64,000 nucleotides of DNA, from NCBI RefSeq assembly GCF_014279975.1, contig NZ_CP047936.1, forward strand, positions 1,178,001 through 1,242,000. The letters are read 5' to 3'. Under the pieces are notes generated by a model. That model was given only the letters and a program-made list of their open reading frames with translations, was not told where the DNA came from and did no database searches. Source of the DNA: Synechococcus sp. BIOS-U3-1. GTDB taxonomy: Bacteria; Cyanobacteriota; Cyanobacteriia; PCC-6307; Cyanobiaceae. Shown one piece after another: positions 1 to 64,000 of the stretch; the first letter of the stretch is position 1, and every line of letters starts with the position of its first letter. The position numbers were made by a program, and so were the translations under genes.

Positions 1-582
1 CCGATGGCGTTCCAGGGCTCCTGAAATCTTGGCCATCTGCATGAGGCTCAGCATGCCTTCCTGCATGCGCGCACCCCCTGAGGCGCAAACAATCAGCAGG
101 GGCAGGCGCTGGGCTGTGGCAGCTTCGATCAGACGGGTGATCTTCTCCCCCACAACGGAGCCCATGGATCCCCCCATGAAACGGAAATCCATAACAGCAA
201 GGGCCATAGGAATATCGTCCACCCGGCAGAGTCCCGTGATCACTCCATCGCGAAGCCCTGTGCTGGCTTGGGTTTCTCGCAGGCGATCGGCATAGGCGCG
301 TCGGTCTTTGAATCCGAGTGGGTCGGTGGGAGTCAGATCTTCGTCGAGAGGTTCAAAGCTGCCTTCGTCAGCAATGATCGCGATCCGCTCAGCACTGAAG
401 ATGCGGTGGTGATAGCTGCAGTTGCCGCAGACGCTTGCGTTGGCGAGAAGGTCTTTGCGATAGACCACCTGGGAGCATTCAGGACATTTGCTCCAGAGAC
501 CATCACCCTCTTCGGGTTCCTGAGCGACCTTGACCACGGACTGACCCTTGCGGCGATCAGCGAACCAGTCGAAAAGAGACAC
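1..582 (-). CDS. accD: Acetyl-CoA carboxylase carboxyltransferase subunit beta (N-terminal part, cut by window edge)
   Basis: Carboxyltransferase beta subunit of acetyl-CoA carboxylase, which makes malonyl-CoA for fatty acid synthesis in the cytoplasm. A GTG start at 582 opens a frame beginning [14 protein letters not shown] four-cysteine zinc finger follows (C33, C36, C52, C55), then the start of the carboxylase fold with the typical [12 protein letters not shown] and [11 protein letters not shown] segments. Only 194 codons lie in the window; the C-terminal part runs off the left edge. The frame is open to the edge with no break. The GTG start is chosen because the conserved N-terminus begins exactly there. 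It stands alone here, divergent from the ferritin gene. Confidence 0.93.
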
Positions 583-855
583 GGGGACGATCCAGACCAG
601 CCCATTAAAAGACGGACTGGGCCGAGAACCATGCCACCGGGACTTTTCGTCTATTTCAGGAGCGTTTTCAAATCGAAATTGATCGTTTTTGTTCTCTTAG
701 TTCTGTTCACAGTCAGTCTTAAAAACGAGCAACGAAAACAATTGACTGGTGCGTAACATTTGTCACTTGAGTGGCTTAAATGCAGTGGTTTTTAATCTTT
801 GCTCTAGGACCCACTTGCAGTTGCATGCCTATAAAAAATTATTGGCCTTTTTTTG

Positions 856-1404
856 ATGGCATCTCATACATCGGCAATCAATGAACATCTTGCCCTTGAG
901 TTTCAGGCAAGTCATACATATCTCGCGATGTCGATTTGGCTGAGAGAAAGAGATCTGATTGGTTTTTCCAGTTATATGCTCAATAAGAGCACTGAAGAAC
1001 GAGGGCATGCCTCAAGGTTCATTGCCTACCTTGTTGACAGTGAGTGCAATGTTCAGTTGCCAACCATCGATTCACCTGAGAGGGAGTGGCAATCTGTTAA
1101 AGCACTTTTTGACAAGGTGTATGAGATGGAAAAAACTGTCACTAAGTCAATCAATAACATCTATACACTTTCAGAAAATGAAGGGGACAGGACTGCCACA
1201 GCCATGCTCGATTGGTTTGTGGGTGAGCAGTTGCAGGAAGAATCTGAAGCTCGATTTGTTCTGAAAAGATTGCGCTTGGCTGATTCCAGTCCAGCTGCAT
1301 TGATTTTGCTTGATCAGCAGTTCCTCGATGGAACTCTGCTTGCCAATGTCAAAGCAGGAGGAGCTTTTGATATTGCAGGTGCTGGCGGTCGACCTGCGGT
1401 CTGA
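856..1404 (+). CDS. Ferritin (non-haem, ferroxidase type)
   Basis: A 182-residue ferritin that should oxidise Fe(II) and store it as a mineral in a 24-subunit cage. The start is the ATG at 856; a TTG directly before it is less likely. Ferroxidase-site residues are visible: E15 in LEFQ, E48 and H51 in EERGHA, and the later EQLQEE segment of helix D. Tyr40, next to the iron site, matches the tyrosine seen in the marine Synechococcus ferritin SynFtn. There is no haem-ligand pattern of bacterioferritin. It is monocistronic, with an AT-rich leader of about 270 nt; I could not assign a Fur box with confidence. The family call is firm; the exact subgroup is inferred. Confidence 0.9.
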   Translation: MASHTSAINEHLALEFQASHTYLAMSIWLRERDLIGFSSYMLNKSTEERGHASRFIAYLVDSECNVQLPTIDSPEREWQSVKALFDKVYEMEKTVTKSINNIYTLSENEGDRTATAMLDWFVGEQLQEESEARFVLKRLRLADSSPAALILLDQQFLDGTLLANVKAGGAFDIAGAGGRPAV

Positions 1405-1427
1405 TCTCCAGCACCTACTTAGCTCTT

Positions 1428-2264
1428 TCATGGTCCGATCAGTGTTACCCACTGACTCCACCACCATTCAGGGCCCATCAACCAGACCAGCCAGATGCCT
1501 ACGGCAATGAAAGGACCGAACGGAAAGGGCTCTCTGGGCTTCAGGCGCCCGGTAATTCGGCCTGCAACCCCGAACAATGCTCCTGAGATCACAGCGATCC
1601 CCATCGCTACGCCCAGCCCAGCCAGACCCAGCCAGGCTCCAGCCATCGCTGCCAGTTTGGCGTCTCCCAAGCCCAGAGCAGGTTGTCCAACCAATCGTTC
1701 GGCCAGAGCACTGAGAGCTTCCAGCACCAGTAATCCCGCTGCTGACGCCAGCAGATGATTGAACAGAAGACTTCCGTCTGTCTGCTGATCTGAAAAGGCT
1801 GCAACAAGTCCCGTGGCCAACAGCCCGCTGATCACTCCAGCGCGGCAGATGGGTTCCGGCAGCCAAAGGTGATCGATGTCGATCAGCACCAGCGGTATCA
1901 AGAGGCTGATCAGCAGGACTCCACCAAACAGGTTGACCAATGTGGTCACCAAGTCTGCTGAGATCGAGTCAGCACCCAAGCCGATGGCCCACGCAGAACT
2001 GAGCCATAACCCTGCAGAGAGAGCTTCAACAACGGGGTAGCGAGCTGCAATGGGTTGATTGCAGCTGCGGCAGCGTCCTCGCAGTGACAGCCAGCCAATC
2101 ACAGGAATGTTGTCGTGCCATTGCACCGAACATCCGCAGCGAGGACAGTGACTGCCTGGCCAAACAACGGACTCCTCTCTCGGTAGCCGCCAGGCGACAA
2201 CGTTGATGAAGCTGCCGACACAGGCCCCTGTCAGCAACAGGATCGACATCAGGAGAGCGTTCAA
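1428..2264 (-). CDS. pilD: Type 4 prepilin peptidase / N-methyltransferase
   Basis: Integral membrane aspartyl peptidase that trims and N-methylates type IV pilins and pseudopilins. The N-terminal cytoplasmic loop carries two Cys pairs (C40/C43 and C65/C68) of the methylase-type zinc site. The two catalytic aspartates fit DIDHLWLPE and GLGDAKL (the GxGD motif). About eight hydrophobic segments are present over 278 residues, normal for the family. The TTG start at 2264 is favoured because TTGA overlaps the stop of the upstream gene by 4 nt, suggesting translational coupling; an internal ATG at 2249 is the alternative. It implies that the cell makes type IV pili or a competence pseudopilus. Confidence 0.92.
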   Translation of the reverse strand: MNALLMSILLLTGACVGSFINVVAWRLPREESVVWPGSHCPRCGCSVQWHDNIPVIGWLSLRGRCRSCNQPIAARYPVVEALSAGLWLSSAWAIGLGADSISADLVTTLVNLFGGVLLISLLIPLVLIDIDHLWLPEPICRAGVISGLLATGLVAAFSDQQTDGSLLFNHLLASAAGLLVLEALSALAERLVGQPALGLGDAKLAAMAGAWLGLAGLGVAMGIAVISGALFGVAGRITGRLKPREPFPFGPFIAVGIWLVWLMGPEWWWSQWVTLIGP

Positions 2265-2551
2265 GACCCGGTCCCTCTGAGCCGTTCTTTTGGATTGCGA
2301 GATCGCTTCAGTCTTCGACTGATCAGTTCTGCACTGATGAATTGTTCATGCGGCAAAAGTGTTGGAGCATCGAGAACAACACGCCCCTCTGTGAGATCGA
2401 GATTCACCACAACTCCGAAGGGTTCGAGCGCATGAGTTGATTCGCTCAGATGCTGAAAATAAATTTTTCGTGCCAAAGCGATCAAACGTCTACTATCCAC
2501 CCGCTCCCAGCGTGGAGTGAGGCTGGCGTTTCCGCTTGCTCCTGCAATCAC
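2261..2551 (-). CDS. Conserved hypothetical protein coupled to prepilin peptidase
   Basis: A 96-residue soluble protein with a GTG start. I do not recognise a named domain. The central part (EPFGVVVNLDLTEGRVVLDAP) alternates hydrophobic residues like beta strands, and the C-terminus is basic. Its stop codon overlaps the pilD start (TTGA), so the two are probably translated together. This position suggests, but does not prove, a link to pilus biogenesis. It lies downstream of prk, separated from it by a hairpin that looks like the prk terminator, so it probably has its own promoter in that gap. Confidence 0.7.
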   Translation of the reverse strand: MIAGASGNASLTPRWERVDSRRLIALARKIYFQHLSESTHALEPFGVVVNLDLTEGRVVLDAPTLLPHEQFISAELISRRLKRSRNPKERLRGTGS

Positions 2552-2576
2552 GAAGGAGGGAGGTGAAACAGAAATA

Positions 2577-2602
2577 GGCTCACCTGATCATTCAGATGAG
2601 CC
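2577..2602 (-). terminator. Probable transcription terminator downstream of prk
   Basis: An imperfect inverted repeat (GGCTCA-C-CTGA, loop, TCAG-A-TGAGCC) lies about 40 nt after the prk stop. Read on the minus strand, the stem is followed by the moderately T-rich CTATTTCTGTTT. The T-tract is imperfect, so termination strength is uncertain. Confidence 0.5.
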
Positions 2603-2639
2603 CAGGATAGGACTGATTGGAGCTGCTGCTGAGAAGAAC

Positions 2640-3542
2640 TCAGTTCAGCTTTTTCTTCTCTTCAATCATGCGATGAATGATCGGAGTGAGGATCAGTTCC
2701 ATAGCGAATCCCATTTTGCCTCCATTCACCACAATGCTGGTGGGACTGGACATGAATGAGTCGTGGATCATGCTCAGAAGATCGTTGAAGTCAATACCCC
2801 ACTTCTCTCGAGCACCTTTGCGGAAGTGAATGATCACAAAGCTTTCATCCGGACTTGGAATATTCCTGCAGATGAAGGGGTTGGATGTGTCGACTGTGGG
2901 GACCCGTTGGAAATTGATATCGGTTCGGCTGAACTGGGGACAGATGTGATTGATGTAGTCAGGCATCCTGCGGAGGATGGTGTCGACAATCGCCTCAGCT
3001 GAATAGCCGCGTTCAGCATTGTCACGGTGGATCTTTTGAATCCATTCGAGATTGGTGATCGGCACCACACCAACCAGAAGATCGGCAAGCAATGCGACGT
3101 CGTAGCCATCACCTTTCACGCCACCATGAAGACCCTCGTAAAACAGCAGGTCAGTGCCGGTGGGAATGTCTTCCCAGGGTGTGAACTGACCAGGGTTCAG
3201 ATCGACGCCCAGCCGCGAATTGTGTTCAGCTGCTTCTTCTGGACTGTGCAGGTAGTAGCGCTTCTGCCCCCCGCCTGTTTCGCCGTAGACGCGGAAGAGT
3301 TCTTCGAGCTTGTCAAAGAGGTTGGCTTCAGGGCCGAAATGGGAGAAGTTCTCACCCTTGGCCAGAGCATCAGCCATGGCATCTTTCATGGCCATCCGCT
3401 CAAAGCGGTGATAGCTGTCTCCTTCAACAACAGCCGGTGTGATGCTTTCACGCGCGAAAATGTGCTCGAAGGCACGCTTCACGGTGCTGGTGCCGGCACC
3501 TGAGGAACCGGTGACAGCCACGACGGGGTGACGCTTCGACAT
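2640..3542 (-). CDS. prk: Phosphoribulokinase, short class I type
   Basis: Calvin-cycle kinase that phosphorylates ribulose 5-phosphate to RuBP, the substrate of RuBisCO. The P-loop is GSSGAGTST near residues 12-20. At 300 residues it has the length of proteobacterial class I PRK rather than the roughly 330-residue class II enzyme of plants and most freshwater cyanobacteria. The N-terminal 50 residues contain no cysteine, so the regulatory disulphide used by thioredoxin and CP12 is absent. This fits alpha-cyanobacteria. It lies 75 nt after leuB on the same strand and has a terminator-like hairpin behind it. Confidence 0.95.
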   Translation of the reverse strand: MSKRHPVVAVTGSSGAGTSTVKRAFEHIFARESITPAVVEGDSYHRFERMAMKDAMADALAKGENFSHFGPEANLFDKLEELFRVYGETGGGQKRYYLHSPEEAAEHNSRLGVDLNPGQFTPWEDIPTGTDLLFYEGLHGGVKGDGYDVALLADLLVGVVPITNLEWIQKIHRDNAERGYSAEAIVDTILRRMPDYINHICPQFSRTDINFQRVPTVDTSNPFICRNIPSPDESFVIIHFRKGAREKWGIDFNDLLSMIHDSFMSSPTSIVVNGGKMGFAMELILTPIIHRMIEEKKKLN

Positions 3543-3617
3543 CGACGGAGGCAGATCTGGCCCGAAGAGTTTGGCAGGTCAACGGACCGATTTCGAATTT
3601 TGCTTGATGAAATCTGT

Positions 3618-4691
3618 TCAGAGTGCTTTGAGCAGTTCCTCACCCATGGCCTTGCAACCCAGTGGTGTGCATCCTTCCGCCATAAGGTCGCCGGTGCGGA
3701 ATCCTTTCGCCAGCACCTGATCCACAGCTTGTTCAAGCGCATTGGCAGCGCTGGGTTGCTTCAAGCCTGTTCGCAACATCATCGCTGCCGAGAGAACCAT
3801 GGCCATGGGGTTGGCCTTGTCTTGGCCAGCGATGTCAGGAGCTGATCCATGCACAGGCTCAAAGAGTCCTGGCCCCTCACTTCCCAGGGATGCGGAGGGC
3901 AGCATGCCGATGGATCCGGTGAGCATGGCTGCCTCATCGCTGAGAATGTCGCCGAAAAGATTTCCGGTCAGCAGGACATCGAACTGGCGTGGATCGCGCA
4001 CGAGCTGCATGGCAGCGTTGTCCACATACATGTGACTCACGTCCACATGGGTGTAGTGGCTGGATAAGGCATCCACCCGGTCTCTCCACAGCTGGCTGAC
4101 ATCGAGAACGTTGGCCTTGTCCACCGAGCAAAGTCGGCCCCGACGTTCAGTCGCTAACTCGAAAGCCACTTTGGCAATCCGATCGACCTCTGAATCTGAG
4201 TAGGTCATGGTGTTAAAGCCGCGTTCTTCTCCGTCGGCTTCGATTCGCCCTTTGGGTTGGCCGAAGTAGATGCCACCAGTTAGTTCGCGCACGACCATCA
4301 GATCGACGCCTTCAATCACCTCCGGCCGCAGACTGCTGGCATCGATCAAGGCGGGCACGATTTTCACCGGACGGAGATTGGCGAAAAGCTTCAGTCCTGA
4401 ACGCAGAGCAAGAAGTCCGCTTTCCGGGCGCTTGTCTCTCGGCAACGTATCGAAACGGGGACTACCGATCGCAGCGAGCAACACGGCATCGGCTGCACGG
4501 CAGTTCTCGAGAGTGCTTGCCGGTAACGGTTCTCCAGTTGCATCGATGGCAGCTCCACCTATGAGCTGCTCATCAAACGTGAGACTGAAGTCAAAACGTG
4601 CGGAGACGGCTTCCAACAGCTGTCTGGCCACGACAGTGATTTCAGGACCGATGCCATCACCGGACAAGAGAACGACTCGATGCTGATCCAT
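3618..4691 (-). CDS. leuB: 3-isopropylmalate dehydrogenase
   Basis: Leucine biosynthesis enzyme that oxidises and decarboxylates 3-isopropylmalate to 2-oxoisocaproate with NAD+. The 357-residue protein carries the family pattern: N-terminal [11 protein letters not shown], the ELTGGIYFG motif, and the metal-binding stretch [18 protein letters not shown] that is the dehydrogenase signature. The C-terminal [10 protein letters not shown] completes the nucleotide site. Length is normal. It sits 31 nt after lpxD and ahead of prk, so leucine, lipid A and Calvin-cycle genes share a direction, possibly one transcript. Confidence 0.96.
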
Positions 4692-4722
4692 GTTGCCGAG
4701 CCCGGACAGTGCTGGTGGGAGA

Positions 4723-5802
4723 TTACTGAGCGGTCTCGGATTCTTCAGCGCGCGAAATCATTGGCTCAACTTGCCGCTGGAGCTGACGTAGCTGTTTGGT
4801 CATCTCCGGTAATTTGCTGAAGGCCGCAGAACAGCGCAGCCAAAGCCTGTTCGGAATTGCTGGATAACCGCTCACCACCTCACCTGAGCCGATCTCGCCA
4901 TGGATGCCGCTTTTGGAGCTCGCGATCGCTCGATCGCCAATCACCGCACGATTGGCGACGCCGACCTGTCCAGCGAGAATCACACCATCACCCAGCCGCG
5001 CACCACCGGCGATACCCACCTGTGAGGCCAGAGCGCAGCCCCGGCCTGTCACAACGCCATGGCCGATCTGGACGAGGTTGTCGACTTTGCTACCGGCTCC
5101 AATCCGCGTTTCACCGACGGATGGACGATCAATTGTGCTTCCGCAACCGATTTCGACCTTCTCTTCGAGAACAACCAATCCCGTCTGGGGCATTTTGCGC
5201 CACCCTTTGGCCGTCGGCACAAAGCCAAACCCTTCGGAGCCCACGACTGCATTGGAGTGAACGACACACCCGTTGCCGACGCGGCATCCAGGGTGGAGAA
5301 CTGCATTGGCGTGCAATTCGCACCCTTCCCCGATCTCCACGTTGCCGTAGATCACCACTCCTGGATGGATCACGGTTTGAGCTCCGATCCTGGTGTCATC
5401 TCCAATCGTCACGTTGGCCGAGATGCTGACACCGGCTCCAAGCTGCACGCGATCGGAGATCACGGCGCTGGGATGAATACCGGCATTCAGAACAGGACGG
5501 GGATGGAGTTGTTCCAGCGCCTCAGCGAAAGCCAGTCGCGGATCTCGACAAACAGCCCAGGCCAGTTTGCGTTGCTCGGCCAGCTCCTTCAGCTCCTCTT
5601 GATCCGGGAGAAGAACGGCTCCCACGGCACTGGTTTCAAGGCTTGTGACCAGGGCATTGCCTCGTTCAAGGAAGCTGATCTGATCGGATTGTGCACACTC
5701 GATCGACGCGGCTCCCCGGAGGTCTGGATCTTGGCCTACGGAAACCTTCACAACGCCGGACTCGCCCTGCTCAAGAAAGGCGATCAACTCGCTGAAGCGC
5801 AT
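4723..5802 (-). CDS. lpxD: UDP-3-O-acylglucosamine N-acyltransferase
   Basis: Third step of lipid A synthesis: adds the N-linked hydroxyacyl chain to UDP-3-O-acyl-glucosamine. The C-terminal two thirds is a left-handed beta-helix built of hexapeptide repeats (for example [20 protein letters not shown] and the catalytic-loop NLVQIGHGV), preceded by an N-terminal uridine-binding domain. At 359 residues it is slightly longer than E. coli LpxD. The other lpx genes are not in this window. First gene of the lpxD-leuB-prk run; its promoter should lie in the gene-poor stretch upstream. Confidence 0.94.
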
Positions 5803-6282
5803 GGAGACGTACCGATTGACTGGAGAGCGTGTTCACAGCTGACATTCTCCAGCTGGCTTGCAACGCATTCGTTACTTACAGCCTTTGAGAATCCACTGAG
5901 AAGTTGCAGTTAAGTTAGCCGGGATAGACGTTGATGATGCATGTCGGACTGTTCCGAAATCACGACTTTTCGAGAGTGTGAATCGGTAGGGCTTGCCGAT
6001 TCACTGCATTGAACAACCTGAACTCTCATCGCATCAGGAGAGGCTTTTGGCTTTTCGAGGGCCTTGTCTTTTCAAGCCATTCTCAAAGTGTTTTTGATGG
6101 TTTGATTTTTAATCTCAAGCCCTTTTTGATGTAAATTTTGATTATACACACTTGAGGTAATTGTTGTTGCTGAGCCTTAAGTATAGATTGTCTGTTTAAT
6201 TATTTTGTCGTCTCCTTCGTTGCTTGTGTTGTTGTTAGGTCGAATGTGATTGATCCAAGAGGATCTGCAGAGGCCGTTGGCT
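5803..6282. other. Gene-free stretch upstream of lpxD
   Basis: About 480 nt without a convincing gene. It becomes AT-rich from about 6,080 on and must hold the lpxD promoter on one side and the leader of the small plus-strand reading frame on the other. No structured RNA or repeat was recognised. Confidence 0.4.
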
Positions 6283-6393
6283 ATGCTGGAGCGTCTACAT
6301 CATTTCATTATGTCGAAGTGGGTTCTGATTCTTGGAGGTTTGTATTCAGGTCTTCTTCTTTACATCTATGTGATATTGCCCTCGATCAAGTAA
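6283..6393 (+). CDS. Possible 36-residue membrane miniprotein
   Basis: A short frame with ATG at 6283 encodes 36 residues. An in-frame ATG at 6310 gives a 27-residue form beginning MSKWVLILGG. The product is one hydrophobic helix (about 20 residues) with a basic N-terminal end and a Lys at the C-terminus. This is the architecture of small single-helix subunits of photosynthetic membrane complexes, but I cannot match it to a named subunit. It is free-standing in an otherwise empty region. Treat as a candidate only. Confidence 0.35.
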   Translation: MLERLHHFIMSKWVLILGGLYSGLLLYIYVILPSIK

Positions 6394-6610
6394 TTCTCCG
6401 CCGCTGGTTCGCTTCGATTACGTTCATCTGCTAAAAGTGCCGGTTCGAAGTGTGTTTTAAAGATTGACCTTTGTTGGGTTGGTTGGATTAAGGTGGTTGA
6501 ACGAAGGTCGCTGTTGGATATTTCATACCTGATGTTGGTTGTTGCTGTACACGCTGATACAGCTGCATCACAAGTTGCACGCTATTCTGGTTATTGACGA
6601 TAAGTGTGTT

Positions 6611-6787
6611 ATGTCGGCGAAACGGGATCCGGTGATTAGTTTGTTTGCCGCTGCGTCTGTCGGAGCTTTTTTGCTGACATCTTGGCTGGCTCATGATTAC
6701 GCCAATATTATTATTCCCTTCCTCTTTCTCAGCATGATCTGTGCCAATGGATTTGGATATTATATGGGATTGTCGGCTGATAAATAA
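6611..6787 (+). CDS. Small two-helix membrane protein, uncharacterised
   Basis: A 58-residue protein starting MSAKRDPVISLF. The ATG at 6611 is preferred over an upstream non-ATG extension because it follows an AT-rich leader and gives the natural N-terminus of the first helix. Two hydrophobic segments (about residues 9-27 and 31-50) are joined by a short polar turn, so it should span the membrane twice. No named domain recognised. Monocistronic, convergent with proB. Confidence 0.6.
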   Translation: MSAKRDPVISLFAAASVGAFLLTSWLAHDYANIIIPFLFLSMICANGFGYYMGLSADK

Positions 6788-6896
6788 TTCTTATTTTGTT
6801 AGATATAAAATTAAACCGTTTTTGTACTGAGCATGTTTGAGGGGTGTTTGAGGTGTCTTTTCCAGTTTTGTTTGTAGTCTTGATTGTCGGTTGAGC

Positions 6897-8000
6897 TTAA
6901 TTTTTTGAAGGCATCATCAACACCATTGCGTCGCGATGTACCACGACTGGAGAGCCGCCAGCGCTTGCATTGGATGACTTCTGATTCAGTAAATTGTTCA
7001 ACTTTTCGCTGCTCATCGTAGTCAAGCCGCGGGCCACTTCTTGTCCGTTCTCATTGAGCAGGAGCACAGCCTGGTTCGCGTCGAACTGTCCGTCCAATTC
7101 GGTAACTCCTACTAGCAGTAGTGAAGCTCCCTTGTTGAGCAGTGCTCTACAGGCTCCGGGATCAAGGCGTAGCGAACCTGTTGGTTGCAGTGCATGGGCC
7201 AGCCAGCTTTTGCGATTGCCAAGCGGTTGGGGGTTGGGATGGAAAACGGTGCCGCCTCGACCTCCTCGCAGGATGTTTTGCAGTGCCTCGGATGTCCTGC
7301 CATCGCCTAGATGCACTCTGACGCCGCTTGCGGTGGCGATCCTAGCTGCTGCAAGCTTTGTGGCCATACCCCCGGTACCCCAGTGGCCGCCGCTGCCTGC
7401 TCCTTCTTCGAGCGCTCCGATCTGCTCTGGATCATGCACATCCTTGATTGGAGTGGCATTGAGATCACTGCGTGGATCCGCTGAGTAGAGACTGTCCACA
7501 TCAGTCAGCAGAATCAGCTCGTCGGCTTTCACTGCAGCAGCCACGAGTGCTGAAAGGGTGTCGTTGTCGCCGAATTTCAGCTCGTCCGATGACACCGTGT
7601 CGTTCCCATTCACCACGGGGAGCACTCCCCACTCAAGCAGCTGATTCAGTGTGGCGGATGCGTTGTGGTAACTCAGGCGATCGGCTAGGTCTGCTCGAGT
7701 GAGAAGCACTTGCGCTACTGGAATGGAATGGCGGGAAAATTCTTTTTCATAGAGACTCATCAGATATCCCTGGCCAACTGATGCAGCAGCTTGCAGGCCT
7801 GGAAGACTGAGTGGACGCTGGGTCATGCCGAGTCGTTGACATCCCAGACCAACGGCTCCAGAGGACACCAGCACTGTTCGATCGCCGCGGCCCATACTTT
7901 CAGCAAGGTTGCTGGATAGACCTGCAATCGCTTCCGCTGTAGACGTCTCTTGGCGTTGTCTCAGCAGGCTGGTCCCCACTTTCACAACCCTGAGCGTCAT
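6897..8000 (-). CDS. proB: Glutamate 5-kinase
   Basis: First step of proline synthesis: phosphorylates glutamate to gamma-glutamyl phosphate. The start ATG at 8000 (MTLRVVKVGTSLL) overlaps the stop of the upstream gene as ATGA; a longer frame upstream only reads through the neighbour. The 367-residue protein has the amino-acid-kinase fold (VSSGAVGLG, VNGNDTVSSDELKFGDND, the LTDVDSLY nucleotide segment, GTGGMATKL) and a C-terminal PUA-like domain from about residue 275. Length is standard for two-domain ProB. proA is not in this window. Confidence 0.95.
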   Translation of the reverse strand: MTLRVVKVGTSLLRQRQETSTAEAIAGLSSNLAESMGRGDRTVLVSSGAVGLGCQRLGMTQRPLSLPGLQAAASVGQGYLMSLYEKEFSRHSIPVAQVLLTRADLADRLSYHNASATLNQLLEWGVLPVVNGNDTVSSDELKFGDNDTLSALVAAAVKADELILLTDVDSLYSADPRSDLNATPIKDVHDPEQIGALEEGAGSGGHWGTGGMATKLAAARIATASGVRVHLGDGRTSEALQNILRGGRGGTVFHPNPQPLGNRKSWLAHALQPTGSLRLDPGACRALLNKGASLLLVGVTELDGQFDANQAVLLLNENGQEVARGLTTMSSEKLNNLLNQKSSNASAGGSPVVVHRDAMVLMMPSKN

Positions 8001-8509
8001 TGACCCACTGCCCCGAAGAATCTTGCGAGATGTCGCTCCAGTCTTTGAACACGATCGTGTCGGCAGGGTGTGCCGTCGGAGCGAGGTGGTCTCACCAGCA
8101 CGGTGTAAAGCCCTAGTCGGTTGCCGGCAAGAACATCGGTGAAGACACGATCTCCGACCATGGCGATTTCGGACGACGCATTGGGAAGCTTGTTGATCAC
8201 GCGACGAATCGCTCCTCGTCGTGGCTTTGCCGCCGAGCATGTGTAGGTCACATTCAGCTGATCCGCCACTGCTTGGATTCTTTGGCGAGATGGGTTGTTG
8301 CTGACCAGGTGGATGTGCAGCAAACGCGAGGCATCCTTTGCCCAGCGACGCATTGGAGCGGAAAGCTCAACATCACGCCCTGGGAGGAGGGTGCGGTCCA
8401 CATCGAGCAACAGAACCCTGATGCCCCTCCCAATCAGTGGCTCAAGGGGCAAATGGGCCAGGGTTAACCCTGGATCCCAATCGGGTATCAGCCAGTGACG
8501 CTGCATCAC
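7997..8509 (-). CDS. YqeG-type HAD IIIA phosphatase
   Basis: A 170-residue HAD-superfamily phosphatase of the YqeG/HAD-IIIA group. Motif I is visible as LLLDVDRTLLPG (DxDxT, about residues 34-45), motif II as HLVSNNPS, and motif IV as IAMVGDRVFTDVLAGN. The physiological substrate of this family is not settled; related eukaryotic enzymes act on phosphatidylglycerophosphate. It overlaps both neighbours by 4 nt (DUF3727 upstream, proB downstream), placing it in a tightly coupled operon. Confidence 0.85.
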   Translation of the reverse strand: MMQRHWLIPDWDPGLTLAHLPLEPLIGRGIRVLLLDVDRTLLPGRDVELSAPMRRWAKDASRLLHIHLVSNNPSRQRIQAVADQLNVTYTCSAAKPRRGAIRRVINKLPNASSEIAMVGDRVFTDVLAGNRLGLYTVLVRPPRSDGTPCRHDRVQRLERHLARFFGAVGQ

Positions 8510-9048
8510 TCAGGAAGTCCCTGCTCATCCAGCTCGGCTTCAATCCGTGGTTGAACACGGTCGAACTCCTCACCCTCAACAAGCAAAGCTGCACCGTCGT
8601 CCATTCTCGCTACTACGAAAAAGGGATCTAAAGGGATGTACAGGCCGTATTCCTGTTCATCCACTAGAAAACTCACCAACAGCTCGTAGGTTTCGGATTC
8701 ATCGTCAACGTCCTCTTCGTCGAGATCATCAGGGTCGGGTTCGTCCAGTTCACCATTGACGGTCAGAGTCACCGCTGAGCGAACCAGTGTGAGGTCGTGT
8801 TCCTGAAGCACCACATCAGCGACCGAAAGGATCGGCTCGCTGCTGGTGATGCTTTCGATCAGCTCTGGATCGTCCCCGTCTCGCAGCCTGAACAGACATA
8901 CAGGCGTGTCGACCGGGGTGAGCAGGGCGTAATCCTTGTCATCGAGAGGAATGAGCTGCTCAAGGAAACACAGCAGGTCGTGTCCATCACGGTCCTTGAC
9001 GAGAACGGTGGGCACCTCACCGCTGGATGCAGGTCCGCTTGAACTCAT
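8506..9048 (-). CDS. DUF3727 family protein
   Basis: A 180-residue acidic protein of the cyanobacterial/plastid DUF3727 family. The N-terminal half (about residues 14-50) has the domain's VLVKDRDGHDLLCFLEQ pattern. A central acidic stretch (about residues 103-117, nearly all Asp and Glu) separates it from a second beta-rich half. Function is unknown. It overlaps the YqeG-like gene by 4 nt and the ruvX stop by 4 nt, so it belongs to the same transcript. Confidence 0.8.
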   Translation of the reverse strand: MSSSGPASSGEVPTVLVKDRDGHDLLCFLEQLIPLDDKDYALLTPVDTPVCLFRLRDGDDPELIESITSSEPILSVADVVLQEHDLTLVRSAVTLTVNGELDEPDPDDLDEEDVDDESETYELLVSFLVDEQEYGLYIPLDPFFVVARMDDGAALLVEGEEFDRVQPRIEAELDEQGLPE

Positions 9049-9551
9049 GGCGCTGGGGGAATTGAAGTCCAGGATCTTGCATCAGCATCCGTTTTGCCAC
9101 GATTCACAGGCGCCATCTGGACTGGTTGTGGTTCAGGCCCATCGGCCAGCCACTGTTCAAGGAGCAATGCTGCAGCAGCGCTGTCCAGTCGCCCAGAGCG
9201 ATCTCCATGAAGTTGATGGCGCTCTCCAGCTGCCCAGCTGCTGCTGTGTTCGTTCACAAAGGCCATGGGCATTAGCAGAGCATGAGCCAGGCGGATTCCA
9301 TAGCGATGACAGTGCTTGGCCTGCAAAGTTGGCTTGCCGGCGTCATCCAGGGGGAGCCCAACGACTAGAGCCTCAACCCGGCGTTCGGCGCAGAGTGTCT
9401 TGATGTGATTGACATCGTTGTTGAAATCACCACGTTTCAACGCATTGAGTGGAGTCACGGTCAATCCAAGAGCGTCGCAGCCTGCGAGGCCGATTCTTCG
9501 ACGGCCCACATCAAGGCTGAGAGCTGAACGTGCTCGGGGTCGTGAGCTCAA
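9045..9551 (-). CDS. ruvX: Putative pre-16S rRNA nuclease / Holliday junction resolvase-like (YqgF)
   Basis: RNase H-fold nuclease of the YqgF family, implicated in 16S rRNA 5'-end maturation. The motifs are LSLDVGRRRIGLAGCD near the N-terminus (first Asp), VVGLPLD in the middle, FVNEHSSSW (Glu), and the C-terminal RLDSAAAALLLEQWL (Asp). The start is taken as TTG at 9551, lying just past the upstream stop (TGAATTG); the longer upstream frame would overlap the preceding gene by 130 nt. The start is the uncertain point, the family is not. Confidence 0.8.
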   Translation of the reverse strand: MSSRPRARSALSLDVGRRRIGLAGCDALGLTVTPLNALKRGDFNNDVNHIKTLCAERRVEALVVGLPLDDAGKPTLQAKHCHRYGIRLAHALLMPMAFVNEHSSSWAAGERHQLHGDRSGRLDSAAAALLLEQWLADGPEPQPVQMAPVNRGKTDADARSWTSIPPAP

Positions 9552-9552
9552 T

Positions 9553-10626
9553 TCAACGCCTCGGGGCCAGGCTCGGAGTGGGCAGTTGAGGTTGTTGAGG
9601 TTGCAGACGACCGAGCATGGATTCAAGCGGCCGGAGGCCACCCAGGTTGCGTTGGTGCACACGTCTCCAGATGCTTCGTCCAAGCATCATTTCCAGGGTT
9701 CCTTCCTGCCACCCCTGGCTTTCGAGTAAAGCCCTCAGATGGTGGTCGTCTTCCGCCACAAGCAGTGATGGGGTGATTTGCTGGCTCAGCAATTGAAACA
9801 ACGCAGCAGGCAATGCAGCGCCAATGCGTTCATCCCAAGCGGGTCCTCGAAGTAGTTCAAGGCGGGGTGAATCCAGCCCCCACGGGCGCCTGATCAGCCC
9901 TGCAATCACCTGACTGTCTCCATCTCTCTCAACCCTTAAAACCATTGATCCGCCGCCACTTAGGTCCAACAGGTCGCACCATTGGCGATCAAGGATTTGC
10001 CTGTGCTGAGGGCTGATGCTGGCCTGCTCAAGGGTCAATAATTGGCGTGTGTTGTCCCGGTTGAGAGGACTCCAGCAGAGTCCCTGCGGAAGCTGCACAT
10101 TGGACTTTGGAAATGGGCTCGAGGGTGAAGCGGCGACCGGAGGGTTCCAGATGCGCCCCTGGCGTAGAGGCTGGAATCCAAGCTCCCGCAATAGATCCAG
10201 TTGCGGCCGATCTGTTGGGTCGCAGCGCACGAGCCAGCTGCGACAGCGAGAGATGTCATCGCTCAGGGCCTGCTGAATTAGCAAACGCAGGCCTTGCTGG
10301 CGACTGAAGTGACGGGAGGAAGCAATCGAGAGAGCATCCAGATGCCAGCAGCTGTTGCGACGGTTGCTGGAGCGCATCAGCAGCAGAGATTCGATCTGGT
10401 CCGCTGATTCCGAGGACGACTCGATCAGCGCTAGCACTCGGGTGAGTCGGGCATTGAGTGGGTCAGGCAGGAACTGGTCAAGACGGCTGATCCAGGACTG
10501 AACCAACAAGCTCTGCAGAGCGCTGTTCTGAATGGTGGAACCTGCATCGGATACAGATGCGATCTGGCTCAAATGACCAGCTTTCAAGGGCTCGACCCGG
10601 AGCCGGAATCCCGCTTTCGCTGCCAC
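9553..10626 (-). CDS. GNAT-like conserved cyanobacterial protein
   Basis: A 357-residue protein from a GTG start. Segments such as HFSRQQGLRLLIQQAL and LLRELGFQPLRQGRIW resemble the acetyl-CoA-binding loop and last strand of GNAT acetyltransferases, and a second weaker copy appears in the C-terminal half. I cannot point to a complete acetyl-CoA motif, so activity is unproven. It sits directly upstream of ruvX (2 nt between this stop and the proposed ruvX start), consistent with co-translation. Confidence 0.6.
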   Translation of the reverse strand: MAAKAGFRLRVEPLKAGHLSQIASVSDAGSTIQNSALQSLLVQSWISRLDQFLPDPLNARLTRVLALIESSSESADQIESLLLMRSSNRRNSCWHLDALSIASSRHFSRQQGLRLLIQQALSDDISRCRSWLVRCDPTDRPQLDLLRELGFQPLRQGRIWNPPVAASPSSPFPKSNVQLPQGLCWSPLNRDNTRQLLTLEQASISPQHRQILDRQWCDLLDLSGGGSMVLRVERDGDSQVIAGLIRRPWGLDSPRLELLRGPAWDERIGAALPAALFQLLSQQITPSLLVAEDDHHLRALLESQGWQEGTLEMMLGRSIWRRVHQRNLGGLRPLESMLGRLQPQQPQLPTPSLAPRR

Positions 10627-10677
10627 GGCAGGCCTCCACCATTGATTAAATCTATCGCCGCCTTCCTTGAGGTGAGT

Positions 10678-11844
10678 TCAGACCGGTCTGACCAGCACCA
10701 GCGGTGTGCGCTCGTTGGCATTCCCAGCAGGATTGGGGCGCAGGGCACGATGCAGCAATGCTTCATCACAGCCGCTGCTGGAGGCCAGAACTTTCACACG
10801 TCCAAGATCGTTCACATCAACGATTGCAACGGAGACGCCGAGAGCGTCAGCGGCGTCTTGGCAAAGACGAATCGGGTCCTGGGGACCCAGAACGATGGTC
10901 TGGTCATAGGGGGGTGTTGTCCCGGTGATGTCATCAATGAGGCGTGCCTGATTGCCTGCGAGTCGATAAAACCAACCCTTCAATCCAATAATTTTCAGCG
11001 CCAAGCCGATCGACCAGGCGAGGATGACCCTGGTCGGACCAACCTGATCAATCAGGGTTTGTAGTCCGCAGGCGGTTGCAAGACTGCTGGTGGGGTGGAA
11101 GACCCGGCAGAGCAACCGAGCGATCCAGGTCGGTTCGACCATGGAGGGGTGGGTGTATCTGCCTTGAATCACGGCGACGGGTGTTTCCCCAATTGTGAGA
11201 ATGTCGCCAGGCTGAACCAGTTCGCCCGCATAGTCACGAAGCACCTCAAGGGTGCTGTCGAGAGGGCCGAGCAGGTGTGTTTTCAGCGGAAGAACCTTGC
11301 AATTCTCCCCGGAATGGAATTCAGCTTTGGTGGGCTGAAGCACCGCGGGTCTGCGCAGAGGAACCACCACACCCTGTCGACGATCAAGTCGTCCAAAGGG
11401 GCCATAGTTCACCCAGTTCACATCCATCCAGACCGTATCGACCCGATCAGCAAGAGCAGCACCTGGCGAACCGCTGAGCGTGACATTGACCTGAATGCGG
11501 GTGCTTTTATGCCCTTTGACGATGTAGGCAGGCCAGTACCCATCGGCCCGGGTGTCTTCATCAGGGTGGTGCGGCGTGATCTGGGTTTTGACCAACACAT
11601 CATTGAGATTTGAGCTGCCGATCAGCACCGGGTTGACCTTCAGCTCAGGCACCATCACCTCCATCCGTGCATGGGGGTTGGTGATCTCGATCCACCCCTG
11701 GAGCTCAAGATCATTTCCTGATGGTTTGACGCTCCAGTCCAGATGACGGAGTTTCAGCGGAGATGTTGGCCGCAGGCGATGCCGCGCTTCGATCCAGAAC
11801 ACTCCCAGACCGACCAGGAGCAGAATTACAAGCAGAACACACAT
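10678..11844 (-). CDS. F420-0:gamma-glutamyl ligase-like membrane-anchored protein
   Basis: A 388-residue protein. One transmembrane helix at residues 2-18 anchors it. About 150 residues of beta-rich sequence follow, then a C-terminal half that resembles CofE-type F420-0:gamma-glutamyl ligases (TPVAVIQGRYTHPSMVEPTW, RLIDDITGTTPPYDQTIVLG, DAADALGVSVAIVDVNDLG). Members in cyanobacteria are commonly labelled this way although their substrate is not established. No other F420 gene lies in the window. It is 51 nt upstream of the GNAT-like gene on the same strand. Confidence 0.65.
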   Translation of the reverse strand: MCVLLVILLLVGLGVFWIEARHRLRPTSPLKLRHLDWSVKPSGNDLELQGWIEITNPHARMEVMVPELKVNPVLIGSSNLNDVLVKTQITPHHPDEDTRADGYWPAYIVKGHKSTRIQVNVTLSGSPGAALADRVDTVWMDVNWVNYGPFGRLDRRQGVVVPLRRPAVLQPTKAEFHSGENCKVLPLKTHLLGPLDSTLEVLRDYAGELVQPGDILTIGETPVAVIQGRYTHPSMVEPTWIARLLCRVFHPTSSLATACGLQTLIDQVGPTRVILAWSIGLALKIIGLKGWFYRLAGNQARLIDDITGTTPPYDQTIVLGPQDPIRLCQDAADALGVSVAIVDVNDLGRVKVLASSSGCDEALLHRALRPNPAGNANERTPLVLVRPV

Positions 11845-11904
11845 GTCAACGTCGGCTGTCGGCCGGTCTCAATGGCGCGCAGCGTAAGGCGTCCATGTGA
11901 CCGT

Positions 11905-12441
11905 TCAACGTGAGATCACTTCCGTGTTGAGCTCGTTGAAACTGAGACTCATGCTCTCTCCCTGCGGCGCGGGAAGCCCAGTGGCCTGACTGATGGCGTT
12001 ATTGATCTGCTCGAGAGGGACTTGCCCCTCCTCGTCGAGTAAGAGCTGGCCTTCTCCGTCGATCACCACCACTTGCGGAATAATTCCGTGCCAGTAATGC
12101 GCAGGATCAGTTCGGTCGGTGGTGGCTCTCCCCTGCAGTGCATCTGTGGTCAAAGGCAGAAGGTCCACGCTGTTCCCCCAGAGCCTTTGAAGCTCCGAAA
12201 CCGCTGGAGAGAAGGCTTTGCTTGTGCTGCTGTCATCGAGGTAGTAAACGATGACGCTCGTGCGACCCGCTTGCTGTGAATCAGCCAGGCTGACGGCCGG
12301 AGGAACCAAAGACCCGTTACCGGCGTAGAGCGCGAAAATATTGCCGTCATAGCTGTCAGTTTCCCGGATGGCCTGAGCCGGCAATGCAATCAGCATCAAG
12401 GCCAGCACCGCGACGATGGAACGGATCAGGAACGCGGTCAT
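11905..12441 (-). CDS. Thioredoxin-like lumenal/thylakoid protein, PSI accumulation factor family
   Basis: A 178-residue exported protein. A signal peptide covers residues 1 to about 24 (ends in LPAQA), with start ATG at 12441. The mature part has a thioredoxin-like layout (TSVIVYYLDDSSTSKAF, then IIPQVVVIDGEGQLLLDEEGQ with the cis-Pro region). The CxxC of active thioredoxins is missing: the equivalent site reads DDSSTS. It resembles the Synechocystis Slr1796-type thylakoid factor needed for photosystem I accumulation; that assignment is from memory of the family. Flanked by same-strand genes. Confidence 0.6.
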   Translation of the reverse strand: MTAFLIRSIVAVLALMLIALPAQAIRETDSYDGNIFALYAGNGSLVPPAVSLADSQQAGRTSVIVYYLDDSSTSKAFSPAVSELQRLWGNSVDLLPLTTDALQGRATTDRTDPAHYWHGIIPQVVVIDGEGQLLLDEEGQVPLEQINNAISQATGLPAPQGESMSLSFNELNTEVISR

Positions 12442-12495
12442 GACAACGGGACAGTCCATGCATTCTGAGCCCTGATCCTGCCTTGCCGTTGAGAA

Positions 12496-14112
12496 TCAGC
12501 TGCGCCCGAAACTTCGACCCATCCCTTGAGCAATGCCACGTCCGATCAGACCGATGGCCCGACCCACCACCTGGGTGAGCACCACCACCATGAGGTCACC
12601 GAGACGTTTCACCAGAGCCTGAACCTGAGGTGCGATGGCATCACGAGCTTCCACGATCAGGGCGACCTGCTGTTGCCACCAGCGCAGGCGCTTGAGCTCC
12701 TCATCTCTGGGTTCGGTTAAAAGCAACGGTTCGATGCGTCCGGTTTTGAGGCTGAACAGCAATCGGCGACTCTCGTATAAACGAATCGGACGTTCAATCC
12801 ACTCTTGCCAACGAGACTGACTGTTGAGTTGATTGCGCAAACGTTCCAGTTCGCGCGTTGAGATCAGGTTCTGTTGCAGCAGATATCGGCGCAGCTCGGG
12901 CCATTCGCCACAGACTCCGAGCAGTTCGGAACCAATCAGCTCAGCGGTACGCACGAGCCAGTTGCTGATCAGTGTCTCGAGCTGCAGCAAAGCCCTGGGG
13001 TCGTCTGATGGGAGTAGCTGACCATCCACCAGGACCGGTTGATCCAGCACCAGCGACGCCAGCATGGACTGTGGGTCTGGCAGCTCATCATCGGATTGAC
13101 GTAAATCCGTCCGATCAACAAGTTGGTCGGCCACCGCAACAAGACTTTCTCCCTGCGGGAGACGTACATAATTCCCTGCCACGGTGCGCAACGCCTGTTG
13201 CCTCACTTCCGTCTGCAGAGCCTGCCAGCGTGCGCTCAGTGCGTTCTGGTCGCGAGTGCTGACAAGCTCATCGCCACGCAGACGTCGAAGAACCTCATTG
13301 AACTGTTGAAGAAGCGCTAACAGCAAGTCGCGGCGACGCTCCGGATGAAGTCCCTCGATGGCGAGCAACTGGCCTGTTCCATTCCCCAGTCCACTGCCTA
13401 CAGCACCTTCGAGTCGTTGCTGAATGGCATTCCAGACAGCCGTTGGTTCTCGGTTGTTCAGTGTCAGTTCAAGGGTCTTGCTTTGATCGCGCAGAGGCCC
13501 CACCTCAGCAAGACCGGTGTGAAGAGGTCCCCAGAGCCACAGCAGCAGGTTTCTGGCACTGCTCAGTTCACGACAACGACCCTCTAGCATAAGTCGCATC
13601 ACAAGATGCTCAGGTGGCGGGTCAAGTAGCGCTTTGATGACCTGAAGATCCCTACCGATCTGCTGTAGGCCACTGACCAGAAGCGATTGCGCCACGCTCA
13701 GGCTCGGCTCGCTGGCTGAGGAGTGCGCTGAAAGGGGTTTGATTTTCAGCACCCTGCCTCCCTTGAGAAGGGTCTGGATTGCTTGCCTCAGTGCTGCAAG
13801 GTCAGGGTCTTGAAGAATGCCGTCGCAATTCAACGAGAGCAGTGCCTGAGGATCACGTCCGTAGTCGGCCGGTAACAGCAGCAACGTGGGAGCAGGTGTC
13901 CAGCGCTGTTGCAGTTGCAGAATCTCTCGCTGGATGATTAGAGGTTGCGTTTCCGTGGGCAGTGACCAGATCACTAGTGATGGATGCCCTTGAAGTTGAT
14001 CAGCTGACCGTCTGACGCGAAGTGGCAGCTCTTCAGTGGCGATTTCCGCTGCAAGACTTTCACCGAGTAGATCGGGAGCGAAAAGGAGAATCTCCCGGTC
14101 CTGGTCGATCAC
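12496..14112 (-). CDS. DUF3685 (Ycf55-like) protein
   Basis: A 538-residue protein from a GTG start. The first 120 residues resemble a response-regulator receiver fold (EILLFAPDLLGESLA, then SLVIWSLPTE and TLLLLPADY). The rest is a long helical DUF3685 region, the family that also contains the algal plastid protein Ycf55. The extreme C-terminus (about 510-538) has a Gly-rich hydrophobic helix, GRAIGLIGRGIAQGMGRSFG. I do not see a clear phospho-acceptor set, so signalling is only a possibility. Function unknown. Confidence 0.75.
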   Translation of the reverse strand: MIDQDREILLFAPDLLGESLAAEIATEELPLRVRRSADQLQGHPSLVIWSLPTETQPLIIQREILQLQQRWTPAPTLLLLPADYGRDPQALLSLNCDGILQDPDLAALRQAIQTLLKGGRVLKIKPLSAHSSASEPSLSVAQSLLVSGLQQIGRDLQVIKALLDPPPEHLVMRLMLEGRCRELSSARNLLLWLWGPLHTGLAEVGPLRDQSKTLELTLNNREPTAVWNAIQQRLEGAVGSGLGNGTGQLLAIEGLHPERRRDLLLALLQQFNEVLRRLRGDELVSTRDQNALSARWQALQTEVRQQALRTVAGNYVRLPQGESLVAVADQLVDRTDLRQSDDELPDPQSMLASLVLDQPVLVDGQLLPSDDPRALLQLETLISNWLVRTAELIGSELLGVCGEWPELRRYLLQQNLISTRELERLRNQLNSQSRWQEWIERPIRLYESRRLLFSLKTGRIEPLLLTEPRDEELKRLRWWQQQVALIVEARDAIAPQVQALVKRLGDLMVVVLTQVVGRAIGLIGRGIAQGMGRSFGRS

Positions 14113-14139
14113 GGTGCCCTGAAACTGTGCTGATGGACG

Positions 14140-14625
14140 TCAAGGTAACGGCACTGGCGAGGATGCTCCAGTGGCAATTTTTGGACGTCCGTTCAACTGC
14201 AGGGTGTACGACTCGATGTTGAATCCGGTCTGACGTTCAATTTCTCTGAGCAAACCGTCGGGGAGCCTCACGTCCAGGTCCTCGATCGAGCCTGTTTCCA
14301 GGCAGGTGAGATGACTGTGTGGATCGTTTCGATACCCATAAAGCCTGCCATGGGCTCGATCGAGGCACTCGATCACCCCTGCACTTTGAAGTGCCTCAAG
14401 GTTCTGATAAACGGAGGTATGGCCGATTCGTCTCCCTTGTTGGTTGAGTTTTTCGAAGATGTCTCGTGCGCTGAGGTGACTGGCTTCGCTCCACAGCAGG
14501 TCGAGCACCATTCGCCGCTGTTGGCTTAATCGCATGCCCAGATGTCGGCAACGATCGAAGGCATCCTGAAGAGTGCGCTTACCGCTGGCTCCCTTTGGCA
14601 GAAATGACTCGACTAGCGACTCCAC
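14140..14625 (-). CDS. Fur-family transcriptional regulator
   Basis: A 161-residue metalloregulator. The winged-helix part shows RLSQQRRMVLDLLWSEASHLSARDIFEKL and the recognition helix RIGHTSVYQNLEALQSAG. The dimerisation half has the metal-ligand segment HSHLTCLETGSIEDL. Canonical Fur, Zur and PerR have CxxC here and usually a second pair near the C-terminus. This protein has one Cys at the first position only, so the structural zinc site is absent. Which metal or signal it senses cannot be told. The GTG start gives the family's usual N-terminal extension. Confidence 0.88.
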   Translation of the reverse strand: MESLVESFLPKGASGKRTLQDAFDRCRHLGMRLSQQRRMVLDLLWSEASHLSARDIFEKLNQQGRRIGHTSVYQNLEALQSAGVIECLDRAHGRLYGYRNDPHSHLTCLETGSIEDLDVRLPDGLLREIERQTGFNIESYTLQLNGRPKIATGASSPVPLP

Positions 14626-14685
14626 GGCAGTCGTCGTAACGAGTTCAGGTTAGACCCGCGAAACAGCCTCGTCTTGATGGTGTCG

Positions 14686-15456
14686 TCAGGCCAGGTCCTT
14701 CAACAGTCCTGTTGGTGGGTCCTGAAGTCGTCCATCATCGAGTGCCTTGAGGGCTTCCCGTAGATCAATGCGGCCGTCGTAGAGCGCTCGCCCAACGATG
14801 ACTCCCTCAACGCCGAGTGGCTCCAGTGCCAGTAGCGCTAGCAAGTCAGCCATGCAGCCCACGCCACCGGAAGCGATCACGGGAACGGTGCTGGCAGCGG
14901 CCATCTGTCTCAGAGCGTCGAGGTTTGGGCCAGCAAGAGTTCCATCCGTGCTGATGTCGGTGCTGATGATTGCCGCAATTGCAGACTCACTAAATCGTGC
15001 GGCCAGAGCCGTGGCTTCCGTGTCGCTGTGTTCCAGCCATCCCCTCGTTGCGACCTTGCCATGGCGGGCATCAATGCCAACGATGATCCTGCCGGGATGG
15101 CGTTGAGCCAGCTCCACGACAAGTTCCGGTTGCTCCAGTGCAACCGTTCCCAGGATCACGCGTTCCAGACCGCATCCCAACAGTTCCTCGACGCGTTCAG
15201 CTGAACGCACGCCTCCACCGAGCTGAACCGGGATCGAAAGCGTTTCCGTGATTGCACGAACTGCTGCATCGTTGATCGGTTGACCGCTGCGGGCTCCGTC
15301 GAGATCCACGAGGTGCAGACGTCTGGCTCCTTGGTCTTGCCAGCTCCTGGCTTGAGACAGAGGGTCATCGCTGAAGCGAGTGACCTGGTCGTAATCCCCT
15401 TGGTGCAAACGCACGCAGGCCCCTCCCAGCAGGTCGATGGCTGGAATGATCTGCAT
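14686..15456 (-). CDS. hisA: Phosphoribosylformimino-5-aminoimidazole carboxamide ribotide isomerase
   Basis: Fourth-step enzyme of histidine synthesis, a TIM-barrel isomerase converting ProFAR to PRFAR. The start ATG at 15456 gives [20 protein letters not shown], the expected N-terminus with the catalytic Asp8. The second catalytic Asp lies in [14 protein letters not shown]. Phosphate-binding segments QLGGGVRS and ASGGVG are present. 256 residues, normal length. The start lies back to back with the divergent epimerase gene, so their promoters must share the short gap or overlap coding sequence. Confidence 0.96.
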
Positions 15457-15536
15457 GGGCGTTGCAATGGACTGACTCCCATCCTGCACGGGTGGGTTGG
15501 GCACGCTTCAATATCTTTTGGTCTGCCTGGGTGCTC

Positions 15537-16457
15537 GTGCAAATCCTGTTGATGGGGGGAACCCGCTTTGTGGGCAAGCCCCTCGTAAGCCGTCTGCTTC
15601 AGCAGGGTCACAGCCTTACCCTGTTTACACGCGGCCGGCAGCCTGTTCCTGAAGGAGTTGCGTCTGTCAATGGGGATCGTGGTGACGACAGGGCTCTCGA
15701 TCAGCTCAAGGGGCGAGCTTTCGATGTCATTGTCGATAGCTCTGGGCGCACGCTCAACGACAGTCAGCGAGTTGTGGAGCGGACGGGTGCACCCAACCAT
15801 CGTTTTCTCTACGTGAGTTCAGCGGGTGTCTACGCAGGCAGCCATAGCTGGCCTCTGGATGAGGACAGCCCCCTTGATCCGGAAAGTCGTCATGCCGGCA
15901 AGGGCGAAACAGAGCGATGGCTCATGCGTGAAGGGATCGCTTTCACGAGTTTTCGACCCACTTACATCGTTGGCCCTGGGAATTACAACCCAGTTGAACG
16001 TTGGTTTTTCGATCGGATCACGCATGATCGACCCATTCCTTTGCCCGGGGATGGCACCACCATTACTCAAATCGGCCACGTCGAGGATCTGGCCGAAGCG
16101 ATGGCGCGCAGCCTTGAGGTGGATGCCTCCTGCAATCGGATTTACAACTGTTCAGCAAAAAAAGGAATCACATTTCATGGACTGATCGAAGCGGCGGCGC
16201 TGGCCTGCGGCCGTGCGCCTGAGAGCCTCGATCTACGCAGTTTTGACCCTTCAGGACTCGATCCGAAAGCTCGAAAGGGGTTCCCTTTGCGACTCAGTCA
16301 TTTCCTGACGGATATCAGCCGCGTTGAGCGTGAACTGGCCTGGACTCCTCGGTTTGACGCACTTGCATGCATGGCTGACAGCTATCAGCGCGATTACGCG
16401 CTGGCACCAACCTCCGCACCGGACTTCAGTGCCGATGAGTCCCTGATCGGGGCTTGA
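15537..16457 (+). CDS. NAD-dependent epimerase/dehydratase family protein, CSP41-like
   Basis: A 306-residue atypical short-chain dehydrogenase. It opens with the Rossmann motif MQILLMGGTRFVGKPL (GGxxFxG). It continues with RFLYVSSAGVYAG and RPTYIVGPGNYNPVERWFFDR, the pattern of the cyanobacterial/plastid CSP41 group, which binds RNA in chloroplasts. The start is the GTG at 15537, right before the Rossmann strand; the longer frame runs into the hisA promoter. The canonical YxxxK catalytic pair is not evident, which favours a non-enzymatic role as in CSP41. Its 3' end overlaps the convergent pgsA-like gene by 32 nt. Confidence 0.8.
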   Translation: MQILLMGGTRFVGKPLVSRLLQQGHSLTLFTRGRQPVPEGVASVNGDRGDDRALDQLKGRAFDVIVDSSGRTLNDSQRVVERTGAPNHRFLYVSSAGVYAGSHSWPLDEDSPLDPESRHAGKGETERWLMREGIAFTSFRPTYIVGPGNYNPVERWFFDRITHDRPIPLPGDGTTITQIGHVEDLAEAMARSLEVDASCNRIYNCSAKKGITFHGLIEAAALACGRAPESLDLRSFDPSGLDPKARKGFPLRLSHFLTDISRVERELAWTPRFDALACMADSYQRDYALAPTSAPDFSADESLIGA

Positions 16458-16971
16458 GATAAGCCAAGGCCGACCAAAGTGCCAGCACCAGGGCTGGCCA
16501 GTAGAGCCACCATCCCAGTGCATGCAGGCTCAGCGTGAGCTGGTCTGCAGACCAGCCCGCCGGCCAGAGCATCAGAAACAGGCTGAGAAACTGGAGGGTG
16601 GTTTTCCATTTCCCCAGCCAAGAGGCTGGAGCACCGCTGGAGCTACCTGATCGCCATCCGGAAATCAGCAATTCTCGAGCTAGCAGCAGCCATACAGCCC
16701 ACAGGGGGAGTTGTCGCTCCGCTGCCAACCAGATCAATGGAGCGCTGATCAACAGCTTGTCAGCGAGGGGATCGAGTTTTGCTCCCCAACTGCTGCCCCC
16801 ATCAGCTTTGCGGGCCATCCAGCCGTCAGCCCAGTCGCTGATCGCGCCGATCAGCAGCAGCAACCAAGCCCAGCTCTGCTGCCCTGAAGCCAGCAGCAGC
16901 AGCAACGGTGCTCCAAGCACGGCGCGCAGCAGCGTGAGTCGATCGGCCCACAATCGCCATGGAGAGATCAA
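16426..16971 (-). CDS. pgsA: CDP-alcohol phosphatidyltransferase (phosphatidylglycerophosphate synthase type)
   Basis: A 181-residue membrane enzyme. The full CDP-alcohol phosphatidyltransferase motif is visible: DWADGWMARKADG followed by GAKLDPLADKLL, with the four metal-binding aspartates. Six hydrophobic segments span the rest. The most likely product is phosphatidylglycerol phosphate, since phosphatidylglycerol is the only phospholipid of thylakoids. The symbol is given on family grounds; substrate is not proven. The gene overlaps the convergent epimerase by 32 nt. Confidence 0.85.
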   Translation of the reverse strand: MISPWRLWADRLTLLRAVLGAPLLLLLASGQQSWAWLLLLIGAISDWADGWMARKADGGSSWGAKLDPLADKLLISAPLIWLAAERQLPLWAVWLLLARELLISGWRSGSSSGAPASWLGKWKTTLQFLSLFLMLWPAGWSADQLTLSLHALGWWLYWPALVLALWSALAYLKPRSGTHRH

Positions 16972-17002
16972 GGCTCAGAATGCGTGAAGTTGATCAGGTC
17001 CC

Positions 17003-17473
17003 ATGGTGCTTCAGCAGACGGTCGGGGAGGTGATGTCCGCTCCGGTCCTGACGGTGACGGCGGAGACCCTGCTTCAGGATGCAGTCAGCGTGCTCAACGA
17101 TCACCACGTGAGTGGTCTGCCAGTGGTTGACGGGGAGGGCGTTCTGATTGGAGAACTCACCGAACAGGATCTGATGGTCCGCGAGAGCGGTGTGGATGTC
17201 GGTCCCTACGTGATGCTCCTTGACAGCGTCATTTATCTGCGCAATCCACTGAACTGGGATCGCCAAGTGCATCAAGTACTGGGCAACAGTGTTGGTGATT
17301 TGATGCACCGTGACAGCCACAGCTGTGAAGTCAGCCTTCCGCTGCCAAAGGCTGCTTCGATGCTGCATGACAAGGGAACACAACGTCTGATTGTTGTAGA
17401 TGCGAACCGCCGTCCGGTCGGTGTGCTCACCCGCGGTGATGTTGTGAGGGCGCTGGCATCAGCTCAGAGCTAA
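17003..17473 (+). CDS. CBS-domain pair protein
   Basis: A 156-residue protein made almost entirely of two CBS motifs: residues about 8-60 (VGEVMSAPVLTVTAETLLQDAV, HHVSGLPVVDGEGVLIGELTEQDL) and 96-150 (VGDLMHRDSHSC, KGTQRLIVVDANRRPVGVLTRGDVV). Such stand-alone CBS pairs bind adenosyl nucleotides and tune partner enzymes. In chloroplasts, related CBSX proteins act on thioredoxin. No fused effector domain. The last 4 nt overlap the convergent secreted-protein gene. Confidence 0.88.
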   Translation: MVLQQTVGEVMSAPVLTVTAETLLQDAVSVLNDHHVSGLPVVDGEGVLIGELTEQDLMVRESGVDVGPYVMLLDSVIYLRNPLNWDRQVHQVLGNSVGDLMHRDSHSCEVSLPLPKAASMLHDKGTQRLIVVDANRRPVGVLTRGDVVRALASAQS

Positions 17474-18684
17474 CGCTGGGCGACCGGCTGAATACGGATG
17501 GCGATCGGCTTGATCAGACGGAAGTCGACCATGTCGCCAACGCTCAAACCAGCAAACACCTCATCTTCGAGCTCAGGGCGGATGTCGAGCTTGTGAATTT
17601 TGCCGAGCGGACCTCTCAAGGTCACCATGTGGTCGGTTCGTGAAAGGCGCACCACCTCGGCTGTTCCGCTGGCCATCGCCACCCGAGCACCTGCAGGCAC
17701 CGGTCCGAAATCACGTCCAAGCCTGCGGTCTTCTCGCAGCAGAGAGAGTTGAGTCTGCTGGGAGCTGCGCAGATCCACCACCAGTCCCTGCAACATTTCA
17801 ATGTTCACCTGATCTCCGACCTTGAGGCCCGCTGCGGTCGGATCAATCGCTGAGGTGATGAGCATGCTGTGACCTCGAGCACCCTTCACGTTGAGTAGTT
17901 TCTGTCCAGGGACCAGCCGCTCAATGGTGGCGTTGAGTTGTACGAGCTCGAAGGCCTCCAGTAGCTCGCTTTTCAGATTGACCTCTTGGTCAGCCAGGGG
18001 GCTGATCAGTAGAGGCTCTCCACTGCCTCGGTAGCTCTTGAGCGCGTTGCCTGTTGAGGAGCGGGGCAATTTGCGCACATTTACTGCCAGAGGCTGGATC
18101 AGTCGGAAATCAACGGTGTCGCCAACCTTGATGCGATCAAAGGGGCTGGCTCCATCGCTGATCACGACATCCAAGTTATTGATCCCACCGAGGGGCCCCA
18201 GAAGATCGATGCTGTTGTCTTGCCGGTCAATGCTGATGACTTGGGCTGTTCCAGAGGCCAGCGCTAGACGCATACCCTTCTTGAGCTTGCCCATGTCCGC
18301 GGGGAGAATGATGTCTTCGCGGTTGAAACTCAGCTCCTTGTTGGTACTGGCTTCCAGCTCAACAACAAGGCCGTCGAGAATGGAGAGTGAGACCTCGTCG
18401 CCTTGTTTCAGGCCAAGGGGCTCGAGATCAATGCCCACGGTGAGGATCTCTTTGTGACCATGAGGATCGATCACCTCGATCACTTTCTCGGCAGGCAGTG
18501 AGGTGGTCACGGTGGCTTTCATCTCCGTGACCTCGAAAGCCTCCAGTTGTTCCAGAGGAAACCCTGCCTCAGCTCTCTGAGCAATTCCGCAAGAAACACC
18601 GAGAACGGCAGCGGCAATCCACCTGGCGGGATGTCTTCTGAGTGCGGATTGGAGCGCCTGGAAGTGAGTCACAGGTCTGAGCAA
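17470..18684 (-). CDS. Exported protein with two homologous beta-rich halves
   Basis: A 404-residue exported protein; a signal-like hydrophobic segment lies at about residues 22-40. The rest is two copies of one unit of about 150 residues. Copy 1 (about 46-205) includes LEAFEVTEMKATV, LALASGTAQVISIDRQDNS, LLGPLGGINNLDV and VGDTVDFRLIQPLAV. Copy 2 (about 240-400) includes LEAFELVQLNATI, VAMASGTAEVVRLSRTDHM, LRGPLGKIHKLDI and VGDMVDFRLIKPIAI. I know of no function. It is divergent from the L,D-transpeptidase gene, which hints at an envelope role. Confidence 0.7.
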   Translation of the reverse strand: MLRPVTHFQALQSALRRHPARWIAAAVLGVSCGIAQRAEAGFPLEQLEAFEVTEMKATVTTSLPAEKVIEVIDPHGHKEILTVGIDLEPLGLKQGDEVSLSILDGLVVELEASTNKELSFNREDIILPADMGKLKKGMRLALASGTAQVISIDRQDNSIDLLGPLGGINNLDVVISDGASPFDRIKVGDTVDFRLIQPLAVNVRKLPRSSTGNALKSYRGSGEPLLISPLADQEVNLKSELLEAFELVQLNATIERLVPGQKLLNVKGARGHSMLITSAIDPTAAGLKVGDQVNIEMLQGLVVDLRSSQQTQLSLLREDRRLGRDFGPVPAGARVAMASGTAEVVRLSRTDHMVTLRGPLGKIHKLDIRPELEDEVFAGLSVGDMVDFRLIKPIAIRIQPVAQR

Positions 18685-18752
18685 CAGTTGAGAGACGGTA
18701 GCCGGATCCGTTCTTGGGTCAAAATGTCGCGGAAAGTGAGTCCCGAGGCATC

Positions 18753-19223
18753 GTGTTTCGATTGAGGCAAATTGCTGTATCCGCAGGGTTGGCTTTGCTG
18801 ACCCTCGGTTTGATCCAGGTGCCCGCGCGGGCTGAGAAAGCGATTCAAATTAGCCTCAAGGACCGTTATCTCACGTTGTTTGACAACGGCAAGGTGGTGG
18901 AGCGTTTCCCTGTTGCGATCGGCGCTCCTGAATCTCCGACTCCCGCAGGTAGCTACGCCATCACTCGTATGGAGGAGGCGCCTGTGTATCACAAGGGAGG
19001 AAAGGTGATTGCACCGGGTCCAAAAAATCCAGTTGGTGTTCGCTATATGGCCTATTTCCAGATCGGATCAGGTGAATATGCGATTCATGGAACTGCCTGG
19101 CCCAATTGGGTGAAGCTGCGTTCGGCAGTCAGCCTTGGATGCATTCGCATGTTGAACAAGGATGTCGTCACACTGTTTCAACAGGTGGATGTAGGGACTC
19201 CTGTAATCGTGACCACAAACTAA
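18753..19223 (+). CDS. L,D-transpeptidase (YkuD domain)
   Basis: Periplasmic transpeptidase that forms 3-3 cross-links in peptidoglycan or attaches proteins to it. The GTG at 18753 gives a basic N-terminus and a signal peptide to about residue 27 (VPARA). The YkuD domain fills the rest: ISLKDRYLTLFDNGK, FPVAIGAPESPTPAG, the His motif EYAIHGTAWP and the catalytic SLGCIRM with the nucleophile Cys. 156 residues, a minimal one-domain form. Divergent from the duplicated exported protein gene. Confidence 0.92.
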   Translation: MFRLRQIAVSAGLALLTLGLIQVPARAEKAIQISLKDRYLTLFDNGKVVERFPVAIGAPESPTPAGSYAITRMEEAPVYHKGGKVIAPGPKNPVGVRYMAYFQIGSGEYAIHGTAWPNWVKLRSAVSLGCIRMLNKDVVTLFQQVDVGTPVIVTTN

Positions 19224-19258
19224 TTCCAGTCCCCTTCGCTCTGATTCGCTGCCGCTCA

Positions 19259-19543
19259 ATGATGTTCGTACGCATTGCTCGTTCCGTGCTCTTTGGCTCG
19301 GTGCTCACGCTGATCGCCAGCTCGGTTTCAGCCTCTCCTCAAAAGGAGATGCCTGAACAGACCTTCCTCGATCAGGTCGAAGCGCCGGACCACGTACTGG
19401 TGACCGCCCGCGGTTTCGAAGCAGTTAATGCAGAAGCTCGGCGCCAGGGCCTTCGCTTTCCTGCTGTTGGCTATTGGTCTCCAGAAAACATCTGCTTCAA
19501 GACACCCGCGAGAGGTGATTGCAACGGCCTATTCCGTCGCTAA
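19259..19543 (+). CDS. Small exported protein, uncharacterised
   Basis: A 94-residue protein starting MMFVRIARSVLFGSV. A signal peptide (to about residue 23, VSAS) precedes a short mature part with two cysteines (ICF and GDC), which could form a disulphide in the periplasm. The ATG at 19259, 36 nt after the transpeptidase stop, is preferred over the longer frame that overlaps that gene. It may be co-transcribed with the L,D-transpeptidase. No domain recognised. Confidence 0.6.
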   Translation: MMFVRIARSVLFGSVLTLIASSVSASPQKEMPEQTFLDQVEAPDHVLVTARGFEAVNAEARRQGLRFPAVGYWSPENICFKTPARGDCNGLFRR

Positions 19544-19854
19544 ACCACTGTTCATTGTTCTCAGAATTGAAGGGATCTTTTCCCTAAACCCTTCAGCTCC
19601 CATCGCTGCTTTGTCTTCTGCAACTAGTTTGTGGAGAACAACGAATTCAATTTGTGCGTAATGTTCGACGCAGGGTTAAAAATCTTGATTTGAATTTAAG
19701 TGTGTAGCTGCTTGAAGTCTTGGGATGATGTTCAACAAGCAGATTTCTATGTTCTACTTAACACTATGTTGATCCAGCATGATTACTAATAGGGCCTTGA
19801 GGTTGAAGAAGGTTTTGTGCTGCAATCGATCAGGGTTGTGGCGCGGAGCTGATC
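19544..19854. other. Intergenic stretch, no gene seen
   Basis: About 310 nt between convergent genes. It is AT-rich with no convincing reading frame. No strong terminator hairpin was seen. Confidence 0.4.
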
Positions 19855-21357
19855 TCAGGGCGCTGGGGGTGGCAGCAATGGTGGCGGTGGTGCTCCGATG
19901 AGGGCATCTGTCTGAGACAGGCTTGGCTTCTGATCTTCAATAGGGTCTGAACCTTCTATGGATCCAGCGATTGGCTCTGATGGGTCGTAGGTCTGGGATG
20001 GAAGCAGTGGGGAGCCTCGCTTAGGCGACGGTTCCGGCGTCAGAAGAACGGGTGGCGGGAGGTCTGGGGGAAGATCGCGTTCATAAGAAGGAAACGCTGA
20101 TTCCGGTTCAACAGCATCCAATTCATCGTTCGGCCGCGGCTGTTCAAGCAGCACGAGGGGGTCAGCGGTGATAGGCGGTTCTGGTAACGGCGAACGTTCA
20201 GGCCGACCCAATTGTTCGTCCTGAGAGAAGCCAGGCTTCAGAGGTTGACGTTTCGGTTGCCAGATCAATCGAGCAACGGGCTCCACTCCTTGTTCCATGA
20301 CGCGATTCAGCCCTGCAAGGGCCTTGTCCATCAGTCGATGACCAGCAGCTTCGGCACAGTCCAGAGGACCCTGGCACTCCACCTTTGAACGCAGGCTTTC
20401 GCTGAGGTTTCCCACCAACCCGCCTTGCAGATGGAAGCGGCGTTCACTCAACCGCAGCAAGTAGGGCACGTGCACAAAACTGGTCGCGCCACCACTGATC
20501 CAGTTGGCATCTTCTTCTGTGAACCCTTTCACTCCAGGGATGATCAGGCGACTCTTGGAGGCGTGATCTGGCATATATGCGGCCACCAGTCCTCGGCGGC
20601 GGGCCAGCTCCCTGGTCTGCTCCAGGGTGAGACCGTCCCTGCTCATCAGCATCTCTAGCCGGCCATCGCTGCGTAGTCCGTAGACCATCCGGATCCTCGG
20701 CAGGTAGTAGCGAATGCGCTGGCCCATGCTGATGCTGTAAGCACCCTTGTAGCTGTAGGGGGGTGCGTTCAGATCGTTGTAAACACTGTGTAAACCACCC
20801 ACGAACATGTCGTAGATCTCGGCACGTTCAGAAGTGAGTTCTCCGTAGCCAAAGTCCACTCCTCCATCTCGCTTGATGCCAACGAACGCTCGCTGTCGCG
20901 ATGCTGTTCGATTCCTGCCCTGCCAGACCTTCTGTCCGAATTTCAGATCCCCGAGCGGAACGGTGATCTCCTGTCCACCGTTGTCGATGTGCCGTTCGTA
21001 CATCGGACCTGATACGTAGGCCAGAGCCGCGGAATCCTCATAGGCATCCTGTTCACGATCCCAGCCCTCGAGTAGTCCCAACCGCACCTTTCGTGGATCG
21101 AAATCGAGTGCGTAGACCTCATCATCCGACTGATAGCGGAAGGCTCCAAGAGCAGCACCACTGGCTTCGTCTTCCAGTGTTGCGATGGCATCAGGCCGCG
21201 GAGTTCCGGGGGCCAGTGCGACAAGGGTTGCAAAGACTCCAAGGGGCACACCCAGGATCAACCAGCGTTTACGCAGTCTTTTCTGGCGTGGACGCCTACG
21301 CCGAACCGGTTTCTGGCGTGGCTTCGCTGCAGTGGTGGAACGGGTCCGGGTCACCAT
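19855..21357 (-). CDS. Conserved cyanobacterial membrane-anchored protein, Pro-rich C-terminus
   Basis: A 500-residue protein. The start ATG at 21357 lies inside the 3' end of pdeM (7-nt overlap). Residues 1-30 are extremely basic, followed by one membrane helix (about 31-48, WLILGVPLGVFATLVALAPG). The large middle domain (about 55-380) includes AFVGIKRDGGVDFGYGELTSERAEIYDMF and LMSRDGLTLEQTRELARRRGL, faintly like the phosphodiester glycosidase/NAGPA fold. The last 120 residues are Pro-rich and low complexity, ending in a run of prolines, likely a wall-spanning or disordered tail. Function unknown. Confidence 0.7.
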   Translation of the reverse strand: MVTRTRSTTAAKPRQKPVRRRRPRQKRLRKRWLILGVPLGVFATLVALAPGTPRPDAIATLEDEASGAALGAFRYQSDDEVYALDFDPRKVRLGLLEGWDREQDAYEDSAALAYVSGPMYERHIDNGGQEITVPLGDLKFGQKVWQGRNRTASRQRAFVGIKRDGGVDFGYGELTSERAEIYDMFVGGLHSVYNDLNAPPYSYKGAYSISMGQRIRYYLPRIRMVYGLRSDGRLEMLMSRDGLTLEQTRELARRRGLVAAYMPDHASKSRLIIPGVKGFTEEDANWISGGATSFVHVPYLLRLSERRFHLQGGLVGNLSESLRSKVECQGPLDCAEAAGHRLMDKALAGLNRVMEQGVEPVARLIWQPKRQPLKPGFSQDEQLGRPERSPLPEPPITADPLVLLEQPRPNDELDAVEPESAFPSYERDLPPDLPPPVLLTPEPSPKRGSPLLPSQTYDPSEPIAGSIEGSDPIEDQKPSLSQTDALIGAPPPPLLPPPAP

Positions 21358-22190
21358 TTCACCTTGGACCCTCTGGATGACTGTGCGGGGTCGAACCAAG
21401 GAACGATGGTGCCCTCGGCAACCAACCATTTGCGGTAACGGTGACGGCAGTCATGCCCTCCCGTCAACTCTCCGAATGCAGGAATCAGTATTCGCTGTTC
21501 CATGCTGTCGTAGGCAAAGCAGGGAAGTCTGAGTCGATCCGATCCCTGACGCAGGGTGGTTGTGGGGTGAATATGCCCGCAGAGATTTAGGCCTTCACGC
21601 CCATCCATGGGCTGTTCTGGTTCATGGCTGAGCCAGAGGTTTCCCAGTCTGAAGGCGGGATGCTGGGGAAAAGCACTCGGCTGTAGGTGGCGGTCATGGT
21701 TGCCACCAATCAGAAGCACCTCAGCGTTTAAGCGGATGTGCAGGTCTCTGAGATCAGCCTGCAGGCGCTGCGTCAGCCCAAGTGGGCCGTGGATCAAATC
21801 TCCAAGGATGATCACGCGTTTTGGCTTCCACTTCAGACAGAGATTCCTTAGTCGCTGCAATGTGCCTCTGTCGTCATCACTGGGAAGCGGGATTCCGCAG
21901 GCCTGGAAAACCTCTGCCTTGCCAAGGTGCAGATCAGCGACAAAAAGGTCCTGGCTGGATGGTCGCCAGATGGCTTTCTGAGCCAGCAAAACCAGCTCTT
22001 CGTCTCGCCATTGCCAGCGACATTGTGCGACGTCTTTCTCTGCAAGGGCTGTTGGCTCACCTTCAGCCTGATTGCTGCTGCTTTTGGCGTTGATGGCAGT
22101 CAACAGTGGGGTGACCAGCTGAGATTTGCACCATTTTGCTTCCAAACCACGAAAGTGTTTCAAAAGCGTGTTCTGCCCTTCATCGGGCAT
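21351..22190 (-). CDS. pdeM: Ligase-associated metallophosphoesterase PdeM
   Basis: Calcineurin-like phosphoesterase of the group that accompanies bacterial lhr/ATP-dependent ligase/exonuclease sets. All metal motifs are present: LFVADLHLGKAE, VIILGDLIHGP, LIGGNHDRH and LNLCGHIHPT. These give a dinuclear metal centre, with expected DNA endonuclease or phosphodiesterase activity. Start ATG at 22190 gives 279 residues. The catalytic region alone is about 210, so a later start is possible. Its three partners lie about 22 kb away in this window. Divergent from the ion-channel gene. Confidence 0.85.
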   Translation of the reverse strand: MPDEGQNTLLKHFRGLEAKWCKSQLVTPLLTAINAKSSSNQAEGEPTALAEKDVAQCRWQWRDEELVLLAQKAIWRPSSQDLFVADLHLGKAEVFQACGIPLPSDDDRGTLQRLRNLCLKWKPKRVIILGDLIHGPLGLTQRLQADLRDLHIRLNAEVLLIGGNHDRHLQPSAFPQHPAFRLGNLWLSHEPEQPMDGREGLNLCGHIHPTTTLRQGSDRLRLPCFAYDSMEQRILIPAFGELTGGHDCRHRYRKWLVAEGTIVPWFDPAQSSRGSKVKW

Positions 22191-22253
22191 CTGGGAATAG
22201 CCTCTCGGCGTCTGAGGTGGCAACCTCAGAATGATCGAGTCAGTTGACTTCTG

Positions 22254-22337
22254 ATGACCCTCGCTTTGTTGCTTGCCCTACTGGGCTCACTTGTCGCCAT
22301 GGGCGTGATCGTGAAGCGCCTGGAGAACAACGGGTGA
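22254..22337 (+). CDS. Possible 27-residue membrane leader/miniprotein upstream of ion channel
   Basis: ATG at 22254 opens a 27-codon frame of one hydrophobic helix (MTLALLLALLGSLVAMGVIV) plus a short basic/acidic tail ending in Gly. Its TGA overlaps the GTG start of the ion-channel gene (GTGA, 4 nt), the classic coupling arrangement. It may be a small subunit, a coupling leader, or a chance frame. No good Shine-Dalgarno sequence is seen before it. Confidence 0.45.
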   Translation: MTLALLLALLGSLVAMGVIVKRLENNG

Positions 22338-23419
22338 AGCGCATGATCGGAGTTCCCAGGATCTCTTTGCTGCTCGCCGGTTTGATCAGCATCGTTGTTC
22401 CAGGTGTGGCAGTTGCGGAGCCTCTTCGCGTTGGGGTCAGTGGTGCTCCCCCTTTCGTGATGCCGAAGGGTGAACCGGTTCAGGGCATCAGTCTTCAGAT
22501 CTGGGATGAGGTGGCGAGCCGGCTGAACGAACGCTACGAAGTCATCTATCAGCCGAATACGGAGGCCAACCTGACCGCGGTGGAAAACGGTGATCTGGAT
22601 CTCGCTGTTGGTCCGATCAGCATCACCCCCGACCGACTGGCGAACCCGAAAATTGATTTCACCCAGCCTTACTTTCATGGCAGGGAAGGGTTGATGATTC
22701 CTGTGAGGGCTCCTGGACTTTGGGCCAGGTTCAAACCCTTCTTCGGCTGGGCGGCTCTGTCATCGCTTGGTGGCTTGATGATCCTTTTGTTCTTTGTTGG
22801 CAATCTCATGTGGCTGGCTGAGCGCCGCCGCAACGCCGAGCACTTCCCCCGTCAGTACCTGCATGGAGTCGGTAATGGGATGTGGTTTGCCCTGGTGACT
22901 CTCACAACGGTCGGCTATGGAGATCGATCTCCTGCGACCAGAACCGGACGCACCATTGCAGGCGTCTGGATGCTGATGTCGCTGCTGGCGTTGTCTTCGA
23001 TTACGGCAGGTTTGGCGTCAGCATTCACGGTGTCGTTGTCGAGGTTGGAACCCTCTGCCATCCAGGACCGCAACGATCTGCGCGGGAAGACTGTTTCGGT
23101 GGTGGCTGGAACGACCAGTGGTACCTGGGCAAAAATTTACGGCGCTAGGGCCCGTGCATCCGCAAGCCTTGAGCAGGCTATCGATTTGTTGAAAAAGGGT
23201 GAGGTTGATGCCGTGCTGTTTGATGAGGCTCCTCTTCGTTATTACCTTCAGCAAAAACCTGGAGTGCCATTCAAGATGGCGCCCTTCGCGTTGGCGAGTC
23301 AGACCTACGGATTCGTCATCCCGATGAATAGTTCCTTGCGTACGCCAATCGATGTCGAACTTTTGGAGATGCAGCGAACTGGAGAAGTCAAGTTGATCAC
23401 TGATGTGCTGCTGCGTTGA
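22334..23419 (+). CDS. GluR0-like ligand-gated potassium channel / ionotropic receptor
   Basis: A 361-residue (from GTG 22334) prokaryotic ionotropic glutamate receptor homologue. Domain order is: signal peptide to about residue 28; ligand-binding lobe S1 (about 30-125, ending in IDFTQPYFHGREGLMIPV); helix M1 (about 137-160); pore loop with the potassium filter TTVGYGD at 191-197; helix M2 (about 206-232); ligand-binding lobe S2 (about 244-361). This is the architecture of Synechocystis GluR0: an extracellular amino-acid sensor fused to a K+-type pore. Ligand is unknown. An alternative start is ATG at 22343. Confidence 0.9.
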   Translation: MKRMIGVPRISLLLAGLISIVVPGVAVAEPLRVGVSGAPPFVMPKGEPVQGISLQIWDEVASRLNERYEVIYQPNTEANLTAVENGDLDLAVGPISITPDRLANPKIDFTQPYFHGREGLMIPVRAPGLWARFKPFFGWAALSSLGGLMILLFFVGNLMWLAERRRNAEHFPRQYLHGVGNGMWFALVTLTTVGYGDRSPATRTGRTIAGVWMLMSLLALSSITAGLASAFTVSLSRLEPSAIQDRNDLRGKTVSVVAGTTSGTWAKIYGARARASASLEQAIDLLKKGEVDAVLFDEAPLRYYLQQKPGVPFKMAPFALASQTYGFVIPMNSSLRTPIDVELLEMQRTGEVKLITDVLLR

Positions 23420-23445
23420 TGGAAACGACCTATGCACCGATGGTT

Positions 23446-23682
23446 TCAGTTGAGTGTGCTGTGCCGGCGTAATCCGTCTTCGATCAGAAAGTTGGCAAGG
23501 CTGCTGCAACTGCGACCCTCGGCAAGTGCTTGTTGCTTGAGGCGGCTCATGACTCCGCCGGCAAGAGTGACATTGAGCCGTTCCGAGTCCGCAGCCTCGG
23601 CCACCTGGGCCGCCGTGACATCGCTTGGTTCGTTTTGCAGTTGTTCCTGCAACTCTTCCAGCAGGCTTTCAAGAAATGACAC
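23446..23682 (-). CDS. Small ribbon-helix-helix-like protein
   Basis: A 78-residue protein from a GTG start. The N-terminal third is a Glu/Gln-rich helix (LESLLEELQEQLQ). The C-terminal part (RLNVTLAGGVMSRLKQQALAEGRSCSSLANFLIEDGLRRH) has the strand-helix-helix layout of CopG/MetJ DNA-binding proteins. Whether it binds DNA is inferred from layout only. No toxin-like partner is adjacent, so it is not an obvious antitoxin. Convergent with the ion-channel gene, divergent from the DUF296-glutaredoxin gene. Confidence 0.6.
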   Translation of the reverse strand: MSFLESLLEELQEQLQNEPSDVTAAQVAEAADSERLNVTLAGGVMSRLKQQALAEGRSCSSLANFLIEDGLRRHSTLN

Positions 23683-23769
23683 TGTTGCGTGTTATTTGCG
23701 TTACTGAATCGTACCGTTTAGGTGCTCAGCGGCGTGGCGTAACCTGACGCGGATTCTTGAGCTGCCTGG

Positions 23770-24381
23770 ATGGAGACCCTGCCTCTTGAGCTGAAACCTG
23801 GCCAGGACCTCCATTTGGCTCTGACAGATCTGGCAGTTCAGCAACAGCTCAGTGGATTTGTTCTCGGGGTGGTCGGCAATCTTTCTCAGGCCACTTTTAG
23901 CTGTCCTGGTCAGCAGCAACCAACTCGGATGAGCGGCGTGCTCGAGGTCATCACGCTGAATGGAACCTTCTCTCCCACTGGTGTTCATCTTCACCTCAGC
24001 CTTTCAGACGGTGCCTGTCAGGTGTGGGGAGGACATCTTGAACCCGGCACCGTTGTTCTCAAGGGTGCACAGCTGCTTTTAGGTCTCAGCGGTCTGCCAA
24101 CTGAGCAGACTGGCCAATCCCAAGAGCGCGTGGAGCTGGCGGTGCTGCCAGGTTGTCCATGGAGTCTCCGTGCCCGTCAGCTGTTGGAGAGGTTGTCGAT
24201 TCCCCATCGCCTGGAAACGATCGAAACTGACGATCGTTATGAAGCATTCCGACAACGCAGCGGTATGAACACCTTCCCGCAAGTCTTTATTGATGGTGAG
24301 GTGATTGGGGGCTATGACGACCTCGCTGAACTCTCATTGCAGTCCTCGTTCAGAGCGTTAGCGAGCACCAAGGGGGTCTAG
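23770..24381 (+). CDS. DUF296 (PPC) domain fused to a glutaredoxin domain
   Basis: A 203-residue two-domain protein. Residues 1-107 form a PPC/DUF296 domain (FVLGVVGNLSQATF, LNGTFSPTGVHLHLSLSD, WGGHLEPGTVV), the trimeric fold found in AT-hook proteins and bacterial stand-alone forms. Residues about 120-203 form a glutaredoxin with a CPWS active site at C129, NTFPQVFIDGEVIGGYDDL supplying the cis-Pro and glutathione-binding GGYDD. The single Cys marks a monothiol-type site, often linked to Fe-S clusters. I see no frameshift: the fusion is in one continuous frame. Role unknown. Confidence 0.85.
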   Translation: METLPLELKPGQDLHLALTDLAVQQQLSGFVLGVVGNLSQATFSCPGQQQPTRMSGVLEVITLNGTFSPTGVHLHLSLSDGACQVWGGHLEPGTVVLKGAQLLLGLSGLPTEQTGQSQERVELAVLPGCPWSLRARQLLERLSIPHRLETIETDDRYEAFRQRSGMNTFPQVFIDGEVIGGYDDLAELSLQSSFRALASTKGV

Positions 24382-24653
24382 CAATCACAGCTTTAGGCCC
24401 AGCGCAAGTTGTTTGCTCTGCAAGGTCCGCCAGAACAACTTGATCCACTCGGATTTGAGACGTTAGTTATGGCGATTGGCAGGATAATTAATTGAATGAA
24501 GTTTGCATCAAGAGTCATCATTGAAAGATGAATTCTTGCTGATACCAGGGTCCCAAGCTGCAGTTTTTTAAAAATCTATCTAGACCTTTTGGCGACTTTT
24601 GTTGAAGTTCTTGTTGTGGTATTAAAACTCTTTATCCCATCGTCGGGACAAGC
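24382..24653. other. Intergenic stretch with a possible gene fragment
   Basis: On the minus strand, 24385-24462 reads as 25 protein-like codons (RLKSEWIKLFWRTLQ...) ending in a stop and directly preceded by an in-frame stop, with no ATG. It may be the tail of a broken small gene or a TTG-started microprotein. The rest shows nothing I can name. Confidence 0.25.
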
Positions 24654-24863
24654 TCAGCGCGAACCAGGCAATTCTGGGAGCTCGATGCAGAGCTGCTCAA
24701 TCTCATTTTGCAGTGCCGATATCCGGTCCATGGGTGTCAGCTCGCTGCGGCCAGGGGGCCAGAGCTGATCGCTATCCAGATCGGAGGCCAAGGCCTCTTC
24801 CTCCATGGTCTCAATCAGTTCGGCGAGCTGGGCACGTGCTTCGAGCCATTTGGTGATGCTCAA
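24654..24863 (-). CDS. Small helical protein, uncharacterised
   Basis: A 69-residue acidic protein from a TTG start. It is predicted to be two helices: residues 5-28 (WLEARAQLAELIETMEEEAL) and 45-63 (MDRISALQNEIEQLCIELPEL), separated by a Pro/Gly linker. No named domain recognised. The codon pattern and clean composition support it being a real gene; isolated in a sparse area. Confidence 0.55.
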   Translation of the reverse strand: MSITKWLEARAQLAELIETMEEEALASDLDSDQLWPPGRSELTPMDRISALQNEIEQLCIELPELPGSR

Positions 24864-25451
24864 GATGTTTAGGAGCCTGAGGCGTTCAATCGATTTGAAA
24901 CGTAGCCAGCCTTCTGCCGCTGGTCAGGTTGAAAGCAAACTGATGGAATAGTTCAGTTTCGGCTGGTACCCGCTGTTGTTTGTTGCTGGCTTCCCTCGTT
25001 TGCATTGGATGATAGAAATTCGTGTTAAGGCAATCCATCTTCATGCCATTGCACTGATGTTCGTATCGCGCTTGGCTTTTGCGTCCCTTGAGACATTCAG
25101 CTGAACGGGGAGTAAAGGATGATCAATGCTGTTAGAAGTGCAAGGAAGGAGCCAAAAATGCCAAAAACAGCATGCTTAAATGTTAATTATTTGCTGCTCT
25201 TATAGCAAATACGTTTTGAATGCCATCTCAATAATGTTGTCTACGCAGGTATCCATGACTGCATTCTTGTTGATTACTTGAACGCATCTCTGCATCAGTT
25301 GTGTGCTGATGGCCAGCTGCATCTTGGCGGGAACTTTGGGTCTTCGTCTCGTACGTCTGGTCTTTCATGGTTGATGTGCCAACCAGCTCAAGCCACTGCT
25401 ATGACGCATTGGTGTTCAGCTCCGTGGCGAAGGAGCACTTGAGAACCTGCA
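24864..25451. other. Gene-poor stretch
   Basis: About 590 nt with only short frames of doubtful quality: a 31-codon plus-strand frame at about 25,009, and a longer TTG-started frame of about 55 codons ending near 25,442 whose composition is not protein-like. No tRNA, riboswitch or clear hairpin recognised. Confidence 0.35.
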
Positions 25452-25664
25452 GTGTCTGATCGTTTCCAATCGAATCTTTGGGCCGAAAAGCCCTGGTGGT
25501 GTCAGCCCTGGACGATCATTCTTACCGGAGTTTTCGCTATCTCCGGTAGTTGGTTCGTGCTGCATCGCCTCTGGATCACCATCCCCGCAGCAATGGTCGT
25601 TTTGGTTTGGTGGATGCTGTTTCTGGTGATCGCTCCCGCCGCCTACAGGAATCAGCCGCGTTGA
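25452..25664 (+). CDS. Small two-helix membrane protein, DUF6737-like
   Basis: A 70-residue protein from a GTG start. A hydrophilic N-terminus containing the motif LWAEKPWWCQPWTI is followed by two transmembrane helices (about 21-38 and 42-62, the second with WWMLFLVIAPAAY). The pattern matches the small cyanobacterial/plastid DUF6737 family, as far as I remember it. Function unknown, presumably thylakoid or plasma membrane. Its 3' end overlaps the convergent small gene by 13 nt. Confidence 0.65.
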   Translation: MSDRFQSNLWAEKPWWCQPWTIILTGVFAISGSWFVLHRLWITIPAAMVVLVWWMLFLVIAPAAYRNQPR

Positions 25665-25900
25665 GCGTTCCTAAAACGCTGTTTCTCTTCCAATAGTTCT
25701 GTTTCGAGCTGTTCGATCAGATTGGTGACTAGGGCCTGAAATTCTGGCTGGCAACCTCGAAAGGCCGCCTTGTGCCGGATCGGTTCGTTGCGCATGCGCA
25801 GATCGGTCAGCATCAACTGAAGGGCGTCGATTCTGGCGTTGCTGTTCAAAGCTTCAGCCTGCAGGCGAGGCGAGGTTATGACATCACCTCCCCCATCCAC
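25652..25900 (-). CDS. Small protein, last gene of the ABC-ZIP-porin operon
   Basis: An 82-residue protein, mostly helical and charged (ARIDALQLMLTDLRMRNEPI, FQALVTNLIEQLETELLEEKQRF). No domain recognised. The GTG start at 25900 shares its G with the porin stop codon (TAGTG), so it is read by the same ribosomes. It is therefore the fourth member of the transport operon, with unknown role. Confidence 0.6.
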   Translation of the reverse strand: MDGGGDVITSPRLQAEALNSNARIDALQLMLTDLRMRNEPIRHKAAFRGCQPEFQALVTNLIEQLETELLEEKQRFRNAQRG

Positions 25901-27384
25901 TAAAAGCGCAGAGTGGTTTTTACAAGCGCACCGAGCTGGCTTAGCTGCTCGCCTTCGGGGGTATCAGCCCCCAGCGGTCTGCTCAGAAAGAACACTGCCG
26001 GTGTGATCGTGATGGCATCAGTCACTGCCAGCGTTGCCCAGCACTCCATCACATAGACGTCATCGTCAGGGCTTGCCCCTCCTACCAGTTCTGTGGCAAT
26101 GATCGGCTGACCGACGGCTGCTCCCATCGCTGTTCCTGTATTGAAGAGATCGGTCCACTGAACCGCCAGAGTCCATGACTGGGACGTGGCGACGAGCCCT
26201 TTACGGTTGACGCCCTTTCGATAGCGGGTGCTGTTCCGTCCCCAGCCGACACTCACGGAAGGAAACCAGCCAGCATCAGTTGGTTGCCAGTAGCCGCTGA
26301 GCGCAGTGCTTGTCGTGATTCCAGGCTGTTCGTAGCTACGCAGTGTGAATGGACTGGCGTAATCAATGATTCCGAAACCATTCTCAATCGCCACTAATGC
26401 AGTGGCCACGCCCCAGTTCTGCTTGGCATAGCCAAGTTGCAACGTGCTGCTGCTACCAGATTCTTCACCCATGAGCCCTGCATCCATAGAGCCTTCATGG
26501 CCCTTTCCCGCGATGTAATTCGCACTCACGCTTAGCGGACCTCTCTGCCAAATCACGCCGCCACCAGCTCCGAGATTGCTGCTGTAGGCACCGGAGGCAC
26601 CGGCCTGGGTGAATAAATCCAGCACAGTGTCCTTCGGGTAAATGCTGGGTCGTAATGCCAGCATTACGGTTTGGTTCACCCTGCTGCCCAGCGTGAACGT
26701 CCAGTCCTGTCCGAGCGGAAACTGATACCAAGCACGGTTGACCCCGATCAGATCAGGTGTGCGGTTCTGTTGGAAGGCCACCTCCAATTCGGAGAGCTTG
26801 CTTGGGCCACCTCCTCCGAAGCTGTCGTCGCTTGAGTCGAGATTTCCTCCCCGCAGCCTGATATTGAGTAGGTCTTTTCCGGTGAAGCTGGTTCTCAACG
26901 TCAATTTTTGGTCGTATCTAGCTTCCAGATCTCCGTAGCTGCTGCGGACAGAGTTCAGGAGACCTCCCTCCGTTCCAGAAAATTCGTTGCCGCCGACGAT
27001 GAATGTGCTTACGCCTCGCAGGCGCGTGGTTGGGGAAAAAGTGAGGCTCGCTAGTGCAGTGGTTCGTTGCTCAACTCTTTCGAGCTGCTGGTTGAGCGTG
27101 GATCGTTCAGCCTGAAGTTCGCTCAGTAGACGTTTGAGCGGGTCGGTGAGGGTGCTTGTCGTCTCAAGGCAATGCTGAAGAACATTCGCGGCGTGATAGC
27201 GATCCTGCAGATGCTGCGTTGATTCGCAATTCGCTTTTCGAAACAGCTCCACCAGATGGGGGGAGACTGCTTCCAATGACTGTTCGAACGGTTGAGGCTG
27301 GGCAGACCCTGAGAGGGCCTGAGTCGCGAACATCACTGCAAGTGTTGCAGTGTGGATCCAGCGTGATGATTGGAGACAGCTCAC
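25900..27384 (-). CDS. Outer-membrane porin (cyanobacterial OprB/iron-uptake porin type)
   Basis: A 494-residue outer membrane beta-barrel. A signal peptide ends near residue 28 (LSGSAQ). A periplasmic N-terminal part with two cysteines (NCEST, HCLE) is followed by a coiled coil (about 87-112, LLSELQAERSTLNQQLERVEQRT), then a barrel of alternating strands (LTFSPTTRLRGVSTFIVGG, YLA-type turns, WTFTLGSRVNQTVM) ending in a C-terminal aromatic, TTLRF. This is the build of cyanobacterial SLH-OprB porins, here with little or no recognisable SLH domain. Three nt separate it from the ZIP gene, so it likely admits the same substrate across the outer membrane. Confidence 0.85.
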   Translation of the reverse strand: MSCLQSSRWIHTATLAVMFATQALSGSAQPQPFEQSLEAVSPHLVELFRKANCESTQHLQDRYHAANVLQHCLETTSTLTDPLKRLLSELQAERSTLNQQLERVEQRTTALASLTFSPTTRLRGVSTFIVGGNEFSGTEGGLLNSVRSSYGDLEARYDQKLTLRTSFTGKDLLNIRLRGGNLDSSDDSFGGGGPSKLSELEVAFQQNRTPDLIGVNRAWYQFPLGQDWTFTLGSRVNQTVMLALRPSIYPKDTVLDLFTQAGASGAYSSNLGAGGGVIWQRGPLSVSANYIAGKGHEGSMDAGLMGEESGSSSTLQLGYAKQNWGVATALVAIENGFGIIDYASPFTLRSYEQPGITTSTALSGYWQPTDAGWFPSVSVGWGRNSTRYRKGVNRKGLVATSQSWTLAVQWTDLFNTGTAMGAAVGQPIIATELVGGASPDDDVYVMECWATLAVTDAITITPAVFFLSRPLGADTPEGEQLSQLGALVKTTLRF

Positions 27385-27387
27385 AGC

Positions 27388-28092
27388 TCAGGAGGTGACG
27401 CAGTCGAGAAGCCAGATGCAGAGCAGACCTAAGAAAAAAGCCACATTGACAAGACTCGAATCGTCTTCTCCGCGTGCATGGGCTTCTTTCATCACTTCCT
27501 CCACCACCAGGTAGATCAGAGCCGCAGTGCCGAACGCGAGTGTGCCGGTCAGAGCAGCTCCCTGCAACCCATTGGTGATCAACAAGCTGATGCTGAGACC
27601 GATCACATAAGTGACAGCCATCAGTGCACCTGAAACCCCGCTTCTCCAGCGACCGCCGCTCCGGCCCAGCAGAGTCCCAAGTCCGAGGGTCGCTAATCCC
27701 ATTTCAAGTGCAACTGATACGGGAATGACCCACTGCTGCTCTGCGGCTTCGCTGCTGATGCCCACCACAAGACCGTCGATCAGGCTGTCAACGAGAAAGG
27801 GCAGCGTTAGCAGCAGCATCGGTCGAGGCCGTCCTTGTTCCGATCTGTCGTCGGGATCCTTCAGAACTGCATTAATCACCAGCAATAGAGAGAATCCGAG
27901 GCAGAAACCGATGGCAAGAGCAAGTGGATGACCACTGTTGCTGGCAGCCGGCATTAAGTCGGCTGCTGCAATGCCCAGGACCAGACCGCCTACAAGATGG
28001 GCAATCACAGCTCGAAAGCGTTTGCCAGGTTGGATACGGCTGCCCATCAGACCGGCAAAGGTCATGCTGATGGCCGGGAGGATCAGAAGCAC
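27388..28092 (-). CDS. ZIP-family metal transporter
   Basis: A 234-residue inner-membrane carrier with about eight hydrophobic segments. Characteristic ZIP helices IV and V appear as LPFLVDSLIDGLVVGISSEA and LIYLVVEEVMKEAH, providing Asp/Glu metal ligands in place of some of the usual His residues; HLVGGLVLGIAAADL also fits. Probable divalent metal transport (Zn, Fe or Mn); substrate and direction unproven. Middle gene of a tight operon: 31 nt after the ABC ATPase, 3 nt before the porin. Confidence 0.8.
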   Translation of the reverse strand: MLLILPAISMTFAGLMGSRIQPGKRFRAVIAHLVGGLVLGIAAADLMPAASNSGHPLALAIGFCLGFSLLLVINAVLKDPDDRSEQGRPRPMLLLTLPFLVDSLIDGLVVGISSEAAEQQWVIPVSVALEMGLATLGLGTLLGRSGGRWRSGVSGALMAVTYVIGLSISLLITNGLQGAALTGTLAFGTAALIYLVVEEVMKEAHARGEDDSSLVNVAFFLGLLCIWLLDCVTS

Positions 28093-28123
28093 GTCAGCAT
28101 CGAGCGCACATCATCCAGCAACG

Positions 28124-28933
28124 TCATCCTGGCAAGACCTGTCGGTAACCACCGGCCTGCACAACGGTGAGTGGCGTGTTGAACAGGGCTGAAAGTCTGG
28201 GTCCTGTGAGTGCTTCTTCCGCTGAGCCATCAAGGCTGACGAGGCAGTCCCTCAGTCCTACGACCCTCTTGATCTCAGGAATAATGGCATCCACCTGGTG
28301 GGTCACCAGCACCAGGGTGATGCCTTGTTGGCACAGATCCTGCAGGGTTCTCAACAACGTGTGTCTTGCACGCAGATCCAGCGCATTGGTGGGTTCATCC
28401 AGTACAAGAACTTCCGGTGCATGCACCAGTGCTCTGGCAATCAGCAGCCGTCGCCGTTGGCCTTCGGACAGATGTCCGAAGTTCTCATCAGCCAGACCTT
28501 CCAGATCCATGCTCCTCAGCAATGAATCAGTACGCGACCACTGTTCCTGAGTGGGGCTTCTGTCTCGGCCGAGACCGATGGCACCGAAGAAAGCTGCCAG
28601 CAACAGCTCCCGACCTGTGAGGGATGCAGGGATACGTTGCTCAACTTCGCTGCTCACAACCCCGAGGCGTTGTCGCAGTGCCCAGAGATTGACCGTCTCA
28701 GATCCAAACAAGCGCAGATGTGATCCCTGCTTGACCACAGGGTAAAGACTGCGACTGATTAACTTCACGAGCGTGGTCTTGCCAGCACCGTTAGGACCGA
28801 GTACCGCGGTTGATTCCCCTTTTTTAAGGCGAAGTGTGAGGTCTTTGACGACCTGATGACCATTGATCCATGCTTCAACGGCCTGGCAGTCCAGCCAAGC
28901 TGCACCGGTGTCTCTTGCCTGATCAAGCTCCAT
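28124..28933 (-). CDS. ABC transporter ATP-binding protein
   Basis: A 269-residue ATPase. Walker A is GPNGAGKTT (about residues 46-54), the signature is LSEGQRRRLLIARAL, Walker B is VLVLDEPTNALD, and the H-loop is LVLVTHQ. The start is set at ATG 28933 (MELDQARDTG), avoiding a long upstream extension that reads through the divergent zinc-ribbon gene. No permease or solute-binding gene is adjacent. It resembles stand-alone ModF/YheS-like or metal-ion ATPases. Being first in an operon with a ZIP carrier and porin suggests a metal-related role. Confidence 0.85.
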   Translation of the reverse strand: MELDQARDTGAAWLDCQAVEAWINGHQVVKDLTLRLKKGESTAVLGPNGAGKTTLVKLISRSLYPVVKQGSHLRLFGSETVNLWALRQRLGVVSSEVEQRIPASLTGRELLLAAFFGAIGLGRDRSPTQEQWSRTDSLLRSMDLEGLADENFGHLSEGQRRRLLIARALVHAPEVLVLDEPTNALDLRARHTLLRTLQDLCQQGITLVLVTHQVDAIIPEIKRVVGLRDCLVSLDGSAEEALTGPRLSALFNTPLTVVQAGGYRQVLPG

Positions 28934-28967
28934 GGGTTGATTCTGGCCTTTTCGCGAATTCGTGTTG

Positions 28968-29201
28968 ATGTTTGATCGTCGTTGTGTCCGTTGCGGTTCC
29001 ACTACCTTTCGCGCTGATCGCTCGCTTGGTGGTCGCATGGTTTGTTCCCATTGCGGAGTTCCGGCCGATCTGCAATCGCGACGATCCAGCACGAAGGGAG
29101 GATTAATTCGATCACCTCGAAACAGTCCAGGTGGTTTCCGGTTCTGGATTCTGCTGGCTTTGATCGTTCTTGTTTTTGTGCTGCTGTTTCAGTCCGCCTG
29201 A
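28968..29201 (+). CDS. Small zinc-ribbon membrane protein
   Basis: A 77-residue protein. The N-terminus has a two-CxxC zinc ribbon (CVRC at about residues 6-9 and CSHC at about 25-28). A basic linker and one C-terminal transmembrane helix follow (FWILLALIVLVFVLLFQ). It should therefore be a tail-anchored protein with a cytoplasmic zinc knuckle. Start ATG at 28968 is preferred over GTG/TTG codons just upstream. Divergent from the ABC ATPase; convergent with Nudix, overlapping by 13 nt. Confidence 0.6.
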   Translation: MFDRRCVRCGSTTFRADRSLGGRMVCSHCGVPADLQSRRSSTKGGLIRSPRNSPGGFRFWILLALIVLVFVLLFQSA

Positions 29202-29617
29202 GTGATTTCGTCGAGTCTCTCGACCAGCATCGACAGAGCTGATGCCAGAGGACGTTCCTGGCTCAATTTTCTGCTCCAGAGCTGACCGCTGCGGATTTCA
29301 GCAGGACTGGCCAGGGTCATGTCCTGACCTTCAAGCAGCTGTAGTTCTTGAAGAGGCACGCTGAGCAAGCCTGTGAACACGTTCACGATGCGCTGATCAT
29401 CCTGATGCCGGAACCAGGCCATCAGTTGATCTGGGCACCAACCGATCTCTTCATTGAGTTCTCGTCGCAAAGCGATGATCGCAGTCTCGCCTGGCTCCAG
29501 ATGTCCACCAAAGAGCCCCCAGCATCCGGGCGCGACGATCCTTGGATTCTCATCACGTAGTTGCAGTAGCCACCGGCCTTCCTGCTGCAGCATTGCTAGA
29601 GCGACTTCTACTGTCAT
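29189..29617 (-). CDS. Nudix hydrolase
   Basis: A 142-residue Nudix pyrophosphatase that cleaves a nucleoside diphosphate linked to another group. The Nudix box is visible: GGHLEPGETAIIALRRELNEEIGW, matching GX5EX7REUXEEXGU, at about residues 37-60. WGLF before the box is the MutT-like strand. The substrate cannot be inferred. Preceded by a 34-codon hydrophobic frame with only 4 nt between them. Confidence 0.9.
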   Translation of the reverse strand: MTVEVALAMLQQEGRWLLQLRDENPRIVAPGCWGLFGGHLEPGETAIIALRRELNEEIGWCPDQLMAWFRHQDDQRIVNVFTGLLSVPLQELQLLEGQDMTLASPAEIRSGQLWSRKLSQERPLASALSMLVERLDEITQAD

Positions 29618-29621
29618 TGCC

Positions 29622-29726
29622 TTATTCAGTGGAATCGAGCCATTTCTTCTCGACGTGAAGCCTGCCGTGAAGGAGGAACATGATCAGCGGCAGAACAGCG
29701 TTAAACCAACAGACCAACGTGCGCAA
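29622..29726 (-). CDS. Possible 34-residue membrane miniprotein upstream of Nudix gene
   Basis: A TTG-started frame of 34 residues: one hydrophobic helix (LVCWFNAVLPLIMFLLHG) and a charged tail (RLHVEKKWLDSTE). An in-frame stop lies just upstream, and the stop falls 4 nt before the Nudix start, as in a coupled pair. The composition looks genuine, but the TTG start lacks a clear ribosome site. Candidate only. Confidence 0.35.
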   Translation of the reverse strand: MRTLVCWFNAVLPLIMFLLHGRLHVEKKWLDSTE

Positions 29727-29858
29727 ACGTACTGCGTTCTGAGGTGATTGCTAGATCGGATTCCTCTTGGGATCACAGTTTATGTCAGTCAGAGTTTTGT
29801 GATCAACGCTTGTTCCAAGCCAATGACAAGTGATCACGGTTCAGCCACTATTAACAGC

Positions 29859-30302
29859 ATGGAATTTGAACAATTCGTCGCCAAAACCAGGAGCCTCGAC
29901 GCGGACTCCAAAGAGCGCATGGCACTGGCCGAAAGATGTCCGGACCATGAAGCGCGAATTCAGGTCGGTACTGGTCACGCCAAGAATATCCCTCTCAAGG
30001 GAAACCTGCTGATGGCAGATTTTGCCAACGATGGCAAGCAGTTCACCCAGGACGAGTTGAATTACATGAGCGATGAACAAGCATCGATGCTGGCCGGGAT
30101 GGTGTTCATGAAGCTGTTTCCCAAAGCTGCGCGCATCTCCGAGAACGATATTCTTGAAGTCGAAGACGAAGATGAATCATGGTCTGGAACTGTTTATACA
30201 GGCGAGGGCAATGGTTGGGTGTTCGGATGGGTGATTGAAAAAAATGACAATAAGCAATACTTGATTTCATTTAGTGACTATGAGAATGAAGATGAGGCGT
30301 AA
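29859..30302 (+). CDS. Uncharacterised acidic protein
   Basis: A 147-residue acidic protein, MEFEQFVAKTRSLDAD onward. An in-frame ATG at 29823 would add 12 residues. Helical N-terminal half, then a beta-rich C-terminal half (SWSGTVYTGEGNGWVFGWVIE, KQYLISFSDYENEDEA) with strongly acidic ends. No cysteines apart from one in ERCPDH. I do not recognise the family. It opens the AT-rich accessory stretch and is monocistronic. Confidence 0.6.
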   Translation: MEFEQFVAKTRSLDADSKERMALAERCPDHEARIQVGTGHAKNIPLKGNLLMADFANDGKQFTQDELNYMSDEQASMLAGMVFMKLFPKAARISENDILEVEDEDESWSGTVYTGEGNGWVFGWVIEKNDNKQYLISFSDYENEDEA

Positions 30303-30633
30303 TATTTACTGTTATTGCAGCTCTGAGGATGATTAGCTTTGTTGCTTCCAGTTGATAAGGCTGCTGTCTGAGCCTCTGTTGATTGATGAAAGTTGGCAAG
30401 AAATTGTCTGAGTTTTATCTATGGCTGAATCAATTGATTCGTTGGGTTGCTCTGATGTTTTGTCTGCCGCATCGCAGAGAACTGTTGATCGAATTTGAGT
30501 GTATTGCTTAGCAACCTAGAAGTCGTATGCAACGATTTCTAGGTTGCTTGGTAAAGGATATGAATTACTGCAGCAAGTCTGCATCACACCACGATAAGTT
30601 TTCTCGTTACCGAAATGTCTAAAGAAAAAGATT
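30303..30633. other. Intergenic stretch with a long hairpin
   Basis: About 330 nt without a clear gene. The notable element is the inverted repeat at 30510-30548, entered separately. Confidence 0.4.
30510..30548. repeat. 16-bp inverted repeat (hairpin)
   Basis: Arms 30510-30525 and 30533-30548 are complementary over 16 positions with a single mismatch (AGCAACCTAGAAGTCG against CGATTTCTAGGTTGCT), loop 7 nt. There is no T-tract directly after it on either strand, so it is more stable than needed for a terminator and may be an RNA-processing element or a remnant of a small mobile repeat. Confidence 0.6.
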
Positions 30634-30747
30634 GTGACGCAACGCCAATCAGTAAGCCATATTGATCGCTTCCTTAGACGCGATCACGAGATCGTTCGCC
30701 TGTCCCGGGATAAACAGGACGAGCGAGAAGTGTCATCGGCTTCCTAA
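30634..30747 (+). CDS. Possible 37-residue basic/charged protein
   Basis: GTG at 30634 opens a 37-codon frame (MTQRQSVSHIDRFLRRDHEI...) rich in Arg, Asp and Glu, with third-position use like a real gene. No ATG and no Shine-Dalgarno sequence. It could be the remnant of a longer gene. Confidence 0.25.
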   Translation: MTQRQSVSHIDRFLRRDHEIVRLSRDKQDEREVSSAS

Positions 30748-30862
30748 CCCCAGAAGCCTTGGTTTGAACGACGTTTTTGGAAGTGATCTGCATTGGTTTA
30801 GCTGCAGTTTATTGAGGTTTTGATGGGTGCCTCGCCATCCCCCATGCCAAGGCATACCCACG

Positions 30863-30896
30863 AGAAAAGCCGCCCTCCGTGAGAGGAAGACGGCTT
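30863..30896 (-). terminator. Probable rho-independent terminator (minus strand)
   Basis: Stem AAGCCG / CGGCTT with an internal CTC / GAG pair; read on the minus strand the stem is followed by a T-rich CTTTTCTC. It would end transcripts coming from the DUF3104 gene at 31144-31455, about 250 nt upstream on that strand. Confidence 0.5.
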
Positions 30897-31143
30897 ATCT
30901 GAATGTTGCTCAAACCCATTACTCAGTTGGCCGAGTAGGGCGGGTCGAAGCGTCTGGCTGTTTGGCTTGTAGGGCCAGTCAGGCAGCTTCTAAATGGTGC
31001 TCAGTTGGACTGTCGTTACTCATTGAACGCCTCCAAATCCTGTTGATGCGATCACTATCTATCAGTGAGGGGGCATCTGGCATCCGTCGAATCGCTCATT
31101 GCTTCTCGGCGCGTGAAGTCCCAATGTGGAAACGGCTTATTGC

Positions 31144-31455
31144 TTACAGCCAAAAGAGGTAGTCGACTCGCTGTTCATCACCGATCCCGTCGTGTGCGTG
31201 AAGAACGAGGCTTACCGCATCCGCATTGACCCAGCGCGCGGCGCCGTCGTCAACATTGGCTACTTGAACGAGAGCACCGACTCTGTTCTCACTGACATCG
31301 CCTTCATACCAGATGATTTGTCCCATCCACCAGTCATCTTCGATGTGCTCAGCGATGTGCTGAGGATTTTGGATAAGCACAAAGGTCCCTGGTCTCACAG
31401 ATTTCAAGCCAGGTGCCTGCGGGTTTGCGCTTAGTGCAGGCGTTCTATCTATCAC
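31144..31455 (-). CDS. DUF3104 family protein (copy 1)
   Basis: A 103-residue protein from a GTG start. It aligns by eye along its length with the second copy at 34873-35166: GTFVLIQN / GDFVIVQE, DDWWMGQIIWYEGDVSENR / DGWWMGHVIWIDGGARNPD, FQ-like VANVDDGAARWVNADAV / IADVDDGAIRWVNGDEV. The WWMGxxIW and VDDGAxRWVN motifs match DUF3104, a family of marine picocyanobacteria. The SH3-like beta-barrel look is an impression. Function unknown. The two copies face the same way about 3.7 kb apart, with both Nif11 peptide genes between them. Confidence 0.75.
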   Translation of the reverse strand: MIDRTPALSANPQAPGLKSVRPGTFVLIQNPQHIAEHIEDDWWMGQIIWYEGDVSENRVGALVQVANVDDGAARWVNADAVSLVLHAHDGIGDEQRVDYLFWL

Positions 31456-31541
31456 TGTTTTGGCTTGCTAGTGAACCCATCGGAAAGCAACAGATTTGAC
31501 TGCCACGCACCGCCTATCTTTCGTGCATATGGGGAGCCCAA

Positions 31542-31805
31542 GTGGCAGCCAAGCAATCCACCACACAACCCAACTGTCGATGTTGGGTTTGGTTTAGGGG
31601 AGGTCTAGGCCTTGAATCCGAGTGGATCAGTGGTTTTTATGGGGCTCCTTCGACACTTGGAGGCATTCGCATCGAGAGAAGCGACTATGTGGCCTGCCGA
31701 GTTGCTGATTGGCGTGTGGTGTTTGAGGAGCCTGCAGATATCAATGTTGGTCCTGTGATTCCTGACGGTGCTGCCTGGAAGCTTGTGCCGACTGACCCAA
31801 GGTAA
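31542..31805 (+). CDS. Uncharacterised small protein
   Basis: An 87-residue protein from a GTG start; GGGAG about 10 nt upstream could serve as ribosome site. Contains two cysteines near the N-terminus (CRC) and one later (YVACRVADW), and a run of Gly/Trp/Tyr-rich beta-like sequence. No named domain recognised. Followed 30 nt later by another small gene with an excellent ribosome site, so the two may be one transcript. Confidence 0.45.
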   Translation: MAAKQSTTQPNCRCWVWFRGGLGLESEWISGFYGAPSTLGGIRIERSDYVACRVADWRVVFEEPADINVGPVIPDGAAWKLVPTDPR

Positions 31806-31835
31806 TCGCAATCATGAAGAAGGAGGTAAATCATT

Positions 31836-32081
31836 ATGCCTGAACATCGTAAAATTTATCCTAAAATTCCCGCCTATTTAGTAGCTGTTTGTTCAGCATT
31901 TCTTGTTGCGTTGTTTCACCTGGAATATACCGGACATTTTTTGGTCGGTTATTCCTTTTTTGTTGGTCTTATTGCAGGCGGATTTGGTTGGCTCTTGGCA
32001 TGGGGGCTTTGGAGGTTCTGGATTGTATTCCCATATAAGAGGGTCTTTAAGCTCAGGGTTAAAGTGTATTTAGAGGACTGA
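31836..32081 (+). CDS. Small membrane protein, uncharacterised
   Basis: An 81-residue protein with a strong AAGGAGG ribosome-binding site 10 nt before the ATG. Two hydrophobic helices (about residues 14-30 and 36-60, the second Gly-rich: VGLIAGGFGWLLAWGLWRFW) are followed by a basic cytoplasmic tail (KRVFKLRVKVYLED). No family recognised. AT-rich codon use, as in the rest of this stretch. Confidence 0.6.
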   Translation: MPEHRKIYPKIPAYLVAVCSAFLVALFHLEYTGHFLVGYSFFVGLIAGGFGWLLAWGLWRFWIVFPYKRVFKLRVKVYLED

Positions 32082-32207
32082 CTTATTGGAATCTGCGAAT
32101 AAATTTGATTCGCTTGTTCCCAAAAACAATCAAAGCTGAGCTGATAAGAGTTACTGGTTTGTTCGGCACTGGTGCATGTCACGGCAAAGCCGCTCTGAAC
32201 TCAACAT

Positions 32208-32226
32208 GCATGCCTCTTAGGCATGC
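32208..32226. repeat. Short perfect hairpin
   Basis: GCATGCC and GGCATGC form a perfect 7-bp stem around the loop TCTTA. It lies between two same-strand small genes, 127 nt after the first. No T-tract follows, so the role is uncertain. Confidence 0.4.
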
Positions 32227-32268
32227 CATAACAAGGAAAAAGTTGTCTTAAAAAAACTTGTGTAGTAT

Positions 32269-32631
32269 TTGAGGAGTTCTAAAAGCTTTGAAGTGAATAG
32301 CATTCTGACATTGTTGGCTTTGTCTTTCCCCTTGACAGGGGCATTGGCCTCTAAGCCCATTGATTCAAAGATTGATCGTCTCAACAAGGATGGCTATGAA
32401 TATGTTACAACTGCTGGTGATGGAACTATCTATTTTGCAAAAAGAAAGCGTCGAATTAGTGATACAGTTCTCATCGATTTAGTTGAAATTGATTCTCCGA
32501 GCAGTGATGGATTGGTGGAATCAATTCAAGTCTATAATTGCATTGATAAAACCTATAAATTTGATGGAAAATGGAAGCCAATCTTGGCTAAGACAATAGG
32601 AACCAACTTGTTTAACTTTGCCTGTTCTTGA
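32269..32631 (+). CDS. Small exported protein, uncharacterised
   Basis: A 120-residue frame from TTG 32269. A GTG at 32293, preceded at some distance by GAGGAG, would give a more typical signal peptide (MNSILTLLALSFPLTGALAS). The mature part is charged and beta-rich, with two Cys (YNCIDK and the C-terminal NFACS) that could pair. Resembles small periplasmic proteins reported from marine Synechococcus, but no named domain is recognised. Confidence 0.5.
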   Translation: MRSSKSFEVNSILTLLALSFPLTGALASKPIDSKIDRLNKDGYEYVTTAGDGTIYFAKRKRRISDTVLIDLVEIDSPSSDGLVESIQVYNCIDKTYKFDGKWKPILAKTIGTNLFNFACS

Positions 32632-32754
32632 GTAAAGACAGTGTTGAGTGCGACCGATTGTCTCAGGTATAGAACGCTGGTTTTAGGATTACTCAGGGTA
32701 TTGAAGCAATAAACGTTCCCTGCTGCTGCGGGGGCATCAGGTGTCTAATCTGGG

Positions 32755-32979
32755 TCAAACCCCAAATGCACATCCCTTGCTAAATGTACACACGCCTCCC
32801 GAAACTCCTTCCAGTTCCTCTTCACTGAGATTGCTGATCTTATCAGCTGTAAATTCATGACCATGCTCTTTGGCAATACTTACAACATCTTCAGGAGTCT
32901 TTGCTGCTTTTAGTTTCCCCCGAAGATTGGAATCTTTTTTGACTTTGGCGAGGAATGCCTTGAGTTGTTCAAGGGACAT
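32755..32979 (-). CDS. Nif11-leader RiPP precursor, prochlorosin-like (peptide 1)
   Basis: A 74-residue precursor peptide. Residues 1-62 are a Nif11-type leader (MSLEQLKAFLAKVKKD..., ending LSEEELEGVSGG) with the double-glycine cleavage site at G61-G62. The core is only 12 residues, VCTFSKGCAFGV, with C64, T65, S67 and C70. Ser/Thr plus Cys in a short core after such a leader is the hallmark of prochlorosin lanthipeptides: dehydrated Ser/Thr joined to Cys as thioether rings by a LanM synthetase. No lanM gene or exporter is in the window, so modification would act in trans. The upstream region matches that of peptide 2. Confidence 0.85.
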   Translation of the reverse strand: MSLEQLKAFLAKVKKDSNLRGKLKAAKTPEDVVSIAKEHGHEFTADKISNLSEEELEGVSGGVCTFSKGCAFGV

Positions 32980-33066
32980 GGGTATGAGGTCAGTTCAACA
33001 TTTATAGCAATGGTCTGCGGCAGCGTCTTTAACTAATCATTAGTGTGTTCAATCGTGCCAGGTATT
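32980..33066 (-). promoter_or_regulatory. Shared upstream control block, peptide 1
   Basis: On the minus strand, 5' to the start codon, TTGCTATAAA gives an extended -10-like box, its TATAAA occupying 33001-33006. AATACCTGGCA lies at 33056-33066. Both occur at exactly the same distances (22 and 77 nt from the last base of the gene start) in front of peptide 2, although much of the sequence between them differs. No good -35 box is seen, so AATACCTGGCA may be an activator site. Confidence 0.6.
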
Positions 33067-33097
33067 AGAGGCTAAATAGTGTTCTTGTCAGAGCGAC

Positions 33098-33145
33098 ATT
33101 AGAAATAGAAAGCGCCTAAAGTGATAGGAGCTTTCTATTTCTAAT
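33098..33145. repeat. Long perfect hairpin between the two Nif11 peptide genes
   Basis: ATTAGAAATAGAAAGC (33098-33113) and GCTTTCTATTTCTAAT (33130-33145) are perfectly complementary over 16 bp. Pairing resumes inward after one mismatch (CCT with AGG), leaving a loop of about 8 nt. It lies 48 nt beyond the stop of peptide 2 and upstream of the control block of peptide 1. It could end or stabilise the peptide 2 transcript. There is no clean T-tract because T residues lie within the arm itself. Confidence 0.75.
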
Positions 33146-33192
33146 ATGAGATAATAGAGACGGAATTACGAGTTTTGTTTATAGTCGGCATT

Positions 33193-33447
33193 TTATACGA
33201 GTTTTGTGTGGAGGCAAGGCAGTGAGGGTGACCAGCAGTCTGAATCTTGTCCCCCAGCCACGCCTTCCAGTTCTTTTTCAGAAAGCTCTGATTGAGCATT
33301 CTTCAAGTCATCAGCACAAATCATAAATCCTGCCCCTTTTGCAATTGCAAGTATTGCATCGGAATCGGCTGCTGTCTTGAGCTTTTCTTGGACGCTGGGG
33401 TCAGCTTGGATTTTTTCCAGAAAGGCTTTGAGCTGTTCTTCTGACAT
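33193..33447 (-). CDS. Nif11-leader RiPP precursor, prochlorosin-like (peptide 2)
   Basis: An 84-residue precursor. The leader covers residues 1-66 (MSEEQLKAFLEKIQAD..., ending LSEKELEGVAGG) and is very close to published ProcA leaders. The double-glycine site is G65-G66. The 18-residue core is QDSDCWSPSLPCLHTKLV, with C71 and C78 and S69, S73, S75, T81 as ring donors. The core is unrelated to that of peptide 1, while the leaders are alike, the usual pattern for this family. Predicted product: a two-ring lanthipeptide. No synthetase is nearby. Confidence 0.87.
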   Translation of the reverse strand: MSEEQLKAFLEKIQADPSVQEKLKTAADSDAILAIAKGAGFMICADDLKNAQSELSEKELEGVAGGQDSDCWSPSLPCLHTKLV

Positions 33448-33534
33448 CGTTATTAAGCTAGTTCCACTTTTATAGCAACGGAATGATGCAGGTTCTCATG
33501 ACGATAATTATAGGGCTCAAATTTGCCAGGTATT
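33448..33534 (-). promoter_or_regulatory. Shared upstream control block, peptide 2
   Basis: Mirror of the block before peptide 1: TTGCTATAAA (its TATAAA at 33469-33474) and AATACCTGGCA (33524-33534), at the same 22- and 77-nt offsets from the gene start. Between them the two copies keep only scattered identity, so the two elements stand out as constrained. Confidence 0.6.
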
Positions 33535-33684
33535 GGGAATTGACTCTCGGTCTTTTGAGTTTGGCTAAAGAAAACACTAGCATTTAATTGCAAAGAAGGG
33601 ATTGCTGAATCAGGATTTCCAGTTTCGTCTCAGGAAAATTCATACTGTTATCCATTCTTAAGTTGCACAAGTCATCCCTAGTTG

Positions 33685-33891
33685 TCAAAGATTCCCCCGC
33701 ATAGTCCGTTCCCACACCTTCCATCGTGCACCCGCACGGTCAGCTAAGTTGACGTCGGCGAGTGCATCAAGGAACCAGACGCTGTTGTCTCCAATAGACA
33801 GAGGCAGGAACGGACCAATGCCTGCTTGATTGGGTGTGCCAGCACCTTCAAGTGCTTCTTGAAAGCCAAGGGTTGTTTTACCACCACATCC
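33685..33891 (-). pseudogene. Fragment of a large outer-membrane/autotransporter-type protein gene
   Basis: The minus strand reads as 68 protein-like codons (GCGGKTTLGFQEALEGAGTP, ...IGPFLPLSIGDNSVWFLDAL...) bounded by an in-frame TAA upstream and a TGA downstream, with no start codon. The GAGTPNQAGIG and SVWFLDALADVNLAD pieces resemble the start of the barrel-like domain of large surface proteins I remember from marine Synechococcus genomes. Sequence after ADRAG loses that similarity, so the gene is cut at both ends. Remnant of a lost surface gene; family memory only. Confidence 0.45.
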
Positions 33892-34484
33892 TTAAGGTGA
33901 TGCTCATCACATCACCCAGATCCTCTGCAGTGCCGTCCTGTGCCCTCAACGGAGAGTCGGCGAAGCATGGATGAGGCGTCAGTCCGCGCACAATGCCGGG
34001 CTTTGCTTGGTTGCGCTTGAAGATTACACCAGGTACTGAGCAATGACAAAAAGAAACCCCCGCCAAAGGCAGGGGGTCTGAAAACTTTGCGGGAGTGTTT
34101 CCGTGTTTCCACCCCGTGAGTTTTCCTCCTCACTATCAGATCGTATTAACAGTATTTGGATGTGCAACTACTTGTGACCAGTGGATTGAACGGCACAACA
34201 TGGCGCTATACCTGAGGCCGTTGGCTTTTCTCACCGAGAATCCCAACTCCCCAACTTCCTTCGATTTTTGTGCTGCAGGGACGGGAATTGGGATAAGCCT
34301 CTCAAGCAACTTGCACAAACTCCGCAAGGTCCAATCACTGAAATTTGTGCCAATTAGATTATTACCCAGCTGGCATGGCGGTGAACTTTAGATAAAAGAT
34401 GCTGGCAACAATCGCCAACCAACGACTCAAGGCGGTGGAAACGGTAACCTTGAGGTCTCGCAAGCTGGAGATGACTTTCTGATT
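33892..34484. other. Gene-poor stretch with remnants
   Basis: About 590 nt. The minus strand up to about 34,066 may continue remnants of a broken gene, and 34,095-34,391 has open frames on both strands, neither convincing. A strong minus-strand terminator at 34048-34078 has no clear gene before it, leaving room for a small RNA on that strand. Confidence 0.35.
34048..34078 (-). terminator. Strong rho-independent terminator (minus strand)
   Basis: Stem ACCCCC-GCC / GGC-A-GGGGGT (nine pairs, one bulged A) with a 3-nt loop AAA. On the minus strand it is followed by TTCTTTTTG. No reliable minus-strand gene lies within about 800 nt upstream of it (the nearest is DUF3104 copy 2 at 34873, beyond a plus-strand gene). 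Confidence 0.7.
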
Positions 34485-34808
34485 ATGAACTTCTCAAAGC
34501 TCTACGGAATTGCATTCTTCACACTGATTCCACTTGCAATTGTGCATGGAATTAAACTAAGTTCAGCAGGTGGTAGGTGTTTTGATTGGGCGCGAGAAGG
34601 TTCACCAATCATTATCAAAAGTGAGCAAAGCGCTGATTCATTACTGCCAAGAAATATAAAATTAATGAGTAGAACTTGCGAGACAAAATATTTCAAGGTT
34701 CTCGGTGTTGAGATTCCAACATCAGATCGCATCATGACATACGAAGAGTATGAGCAATTCAGTTCTGACGGATTCAAAGAAGTAAAAGAGTTCTTTCCAA
34801 TCTGGTAA
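34485..34808 (+). CDS. Small exported/membrane protein, uncharacterised
   Basis: A 107-residue protein with ATG at 34485. A hydrophobic N-terminal segment (about residues 7-26, IAFFTLIPLAIVHGIKL) may be a signal anchor; the remainder is polar with two Cys (RCFDW, RTCET). AT-rich codon use. No named domain recognised; single gene facing away from DUF3104 copy 2 (convergent). Confidence 0.5.
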   Translation: MNFSKLYGIAFFTLIPLAIVHGIKLSSAGGRCFDWAREGSPIIIKSEQSADSLLPRNIKLMSRTCETKYFKVLGVEIPTSDRIMTYEEYEQFSSDGFKEVKEFFPIW

Positions 34809-34872
34809 TCAACGTCAGAAGCGAGAAGTTGCAACATTGAAGTCATAGCGCTTTTGCGCCCACCCATGTCTC

Positions 34873-35166
34873 TTACAACGAGTCGTTCAGCCCATCGAGG
34901 CAATGGAGCACCTTCAGCACCTCATCCCCATTCACCCACCTGATTGCTCCGTCATCAACATCGGCGATCTGAAACATCGAGTTGATGTCCGGGTTGCGAG
35001 CGCCACCATCGATCCAGATCACATGTCCCATCCACCATCCATCTGTCTTGGCTTGAGCGACGGTCTGCTGCTCTTGGACAATCACAAAATCGCCCCGCTT
35101 CACATCCAGGAACTCGGGGCGAGCTTCTGCCGGTGCTGCGGTTCCTGAGGCGTGATCGACTGACAT
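34873..35166 (-). CDS. DUF3104 family protein (copy 2)
   Basis: A 97-residue protein with an ATG start. Carries the DUF3104 motifs DGWWMGHVIWIDGGARN and IADVDDGAIRWVNGDEV. It is a diverged paralogue of the protein at 31144-31455 (similar over about 75 residues from GDFVIVQE on; N-termini differ). The last residues (CLDGLNDSL) are close to the DGIGDE segment of copy 1. Function unknown. Monocistronic in an accessory stretch. Confidence 0.8.
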   Translation of the reverse strand: MSVDHASGTAAPAEARPEFLDVKRGDFVIVQEQQTVAQAKTDGWWMGHVIWIDGGARNPDINSMFQIADVDDGAIRWVNGDEVLKVLHCLDGLNDSL

Positions 35167-35304
35167 GAGCGCTCCGATAGTTCAGATGTTCTACTCATGC
35201 CACCTGTCACTGGCAAGTCCTCCTGCGAGGTTGATTGCCAAATGCTGGAACGGATTTTGGGAGCGTCAGAAGTATGAATCACTTCCCCTTTTGTTCCCCA
35301 AAAC

Positions 35305-35862
35305 TCAGTCGATTGTCTTGGGGAAATCAGGAAAGAAGTCAGAGACTGCTAAGTCATGCCTCTTGAGCAGGGCAAATGTCGTTCCAGCATTGCCCCGGCA
35401 GATGCGCAGCTCTTCCGTGAGTGTTGTGATGTCAAGCCATGCCGGAAATGACTGGTTGATGGACTTGAACAATTCGAGCCGCCGTCCGCCTGGTAAGGCT
35501 GGCCCTCTCCAGCCCCCTTTTCGAAAGCGCACTCCAACTCGATTGATACCATCAGTACTGAGCTCAGCCTCAACCGTTACCGCAGCAGCTACGCCTAAAG
35601 GACCGGCAAGACGTAGGAGATTCATACCTCGAGAGTTCTCCGGATCGAGAACCTGGAGATTGTCCAACCAGATCGCTTGCTTTAGCCATGGTTGCGTTGC
35701 GCTGCTCCAGCGAAGTTCCCACACACCCTTTAAAAGTTTTAGGTCTCTGTTGAGATCAATGTCTGAACTTGATTCAGCAGCCTGAATGAGTTCAAGGATC
35801 TTCTTATCCCCTGGCTTCTCTTTTAGTAGCCGAATTAAATCCATCATCTTTAGATCGTGCAT
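35305..35862 (-). CDS. PAP/fibrillin family protein
   Basis: A 185-residue plastid-lipid-associated protein (fibrillin) homologue. The diagnostic parts are KLLKGVWELRWSSATQPWLK near residue 62-81 and the later VTVEAELSTDGINRVGVRF and the C-terminal LDITTLTEELRICRGNAGTTFALLKR, matching the family's lipocalin-like ending (LRISRGN.G..FVL). Fibrillins bind hydrophobic molecules at thylakoids and plastoglobules. Start ATG at 35862, though the Met at residue 6 is also possible. Confidence 0.85.
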   Translation of the reverse strand: MHDLKMMDLIRLLKEKPGDKKILELIQAAESSSDIDLNRDLKLLKGVWELRWSSATQPWLKQAIWLDNLQVLDPENSRGMNLLRLAGPLGVAAAVTVEAELSTDGINRVGVRFRKGGWRGPALPGGRRLELFKSINQSFPAWLDITTLTEELRICRGNAGTTFALLKRHDLAVSDFFPDFPKTID

Positions 35863-36352
35863 AAAAACATCAAATTTTTTTTGTTTATGATCCTAGCTCG
35901 CAGCCATGCCAATTGTATGAATTCTCCTTTACAGCGACTTGACCTTTGAAGGTGTACAGAAACATTTATTCGCTTTAATCTATTTGTTATGGTTTTAAAA
36001 CTCAGCTCTGCGGTTTTGCGCTTTCGTCTTGGGTTTACATTTTTCTATTTTCACTTGTGACTATGCCTATCAGCCATACTCTGGAATTCACCAATAATCA
36101 CTATTGTCCTTAGGTGACGTTGCTTCCTATTTATCCTGATCTCCAGAAGGTGCCTAAATTTTGCATTTCTTGGGTTGACACTATTAGCGCTTCGCGACAC
36201 ATCCTTTTTGAGTTTTTTTATTGATACTGAATTGTTGAAGCCCCTATAACGGATCTGCTATTAATTGTGATTCTATTCCCTGATGCTACAAGTAATGTCA
36301 GAAAGAGGTTTGTGAGTTTCACTTTCTGATGGCCTTGATCTGAACGCAGCCT
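35863..36352. other. AT-rich gene-free stretch
   Basis: About 490 nt, AT-rich, with no reading frame worth listing and no clear hairpin. It should hold the promoters of the two diverging genes. Confidence 0.4.
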
Positions 36353-37018
36353 ATGTTGAGGCTGATTACTGCATCTTCGTGTTTTCTTCTTGTATCAACG
36401 CTCTACATATTAATTGTTTTATCTGAAGATAAGGTACTTGCCTGTACCTCAATTGAGCGCTTGTGTGCATCCCAAGTTTACTACTGTGGCTTTAAAGATC
36501 AGTTCAATATGGCAATCCCTTCTATTGTTAATTGGCTGCGTGACGATATTGACTGTGGGGATGCCCCCGCAGCTCTGTATGTGGCAGAAGTTAACGAATG
36601 TCCTGGGCTGATAACTATTGGCCATTGCGCTCTAGAGCTAGTTGGCCAATTGCAATCATTGCCACATCTTGGAAGGCTTAGGTATATCACAAGTGTTGAT
36701 CCTGTGATTTGTGATAAGCGCTCAAGTCTCTTCCTTAAGGACTGTTGGCTTGGTGAGCAGTTTCTTCTTTTTCAACTTTCTGAATATCGTAAAATCCTGC
36801 CACACTTACAGGATTTTGAAGTGCATAGGTATACAGAGACTCTAGAATTACCTGAAAGTGGTTCGTCCAGGTTTGTGGAGTGGATAGCTGAAACATCACA
36901 GAGAATATTCTGTAACCCGCAATTTGGATACAGGCTTTGTCTCGACAGCTTGGTGACTACTTCTAGGCAGCGTCTTCTTTATGAACAAGTTAAACGGCAG
37001 TGGACCAATGACGAGTGA
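36353..37018 (+). CDS. Uncharacterised protein with N-terminal membrane segment
   Basis: A 221-residue protein. The N-terminal hydrophobic stretch (about residues 5-25, LITASSCFLLVSTLYILIVLS) may be a signal anchor. The rest is rich in Cys (about 11: CTSIERLCAS, YYCGF, DCGD, ECPGL, HCALEL, ICDKR, DCWLGE, FCNPQF, LCLDS), unusual for a cytoplasmic protein of this size and consistent with disulphides in the periplasm. I do not recognise a family. AT-rich codon use. Confidence 0.55.
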   Translation: MLRLITASSCFLLVSTLYILIVLSEDKVLACTSIERLCASQVYYCGFKDQFNMAIPSIVNWLRDDIDCGDAPAALYVAEVNECPGLITIGHCALELVGQLQSLPHLGRLRYITSVDPVICDKRSSLFLKDCWLGEQFLLFQLSEYRKILPHLQDFEVHRYTETLELPESGSSRFVEWIAETSQRIFCNPQFGYRLCLDSLVTTSRQRLLYEQVKRQWTNDE

Positions 37019-37066
37019 GCTTGTCTGTTGATTGATTGATTGCGTTGCTCCTTCCTTCTTGGTTGA

Positions 37067-37537
37067 TCAGATCAACTCTGGGTGCTTTGGATCTCCCTTA
37101 AATGGACCTTCCACTGCTGAGCTAATCCACCCCCCGTAAAATCCTCCTGGCTGGGCTGTTACCTCCTCCCCGTTGAGCCAACAGCCATCCATCAGTCCTG
37201 GATAGAGGGCAAACCAGCCCGCGATTGATTGGAAGGTCTCTGTGGGTTTGGAATAGCGCCAGACTGCTCGGTGGATGCAATGACCTCCAGCCATGACATC
37301 GAAATAATCAGCAACTCCTTTCCATTCGCAAAAGCTGTTGCCACTCGCGGAAACTAATAGCTCTCGATTAGTTCTTTCTGGTGGTAAGTAATACGTTGGT
37401 GGATGATACGTTTCTAGCACTCGTTTGCATCCAACGCCGTCGAAGAGAACCTCTCCGCCAACCCGAACAAGCACATGATCAGGGGTAAGCTCGAGGCGTG
37501 GTGGACGGGGATAGTCAGAAACTTTTTCTGTTGTCAT
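37067..37537 (-). CDS. DUF427 domain protein
   Basis: A 156-residue protein whose whole length fits DUF427: HVLVRVGGEVLFDGVGCKRVLETYHPPTYYLPPE, the SFCEWKGVADYFDV segment and the C-terminal IAGWFALYPGLMDGCWLNGEEV. Members are small beta-rich proteins of unknown function found across bacteria and fungi. Clean ATG start. It lies back to back with the lipase-like gene, sharing a 50-nt gap. Confidence 0.88.
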   Translation of the reverse strand: MTTEKVSDYPRPPRLELTPDHVLVRVGGEVLFDGVGCKRVLETYHPPTYYLPPERTNRELLVSASGNSFCEWKGVADYFDVMAGGHCIHRAVWRYSKPTETFQSIAGWFALYPGLMDGCWLNGEEVTAQPGGFYGGWISSAVEGPFKGDPKHPELI

Positions 37538-37590
37538 GAAGTGGTTTTGACCTGTAGGGATGATGGTGTTGTTTCAGCCTGATCAGTGCG

Positions 37591-38316
37591 ATGACATCTG
37601 TTGATTCCAACCAGCCGGTGGTGATTCTCGGTGGCTTCCTTATTACAGAAGAGGCCTATCAACCGATGGCTGATTGGCTGATGGATCAGGGTGTTCAGGA
37701 TGCTCAGGTGGTTTCAGTTAGCCGCTATGACTGGCTTTTGACAAGTTGGGGGTTTGGATGGCGGCGAGTGCTGGATCGAGTTGATGCGTTAGTGAAGGAG
37801 CTTCAGGCGAGGTCATCAACGGGCCGAGTGACCTTGATCGGTCACAGCTCCGGAGGGGTCATGTTGCGGCTCTATCTCAGCGATCAATTGTTTCATGGCC
37901 GTTACTACTGCGGAGCCACCCGATGTGATCGTTTGATCACTCTTGGCAGTCCACACCAAGCTATTCGTTCGACTCCTCTCAGGGCCATGGTTGATCGTTG
38001 CTTTCCCGGATGCCATGAGCATGGTGTTGATTATGTGGCGATCGCTGGTGAGCTGCTTTTAGAGAGCTCGACTGCTTCTGCTTTCAGTCGTCGGAGTGCC
38101 AAAGCCAGCTATCGCGGCATTGTGGGTTCCGTTGATGTTATTGGTGATGGCCTGGTGCCAGTGGAATCGGCATTGCTTTGTGGTGCTCGCCACCTCATTC
38201 AGCTCGAGACTGCGCACGGAGGGTTGTTTGGTTCCATCTGTTATTTCAATCCGGTAAGACTGCATGCTTGGTGGTGGTTTGCTGTTGGCGGCTCTCAGCA
38301 GAGTCGGTTCGGATGA
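37591..38316 (+). CDS. Alpha/beta hydrolase, lipase/acyltransferase-like
   Basis: A 241-residue serine hydrolase. The nucleophile elbow is LIGHSSGGVM (GxSxG) near residue 89. LITLGSPHQA gives the post-elbow strand, and the acid and histidine fit DVIGDGLVP and LETAHGG at the end. It is of the PGAP1/LCAT-like group without a signal peptide, so probably cytoplasmic or membrane-associated. Substrate unknown. It overlaps the convergent DUF1543 gene by 22 nt. Confidence 0.82.
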   Translation: MTSVDSNQPVVILGGFLITEEAYQPMADWLMDQGVQDAQVVSVSRYDWLLTSWGFGWRRVLDRVDALVKELQARSSTGRVTLIGHSSGGVMLRLYLSDQLFHGRYYCGATRCDRLITLGSPHQAIRSTPLRAMVDRCFPGCHEHGVDYVAIAGELLLESSTASAFSRRSAKASYRGIVGSVDVIGDGLVPVESALLCGARHLIQLETAHGGLFGSICYFNPVRLHAWWWFAVGGSQQSRFG

Positions 38317-38900
38317 GGTTTTGGCTGACGTCCGTCAATCCGCCAATATCCAAACCAATCTGGCCTTAAATCTGCTTCAGGTTGGTCTGGCTCTGGTCTC
38401 AGATGGATGTGCCAGCCCTCAACATTGAAGATTGGTAGACAGTCATCAACTCCCTCCAGGTTGGCGATGTTGTGCAAGTCATCCTTATGGATCTGTAGTG
38501 CATTCTTGAGCCATCGCCGACGAGCACGTGCCTTAGCCGCGTGTTTGCTGGGAGCCGCTACGAGTCCGAATTGATGCTGTTCCTGCAAAGAGTTGCTGTC
38601 ATAGCCGCCAAGATTGATGAACCAGAGCTGATCGTTCATTGACGCTGAAGGCGTCTTCCGTGTGTTGTTGTGATTGGCTAGGCCGTCGATCAACTCAATG
38701 GCATAACCATCAACATGTCGGATGGCCTTGTAACTGTCGATGTGAAGTCCGCTTAGCAGCCCAAACCATTGTTGCCTGAGCCTTGGAATGGTGTCTTCAA
38801 TGGTTTCTCCAACCACCCAGCGCACATCGTGCAGTTCTATGTGGCTGCTGGCCGTGCGACCACCTAGAACTACGAGAAACAGTTCCGGAGACGTGCTCAT
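38295..38900 (-). CDS. DUF1543 domain protein
   Basis: A 201-residue protein with two DUF1543-like halves. The first reads LFLVVLGGRTASSHIELHDVRWVVGETIEDTIPRLRQQWFG. The second reads LWFINLGGYDSNSLQEQHQFGLVAAPSKHAAKARARRRWL. This duplicated layout (GG near the start of each half, followed by H/D-rich motif) is typical of the family. Function unknown. The ATG at 38900 is at the natural N-terminus. Confidence 0.82.
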   Translation of the reverse strand: MSTSPELFLVVLGGRTASSHIELHDVRWVVGETIEDTIPRLRQQWFGLLSGLHIDSYKAIRHVDGYAIELIDGLANHNNTRKTPSASMNDQLWFINLGGYDSNSLQEQHQFGLVAAPSKHAAKARARRRWLKNALQIHKDDLHNIANLEGVDDCLPIFNVEGWHIHLRPEPDQPEADLRPDWFGYWRIDGRQPKPHPNRLC

Positions 38901-39150
38901 GGTTCAAGAGTGAAGCTTCCACGTCTGAACACAGGTTGTGTCATCAGTCATCACTGGTGTTTCAAGGTTCGATCGGTCCGTAGGACCACCTGGATTCTGC
39001 TGCTTGACCCCCTCCGCGGGCTAGTCCTCGTATTGCTGCCCGCTCTGACCCCGCAATGGCAGTGACAGAGTCGTTCAATTGTTTGGATACTCGAGAGAAG
39101 GTCTGTTTTTCAGCTCATGGCCTTAGGATCCACCGACTCATCGAGCGTTG

Positions 39151-39384
39151 ATGGCCTGGGAATACACACAGCTTCGCTTTGTTCCCCGTGGCAAAAGCTG
39201 GACTGGCGAAATTGAAGAGCTCTGGCTGGACGACAAGCCGTTGATCTCTAGGAATCATCCGCAGCGTGTGAGCCTGGTGGAGTTGATGAATGAGCTAGGA
39301 GCTCAAGGCTGGGAACTTGTGACCTATGCCCAGCCCTTCACTGGCTACCACGGGGGCTGCTACACCTTCAAACGCCAGACCTGA
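39151..39384 (+). CDS. Small DUF4177-like protein
   Basis: A 77-residue protein, start ATG at 39151 (MAWEYTQLRFVPRG). The WEYTQLRF strand and the later LMNELGAQGWELVTYAQPF motif are characteristic of small DUF4177-type proteins (xxLNxLGxxGWELVxV). Function unknown. Isolated in an accessory area. Confidence 0.72.
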   Translation: MAWEYTQLRFVPRGKSWTGEIEELWLDDKPLISRNHPQRVSLVELMNELGAQGWELVTYAQPFTGYHGGCYTFKRQT

Positions 39385-39519
39385 ACTTCAAAGGACCCAA
39401 ATCCCCCTATGAATTGAGTGTTTCCTCAGTATTGGCGAGATTCACTAATCAAATCGGAATTGTGTTTGATCACACGGCTCGGAGATCATCGTGGTTTTGC
39501 TGATCTAGTTGCCTCTTGT

Positions 39520-39801
39520 TTAGAGGGTTTCAAACTTTTCAGCGACCAATTGGTGTAAGACCGCTAGTTGGTTAAGGCTTTCCAGTTTTTGCTGCGCTTG
39601 ACTCAGCATTGCCCTCCCATGGGGAGCACAAGCTTCGATCAAAGCAACCCCTTCTGAAGCTTCTGCCTTGATGCGTTCAGCGCAAAGCTCGAGTTGCTTA
39701 GCTAGTGGTTTGTCATGATCACTCTGATGATAAGCGGGTCCAGCAAGAACAGACAAGACTTTTAAAAAGGCAAGGCGGGCTTCATCAGCAGTAATTGTCA
39801 T
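39520..39801 (-). CDS. Small helical protein, uncharacterised
   Basis: A 93-residue protein beginning MTITADEARLAFLKVL (ATG at 39801). Nearly all helical, with heptad-like hydrophobics (LCAERIKAEASEGVALIEAC, LSQAQQKLESLNQLAVLHQLV) that suggest a helical bundle. Two Cys. No named domain recognised. Composition is like core genes (higher GC than the neighbours). Confidence 0.55.
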   Translation of the reverse strand: MTITADEARLAFLKVLSVLAGPAYHQSDHDKPLAKQLELCAERIKAEASEGVALIEACAPHGRAMLSQAQQKLESLNQLAVLHQLVAEKFETL

Positions 39802-40092
39802 GGTCTTCAAAGTGCTTCTTTACCCGAATGTAGGTTGTTGATTGCATCAGAGGCCGTATGTTGAAGTGTGTTTCAGTATCAAGGGCCTCATGTTAATAAA
39901 ACTTCCTGAAAAACCCTATTAAGCGTTTTGTTTGGCAGCATGATTGCCAAAATTTCATAAGCCCCCTTGTAGGAGTGGTATGAGTGTCGTCCTAATTAAT
40001 AATGAATCAGTTCAAATATTCAGTTTTTAGCTTAGCTTTTTTTTTCCTGAGCTCTTCTACAGTTAAACTAGAATAGCGAGATTTTTCCTTAA

Positions 40093-40416
40093 ATGCAGAT
40101 TAGAGAATTCAATAAAAAAGTGGCTTTGTTTGTCACAGAGAAAGTGGGAACAATGTCTTGTGCTTACTTATTTGCTCTGATAGCGCTTGTTTCGCTACCT
40201 GAAGCGCTTTTATCAGAAGATCCATTGGAAATTGTCTCCTGGATTGCTGAAACATTTTTACAGCTGGTTCTGCTATCGATCATCATCGTAGGCCAGAATA
40301 TCCAAAGTGAAATTGCTGAAGAGCAGGCTCAGACTGATCGAGAGACATTAGTTGCTATAAGAAAACTAGCGGAAGAAATCAATGTTGTTGTCGCTGCTCA
40401 ACAAAATACTGTATGA
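40093..40416 (+). CDS. Small membrane protein, DUF1003-like
   Basis: A 107-residue protein with two transmembrane helices (about 24-40 and 53-68) and a C-terminal helical tail. FNKKVALFVTEKVGTMSCAY and VLLSIIIVGQNIQSEIAEEQAQTDRETLVAIRKLAEEIN resemble DUF1003 (usual pattern: MMSQNRQxxxDR before the tail). The loop between the helices is short, so it may be a reduced form. AT-rich codon use. Confidence 0.6.
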   Translation: MQIREFNKKVALFVTEKVGTMSCAYLFALIALVSLPEALLSEDPLEIVSWIAETFLQLVLLSIIIVGQNIQSEIAEEQAQTDRETLVAIRKLAEEINVVVAAQQNTV

Positions 40417-40702
40417 TTGTTATCGTTATGATAAAGTAAGCATTTCAGTGATTTAATAGTTTTTGCTGATCTATTTTAGATTTGTGGGGCATTAATATCA
40501 TTTGATTGTGCACGCAGATAGAGCTCCATTTCTTTAATGTTTGTCATCATCTGTGAGTTGTGTATGCACTGATTGGGTCAACCCATATCAACTCAGGTGA
40601 CTATAAGAATGTCTTAGGTTCGTTGCATTGCACAAAAATTGATCGCATCTATTGACGAGGCGACAATTAAGATTGATCCCTTGAGGCTTTTGACCTCATG
40701 TA

Positions 40703-40915
40703 TTAATCGGCATTGAACTGAGCTACAACAGCCTTAGATGCATCAAGAATGCGCACTGATCGTCTGATTTTTTGGCAAAGGCTGTTTCCCCAGATAAGAG
40801 CTTCATCCCTGTTATCAGTGGTCCCATGTAAGTGCCATTCAAGAAATGGGTTTAATTCTTCGATTTGATAGCTTTGCAGAGCCGTCTTCCTAGCAACCAT
40901 AGGCCTGCTCGGCAT
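40703..40915 (-). CDS. Small uncharacterised protein
   Basis: A 70-residue basic protein, MPSRPMVARKTALQSY onward; an internal ATG would give 65 residues. SVRILDASKAVVAQFNAD at the end and NRDEALIWGNSLCQKI in the middle look like strand/helix/strand. No family recognised. Composition is protein-like; confidence limited by length. Confidence 0.45.
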   Translation of the reverse strand: MPSRPMVARKTALQSYQIEELNPFLEWHLHGTTDNRDEALIWGNSLCQKIRRSVRILDASKAVVAQFNAD

Positions 40916-41363
40916 GAAATTGAGCCCATTCTAGATCACTAATATGTTAATTCTTAGTGTGATTACTGTAGATTCATTAGTACAAGATTGCTTGTAAGTA
41001 GATATACTTCCATTGACCAGCCAAATAAAAATGATAAAGTCACGGAAAAGATGAGGTAAAAATATTGAGTTATTAGTGGGAAATGAGAAATTTCGGATTT
41101 GTTCATCCGTATATGAGTGCTCCAGGCAAACTTACTGCAATTTATGCGAACTGAAGGATTGTGAGGATTAAAGCTGTTATTTCTCTGTATCACATATTTT
41201 ACTTAGTGATCAAATGCTACGTATTTTAGGTTCAATGGCTAAGACTCTGTATTGATTTCATGCCCTTTCATTTAACTCAGCTTGGATGACTTGTTCTGGC
41301 ATGTATGGATAAGCACCTTGCTGCCTAAAAGGCATCATTGATATTGATCATCATGATTTTTAT
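40916..41363. other. AT-rich stretch with a weak reading frame
   Basis: About 450 nt. A minus-strand frame (40963-41193) contains a hydrophobic stretch resembling one membrane helix (YFYLIFSVTLSFLFGW), but starts without a ribosome site; I do not call it a gene. No structured element recognised. Confidence 0.3.
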
Positions 41364-41630
41364 CTATAACGGATGATCAAATGGATGTGGATGATCAGGA
41401 AGACTGACTTTGTAGAGTGTGTCTTCGACTGGCTTCCACTGAACCAGGTGAATCGGGTTGATTTTATGTTTGTCGAGACAATCCCAGATGTCACTTCCAG
41501 GCAAAGTGGCTTCTGACCATTGATCGCCTTCGCTGATCATCTGCTCTCTCACATAGTCTTTCCAATCTTCCCAGTTGATTTTAGGATAGCTTGCGACGAA
41601 CTTATCAAGAATCACGATATGAAAATCCAT
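41364..41630 (-). CDS. Small uncharacterised protein
   Basis: An 88-residue protein. The start ATG at 41630 follows a good AGGAG ribosome site at the right distance, so the longer frame is rejected. Rich in Trp and Asp (INWEDWKDYVREQM, SDIWDCLDKHKI, LVQWKPVEDTLYKVSLPDH); probably a compact alpha/beta domain. No named domain recognised. Confidence 0.6.
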   Translation of the reverse strand: MDFHIVILDKFVASYPKINWEDWKDYVREQMISEGDQWSEATLPGSDIWDCLDKHKINPIHLVQWKPVEDTLYKVSLPDHPHPFDHPL

Positions 41631-41754
41631 TGTTGACTCCTTTAATTGACAGTGATTAACTTGGAATATGATACGCACACAATGTTTTGTAGTGCGCTTC
41701 TAGCCAATTAATTACTTTACCATTGATCTATGACTATGCCGCACAGTTTGAGAT

Positions 41755-41783
41755 CATAAAATCGCCCCCGCTTCATGCGGGGT
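41755..41783 (-). terminator. Probable terminator after DUF3764 gene
   Basis: CCCCGC / GCGGGG with loop TTCAT, extended by outer pairs; on the minus strand the stem is followed by GATTTTATG. It lies about 40 nt behind the stop of the DUF3764 gene. Confidence 0.6.
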
Positions 41784-41820
41784 CTTGATCTGCTGTAGTT
41801 GCTTCGCTTTTCTGATGCGT

Positions 41821-42093
41821 TCACTGCTCTGTATAGGCTGTGATGATTGTGCTTTCGATGATGTGCCCAGCTCCTCGGATCATGTCTTTGTTTTCTTCAA
41901 AGACCTTTTGTGCCACCCCAATGGGGGCTTGTTGAATTGCACAGACCTTTGATGGATCTTCTTTAGAGACACCTCTAAACAATGATTTGATCCCTACCGA
42001 TGCATGCATTTGGTTGACATCATCGCTGTCATAGACTTTGGCCCATTCCGAGAATGGAACGCTGAGTTTGAACGTCCAGATGGTAGTTTCCAC
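41821..42093 (-). CDS. DUF3764 family protein
   Basis: A 90-residue protein with a GTG start. It fits DUF3764, a small family of marine cyanobacteria: TTIWTFKLSVPFSEWAKVYDSD at the N-terminus, then IKSLFRGVSKEDPSKVCAIQQAPIG and the C-terminal HIIESTIITAYTEQ. It looks like a dimeric alpha+beta barrel (ferredoxin-like) fold with strands at both ends. Function unknown. A terminator hairpin follows. Confidence 0.8.
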   Translation of the reverse strand: METTIWTFKLSVPFSEWAKVYDSDDVNQMHASVGIKSLFRGVSKEDPSKVCAIQQAPIGVAQKVFEENKDMIRGAGHIIESTIITAYTEQ

Positions 42094-42448
42094 GTTGCCG
42101 AACCAAGACTACCTTTGATTCTGACATCAAGACTGTTTCTCACCGTCTGAGTATGTGACAGTCTTTTTTCTAATCAAGGTATTAATTACCACCTCAATAG
42201 GCTGTGGGTTAGCAACTAGCTTATTACTTGATGTATTCGTCTATTTAGACGGATCTGATACGCTTAAAGAGGCTTTGTTGTTAGTTGCCCTGCCTATATT
42301 TTGTGACACAGTCTCTTATTCGTAATACTTAGCCTGCCAAAATATATATCCCTGATTTTTAGCTGAAAATGGCTTGCAACCATGATCCTTCATTGGGCAT
42401 TAAATGGCTTCCTTGTTGTCTGATACTAATTTAGCCGAATTTATATTG
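42094..42448. other. AT-rich gene-free stretch
   Basis: About 355 nt with no convincing reading frame. No hairpin with a T-tract was noticed near the end of the C13-like peptidase gene. Confidence 0.4.
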
Positions 42449-44230
42449 TTAAACGTAATCACCTGGAGCTAAAACATTGATTGTCACTTTAGCCACGTCG
42501 TAAGCCTCCCCATCACTTAATACGTAGAAAAATGAATCTTGACCCACAAAGCCAGAATTTGGCCGATACTCAAAGAGGAATTCGCCAATTTTGTTCAATT
42601 TTCCATTGGATGTTAGGCTAAAATCCTTGATAAATGTGTTATCGCCATCAACATCGGTGTCGTCTAAAAAACCAGGTTGATTGTCGACATTGATGATTGT
42701 ATCTGTTTTTACTGAATTACTGATCGTATTTCGATTGTCCCATCCTGTTATATCAATAAAGTCGTCAACGGCTAATGGTGCGTCATTGACTGATGTTATA
42801 TCAAGCGATAAATTAAATTCGTGGGCTTTCTTGCCGTCGTTAATGCGTAGGCTGAATTGTTCTTCTCCGTATGCGTTACTAAATGGTGTATACGTTAATG
42901 ATCTAAATTCTGGTGCATAGCTCAGTGTGCCCAGTCTTGTTGATGTTATTCCTTCAAGTTTAAAATCTGCTATTGGTCCAATTTCATTTTCAATCAAAGA
43001 AACTATATTTACGTTATTGTCCTCGAGTGTATTCATGTTTATCGTTGACGGCCGTTCAAAACTATCAGATGAACTCAAAATCTCAACACCGTTCTTCTCC
43101 CATTTTGTTGTTATATGACTTCCAACGAATAATGGATTATTTTCATTTTTTGGCATTGCAGACCATGGATGTTCATCAAAGTTTAATCCAGCAATGTATT
43201 GCTCACGGCTTTTATAAGGATATGAATTAGGCTTGTAGTAGCCTTTGTCAGCGTGTATATCATTGGCCTTAGCAGTATTAAATAAGGTTATTCCATTATC
43301 AGCTTTTCCTAGACCAGCAACGATTCCATCTGCAAATCCAGTACCCCACGAAACTTCATACTGATTAGTTGCTGCCATCCCAAACCATTGATTTGAAGTA
43401 GATAAAACTTGGTCAGTAACTAATTCTTCAAGAAGTGCACCTGAGTAACATTGCGCCAGGGCAAATGTTGTATTTTTTGATTTATTTATAACATTTCTAA
43501 AAATACTTGCGAACTCATTAGGGTTAATATTTGCACTCTCCCACGACACAAGAGAGCCTAAATTTTGACCTATGGTTTCTTTGGGAGCTACATCTTCATT
43601 AGACGCGTGACTTCCATGATCAAAAGTCCAAACAAAAAGAGAGTCGTCGTTGTCGATAGTTTTTAATCGTGAGTTATTTCCATTAATTGCTTCATCCAGG
43701 CTTGTTTGATTCGCGGGCACTACTTTGGAACCTTTACTTAGCGCATATGAAAAATCAGACTTTGAGAAGAGTTCGTATTTTAAATACTGTTTTCCATTAA
43801 TGGCAATAATATTATAATCAAAGAATACCTGTTTAGACTTTGCGTTGTCTGTCAACTCTTTGATTTTTTTGAGCTTTTTCTCTGTCTCTGAGGCTGTCGC
43901 TGGAGTAAGAAATGATTTTCCTTCATTGTCTTCTTGTGTTGATGCAATAATCTCTTCGAATAAAATTTCTATCTCTGGGTTTTCGGCAAAAAAATCTTTT
44001 AAAATACCCTTTGAATCGATTTGATCGCTTGCATTTGTGTTATAGTTTATTGAATTTCCGGCTTTGTTTAAATTTCCATCTGCATAAGCTATGATGATAT
44101 TTGAGGGGTCGATGCCTCTGTCTAATAACGTTTCGTAAGTTTTTTTTGTTAGACTATAGTATCTTGAATAATTGCTTTGTAGGTTGCTCCCACCGGAAAA
44201 AAGCACTGCGTAATTTTTAGAGTCGCTCAT
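42449..44230 (-). CDS. C13 (legumain-like) cysteine peptidase with C-terminal cadherin-like/Ig-like repeats
   Basis: A 593-residue protein in one AT-rich frame with AAGGAG before the ATG. The N-terminal 380 residues fit a caspase/legumain-type peptidase: AVLFSGGSN, ILFEEI, a catalytic His in VWTFDHGSHAS (H205) and the nucleophile in FALAQCYSGAL (C261). The C-terminal part (about 400-590) has cadherin-like/tandem Ig-like repeats (DVDGDNTFIKDFSLTSNGKL, YRPNSGFVGQDSFFYVLSDG, VNDAPLAVDD), as in surface and secreted proteins. No signal peptide is seen, so a type I-like route is possible. Substrate unknown. Confidence 0.75.
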   Translation of the reverse strand: MSDSKNYAVLFSGGSNLQSNYSRYYSLTKKTYETLLDRGIDPSNIIIAYADGNLNKAGNSINYNTNASDQIDSKGILKDFFAENPEIEILFEEIIASTQEDNEGKSFLTPATASETEKKLKKIKELTDNAKSKQVFFDYNIIAINGKQYLKYELFSKSDFSYALSKGSKVVPANQTSLDEAINGNNSRLKTIDNDDSLFVWTFDHGSHASNEDVAPKETIGQNLGSLVSWESANINPNEFASIFRNVINKSKNTTFALAQCYSGALLEELVTDQVLSTSNQWFGMAATNQYEVSWGTGFADGIVAGLGKADNGITLFNTAKANDIHADKGYYKPNSYPYKSREQYIAGLNFDEHPWSAMPKNENNPLFVGSHITTKWEKNGVEILSSSDSFERPSTINMNTLEDNNVNIVSLIENEIGPIADFKLEGITSTRLGTLSYAPEFRSLTYTPFSNAYGEEQFSLRINDGKKAHEFNLSLDITSVNDAPLAVDDFIDITGWDNRNTISNSVKTDTIINVDNQPGFLDDTDVDGDNTFIKDFSLTSNGKLNKIGEFLFEYRPNSGFVGQDSFFYVLSDGEAYDVAKVTINVLAPGDYV

Positions 44231-44466
44231 TCGTGTTAGATACTCCTTCCTAGCCTATCCCTGCCTGAGTTCTCATGAGTTCAAGCGCCTTTGAATTAAG
44301 AATTTCTTTTGCTTCGCGAGCGTTGTGCCTGTCTTTGTTCACTTCGAAATTCCAAGCCGATTTATCATCTCTAGGTATTTAAGATCTTGAAAAGCTGATT
44401 TTATTTTTTGAAATTTTACGCCGTGCTCACTTCACAAGTTCTTTCGAGTTGTCGGTCTTAAATAGA

Positions 44467-46962
44467 TTAAAATTCGTTCCGTAACGCCTCAGATTGCATT
44501 CTCTGGATGCGTTCCATTACTGACTCATTACTCATACGGTTGTTGAGCCGTTCCACCAGCAGTGGAAAAGCCAGTGGTGTAGGTCTTGGTGATTGGCTGT
44601 GAAGTGTTTCTCCTCTCTGCATTCTTTTCAATGCACTGCGCAGTCTCGGCAGTTCAAGTTGTTCATGTAGCACTTCTTGCTGCGCTTGTCGTAAGAGAAG
44701 ATTGCCTGGTTCATGTTTGTTGAACACCTCCCATAGCAATGAACCACTGATTTGGAGCTGTCCTGCGGTTTTGTTCTTTCCTGGGAACCCCTTAACAAGC
44801 AGACCTGCTACCTGGGCGATACCTCGAAATCGCCGTCGACACAACTCGGACAGATTTAAGGCCTGTTCCAGATCAATTTCCAGATTGCTGTCATCGAGCA
44901 AATCATCCAAATGCTTTTCCAACAGGTCATCCATGGGATACCCCTTTGGCGCTAGCAGTTCAAACCCATAGTCATTCACTGAAACCGTGATGGTGCCTCG
45001 ATGGTGTCTTGTGAGTCTTGTAGCCCATAGGAAGCCCAGGCCCTCATGCACAAAGCGACCTTCAAATGGATAGGCGTAAAGATGCATGCCCTCGCGTGTC
45101 CGACAGGTTTCAATCAGCAGTTCTGCACTCGATGGCAAGGTCGATAGATCCATCTGACGTTCAAAGAGTGGTTCCAGTGCTTTCAGTTCAGGTGTGTCTA
45201 GTTCTCCTCGGCCTGCGCGTGCAACTTCTTCCCTGAGATGGTGGGTTAGCAAATCAGATAACGACATCTGACCTCCAGCCCAGGCCGGAACCGCAGTGCT
45301 TTTCCTGGTGGTGCTCTTGACATAGGCCGTCATGTCCCGAAGTCTCACAAATTCAAGTTGGCGTCCTGCAAAAAAGAACACATCCTTTGGTTTGAGTTGG
45401 CTGATGAACGTTTCTTCCACGTGTCCGAGTACAGATCCCCGCGTAAAGCGCACCCGGACAGATGGAGCTGATGTGATCGTGCCAATGTTCAGACGGTGCA
45501 GTCTTGCAATGGCGTTGTCTCGAACCACAAAACGTCCGTCATCTGTGGTTTCAAGTTTTCGGTAGCGAGGATAGGCACCAAGACATTCACCGCCTTGTTC
45601 CAGAAAACGTAAACACCAATCCCACTCACCCTGACTGAGTGCTTTGTATGAGCTCGTGCTTCGGATGGCATCAAGCGTTTCAGCTGGTTTGAAACCAGGC
45701 CCACACGCCAACGTCGTCAGATGTTGCAGCAGCACGTCTAGGGGTTGTTGTGGTGGGCGCCGCTCCTCCACCATGCCGTTTTCTAATCCTCGGCGAACGG
45801 CACTGAGTTCCAGTAATTCAAGAGCATTCGTCGGCATGAACAGCACCTTCGATGTTCCGCCTGGGAGATGTGCTGATCGTCCAGCTCTTTGCAGTAGCCG
45901 CGCCAAATTTTTCGGGGATCCGATCTGAACAACCCTCTCCACGGGTTGGAAGTCCACTCCCAGATCCAGGGAACTTGTGCAGACCACCCAGAGCATCGAC
46001 CCCGCTTTGACGGCAGCTTCGATTGCCTCCCGTTCACTGCGATCTAGAGCGCTGTGATGCAGTGCTAATAAACCCTCCATTTCTGGGCAGGCGTAGCGCA
46101 AACACTGAAACCAACGTTCAGCCTGATTGCGAGTATTGGTGAACAGCAGTGTGCTGGTGCAGGGTTCGAGCTGCCCGATGAGATCTTCGTAACGCCTAAG
46201 TCCCAGGTGACCTCCCCAGGGAAATCCATCAATGCTGTCCGGAAGGATGCTCGTGACATCGAGCCCTCGCTTGGGAGCTCCTGTGATCAAACATGGCTCA
46301 CAGCACTCGCCAAGGGCATGCCGAGCTGATTCCTCAAGATTTCCGATTGTGGCGCTGATCGCCCATGTCTGCAGTTGTGGCCGCTGTTGTCGTAGCCAGC
46401 TGAGTGCGAGCTCCGCCTGGATGCCGCGTTTGCTCCCGATAAGCTCATGCCATTCATCAAGAATGACTGTTTCGAGCGTCTTGAACAGTGCTTCGCAATG
46501 GCGACTTGCCAGCAGAACGCACAGTGATTCCGGTGTTGTGATCAGAATTTCGGGTGGTCTTTTGGTTTGTCTGCTGCGTTCAGCTGTGGCTGTATCTCCG
46601 TTCCGAATTCCAACCCGTATGGGCCAGCCCATGGCATCAATTGGTTGCTTGAGTGCGACTGCCAAGTCACGGCTCAGTGCTCTAAGTGGAGTGATGTAAA
46701 GCAAGCGGATGCCCACATGCTCACTTGGGACATCCAGGATGCGCGCGATAGATCCCATCACTGCCGCATAGGTTTTTCCTGAACCAGTTGGCACCTGAAT
46801 CAGACCACTGAATCCCTGAAGATGTGCTTCCCAAGTGCGTTTCTGAAATTCGAGCGGCGACCATCCCTGATGTTCAAACCAGTCCAAGATCGGCGAGAGC
46901 TTTTGATTCAGATCTGATTCGCTTTCATTGCGATCGTATTGGTCTTGAGATATCGGTTTCAC
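44467..46962 (-). CDS. Ligase-associated DEXH-box helicase (Lhr family)
   Basis: An 831-residue superfamily 2 helicase. Walker A is PTGSGKT at residues 58-64, the DEXH box is ILDEWHE, motif III is AISATIG, motif VI is LQRAGRSAH. The Lhr-type winged-helix and C-terminal regions follow. It is shorter than full Lhr (about 1,500) and corresponds to Lhr-Core, the form encoded beside ATP-dependent ligases. The start is GTG 46962 because GTGA overlaps the ligase stop by 4 nt; the longer TTG frame would overlap by 37 nt. Confidence 0.92.
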   Translation of the reverse strand: MKPISQDQYDRNESESDLNQKLSPILDWFEHQGWSPLEFQKRTWEAHLQGFSGLIQVPTGSGKTYAAVMGSIARILDVPSEHVGIRLLYITPLRALSRDLAVALKQPIDAMGWPIRVGIRNGDTATAERSRQTKRPPEILITTPESLCVLLASRHCEALFKTLETVILDEWHELIGSKRGIQAELALSWLRQQRPQLQTWAISATIGNLEESARHALGECCEPCLITGAPKRGLDVTSILPDSIDGFPWGGHLGLRRYEDLIGQLEPCTSTLLFTNTRNQAERWFQCLRYACPEMEGLLALHHSALDRSEREAIEAAVKAGSMLWVVCTSSLDLGVDFQPVERVVQIGSPKNLARLLQRAGRSAHLPGGTSKVLFMPTNALELLELSAVRRGLENGMVEERRPPQQPLDVLLQHLTTLACGPGFKPAETLDAIRSTSSYKALSQGEWDWCLRFLEQGGECLGAYPRYRKLETTDDGRFVVRDNAIARLHRLNIGTITSAPSVRVRFTRGSVLGHVEETFISQLKPKDVFFFAGRQLEFVRLRDMTAYVKSTTRKSTAVPAWAGGQMSLSDLLTHHLREEVARAGRGELDTPELKALEPLFERQMDLSTLPSSAELLIETCRTREGMHLYAYPFEGRFVHEGLGFLWATRLTRHHRGTITVSVNDYGFELLAPKGYPMDDLLEKHLDDLLDDSNLEIDLEQALNLSELCRRRFRGIAQVAGLLVKGFPGKNKTAGQLQISGSLLWEVFNKHEPGNLLLRQAQQEVLHEQLELPRLRSALKRMQRGETLHSQSPRPTPLAFPLLVERLNNRMSNESVMERIQRMQSEALRNEF

Positions 46963-48668
46963 GTTGATAGCGTGCGTTTCGCCAATTGATCGCAAAGCGT
47001 TTGAGCATCTTCGATGGTGTTGGCGCTGTCGGCTATTCGGTCACTTCGCCATCGAAGGATCCTGGGGAAACGAACGGCAAGTCCACACTTGTGTCGCTTT
47101 GAGGCCTGAATGCCCTCAAATCCGAGTTCGAAGACCAGTTCAGGTTCCACGGCCCGCGTTGGGCCGAAACGTTCACGGGTGTGACTGCGGATCCATCGAT
47201 CCAGCTCGAGGATCTCGGAGTCGTTCAAGCCGGAATAGGCCTTGGCGAACGTCACCAGTTGACGGTTACTCTTCGACTCTGATTGCTGGTTCCAGAGTGC
47301 AAAGGTGTAATCGGTGAACAGGTTGGCGCGACGTCCTCGGCCTGCCTGTGCATAGATCAGCACCGCATCGAGGGTCATCGGATCGCGCTTGTGTTTCCAC
47401 CAGTGTCCACGCTTTCGCCCGCTCAGATACGGGGATTGCAATTGTTTGAGCATCACCCCTTCGGCACCCTGTTCTACGGCGTCTTTGCGCAGTTCATCCA
47501 GCTGATCCCAACACTGAAGTCGTTGTCCGCTGCTGAGTCGGCAACGCCACTTCGTTGTGTTGGTGTCCATTCGTCGTTGAAGATCGCCGAGTTGTTCAAG
47601 CCGTTTCTGTAGCGAGTTCGAGCGCAGATCTGCTCCGTCTCGTTCCAGCAGGTCATAGGCAACGAAACTCACAGGGCACTCAAGCCGTAATTTGCGGCCA
47701 ACGGTTTTGCGGCCGAGTCGTCGCTGTAGGTCGCTGAATGGTCTTGGGTGTTGCTCATGTTCTGCCCAGCAGATCACCTCGCCATCAAGCACCGTATCGG
47801 GGGGTATTGATGACGCCATTTCGATCAACTCGGGGAATTGCTCATTGATGAGTTCTTCGCCACGACTCCATAGATACGTTCCGCTCTTGCGTTGAATCAG
47901 TTGTCCACGGATGCCATCCCATTTATTTTCCACCCACCACTCGGAAGGCACACTCTTTTCGATTGTCTCTTCTTTGAATGGGCTGGCCAGAAAAAAGGGG
48001 TATGGAACAGGTCCTCGATTGCCACGTTCTTCGGTGGCGACTGCGGTCAGTGAATCAAACCACTGTTTAGAGGCGTCTGCCGGCGTCATCAGACGCTCGA
48101 GAACCAAAGCCTCATCAAGGTTGAATCCTGTGGCAATCGCTTTGACGACAAGGCCTCGCGCCACACCGATACGAAAACCTCCCGTCAGCAGTTTGTTGAA
48201 TAGGAACAGGCGTTCGTGGGGCAGTGATTCCCAGATCGCAAGCACAGTGTTGTTCTGCTCATCAGCATCCATCTCCGCCAATGCAGGCAACAGTTGTTCC
48301 ATCCACCAGTGCATCGGCGGTGAATGACTGAGTTGATTGATCCAGGTCGTCACACTTGGTGTGTGGACACGGCCGCGAATGTCGCTCTTGAGTTGTGGCC
48401 AGAGCAGTGAAAGGGTTTCTGCTGAATCACCGACATGGCTCTGACAGTCATCGAAAAGCCAATCAGGCATTGCACTCGCCTGCTGAAGGATTTCCCGCAA
48501 CCGGCGACCGGTGATCAGTCTTTTTCGCCGTTCACCCATCAGCAGCAAGACCGACCATGCCGCGTCGTGGGCATTGACTTGCTGGAGATGTCTCGCGATG
48601 AGATCGATCTTGCGTCTTGTTCCTGTGCTTTGATCCAGCTCTTCAATCAGAGCCGCGAAAGCATCCAT
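46959..48668 (-). CDS. ATP-dependent DNA ligase
   Basis: A 569-residue ligase of the bacterial LigB/LigC-like group that works with Lhr-Core. The adenylation lysine is in motif I, ENKWDGIR (K249). Downstream motifs are DGEVICW, VAYDLLERDG and GVMLKQLQSPY. A C-terminal OB-fold (about 450-569) ends the protein, and an N-terminal DNA-binding domain (about 1-220) precedes the core. It is the second ligase in addition to the expected NAD-dependent LigA. Coupled with lhr by GTGA. Confidence 0.93.
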   Translation of the reverse strand: MDAFAALIEELDQSTGTRRKIDLIARHLQQVNAHDAAWSVLLLMGERRKRLITGRRLREILQQASAMPDWLFDDCQSHVGDSAETLSLLWPQLKSDIRGRVHTPSVTTWINQLSHSPPMHWWMEQLLPALAEMDADEQNNTVLAIWESLPHERLFLFNKLLTGGFRIGVARGLVVKAIATGFNLDEALVLERLMTPADASKQWFDSLTAVATEERGNRGPVPYPFFLASPFKEETIEKSVPSEWWVENKWDGIRGQLIQRKSGTYLWSRGEELINEQFPELIEMASSIPPDTVLDGEVICWAEHEQHPRPFSDLQRRLGRKTVGRKLRLECPVSFVAYDLLERDGADLRSNSLQKRLEQLGDLQRRMDTNTTKWRCRLSSGQRLQCWDQLDELRKDAVEQGAEGVMLKQLQSPYLSGRKRGHWWKHKRDPMTLDAVLIYAQAGRGRRANLFTDYTFALWNQQSESKSNRQLVTFAKAYSGLNDSEILELDRWIRSHTRERFGPTRAVEPELVFELGFEGIQASKRHKCGLAVRFPRILRWRSDRIADSANTIEDAQTLCDQLAKRTLST

Positions 48669-48693
48669 ACTGAAAGGGTCTCAGGCTGTTTGC

Positions 48694-49044
48694 TCAGTAA
48701 TTCCAGCGATTGTCTTCCGCTGGTCCAGTCACCTGGACATTGCATCCATTGATTCCGGCTGAAGCGCTGTTGAATGATTTGATGTATCGGTTCACTGAGC
48801 CAGATTCATTGACTTCACTCAGAGCCTTCTGCAAACGGGCCAGATCGCTACCGACCTGATCTCTTGTGAGCAATCCAGAGGCGAGTCCAGCACAGATGGC
48901 CTCGGCTGCAGTGGCACCGTCAGCAGGGAACACCACTGTGTTGATCTGCTCAATGGTGATGATGGTTGGTTCGGCGAGGACCGGTCCTGCAGTTGCTGCG
49001 ATCAAAACCACGAGGCTGGTCAAAGCCGAGCTGCGAGTCGCCAT
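48694..49044 (-). CDS. Small exported protein between ligase and exonuclease genes
   Basis: A 116-residue protein. A signal peptide covers residues 1-24 (ending VLAEP). The mature part is helical with two Cys (AICAGL, INGCNV) and an aromatic C-terminus (EDNRWNY). It has no known role in DNA repair, although it lies within the repair gene run, 25 nt upstream of the ligase gene. It may simply be an insertion into the cluster. No domain recognised. Confidence 0.6.
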   Translation of the reverse strand: MATRSSALTSLVVLIAATAGPVLAEPTIITIEQINTVVFPADGATAAEAICAGLASGLLTRDQVGSDLARLQKALSEVNESGSVNRYIKSFNSASAGINGCNVQVTGPAEDNRWNY

Positions 49045-49071
49045 GGTGACAGGGATGGTGCTTGAAAATTC

Positions 49072-50064
49072 TTATAAGAGGTTAGTTGAGTCGAGTTGAT
49101 CGAGTGGTTTGGCATCAATTCCATGTCGCTCCTGCAGAAAGCGTGCCAGCACATCGCTCTGGCCGTGGGTGACATAAACGGTTTTGGCTTCGCTATCCAG
49201 CACCGTGCGGATTAAACCTTGCCAGTCGGCATGGTCGCTGAAAACGAAACCTCGCTCATAGCCTCGACGGCGACGGGCTCCCCTCACAGCCATCCAACCC
49301 GAGGCAAAGGCTGTTTGCGGTGCTCGGAACCGTCTCATCCAGGCAGAACGATGGGCCGAAGGTGGTGCCAGGACTAGTCGACCTACCAGAGAATCCTTCC
49401 GCGGCAGATCGCTCACTGGTCTGCTCGCTGTCATGGCTACACCTGCTTCGCGGTAATGGCGCGTAACGGTCTCAACGGCACCATGCAGCAGCACTTCCTC
49501 TTCAACGCCGATGGCGTTCAGCTCCGCCAACAGTCGCTGCGCTTTGCCGAACGAGTAGCAGAACAACAGTGAGGGCCGCTCGCGGTCTCCATGCCACCAG
49601 TCTCGGATCTCTGTTGCCACCTTTAGTCCAGTGTCCCAGGCATAAATCGGCAACCCGAATGTGGCTTCGGTGATCAGCACGTCGCAGGGCACAACTTCAA
49701 AGGGTTCGCAGCTTGGGTCAGGGCAGCGTTTGTAGTCACCTGTCACCACCCACACCTGATCGTCGACCATCAATCGGATCTGCGCCGACCCCAGTACGTG
49801 CCCCGCGCTGTGAAACGACAGGCACGCCTGATTGAGCCAAAACTGCTTTCGGTAAGGCAGCGAATGGAGATTGATGTCACGCCCCAGGCGTTGTCGGAGC
49901 ACCCCTTCGCTGACGTCTACAGCCCAGTATTCACCGCACCCAGGTTTGGCGTGATCGGCATGGGCGTGTGTGATCAAGGCCCTCGATACTGGCCGTGAGG
50001 GATCGATCCAGGCATCCGCTGCTCGGCAATACAGACCGCTTTCGGTTCGCTCGAGAACGTTCAT
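49072..50064 (-). CDS. Ligase-associated exonuclease, metallo-beta-lactamase fold
   Basis: A 330-residue beta-lactamase-fold nuclease. The metal motif is ITHAHADHAKPG (H33-H38), and WVVTGDYKR supplies the Asp. A beta-CASP-like cap (LLFCYSFGKAQRLL, VFSDHADWQGLI) and the final VYVTHG follow. Such exonucleases accompany Lhr-Core and the ATP-dependent ligase. It begins the repair run on the minus strand. Its 5' neighbour is nadA, 55 nt away. Confidence 0.88.
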   Translation of the reverse strand: MNVLERTESGLYCRAADAWIDPSRPVSRALITHAHADHAKPGCGEYWAVDVSEGVLRQRLGRDINLHSLPYRKQFWLNQACLSFHSAGHVLGSAQIRLMVDDQVWVVTGDYKRCPDPSCEPFEVVPCDVLITEATFGLPIYAWDTGLKVATEIRDWWHGDRERPSLLFCYSFGKAQRLLAELNAIGVEEEVLLHGAVETVTRHYREAGVAMTASRPVSDLPRKDSLVGRLVLAPPSAHRSAWMRRFRAPQTAFASGWMAVRGARRRRGYERGFVFSDHADWQGLIRTVLDSEAKTVYVTHGQSDVLARFLQERHGIDAKPLDQLDSTNLL

Positions 50065-50119
50065 CGATCAACTTTGGCAAGCCTGATCTGCTGCTGTGTC
50101 TCTCAGGCCCTGGAGGCTG

Positions 50120-51052
50120 TTACTTGCTCATTTCCAGCATCCGTCTAATCGGCGCTTCTGCTTTGGAACGAATCGACTCCTCCATGGTGATCTGCGGCGA
50201 CAGTTTCTCAAGACAGTCGCGGAGTTTTTCCAGGCTGTTCATGCGCATGTAAGGACAGGCGTTACAACTGCAGCCATCCAGTCCAGGAACATCCAGCAAT
50301 TTCTTCTCAGGGACCCGCTGCTTCATCTGATGCAGGATCCCTGGCTCTGTGAGAACGATGAATGTCTTGGAGTCACTGATTTCGGAGTGGATCAGCAGTT
50401 TGCTTGTGGATCCGATGAAATCGGCAAGATCCAGAAGATTTTCCTGACATTCCGGATGGGCGATCACCTCAGCCTCTGGATGCTCCAGTTTGAGCTTGAG
50501 CAGTGCTTCTTCACTGAAGGTTTCATGCACAAAACAGCGCCCCGGCCAGAGCGTGAGTTCACGGCCGCTCTGTCGCTCCACCCAGCGTCCGAGGTTTCGG
50601 TCAGGCGCAAAGAGCACCGGTTGTTCTTCTGGCAGCTGTTTCACCAGATCCACGGCATTGCTGCTGGTGCAGATCAGGTCGCTCTGAGCCTTCACGGCCG
50701 CTGTGCAATTGATGTAACTAACAACCAGATGGTCGGGATGACGTTCGCGAAAGCTGGCGAATTCATCGGCTGGGCAATCGTCGGCCAGTGAGCAGCCCGC
50801 ATCGATATCAGGCAGCACTACCGTTTTTTCAGGGCTGAGGATCTTCGCGGTCTCCGCCATGAAGTGCACCCCACAGAACACGATCACATCGGCATCAGTA
50901 TTGGCAGCCTTTCTCGACAGCTCGAGTGAGTCCCCGATGAAATCAGCGATGTCCTGGATTTCGGGCTCCTGGTAATAGTGCGCCAGGATCACGGCGTTGC
51001 GTTCCTGGCGGAGCTGGTTGATCGCCGCGATGAGTGCGGTGTCAGAGCTCAT
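50120..51052 (-). CDS. nadA: Quinolinate synthase A
   Basis: [4Fe-4S] enzyme of NAD synthesis that condenses iminoaspartate and dihydroxyacetone phosphate to quinolinate. The three cluster Cys fit [23 protein letters not shown] and [12 protein letters not shown]. The 310-residue length and the [19 protein letters not shown] motif are those of NadA. The start is the ATG at 51052; a slightly longer frame opens at TTG 51070. The 5' end overlaps the longest frame of the divergent phosphoesterase. nadB and nadC are not in the window. Confidence 0.95.
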
Positions 51053-51961
51053 CGGGGCCTTCTGGGGCAAGATGAGACCAGCCTAGAAGTCGTTCTGACA
51101 TCACTCCGTGTTGCCATTGCCGGAGACCTCCATGGTGACTGGGGTAAAGGGGATGTGGATCTGATTGAGCGACTGCAACCGGATGCACTCCTGTTTGTGG
51201 GAGATCTCAGTGATGGAGACCTCCGTTTGGTCAAGAGCATCACCCAGCTGTCGCTGCCTGTGGCCGTCCTGCTTGGAAATCATGACCGTGGACGCGACAG
51301 AAGCGGTGATCTGTTGCAACAGCAGATCACGATGCTGGGGGATCGCCACTGCCCCTGGAAATTACGGGCATGGAGCCAGCCAGCGCTGGCGGTCGTTGGT
51401 GCCCGACCATGCAGTGCAGGAGGTGGGTTTCACCTCTCACAGGCGGTCCAAGCGGTGTTCGGCCCCATCACAGAAACACAGTCGGCCGATTGGATCGTCG
51501 ATGCGGCCAAGCAGGCCCCCGAACACTGGCCATTGGTTGTGCTGGCTCATTCCGGTCCGACGGGCCTGGGTTCTTCTGCGGACAGCCCCTGTGGTCGTGA
51601 TTGGAAGCAGCCACATATCGACTGGGGTGATCGGGATCTGGCCATCGCACTGGATCGTATGCAGCGAATCCGTCCGGCTGATCTCGTGGTGTTTGGCCAC
51701 ATGCACCATCAACTCAGGGGACAACGTGGTGAACGAATCACGTTTCACCGGGATCGCCGAGGTACATGCTTTGTGAATGCAGCATGCGTGCCAAGAGTTG
51801 GTGTAGACGAGTCAGGTCAGCCGCTGCATCACCTCACTTGGGTCGAATTCACAGGTACTGAACCATCGTTGGTCAGTCACCGTTGGTATCGCCCCAGTGG
51901 CGAACTGACGTATGAGCAGACTTTGCTTCGTTCTGCCACGACAGAACAGACGCCATGCTGA
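50978..51961 (+). CDS. TIGR04168-type metallophosphoesterase (start uncertain)
   Basis: Calcineurin-like phosphoesterase conserved in cyanobacteria and plastids. The motifs are [40 protein letters not shown] and VVFGHMHHQ, for a dinuclear metal site. Substrate unknown. The domain begins near 51,098. No ATG, GTG or TTG lies in frame between that point and GTG 50978, which is deep inside nadA. Either translation starts at that GTG or at an unusual codon such as CTG 51095. The 3' end overlaps the glycosyltransferase gene by 7 nt (ATGCTGA). Confidence 0.85.
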
Positions 51962-53040
51962 TTTATGTCTGCGTGAGTACGCATGGCTATGGCCATGCTG
52001 CCCGTCAGGCGGCGGTTCTCATCCAGTTGCATCGACTCCAGCCGGATTGGCATCTGGTCATCAGTTCCTGCGTGGACGAGACCTTTCTCGACCTTGTGCT
52101 CCGAGATGTGCCAGTCAGCAGAAGAGTGGGTCGCTGGGATGTGGGCATGCTTCAGGCCGATGCGCTCGGAGTTGATCAGCAGGCAACCCTGCAAGGTCTT
52201 CAGCAACTCGAGATCGATCTCCCCAGGCTTCTACAGCGCGAGGTCGACTGGATTCTGGGGCAGGACAGCCAATGTGTTGTTCTCGCTGATATTCCGCCTG
52301 CAGCAGCCGAGCTGGCACGTCAGCTTGATGCTCCTCTGATCTGGATGGGCAACTTTGGCTGGGATGAGATTTATGCACCCTTTGGTGGTGCCTTTCTCGA
52401 TTGGGCTAATAACGCCAAACGGGCTTATCGAAGCGGAACGCTTCTGCTGCGCTGCCCGTTCTCATTGCCCATGAACTGGTTGCTGCCAGAACAGACGCTG
52501 GATCTTGTTTCAGCAGATCCTGAACCGCTTCCACGTGATCTGGAGAGGCGTCTTCGCGCTGATGGTCGAAAGATCGTTCTGGTGGGTTTTGGTGGCCTCG
52601 GATATTCGCTGCAAAAGGACCTTTTCAGCCGCTGGCCTCAACATCTGTTTCTGATGCCTTCACCCAAGGATTGCGTGGAGCTTGAGCCAATCACGAATGT
52701 GCTGTTCCTGCCTCAGACCATCAGGTTTCTGGATGTGATGCCGTTCTGTGATCGTCTACTGGGCAAGCCCGGATTCAGCAGTTTTTGTGAGGCGATGACC
52801 TGCGGTCTCGCACTTCATGTGGTGGAACGTCATGGATTTGCTGAAGCCTCTGCGCTGATGGACGGTTTGCGAAGACATGCGGCCCATCGAATTCTCACGC
52901 GACAGTCACTTGAACTCGGTGACTGGAAGCTAGATCAGCCGCTCGAACCTGCTGCTGGAGCGCCCTTGCGCGTTGGCGGGGCCGTTCAGGCCGCTGAGGC
53001 GATCCGCTCGGTCGCATCCAACACTGTTAAGCAAGGCTGA
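51955..53040 (+). CDS. Glycosyltransferase-like protein (GT-B fold)
   Basis: A 361-residue GT-B type protein resembling the N-terminal glycosyltransferase-like part of plant L-arabinokinase and MurG/UGT families. STHGYGHAARQAAVL at the N-terminus is the donor-independent Gly-rich loop. VLVGFGGLGYS marks the start of the second Rossmann half, and LGKPGFSSFCEAMTCGLALHVV is the nucleotide-sugar motif. Sugar and acceptor unknown. Translationally coupled (7-nt overlap) to the phosphoesterase before it. Confidence 0.75.
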   Translation: MLIYVCVSTHGYGHAARQAAVLIQLHRLQPDWHLVISSCVDETFLDLVLRDVPVSRRVGRWDVGMLQADALGVDQQATLQGLQQLEIDLPRLLQREVDWILGQDSQCVVLADIPPAAAELARQLDAPLIWMGNFGWDEIYAPFGGAFLDWANNAKRAYRSGTLLLRCPFSLPMNWLLPEQTLDLVSADPEPLPRDLERRLRADGRKIVLVGFGGLGYSLQKDLFSRWPQHLFLMPSPKDCVELEPITNVLFLPQTIRFLDVMPFCDRLLGKPGFSSFCEAMTCGLALHVVERHGFAEASALMDGLRRHAAHRILTRQSLELGDWKLDQPLEPAAGAPLRVGGAVQAAEAIRSVASNTVKQG

Positions 53041-53287
53041 TTTTTTCAATTAGGTGAACTTATCTGTGCTTCAAAGCATTTCTGTCCCTGGACTTTTGAG
53101 CTTTTCATGACATGCGTGACTCGCATGACGGTTGCTTGCCTGTCACAGCCTCTCTGTGATCGAAGGCGTCTGTTCGACACAGTTTGCGCGTGTTTAAAGC
53201 ACTGGATTCTTTGAATCCATCGAATCACTCAACGAATTCACTGCATTTGTGTGTTCAACGTTTGATTCTGTCCCCTGATTGATCTGT

Positions 53288-54034
53288 ATGACCTCCCTTG
53301 CTCTCACCGCCTGCCGTTGTATCTCAGGCGCTGTTGCAAGTGTTGTTCCACTGCTCTCAATTCTTCCAGCTCCAGCGGCGCGTGCAGCTCTTCCTGCATT
53401 GGAAAGCTCCCGTTCCAGGCTGGTGATGCTTGAAGAGGATGCCAAGACATCGGCTCTCCCTTACATCATCACTCCCGAGCGTCGCGCGATTCTCAACACC
53501 ATTCGTTTCGCTGAAGGCACCTGGAAGGGTGGTCATGACCTTGGCTATCGCGTCATGTTTGGCGGTGGTCTGATGCCCTCGATGGACCGCCATCCCAACC
53601 GGGTGATTTATTCCTCCCGCTACGCAAGTGCTGCTGCTGGTGCCTACCAGTTCATGCCATTTACATGGGATATGGTCAAACGTCGTCTCGGCGTCAGAGG
53701 GTTTGGTCCCGAAGTGCAGGATCAAGGCGCACTGTTTCTGATCCAACGTCGTAAAGCTTTGGGTCTCACCGATCACGGAGTAATGACGCCCCAGTTAGCT
53801 GCAAAATTGGCCCCTGAATGGGCATCGTTTCCGACCTTGCGCGGAAAAAGCTTTTACGGTCAGCCCGTAAAGCGATTCACTAATCTGCAAGGCTTTTTTA
53901 ATCTGAATCTGGCTCAGTTACGCAAGATTCGTGATGAGCGACGCTCTGCTCTTTCTAATGAGAGCTCTGATCAGAGCGAGGGTATTTCTGCCCCTGTTTG
54001 TACAGGTCCGACCATTCTTTGTGGGATGCCTTAA
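53288..54034 (+). CDS. Exported GH104/lambda-endolysin-like muramidase
   Basis: A 248-residue exported protein. The signal peptide ends near residue 36 (PAARA). The domain (about 60-200) resembles phage lambda R endolysin (lytic transglycosylase, GH104): AILNTIRFAEGTWKGGHDLGYRVMFGG has the catalytic Glu in FAEGT, SSRYASAAAGAYQFMPFTWDMV and FGPEVQDQGALFLIQRRKALGL. There are no phage genes around it, so it is a chromosomal wall hydrolase rather than prophage lysis. The ATG at 53288 is preferred over TTG 53279. Confidence 0.78.
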   Translation: MTSLALTACRCISGAVASVVPLLSILPAPAARAALPALESSRSRLVMLEEDAKTSALPYIITPERRAILNTIRFAEGTWKGGHDLGYRVMFGGGLMPSMDRHPNRVIYSSRYASAAAGAYQFMPFTWDMVKRRLGVRGFGPEVQDQGALFLIQRRKALGLTDHGVMTPQLAAKLAPEWASFPTLRGKSFYGQPVKRFTNLQGFFNLNLAQLRKIRDERRSALSNESSDQSEGISAPVCTGPTILCGMP

Positions 54035-54043
54035 GGCATCCCA
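54022..54043. terminator. Bidirectional terminator hairpin
   Basis: TGGGATGCC and GGCATCCCA form a perfect 9-bp stem with loop TTAA. The stop codon TAA of the muramidase gene is inside the loop. It lies in the 15-nt gap between the convergent muramidase and TPM genes, so it may serve both. No long T-tract. Confidence 0.6.
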
Positions 54044-54049
54044 GCTCAC

Positions 54050-54862
54050 TCAGGCGTCCTCGCTGGATTCCTTCACCTTTCGACCGACTGTCGCGCCCGC
54101 GATGAGATAAGCACCTATTCCACCTGCCATAAACCCCATTCCGTTGCGAATCAGTGGCAGCAGATCACTGGTTCGTGTGATCACCGGTGCAACCCCGAAC
54201 ACGCCGAAGAGCATGCCCCAAAGCGGAGACAGCAATAACAGCCACCCCCAGGCAATCCGTTCTCCCTCTTTGCGTGGATAGGCAGCAAATCCCGCGATTA
54301 GACCACCCAGGACTGAAGTGCAGAGTGTCCAGAGCCACTGCTCCGTCGGTAGTCCTGGAACAACTTGGCATCCGCCACGATCTAAACAGAGTTCCACAGC
54401 GTCCAGTGCCGCCAGGATGGCGCCGTCCTCTCCGTGATCCTTCACATAAAATTGATTGCCGTAGCGCGTCTGCAGTTCAACCCACCAGGTGCGGGGCATC
54501 AGCGCAAACAGGGCATCACCCACATTGAAGTTGAGCAGATTGCCCCCCCTCGGATCCGCCACCACCAGCAGACTGCGTTCGTCTAGACCCCAGAACTCCT
54601 TTACGGCCAGACCCGGAGTTCGCTCGTATTGCGTCAGCACTCTCAACTTCCAGCCGCTGCGTTGCTCAAAGGCATCGAGAGAAGTTTCCAGTGATTCGCG
54701 CTGCGTCTGGCTAAGAGCCTTGGCGAGGTCAATCACCGGTGTCGGATGGTCCGGGAGCAGATCGGGATTATCGATTGCCCCTACAGGCGCGGCGAACATC
54801 ACCAGCAGAACCGACAGGCTCAGCAGTGCCTTCAGGCCACGCATCATTGCTTGGACACCCAT
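54050..54862 (-). CDS. TPM-domain (TLP18.3/Psb32-like) membrane protein
   Basis: A 270-residue protein. A signal-like N-terminus ends near residue 29 (APVGA). A TPM domain (about 35-160, VIDLAKALSQTQRESLETSLDAFEQRSGWKLRVLTQYERTPG and LLVVADPRGGNLLNFNVGDA) precedes two or three C-terminal transmembrane helices. The plant and cyanobacterial members (TLP18.3, Psb32) protect photosystem II and speed its repair under strong light; this protein has the same domain but extra membrane helices. Start ATG 54862 or a later Met. Confidence 0.78.
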   Translation of the reverse strand: MGVQAMMRGLKALLSLSVLLVMFAAPVGAIDNPDLLPDHPTPVIDLAKALSQTQRESLETSLDAFEQRSGWKLRVLTQYERTPGLAVKEFWGLDERSLLVVADPRGGNLLNFNVGDALFALMPRTWWVELQTRYGNQFYVKDHGEDGAILAALDAVELCLDRGGCQVVPGLPTEQWLWTLCTSVLGGLIAGFAAYPRKEGERIAWGWLLLLSPLWGMLFGVFGVAPVITRTSDLLPLIRNGMGFMAGGIGAYLIAGATVGRKVKESSEDA

Positions 54863-54894
54863 GATTTAGAGCGAGTGCACGCCATTCTCACCAC

Positions 54895-56103
54895 ATGAAG
54901 GCCTTAGCTGTGCCCTGCCCCGAATGGCTGCTGGACCGACTGCAAGACCATGCCCGACGGGTGCCCTTCTCCACCTTCATGGAATGGGCACTGCATGACC
55001 CTGATCACGGCGCTTACGGGAGTGGTCAACTGCAAGTTGGAACGGCTGGCGATTTCGTTACGTCCCCTTCCCTCGGTGTGGATTTTGCAGGCCTTCTGAT
55101 TCATCAGCTGATTGATTGGCTTGAGACCCTGGCGGCTCGCCATCCAGATGCCCTGCTGTCAATCGTTGATGTGGGGCCAGGGGAAGCTGATCTGATTGCC
55201 CAGTTGATCCCTCTGCTGCAGGCTTCAGCCGCTGAATGGCTGTCGCGCCTGGAGTGCGTGCTGGTTGAAATCAACCCCGGAATGCAGCTCCGCCAGAGGG
55301 AGCGTCTTCAATCACTGGGCAACATTCCTTGCCGCTGGTGTTCCTTGGAGGAGCTTGCTGCTGAACCGGTGAAGGGCATCCTCATTGCCCATGAGCTGCT
55401 GGATGCTTTGCCGGTCGAGCGCCTCATCCTTCGCAGTGGTTCACTGCGTCGTCAGATGGTCACTCTCACGACCTCTGAGGCATCAGTCCCTCTGCTGTCT
55501 TGGGATGACGATCCTTTGCCTCATTTGCTGCAGGATCAGATCGACGAGCAGGCGAATCGTGATGGTCTCGAGCTCCCGCCAAGTGGAGCCTTGGAAGGCT
55601 GGGCGACGGAATGGCATCACTCCTTGGATCCCTGGATGAAGGAGGCCTTTTCAGCCATGACTGATGGCATGTTGTTGGTGGTGGATTACGCCCTGGAGTC
55701 ACGCCGTTATTACGCTCCGCGGCGCGCTGATGGAACTCTTTTGGCCTACAAACGTCAACAGGCATCCACAGATGTTCTGCGTGATGCAGGTTCTCAGGAC
55801 ATCACCGCTCACCTGTGCTTGGAATCGCTCCTGGGAGCTGCCTCAGAGGCTGGCTGGATTCTGGATGGCCACTGCCGTCAAGGAGAAGCGCTGCTTGCGT
55901 TGGGTCTTGCAGAGCGGCTCACAGCACTGCAGCAGCTCCCCAGTGATCAGCTGGCGCAAGCGCTGCGTCGAAGAGAAGCCCTGCTGAGGCTTGTCGATCC
56001 CAGTTGTCTCGGTGAGCTGCGCTGGTTTGCCTTTCATCGCTTTGCACCAAAAGGCTCTGAACAAGTGCATCTCAACAGTCGTTTCTTGCGTGAACCGACC
56101 TGA
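54895..56103 (+). CDS. SAM-dependent methyltransferase, MidA/NDUFAF7-like
   Basis: A 402-residue methyltransferase of the DUF185/MidA family, whose human member NDUFAF7 methylates an arginine of complex I. The N-terminus FMEWALHDPDHGAYG is the family signature, followed by GTAGDFVTSPSLGVDFAGLL, the SAM-binding IVDVGPGEADL, and ILIAHELLDALPVERLI. In cyanobacteria a link to NDH-1 is only speculation. Neighbouring gene aroB is convergent and almost touching (0-nt gap). Confidence 0.85.
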   Translation: MKALAVPCPEWLLDRLQDHARRVPFSTFMEWALHDPDHGAYGSGQLQVGTAGDFVTSPSLGVDFAGLLIHQLIDWLETLAARHPDALLSIVDVGPGEADLIAQLIPLLQASAAEWLSRLECVLVEINPGMQLRQRERLQSLGNIPCRWCSLEELAAEPVKGILIAHELLDALPVERLILRSGSLRRQMVTLTTSEASVPLLSWDDDPLPHLLQDQIDEQANRDGLELPPSGALEGWATEWHHSLDPWMKEAFSAMTDGMLLVVDYALESRRYYAPRRADGTLLAYKRQQASTDVLRDAGSQDITAHLCLESLLGAASEAGWILDGHCRQGEALLALGLAERLTALQQLPSDQLAQALRRREALLRLVDPSCLGELRWFAFHRFAPKGSEQVHLNSRFLREPT

Positions 56104-57231
56104 TCAGTTGAGGGATTCAAGGCAGCGGTTGACATCTTCGTTGCTGATTTCGTCACTGATGATCACGTTTCCGATCTTTGTTGGCAGCACAAAGCGGAGT
56201 CGACCGTGTCGAACTTTTTTATCGCCTTGCAAGGTCCGCAGCGCTGCCTCCCGATCCAGGGCTGGCCAGGCAACAGGTAAGCCTGCTTTCTCGATGAGTT
56301 TCAGTTGCCGCTGTTGATCAGCTTCGCTCCAGAGACCTTTTTGGACAGCAAGCCGTCCAACTGCCGCCATGCCGATTGCCACGGCCTCACCATGGAGCCA
56401 AGTGCCGTATCCCGTCAGGGTTTCAACAACATGACCGAAGGTATGGCCGTAGTTGAGGATTGCGCGCCGGCCCCCTTCTCGTTCATCGTCGGCGACGACC
56501 AGTGCCTTGGCTTCCGCTGAGAGCACAAGGATGTCATGGAGCAATGTCGGATCCATTGCTACGGGATCTGAGAGGTCTGTGGCCTCCTCCAGACGGCTGA
56601 ACAGGTCAGGGTCTCCAATCACCCCGTATTTGATCACTTCGGCCATTCCAGCCCTGAATTCACGAATGGGGAGCGTGTTCAGTGTCAAAGGATCAATCAC
56701 CACCAGGCGCGGCTGGTGAAAGGCTCCGATCAGATTCTTCCCTTTTGGATGGTTCACGCCCGTTTTGCCACCGATGGAGGCGTCCACCATCGATAGGAGA
56801 GTGGTCGGAACCTGGACGATGCCGATGCCGCGCAGCCAGCAAGCCGCTGCGAAGCCCGTCATGTCACCAACAACGCCTCCTCCAAGAGCCAGCATCAGGG
56901 AGGTGCGCTCAAGACCCTCCTGCTGTGCCTTGTCAAGGATCAAACTCAGCGTTTGCAATGTTTTTCGTTCCTCTCCCGCATCGATTTCCAGCAGTACAGG
57001 GTTGAAGCCTGCAGCTCTGAGTCCACCCAGGCAGCTGTCGCCGTAGGGCCCTGCGACGTCAGGATTGCTCACCACAAGAATTTTGGTTCCTGACCGAATC
57101 GGTAATTCGGCCAGTGCAGCGCCAATCTCTCCCACCATGGAACGGCCGATGATCACGTCGTAGGGATTCCGCTCCAGGGACACCGTGATCCTTGTGCGTT
57201 CCTGCAAGTCAGCTACCTGCGCTGTGCTCAT
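56104..57231 (-). CDS. aroB: 3-dehydroquinate synthase
   Basis: Second step of the shikimate pathway, converting DAHP to 3-dehydroquinate using NAD+ and zinc. Typical parts are [53 protein letters not shown], and the metal histidine in [11 protein letters not shown] and [11 protein letters not shown]. 375 residues, normal. Monocistronic: its 5' end is divergent from the sugar permease gene, its 3' end abuts the methyltransferase stop. Confidence 0.96.
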
Positions 57232-57308
57232 GAGCCGATGCTGCGGTTGCGATCCGCGGGCGATTCGATCGACTGACCCTATCCTCAGCCGCAGGCTTTT
57301 TGAGTTCG

Positions 57309-58205
57309 ATGAACCCTGTCACGAGGCCAGATCGGCGAACAAGCCTCACCGCCTGGGCTTTTCTCGCACCTGCGCTGACGTTATTGAGCCTCTCCGTGCT
57401 CATTCCGGCCGCGATGGCTCTGTTGATCAGCTTCACGCAGACTGGGCTGGATGTCTCAGAGCCGCTGCGGTTCATCGGCTTGGCCAATCTGCGCAGGCTG
57501 GCTGGTGATCCGATGTTCTATCGCGTCTTGGGCACCACCCTCGTGTACCTCGTGAGTGTTGTGCCTCCGATCGTCATTGGTGCCCTGACCCTGGCCGTAC
57601 TCGTGAATCGGGTCTTACCTGGAATTCATTGGCTGAGAGCTGCGTTTTACACACCCGTGCTGGTGTCAATCGTTGTCGCGGCTATCGCCTTCCGCTGGCT
57701 GTATGCAGAGAACGGGCTGATCAATGGTTGGCTCGAAGCGTTGATCGGATCTGGATTCATTCCTATCGAATTTCTGACCAATCCCCTATTGGCCCTTCCT
57801 TCAGTGATGCTTGTGACCCTTTGGAAAGGGCTGGGCTACTACATGGTGATCTTTCTTGGTGGCCTTCAGGGCATTTCCAAGGAGCTTTATGAGGCTGCTG
57901 AATTGGACGGCAGTGAGGGATGGAGACAACATCTCGATATCACCCTTCCCCTGCTGCGTCCCTACGTCACGCTGGTGGCAGTGATGTCAGCTATCGCGGC
58001 CACTAAGGTTTTCGAGGAGGTGTTTCTCATGACCCAAGGAGGACCTGCCGACTCCACCAGGACCCTTGTTTACTACGTGTATGACCAGGCATTTGCAGAG
58101 CTTGAGATCAGCTATGCATGCACCGTTGGTCTTGCGCTGTTCCTGATTGTTTTGCTGCTGACGGCCATCCGGTTTGCTTTGAGTGAGGAACGATCCGTGA
58201 TTTAA
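57309..58205 (+). CDS. Sugar ABC transporter permease (MalF/UgpA-type)
   Basis: A 298-residue inner-membrane permease with six helices. The EAA loop is [27 protein letters not shown], near residues 196-222. The family (MalF-type, carbohydrate uptake 1) usually works as a pair with a MalG-type permease and a binding protein. Neither these nor the ATPase are beside it; the only ATPase in the window belongs to another operon. The partner genes must be elsewhere. ATG 57309 is preferred over the TTG nine bases before it. Candidate substrates in marine cyanobacteria include glucosylglycerol and trehalose. Confidence 0.88.
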
Positions 58206-58257
58206 GAAAGTTCCTTGGGGGCTGGATGGCAAGCTTCTGGGGATTGATTCAACGGCT

Positions 58258-59424
58258 ATGGCCAGCGCTGCCGGGACAATTGGAGTTGTTGGGGGTGGTC
58301 AGCTCGCACTGATGCTGTGTGAAGCAGCGAAGTCACGCCAGGTTGCTGTGATCGTGCAAAGCGCGTCTGAACAGGATCCGGCGATCGCAGTTGCTCAGCA
58401 GCAGGTTTCAGGTGCACCCACAGATGCTGCTGCCACTGCGGAATTATTGAAGCGCTGCCAGCACATCACGTTCGAAAACGAATGGATACCGGTTGATGCT
58501 CTGCGGGCACTGGATTGTGATGGTGTGGAATTTTCCCCTTCCCTCACCAGTTTGCTGCCGCTGGTGAACAAGCTGTCTCAGCGGCGAATGCTTGATGATC
58601 TAGCGATTCCAAGCCCCGCTTGGATTGCTTTGGATGAGATCAACACCGACTCACCAGCGCTTCCTGCCGGCTGGACATTTCCGGTGATGGCCAAAGTGGC
58701 CCATGGCGGATATGACGGCAAGGGCACTCGCGTGATCAACAATCGCAAGTCTCTTCAGCAGCTGTTGAGCAGCGTTGCAGTTGAGGATTGGTTATTGGAG
58801 ACCTGGGTGACTTACGAGCGTGAACTGGCGCTTGTTGTCAGTCGTGATCAGCAGGGACGCATTCGCAGTCTGCCGCTGGTGGAAACGCATCAGAAGAATC
58901 AAGTTTGTGACTGGGTACTGGCTCCAGCGCGGTCGGAGCAACTGTTGGAAGCCACTGCATACAACATTGCTGCCTCTTTGCTCACAAGCCTGAATTACGT
59001 GGGCGTGATGGCCCTTGAGTTTTTCTACGGCCCAGCTGGGCTGATGGTGAATGAGATTGCACCTCGCACTCATAACTCTGGCCATTTCTCCATCGAGGCG
59101 TGCAGCAGCAGTCAATTTGATCAGCAGCTCTGCATTACCGCGGGTCTGCCGGTTCCAGCAACGGAACTCGTGGTGCCTGGCGCCATCATGGTGAACCTTC
59201 TGGGGTTGCCCACTGAAGGCACGGAGCCCTTGAAGTCGAGGCTTGCTGCACTTGTTGCCATCCCCAGGTCTCACCTGCATTGGTATGGAAAGCAGGAAAT
59301 GCCTGGACGGAAGGTCGGTCATGTGACTGTGTTGCTCGAGCAAACCCATTGCGAAGCTCGTGGGCAGGAAGCTGAAGGCCTTTTGAAGCAAATTCGTGAG
59401 ATCTGGCCGAATCCATTAAATTGA
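58258..59424 (+). CDS. purK: N5-carboxyaminoimidazole ribonucleotide synthase
   Basis: ATP-grasp enzyme of purine synthesis that carboxylates AIR with bicarbonate to N5-CAIR. VVGGGQLALMLCEAAK opens the preATP-grasp domain, KVAHGGYDGKGTRV is the ATP loop, and EIAPRTHNSGHFSIEA is the substrate-binding signature. 388 residues, normal. Gene order purK then 6S RNA immediately behind, as known in other cyanobacteria. Gap of 52 nt after the sugar permease gene on the same strand. Confidence 0.96.
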   Translation: MASAAGTIGVVGGGQLALMLCEAAKSRQVAVIVQSASEQDPAIAVAQQQVSGAPTDAAATAELLKRCQHITFENEWIPVDALRALDCDGVEFSPSLTSLLPLVNKLSQRRMLDDLAIPSPAWIALDEINTDSPALPAGWTFPVMAKVAHGGYDGKGTRVINNRKSLQQLLSSVAVEDWLLETWVTYERELALVVSRDQQGRIRSLPLVETHQKNQVCDWVLAPARSEQLLEATAYNIAASLLTSLNYVGVMALEFFYGPAGLMVNEIAPRTHNSGHFSIEACSSSQFDQQLCITAGLPVPATELVVPGAIMVNLLGLPTEGTEPLKSRLAALVAIPRSHLHWYGKQEMPGRKVGHVTVLLEQTHCEARGQEAEGLLKQIREIWPNPLN

Positions 59425-59428
59425 TAGT

Positions 59429-59605
59429 GGACTGCCTGGTTGGTGACAGCCTTTCTCTAGTGCTCTGATCTGACTCTCTTTCGACTTGGGGTGACTGTCG
59501 TGAAGGTGCAGTAAACCGGCCTCGTAGCCGGAAACGAATCCTCACTTTGTCGCCCCTTCTGGTAACTCCAGGTCGAAGCCTGAAGGCGTCACGGTCAAGT
59601 GGTCC
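59429..59605 (+). ncRNA. ssrS: 6S RNA (RNA polymerase inhibitor)
   Basis: Directly after purK lies a long imperfect rod, about 177 nt, the size of 6S RNA. The outer stem pairs GGACT (59429) with GGTCC (59601-59605), then GTGAC-A-GCC with GGC-GTCAC. An internal open bubble follows. The inner arm pairs GGGGTGAC with GTCGCCCC, GTGAAGG with CCTCAC, and CCGGC with GCCGG around a small loop. This bubble-in-rod shape mimics an open promoter and binds the RNA polymerase holoenzyme. In cyanobacteria 6S RNA is known to sit next to purK. I could not test the fold numerically; exact ends are approximate. Confidence 0.75.
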
Positions 59606-59968
59606 ACCTAATGCAGCAACAGGGTGCTCAGCGAGACAACGCTTGCGAAAACTCTTCAAAAAACCTCATCATCAATCGCTGAGAAGATCTTTGATTCTTT
59701 GATTGGCCACCTCAGGATGACTAATCACACGCAGGGAGTGGTTTGGAGGCTATTCCTGCTTCGATTTGCTCCAAATCACAGGCTCATAGAGGCTTATTGT
59801 TGATATTGTCCTAGTACTCATGTAGAGCGGCTGAATTGTAATCGTTGAAGCGTAGTTATTTATTTCCAATAGTCAGTAGTTGGATTCGCAATAACACAGC
59901 AAAAGACATCGCCATGTAGACATAATGTTTAAGCGATTGACGCCTGCCAGGGCTTTCTAAGGAATAAC
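59606..59968. other. Gene-free stretch
   Basis: About 360 nt after the 6S RNA with AT-rich sequence. The antisense reading frame over purK and the 6S region is not a gene. No tRNA recognised. Confidence 0.4.
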
Positions 59969-60145
59969 CTATTTATTGGCTAATGCCTTGGCTTTTTCAA
60001 TTTCCTTGATCAAATCTTCAATTGTTCCAGGTGATCCCTTGATTTTCTGAACTGCCCACAGCGCTGACTCAAGACTATCGATAAAAGTCTGGTTTTGATC
60101 AGGGAACTCAGTGTTGATGAGCTTGTACGCCATTTCTGAGTTCAT
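59969..60145 (-). CDS. Small helical protein, uncharacterised
   Basis: A 58-residue protein, MNSEMAYKLINTEFPD onward (ATG at 60145; a TTG six bases before is an alternative). Mostly helix with a basic/acidic C-terminus (IEDLIKEIEKAKALANK). No named domain recognised. AT-rich codons. Confidence 0.5.
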   Translation of the reverse strand: MNSEMAYKLINTEFPDQNQTFIDSLESALWAVQKIKGSPGTIEDLIKEIEKAKALANK

Positions 60146-60151
60146 AAGCAA

Positions 60152-60606
60152 TGATCACATCCTAGGCGAAGCATGGCTCAAATGATTATTAACAAAAACT
60201 GCGTCAAAGACTTCTTGTGCCTTTGTCCATACTTCTATCAACGATATCAGAAATCTCAGCACCAATCTTGTAGCGCCTAATATCGTTATTCCGAACTCAA
60301 ACGTCATCACTTCAGAGAAGGAGATCTAACGATGACGAATATAGATAAAATCCCCTGACATTAATCCCATTGTTTAAGCCAATTCATTTGATTCTAGGAA
60401 TTCAAGTCGCCAAAAACCAGCACTGCTTCTCTAATGCTTATCAAATTCCTCACAAAGGCATTGATTTAAATGATTAGCTATGCCGCGCTAACCATTTTCA
60501 TGCAGTTGCGTACGATTGTGTTAGAAGGCAAAGGCCTATCACGTTTAATTGTTGCTTTATTGCTAGTTCATGACTACAGTTGGGTGATTAATTTGCAATT
60601 GAAGGG
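60152..60606. other. Gene-free stretch
   Basis: About 450 nt without a convincing frame. It contains the promoter of the next gene; GAAGGG just before the TTG start at 60607 may be its ribosome site. Confidence 0.4.
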
Positions 60607-60954
60607 TTGAAAGCTGTTTACCAATTCATTGTCACCGCGCCTCTTGCCATTGCGACGGTCTTGCCACTTGAAGTGTCGGCTGCAACCACCAAGCAAGGAA
60701 TTGAGTTGGCGAATTCAATCGGCTTTCAGTCCGGCAAACAATATTGTTCCGGAAAGTCTGCCGGTGATGCAATTGAAAAGGGTACTGCCAAAGCGATGTT
60801 TGACTCAAGCATGTCCATGGATGAAATTGACACCATTGATATGGCTCAAGATATTTATAGCGTTCCGCTGATTGAGTCATTTTTTGCCTACACTATTGAT
60901 AATTGTCCCGCTCGAGCAAAACGGCTATGGCGTGAAATCAATGAATCAATGTGA
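60607..60954 (+). CDS. Small exported protein, uncharacterised
   Basis: A 115-residue protein from a TTG start preceded by GAAGGG. A signal peptide ends near residue 25 (LEVSA); the mature part is helical, with Cys in QYCSGKS and NCPARAK that may form a disulphide. Resembles small periplasmic helical proteins of marine cyanobacteria. No named domain recognised. Confidence 0.55.
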   Translation: MKAVYQFIVTAPLAIATVLPLEVSAATTKQGIELANSIGFQSGKQYCSGKSAGDAIEKGTAKAMFDSSMSMDEIDTIDMAQDIYSVPLIESFFAYTIDNCPARAKRLWREINESM

Positions 60955-61333
60955 TTTGATTAATAATGTAAAAGTTCTTAAATTGTTACTTAGTATTTAT
61001 GCATGAATAGAAAGTGCTTAGGATTTTGAAGAAAAAGTGATACCTTCCGTGCTCACGAGCAATCCGTTACGGAATTAGAAAACTATAATGACAAGCGTTT
61101 GAAACTCAAAATGAATTATGGATTCCTTATGATGTCAAAAACCATTCTTATCCATTTGAATGCAATCATGAGATAGAGCATGAACTCTCAATCAAAAAAA
61201 AAAGGAGGAATTTTGCCCGTTCCTCCTTGGTTTTGCATCCACCACGTAAACGCGGCTCAATAAATCTAGAAAATTGTTGTTTTGAACGTGAGTGGGTTTA
61301 CCGTACCTCACTCCAGAGGCAGTGAATAAAGAT
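60955..61333. other. Gene-poor stretch
   Basis: About 380 nt with no convincing frame. It contains the strong minus-strand terminator at 61194-61228, entered separately. Confidence 0.4.
61194..61228 (-). terminator. Strong rho-independent terminator (minus strand)
   Basis: AAGGAGGAA and TTCCTCCTT form a 9-bp perfect stem with a 9-nt loop. On the minus strand it is followed by a run of about eight T. It fits as the end of the 31-residue frame at 61334-61429, about 100 nt upstream on that strand. Confidence 0.75.
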
Positions 61334-61429
61334 CTACTGCTGAGCTGTTTGATTGAGTTTGAAGATGCTCAACGCCAGCATCGCGGTTGAAAAGCTTACG
61401 AGGAGGAGGACCACAAGGTCATCTTTCAT
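61334..61429 (-). CDS. Possible 31-residue membrane miniprotein
   Basis: ATG at 61429 opens a 31-residue frame: acidic N-terminus (MKDD), one hydrophobic helix (LVVLLLVSFSTAMLALSIF) and a polar end. The size and layout are those of small photosynthetic-complex or stress-related single-helix proteins, but no match is recognised. A strong terminator lies just behind it on the same strand, supporting a real transcript. Confidence 0.45.
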   Translation of the reverse strand: MKDDLVVLLLVSFSTAMLALSIFKLNQTAQQ

Positions 61430-61928
61430 TGCTTAGCACCCCTATTGATTTTGTAGATGTTGAGTGTGAAACAAGCGACTGCAAAGCTGACTACAATCAC
61501 CAAGAGATCAGAAGTCGTCAATTGATTCAATCAAGTCCTAACAGGTTAGGACTTTTTTTGCATGTGGTGCGGCGTATAACCGTACTTCAGATCCTCTGAT
61601 CAATGTCAATACACATGGCAAATATCTTTTTAAGCTTTCATGGCTCGAAAATTACAGTATTGGTAGGTTCAAGACATACAAATTGCAAGTAATTAGATGT
61701 TTTTCGTTGTGCGGCTAGACAATTGAATCTCTTTTAATGTCTTGATTGAGGATAAAAAGATCTCACTAACACTTTTAGACTGAATCCAGAAGCTTTGATT
61801 CTAGCATCTCTCAACATTGGAAATATGATACGTAGCTGTCTGGGCGATGATCGCTTTTTAGATCTACAAGTCTTCTTCATGCATTCGCTTTCTTATACAG
61901 AGACCATGATTGTTGAATCAATCATTAG
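61430..61928. other. Gene-poor stretch
   Basis: About 500 nt. It holds a strong plus-strand terminator at 61534-61559, which implies some plus-strand transcript before it, though only a 22-codon frame (61460 on) is seen there. The rest is AT-rich and empty. Confidence 0.4.
61534..61559 (+). terminator. Strong rho-independent terminator (plus strand)
   Basis: AGTCCTAA and TTAGGACT form a perfect 8-bp stem around CAGG, followed directly by a run of T. The gene it serves is not identified; a small RNA or very short gene upstream is possible. Confidence 0.75.
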
Positions 61929-62387
61929 TTATGAAGTGATCTCACAGTGGATATACATGAGCTCAGGAGCGGGGTCCCAGCAAAGCTTTAGCCATGGGCT
62001 CAGCCATGCTTGCTTGCCGGTCACTTCATCCAACCAATAGGTTGAACCTGGATTTTTACGATCTTCTTTCAGCCAGGTAAGGGTCGTTGTCTCTTCTTCA
62101 AGGGGAATACGGCTGACCGTAACTTCCATTGTGGAATAGCGATCAGCTTTTACCTCAGACATCGATCGATAGATGTCGTCCATGATCTGTTCTGTTCCAC
62201 CAACGAGGAGCTCGTTTTTCGTTTTGTATTCAGGCATTGAGAATTGCCACATGCCATCATCCCGACGTTCCATCTGGAATGTCCATTGGTCTAGATCTGG
62301 AGCTGAAGCATTGACTAACTCACGCTCGGCGTCAGTCAGTTGCCAGTATGTTGGTTCAAGCAAGGTAGTGTTTTCTTTTGCAGACAT
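61929..62387 (-). CDS. Uncharacterised Trp-rich protein
   Basis: A 152-residue protein with an ATG start. Many Trp residues (YWQLTDAERELV, DQWTFQMERRDDGMWQFSMP, TLTWLKEDRKNPGSTYWLDE, QAWLSPWLKLCWDPAP) in a beta-rich arrangement. I do not recognise a named domain with certainty; it has the look of small cyanobacteria-only domains of unknown function. Isolated, AT-rich flanks. Confidence 0.65.
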   Translation of the reverse strand: MSAKENTTLLEPTYWQLTDAERELVNASAPDLDQWTFQMERRDDGMWQFSMPEYKTKNELLVGGTEQIMDDIYRSMSEVKADRYSTMEVTVSRIPLEEETTTLTWLKEDRKNPGSTYWLDEVTGKQAWLSPWLKLCWDPAPELMYIHCEITS

Positions 62388-62547
62388 TCAGTAAATTGAA
62401 TGAGGCTTTGTAAATCCAACTATAGAGATTAATGATTGAAATTATTCAATGTCTTGGTTTATGCATTTGATCCCAAAACAAAACCAATGATTTGTTGATA
62501 AAGGTTCACTGTCGGCTGATGCTTTAGGTGAGTCCATCTTTGGATCC

Positions 62548-62724
62548 ATGAACGGTCAGAAACGCTATACGGTGAGATACCGCGAGCCAAGCAGTCGAAG
62601 AATTGAAAACTGCTACTACGCCGGTGATGCCTTCGAGGCCAGGATTTTGGCTATGGAAGCTATTCCTTATATCAAGGCACATCCCCATTCCATCGACCTG
62701 ATTCGCTGTGAGGAATTCAAGTAG
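62548..62724 (+). CDS. Small conserved-looking protein
   Basis: A 58-residue protein, start ATG at 62548. The sequence (KRYTVRYREPSSRRIENCYY, GDAFEARILAMEAIPYIKAHP) has a strand then a helix and resembles small conserved hypothetical proteins of marine picocyanobacteria. A competing minus-strand frame over the same bases is less protein-like. Confidence 0.6.
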   Translation: MNGQKRYTVRYREPSSRRIENCYYAGDAFEARILAMEAIPYIKAHPHSIDLIRCEEFK

Positions 62725-63149
62725 GCATCGATAGGTCTGCTTTTCTGTTATTTGCCGCCCCATGGTTGCCATTTGCTCCATGAAATTGGTTCGAGCAATG
62801 CGTCGTACCCCCCAATCAACAATTGATCGAGTCATTGCATGCGGTTTGTGGGGCTTGGTTGATCGTAAAAGCTCAGGCTTACCGTCGTCTTCAACGCTTA
62901 TCTCATCGATAAGTCCCCCTTAAGGCACTTGCTTTTGAACATCCTTCTAGATGGTTGATGCTCAATTTGTGAGCTGATCCAGTGTTCTTGTCTTCAGCCT
63001 GTGTGGCTCGGTATCTACACCTAAGACGCACTGCAAGGGGCTTCCTTCTGCTTAGTAGCAATTCACTGCTGCCTGAGTTCGCAACATCGATTGCTCTATT
63101 AAGCTTCAAGCCTGTCTGATGGGGATCATCTGTGCAGAAACCTTCGGAT
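62725..63149. other. Gene-poor stretch
   Basis: About 425 nt. A minus-strand frame (62903-63109) and the upstream end of another (up to 62835) are open but unconvincing. No structure recognised. Confidence 0.3.
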
Positions 63150-63257
63150 CTAGTAACGCTCCCATTGCTCTAGAGCGACCTCAGCGGCTTTGAGGATCTT
63201 TTTGACCTGAACGTCTCCAACGCCCCATGAATGGTTCACGAATGCTTTTTTCTGCAA
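63150..63257 (-). CDS. Possible 35-residue helical protein or gene fragment
   Basis: The frame reads MQKKAFVNHSWGVGDVQVKK and onward, ending ...ALEQWERY, from a TTG start; the frame stays open further upstream without any ATG. The helical tail is protein-like. It may be a small gene or the end of a decayed one. Confidence 0.25.
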   Translation of the reverse strand: MQKKAFVNHSWGVGDVQVKKILKAAEVALEQWERY

Positions 63258-63562
63258 GAAACACCTTTTTTGGTCAGTGCTTTGCTGCCCTCTAGGCTTC
63301 CTCTGGTTACTTTCTGAGACCTTCAGCTCAGCTCAATCTTGAGGTTTGCCCTGTCTGGTTGGCCAGCCCGTTCACCCATGAGGCTGAAGTTGCTGCGTTG
63401 AGCCGGGATTGGATCGTTAGACGTTGTGGATGTTTTTGGTTTGATCTGTCGCTTGAACGGCTTTGCTCACAGGGGTTTCGCGTGGTGTTGCACAAACCTA
63501 TCGTCTTAAGCCAACATTAAGGTGTCGCATTCGTCTTTATCTGGGTTCGGGCCCCTGTTGCC
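63258..63562. other. Gene-free stretch
   Basis: About 300 nt with no frame of note; it must hold the promoter of the small gene at 63563. Confidence 0.35.
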
Positions 63563-63742
63563 ATGGCCGCAATCATCCGATTCATGTCCGGTCCAGAACC
63601 GGTCTGGCGTCGCTGTCTTGAGCGTTGCTGGTTTATGGAATGTGATATCGATCCTTTAATTCTTCAGGCTCGTCTGCTCCATCATCAAGGTCGGCATCAA
63701 GATGCGCGTGCTGTGGGAGAGGAGTTACACCCTGTTTTTTGA
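63563..63742 (+). CDS. Small uncharacterised protein
   Basis: A 59-residue protein with ATG at 63563: MAAIIRFMSGPEPVWRRCLE then CWFMECDIDPLILQARLLHH. Rich in Arg, Cys and His in a mainly helical arrangement. Protein-like composition and a higher GC content than the bases after it support a real gene. No named domain recognised. Confidence 0.5.
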   Translation: MAAIIRFMSGPEPVWRRCLERCWFMECDIDPLILQARLLHHQGRHQDARAVGEELHPVF

Positions 63743-64000
63743 ACAGTTTTTACACTCATTACTCAAGCTGTTAATCAGTTGTAATGCAATTCTGATTAGT
63801 GCTTCATATCAATGTATAGATACTGTTAAACTAAATTACTTTCTCTTTGATGTATTATTGCGTGTTAAATTTTGGTTTCAGATGAATCTGACGATTTAAG
63901 TCAATGCCGTATGGGTATTCGTAGGACCCAAAATGTTTTTTGGGGCTTTAAGCAAAAATCATGTCTGAATTAATCAGTGGCGGTGTGTACAGGCTTATGT

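What the first reader, a model, noticed from the sequence alone, without database searches (positions are those of the whole stretch)
32755..33534. Two orphan prochlorosin-like precursors with a duplicated control block at identical spacing
Two Nif11-leader peptides with double-glycine sites have nearly identical leaders but unrelated cores (VCTFSKGCAFGV and an 18-residue core), each with two Cys and several Ser/Thr. Upstream of both, TTGCTATAAA and AATACCTGGCA sit at the same 22- and 77-nt offsets from the gene start, while much of the sequence between has diverged. This suggests duplication followed by core diversification, under one regulator. No LanM, protease or exporter lies in the window, so any maturation is in trans.
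Basis: partly seen in the sequence, partly recalled or inferred. Interest (0 to 1): 0.85.

Follow-up and report, generated by a model that had tools for sequence, protein, structure and literature searches.

The report
Prochlorosin gene cassettes sharing one joint
Two genes for small prochlorosin-type peptides in a marine cyanobacterium sit in a row of interchangeable gene cassettes that share the same joining sequence and a similar promoter; the peptides are of a known kind, but the joint gives a testable idea of how such peptide families are shuffled and multiplied.

Summary
In detail: two Nif11/double-glycine precursors (32755-32979 and 33193-33447, minus strand) carry AATACCTGGCA at -87..-77 and TTGCTATAAA at -31..-22 from each ATG. 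A LanM gene with an ABC exporter gene beside it and a C39 peptidase domain nearby lies about 348 kb away, so maturation in trans is plausible. But the leaders are only 52% identical (32/62) and fall in different leader clades, so the pair is not a recent duplicate. TTGCTATAAA is the extended -10 box of a promoter shared by many procA genes. AATACCTGGCA is the right end of a dispersed joint, E: an upstream-gene terminator plus a ~50-nt tag. In this genome 7 of 16 exact copies precede a Nif11 gene; 9 follow procA, GG-peptide or porin-like genes and lead elsewhere. Neighbouring E copies point the same way (113 of 113 distinct pairs), conservation stops at GGCAC, and genes with 94-99% identical left flanks continue into unrelated genes right of E. 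In the window, E flanks both precursors on both sides. Best reading: prochlorosin cassettes in a unidirectional array, exchanged by recombination at E. An association of lanthipeptide genes with TnpA-REP transposases is already in a preprint (title seen only).

The parts
33193..33447 (-). procA2: Nif11-leader precursor, 84 aa, GG site, core QDSDCWSPSLPCLHTKLV
   Evidence: closest leaders of the AADSDAVLAIAKEAGF type
32755..32979 (-). procA1: Nif11-leader precursor, 74 aa, GG site, core VCTFSKGCAFGV
   Evidence: closest leaders of the KSPEDVVGIAKEHGHEF type
33523..33581 (-). E joint upstream of procA2 (contains AATACCTGGCA 33524-33534); diverged, a decayed porin-like gene lies to its left
33052..33122 (-). 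E joint between procA2 and procA1 (contains AATACCTGGCA 33056-33066), with a terminator-like hairpin on its left (by eye)
32664..32731 (-). E joint downstream of procA1, diverged (TTTATTGCTTCAAT...CTATACCTGAGAC)
   Evidence: E 1.3e-6 with the 77-nt profile; not significant with the 54-nt profile, E 3.7
33001..33029 (-). procA1 promoter: -35-like AAGACG, 17-nt spacer, extended -10 TTGCTATAAA (33001-33010)
33469..33497 (-). procA2 promoter: extended -10 TTGCTATAAA (33469-33478); the -35 position reads GAGAAC, 17-nt spacer
33730..33943 (-). decayed porin-like gene fragment left of the first E; longer homologues precede E in other genera
   Evidence: tblastn 80% over 50 aa, E 1.6e-23, and a second piece in another frame

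Best explanation
The locus is a two-gene array of prochlorosin cassettes. Each cassette is promoter, precursor gene, terminator, and then a joint E whose tag ends in AATACCTGGCAC. Shown: the gene pair, the promoter block, E on both sides of each gene, E at many places in this and related genomes, its single orientation and sharp right edge, and neighbours that differ to the right of E while the left flank is 94-99% identical. Inferred: cassettes are gained, lost and exchanged by recombination between E copies as direct repeats (homologous recombination most likely, perhaps started by a TnpA-REP/RAYT single-strand transposase). Each precursor is transcribed from its own extended -10 promoter, modified by the distant LanM at Ser/Thr/Cys of the core, cut after GG and exported.
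For: Family. LanM 702 bits to TIGR03897 with DUF4135 and LANC_like, ABC ORF directly before it, and a C39 domain at 854670. Promoter: in 94 procA genes with E at the standard offset, TTGCTAT-type -10 in most, AAGACA or AAGACG at -50 in 63 of 94, 17-nt spacer. E-to-ATG offset is 63 nt in 94 of 129 cases. Sharp edge of E over 111 copies with non-procA right flanks in 39 clusters. Orientation: 113 distinct neighbouring pairs within 800 nt the same, 0 opposite. Terminator-like hairpin left of E in 163 of 227 copies against 12 and 41 of 227 in two control stretches. Swap at E: G000:2005412 and a G015 copy are 99.3% identical over 405 nt on the left and identical through the tag, then 18-44% to the right; two GG-peptide genes of this genome, 94% identical over 404 nt, continue into a TPR gene or a procA. 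Locus: 12 of 15 relatives fetched show neither Nif11 ORFs nor E beside the PAP anchor gene (9 of the 12 with an anchor on both sides), while G016 has 10 Nif11 ORFs and 5 E there.
Against: No recombination event was observed directly; identical left flanks with different right flanks can also arise from a deletion or insertion that happens to end in a conserved promoter region. Of 36 procA-type ORFs in the fetched loci of this genome, 21 have no E within 200 nt upstream and 16 none within 250 nt downstream; a second type carries a terminator but no E just upstream. One E lies on the strand opposite a nearby Nif11 ORF. Two of the 13 near copies not before a Nif11 gene (1476077, 2013167) lack the terminator. 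Most E copies were found by similarity to E, so the samples behind favour good copies. The window copies of E are among the weaker ones, and the third is found only with the longer profile. G024 and G021 have Nif11 ORFs in the same interval without a detected E. Modification and export are inferred, not shown.
Confidence: 0.7

Rival explanations
1. E plus the promoter block is a regulatory region: AATACCTGGCACGATTGAGCGCAGTAAnTATTA is an activator site some 40-70 nt upstream of the start of transcription, and procA genes form one regulon.
For: Distance to ATG is 63 nt in 94 of 129 cases. Constraint: mean pairwise identity 0.82 for -87..-64 against 0.56 just left of it and 0.52 at third codon positions, over sampled pairs of 77 of the 94 genes. 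AATAC...GTATT could form an inverted repeat.
Against: 9 of 16 exact copies in the genome are not directly in front of a Nif11 gene; conservation in other contexts ends at GGCAC, before the TATTA half; E abuts transposase genes in antisense; GTATT is lost before both window genes. The 0.82 is inflated because E was used to pick the set.
Confidence: 0.3
2. E is a REP-like element spread by TnpA-REP (RAYT) transposases; procA genes travel because they are caught between REP copies.
For: 19 of 30 Y1 transposase loci, picked by Pfam hit alone (in genomes chosen mostly because they carry E), have E at 528-580 nt beyond the catalytic domain, always convergent, and several different transposase 3' flanks stop at GTGCCAGGTATT or a close variant. 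[quoted passage not shown]
Against: No Y1 transposase in this genome; no inverted E pairs, 0 of 113; the E tag has no significant fold (z -0.10; other strand z -1.59); no constant GTAG/GGAG at the tag (by eye); 10 of 30 transposase loci show no E on that side and one has it at 672 nt.
Confidence: 0.3
3. E is an integron-type attC site and the genes are integron cassettes.
For: Cassette layout: one gene, one shared 3' module, one direction.
Against: No integron integrase over cut-off in 19 of 19 genomes; weak matches below it in 9 of 19, as also in the 14 control genomes. The E tag lacks the long palindrome of attC.
Confidence: 0.03
4. Simple shared ancestry: old tandem duplication of a unit that happened to include the intergenic region, with no function for E.
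For: Arrays of procA with E between them.
Against: E joins unrelated families; listed copies in other genera are 89-97% identical to the consensus over 27-43 nt, while a flanking protein is only 51-67% identical in 21 of 27 other genomes of this genus; neighbours switch at E.
Confidence: 0.1

Closest known systems
Prochlorosins / synechococsins (ProcA/SyncA with ProcM/SyncM)
   Same: Nif11-type leader, EELEGV-GG site, variable Cys/Ser/Thr core, many scattered precursor genes and a LanM with a CCG motif; [quoted passage not shown]
   Different: Nothing of substance in the peptides. The joint and promoter block are not mentioned in the passages seen; in that text 'promoter' occurs 0 times and 'upstream' and 'intergenic' 0 times.
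TnpA-REP (RAYT) / REP systems
   Same: Short dispersed intergenic repeat found in register beside Y1 transposase genes in relatives; association with lanthipeptide genes already claimed in a preprint (title seen in a reference list only).
   Different: No inverted pairs of E were found, the tag is not palindromic, and E is abundant in this genome, where no Y1 transposase was found.
Integron gene cassettes
   Same: Unidirectional one-gene cassettes with a common 3' module and neighbours exchanged at it.
   Different: No integron integrase over cut-off, no attC fold; procA cassettes have their own promoter and terminator.

Membership tests
Prochlorosin precursor (ProcA) | Nif11-type leader of TIGR03798 | tested here: met
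   89 and 88 bits against cut-off 32.3
Prochlorosin precursor (ProcA) | Double-Gly cleavage site followed by a core with Cys and Ser/Thr | tested here: met
   SGG|VCTFSKGCAFGV and AGG|QDSDCWSPSLPCLHTKLV
Prochlorosin precursor (ProcA) | ProcM-like LanM in the genome | tested here: met
   one LANC_like hit in G000; 1129-aa ORF, TIGR03897 702 bits, DUF4135 + LANC_like; 'LCCG' in its sequence, the motif named for ProcM-like enzymes in PMC10783134
Prochlorosin precursor (ProcA) | Core dehydrated and cyclised by that LanM | not testable with these tools
   needs co-expression and mass spectrometry
TnpA-REP / REP element (for E) | Cognate Y1 transposase in the same genome | tested here: not met
   0 PF01797 hits in G000; 35 hits in 11 of 20 genomes searched
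TnpA-REP / REP element (for E) | Repeat flanks transposase genes in fixed register | tested here: met
   19 of 30 loci in relatives at 528-580 nt, convergent
TnpA-REP / REP element (for E) | Palindromic hairpin next to a GTAG/GGAG tetranucleotide (recalled definition) | tested here: inconclusive
   tag does not fold (z -0.10; other strand -1.59); the only strong hairpin is the terminator (z -4.65); tetranucleotide not constant by eye
TnpA-REP / REP element (for E) | Occurrence as inverted pairs (REPIN, recalled definition) | tested here: not met
   0 opposite of 113 distinct neighbouring pairs within 800 nt, 0 of 150 within 2000 nt
Integron cassette (for E) | Integron integrase in the genome | tested here: not met
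   TIGR02249: 0 of 19 genomes over cut-off; G000 has no match at E <= 0.001
Integron cassette (for E) | attC palindrome (recalled definition) | tested here: not met

The most novel reading that the evidence does not exclude
E is a dedicated joint of an integrase-free cassette system in marine picocyanobacteria: secreted-peptide and surface-protein genes of unrelated families (prochlorosins, non-Nif11 GG peptides, TPR proteins, porin-like proteins) carry the same terminator-plus-tag at their 3' end and are exchanged at the tag, possibly nicked by a TnpA-REP transposase, so that a cell can rewrite its set of exported peptides without touching the modifying enzyme.
Probability: 0.27. Interest if true: 0.78.

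Novelty: new member of a known kind. Interest (0 to 1): 0.5.

Why it matters
The peptides themselves are ordinary prochlorosins. What the locus offers is a concrete, searchable joint that marks where many prochlorosin cassettes begin and end. That makes the open question of how one cell comes to encode dozens of unrelated cyclic peptides directly testable: E predicts the breakpoints of gain and loss, and it links prochlorosins with other gene families, some of them probably exported, that use the same joint.

Tried and rejected
A single shared operator as the full explanation: rejected because 9 of 16 exact motif copies in the genome are not directly before a Nif11 gene. Tandem duplication of one precursor into two: rejected by leader identity and tree (the tree has only 66 columns for 181 rows, many open forks and an unsettled bootstrap, but starred branches keep the two apart). 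Virus-borne E: an 18-mer of E hit 5 viral contigs; in L161, L162 and L165 the motif lies inside a long ORF, and L163 and L164 share one phage-like sequence; none shows the terminator or the rest of the tag, so all were taken as chance. Integron: no integrase over cut-off. A coding origin of E (frame '...LKYLARLSA' at three TPR loci) was considered and dropped, because in the other copies shown this frame belongs to no ORF that I recognised (judged by eye). Rfam at gathering threshold: no family covers E in nine own loci, the window or twelve relative loci. The Cyano-1 (Yfr2) sRNA beside two procA arrays in this genome was followed to 12 relative loci, with no hit. The 2017 PNAS paper on prochlorosin evolution (recalled) and the TnpA-REP preprint are not held, so what they say about flanking sequences was not checked. 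Paper searches made; none listed a paper that by its title or abstract treats this joint, and the text search for its letters returned two unrelated cancer papers.

Limits of the counts: loci for searches were fetched because they hold Nif11 genes, E or transposases, so they are not random. In one search one ambiguous copy was left out of the two groups. In one search, 30 of the 35 transposase hits were examined (those with loci), and one of the 30 (L183) ends at the contig edge with no 3' flank. One search scored at most two candidates per genome, at most 14. In one search the far anchor gene was not found for three of the 12 'empty' relatives (G020, G012, G023). In one search the strong right-hand matches mostly reflect conserved procA leaders, so only left-matched swaps are used as evidence. 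One search printed 114 same-orientation pairs; one was a repeat, and recounts 113.

Full report
Observation. The two ORFs are on the minus strand at 32755-32979 (74 aa) and 33193-33447 (84 aa). Both are Nif11-like RiPP precursors (TIGR03798, 89 and 88 bits; PF07862) with GG sites and cores VCTFSKGCAFGV and QDSDCWSPSLPCLHTKLV, each with two Cys and Ser/Thr. AATACCTGGCA lies at -87..-77 and TTGCTATAAA at -31..-22 before each start.

Genome context. The window is part of a 2.71-Mb single-contig genome of a marine picocyanobacterial type (the best-matching named records holding the flanking PAP gene are Synechococcus; records very near this genome may be left out there). It holds 47 Nif11 hits over cut-off out of 51 listed. 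One LanM was found: an 1129-aa ORF at 858979-862368 with DUF4135 and LANC_like domains, 702 bits to TIGR03897, and the letters LCCG; PMC10783134 (passages seen) calls a CCG motif characteristic of ProcM-like enzymes. A 630-aa ABC ORF, closest to the NHLP export family but below that model's cut-off, lies directly before it, and a C39 peptidase domain lies at 854670 (a second one at 2031270). The window pair is about 348 kb from this cluster, so maturation in trans is the sensible reading, as for other scattered procA genes.

Not a recent duplicate pair. The leaders align with 32 of 62 identities; among 180 other leaders of this and related genomes procA2 ranks 144th as neighbour of procA1, and the tree puts them in different starred sets. 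The most similar leader of each, among those sampled, lies in another genome.

What the two conserved motifs are. Aligning 94 procA genes with E at the standard offset (12 of them from this genome) shows one promoter: AAGACA or AAGACG at -50 in 63, a 17-nt spacer and an extended -10, TTGCTATAAC (32), TTGCTATGAC (27) or TTGCTATAAA as in the window (7). procA1 has AAGACG at -50; procA2 has GAGAAC, a poor -35. AATACCTGGCA is different. Its 16 exact copies in the genome are 7 before Nif11 genes and 9 elsewhere; of 24 near copies of the longer 24-mer (reversed control 0), 11 precede a Nif11 start and 13 do not (positions compared). Those 13 lead into TPR, non-Nif11 GG-peptide or unassigned sequence; 11 of the 13 have the terminator-like stretch to their left, 1476077 and 2013167 do not.

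Coverage in this genome. Of 36 procA-type ORFs in the fetched loci, 15 have E within 200 nt upstream and 20 have E within 250 nt downstream; so E is common but not universal. Of 35 E copies there, 7 lie between two Nif11 ORFs, 13 only after one, 8 only before one and 7 beside neither; in the E-rich loci of G015, G016 and G024 the numbers are 99, 28, 15 and 9 of 151.

The joint E. From 232 distinct copies, 120 have the procA promoter block to the right and 111 have something else, in 39 clusters, with one ambiguous; weighted by cluster, conservation in the 111 runs from the terminator arm through TTTTTATTTCTTCAAT and AAATCAGCCTYCAATACCTGGCAC, with a weak ATT after it, and then falls to nothing. 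A terminator-like hairpin stands left of 163 of 227 copies, against 12 and 41 of 227 in two control stretches. Neighbouring copies within 800 nt point the same way in 113 of 113 distinct pairs, and in 150 of 150 within 2000 nt. In a table of 225 copies the gene to the left is Nif11 (185), porin-like (14), GG-peptide (5), TPR (3), antisense Nif11 (1) or other (17); to the right Nif11 (145), antisense Y1 transposase (19), TPR (5), GG-peptide (4), porin-like (2) or other (50).

Switching at E. Between this genome and a related one (G015), a procA gene and its downstream E are 99.3% identical over 405 nt of left flank and identical through AATACCTGGCACGATTGAGCGCAGTAA; to the right the sequences are unrelated (44% then 18% without gaps). 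Within this genome, two GG-peptide genes 94% identical over 404 nt continue into a TPR gene in one place and a procA in the other. Overall 45 of 85 strong left-flank pairs have unrelated right flanks and 13 match strongly on both sides. In these pairs within the genus the switch lies some 12-15 nt to the right of GGCAC, at the end of GATTGAGCGCAGT, whereas over all contexts conservation ends at GGCAC.

Distribution. E with the procA promoter was sought in 400 genomes of the family: 25 match, 16 of 31 in this genus and 9 of 369 in other genera, the latter, in the matches listed, only over the first ~43 nt of the query, that is E without the promoter block. One of these (G123) has the length of Prochlorococcus MIT9313 (recalled). 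G008 and G012, 99% complete and without a LANC_like hit, still carry E.

Transposase link. Of 30 Y1 (RAYT-type) transposase loci in relatives, picked by Pfam hit alone in genomes that mostly carry E, 19 have E at 528-580 nt past the domain, convergent; one has it at 672 nt and 10 lack it there, one of these for want of flank. In the 19 loci printed, several different transposase 3' flanks stop at GTGCCAGGTATT or a close variant. No such gene was found in this genome. A preprint by Laurenceau and others on lanthipeptide genes and TnpA-REP transposases is cited in PMC10783134 (title seen in the reference list; text not held), so the association as such is not new.

The window array. A profile built without the window's own copies finds three E copies, all on the minus strand: 33524-33581, 33052-33122 and 32664-32731. 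They bracket both genes: E-procA2-E-procA1-E. Left of the first lies a decayed porin-like gene, whose longer relatives stand left of E in other genera. Of 15 relatives fetched at the PAP anchor gene, 12 show neither Nif11 ORFs nor E; in 9 of these an anchor was found on both sides. G024 and G021 have two Nif11 ORFs each in the interval without a detected E there, and G016 has 10 Nif11 ORFs and 5 E.

Mechanism. Best supported: promoter-gene-terminator-E cassettes, exchanged at E. Whether by RecA alone or helped by a single-strand transposase is open. Regulation through the sequence between E and the promoter remains possible and is a separate question. Modification and export of the two peptides are inferred from family membership.

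Noticed in passing
window 34077-34139 (-): Cyano-1 (Yfr2-type) sRNA gene about 630 nt upstream of procA2; a second one lies at genome 2007507-2007570 next to another procA array. None in 12 relative loci.
   Followed up: partly
window 59426-59609 (+): 6S RNA gene (Rfam RF00013, 101 bits).
   Followed up: no
window 33730-33943 (-): Decayed porin-like gene fragment in two frames; longer relatives precede E in other genera.
   Followed up: partly
window 32269-32631 (+): 120-aa ORF with a signal-peptide-like start (by eye), convergent with the array and ending next to its last E copy; no family search made.
   Followed up: no
L054 8574-8660 (genome 2265073): E plus a truncated procA promoter block that turns into an inverted TCATAGCAACGG, as if an inversion cut the block.
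   Followed up: no
L034, L040, L042, L051: Non-Nif11 double-glycine peptides starting M(T/S)..NTDYNNTELLDQEL with their own repeated 5' block (TTCACCAGAAG...) and E nearby; a second small-peptide family in the same arrays.
   Followed up: partly
window 42449-44230 (-): 593-aa protein that by eye looks legumain-like at its start, with repeat-like C-terminal part; no search made.
   Followed up: no
L034 9360-9491 (genome 814859-814990): procA pseudogene with two in-frame stops, still followed by an E copy.
   Followed up: no
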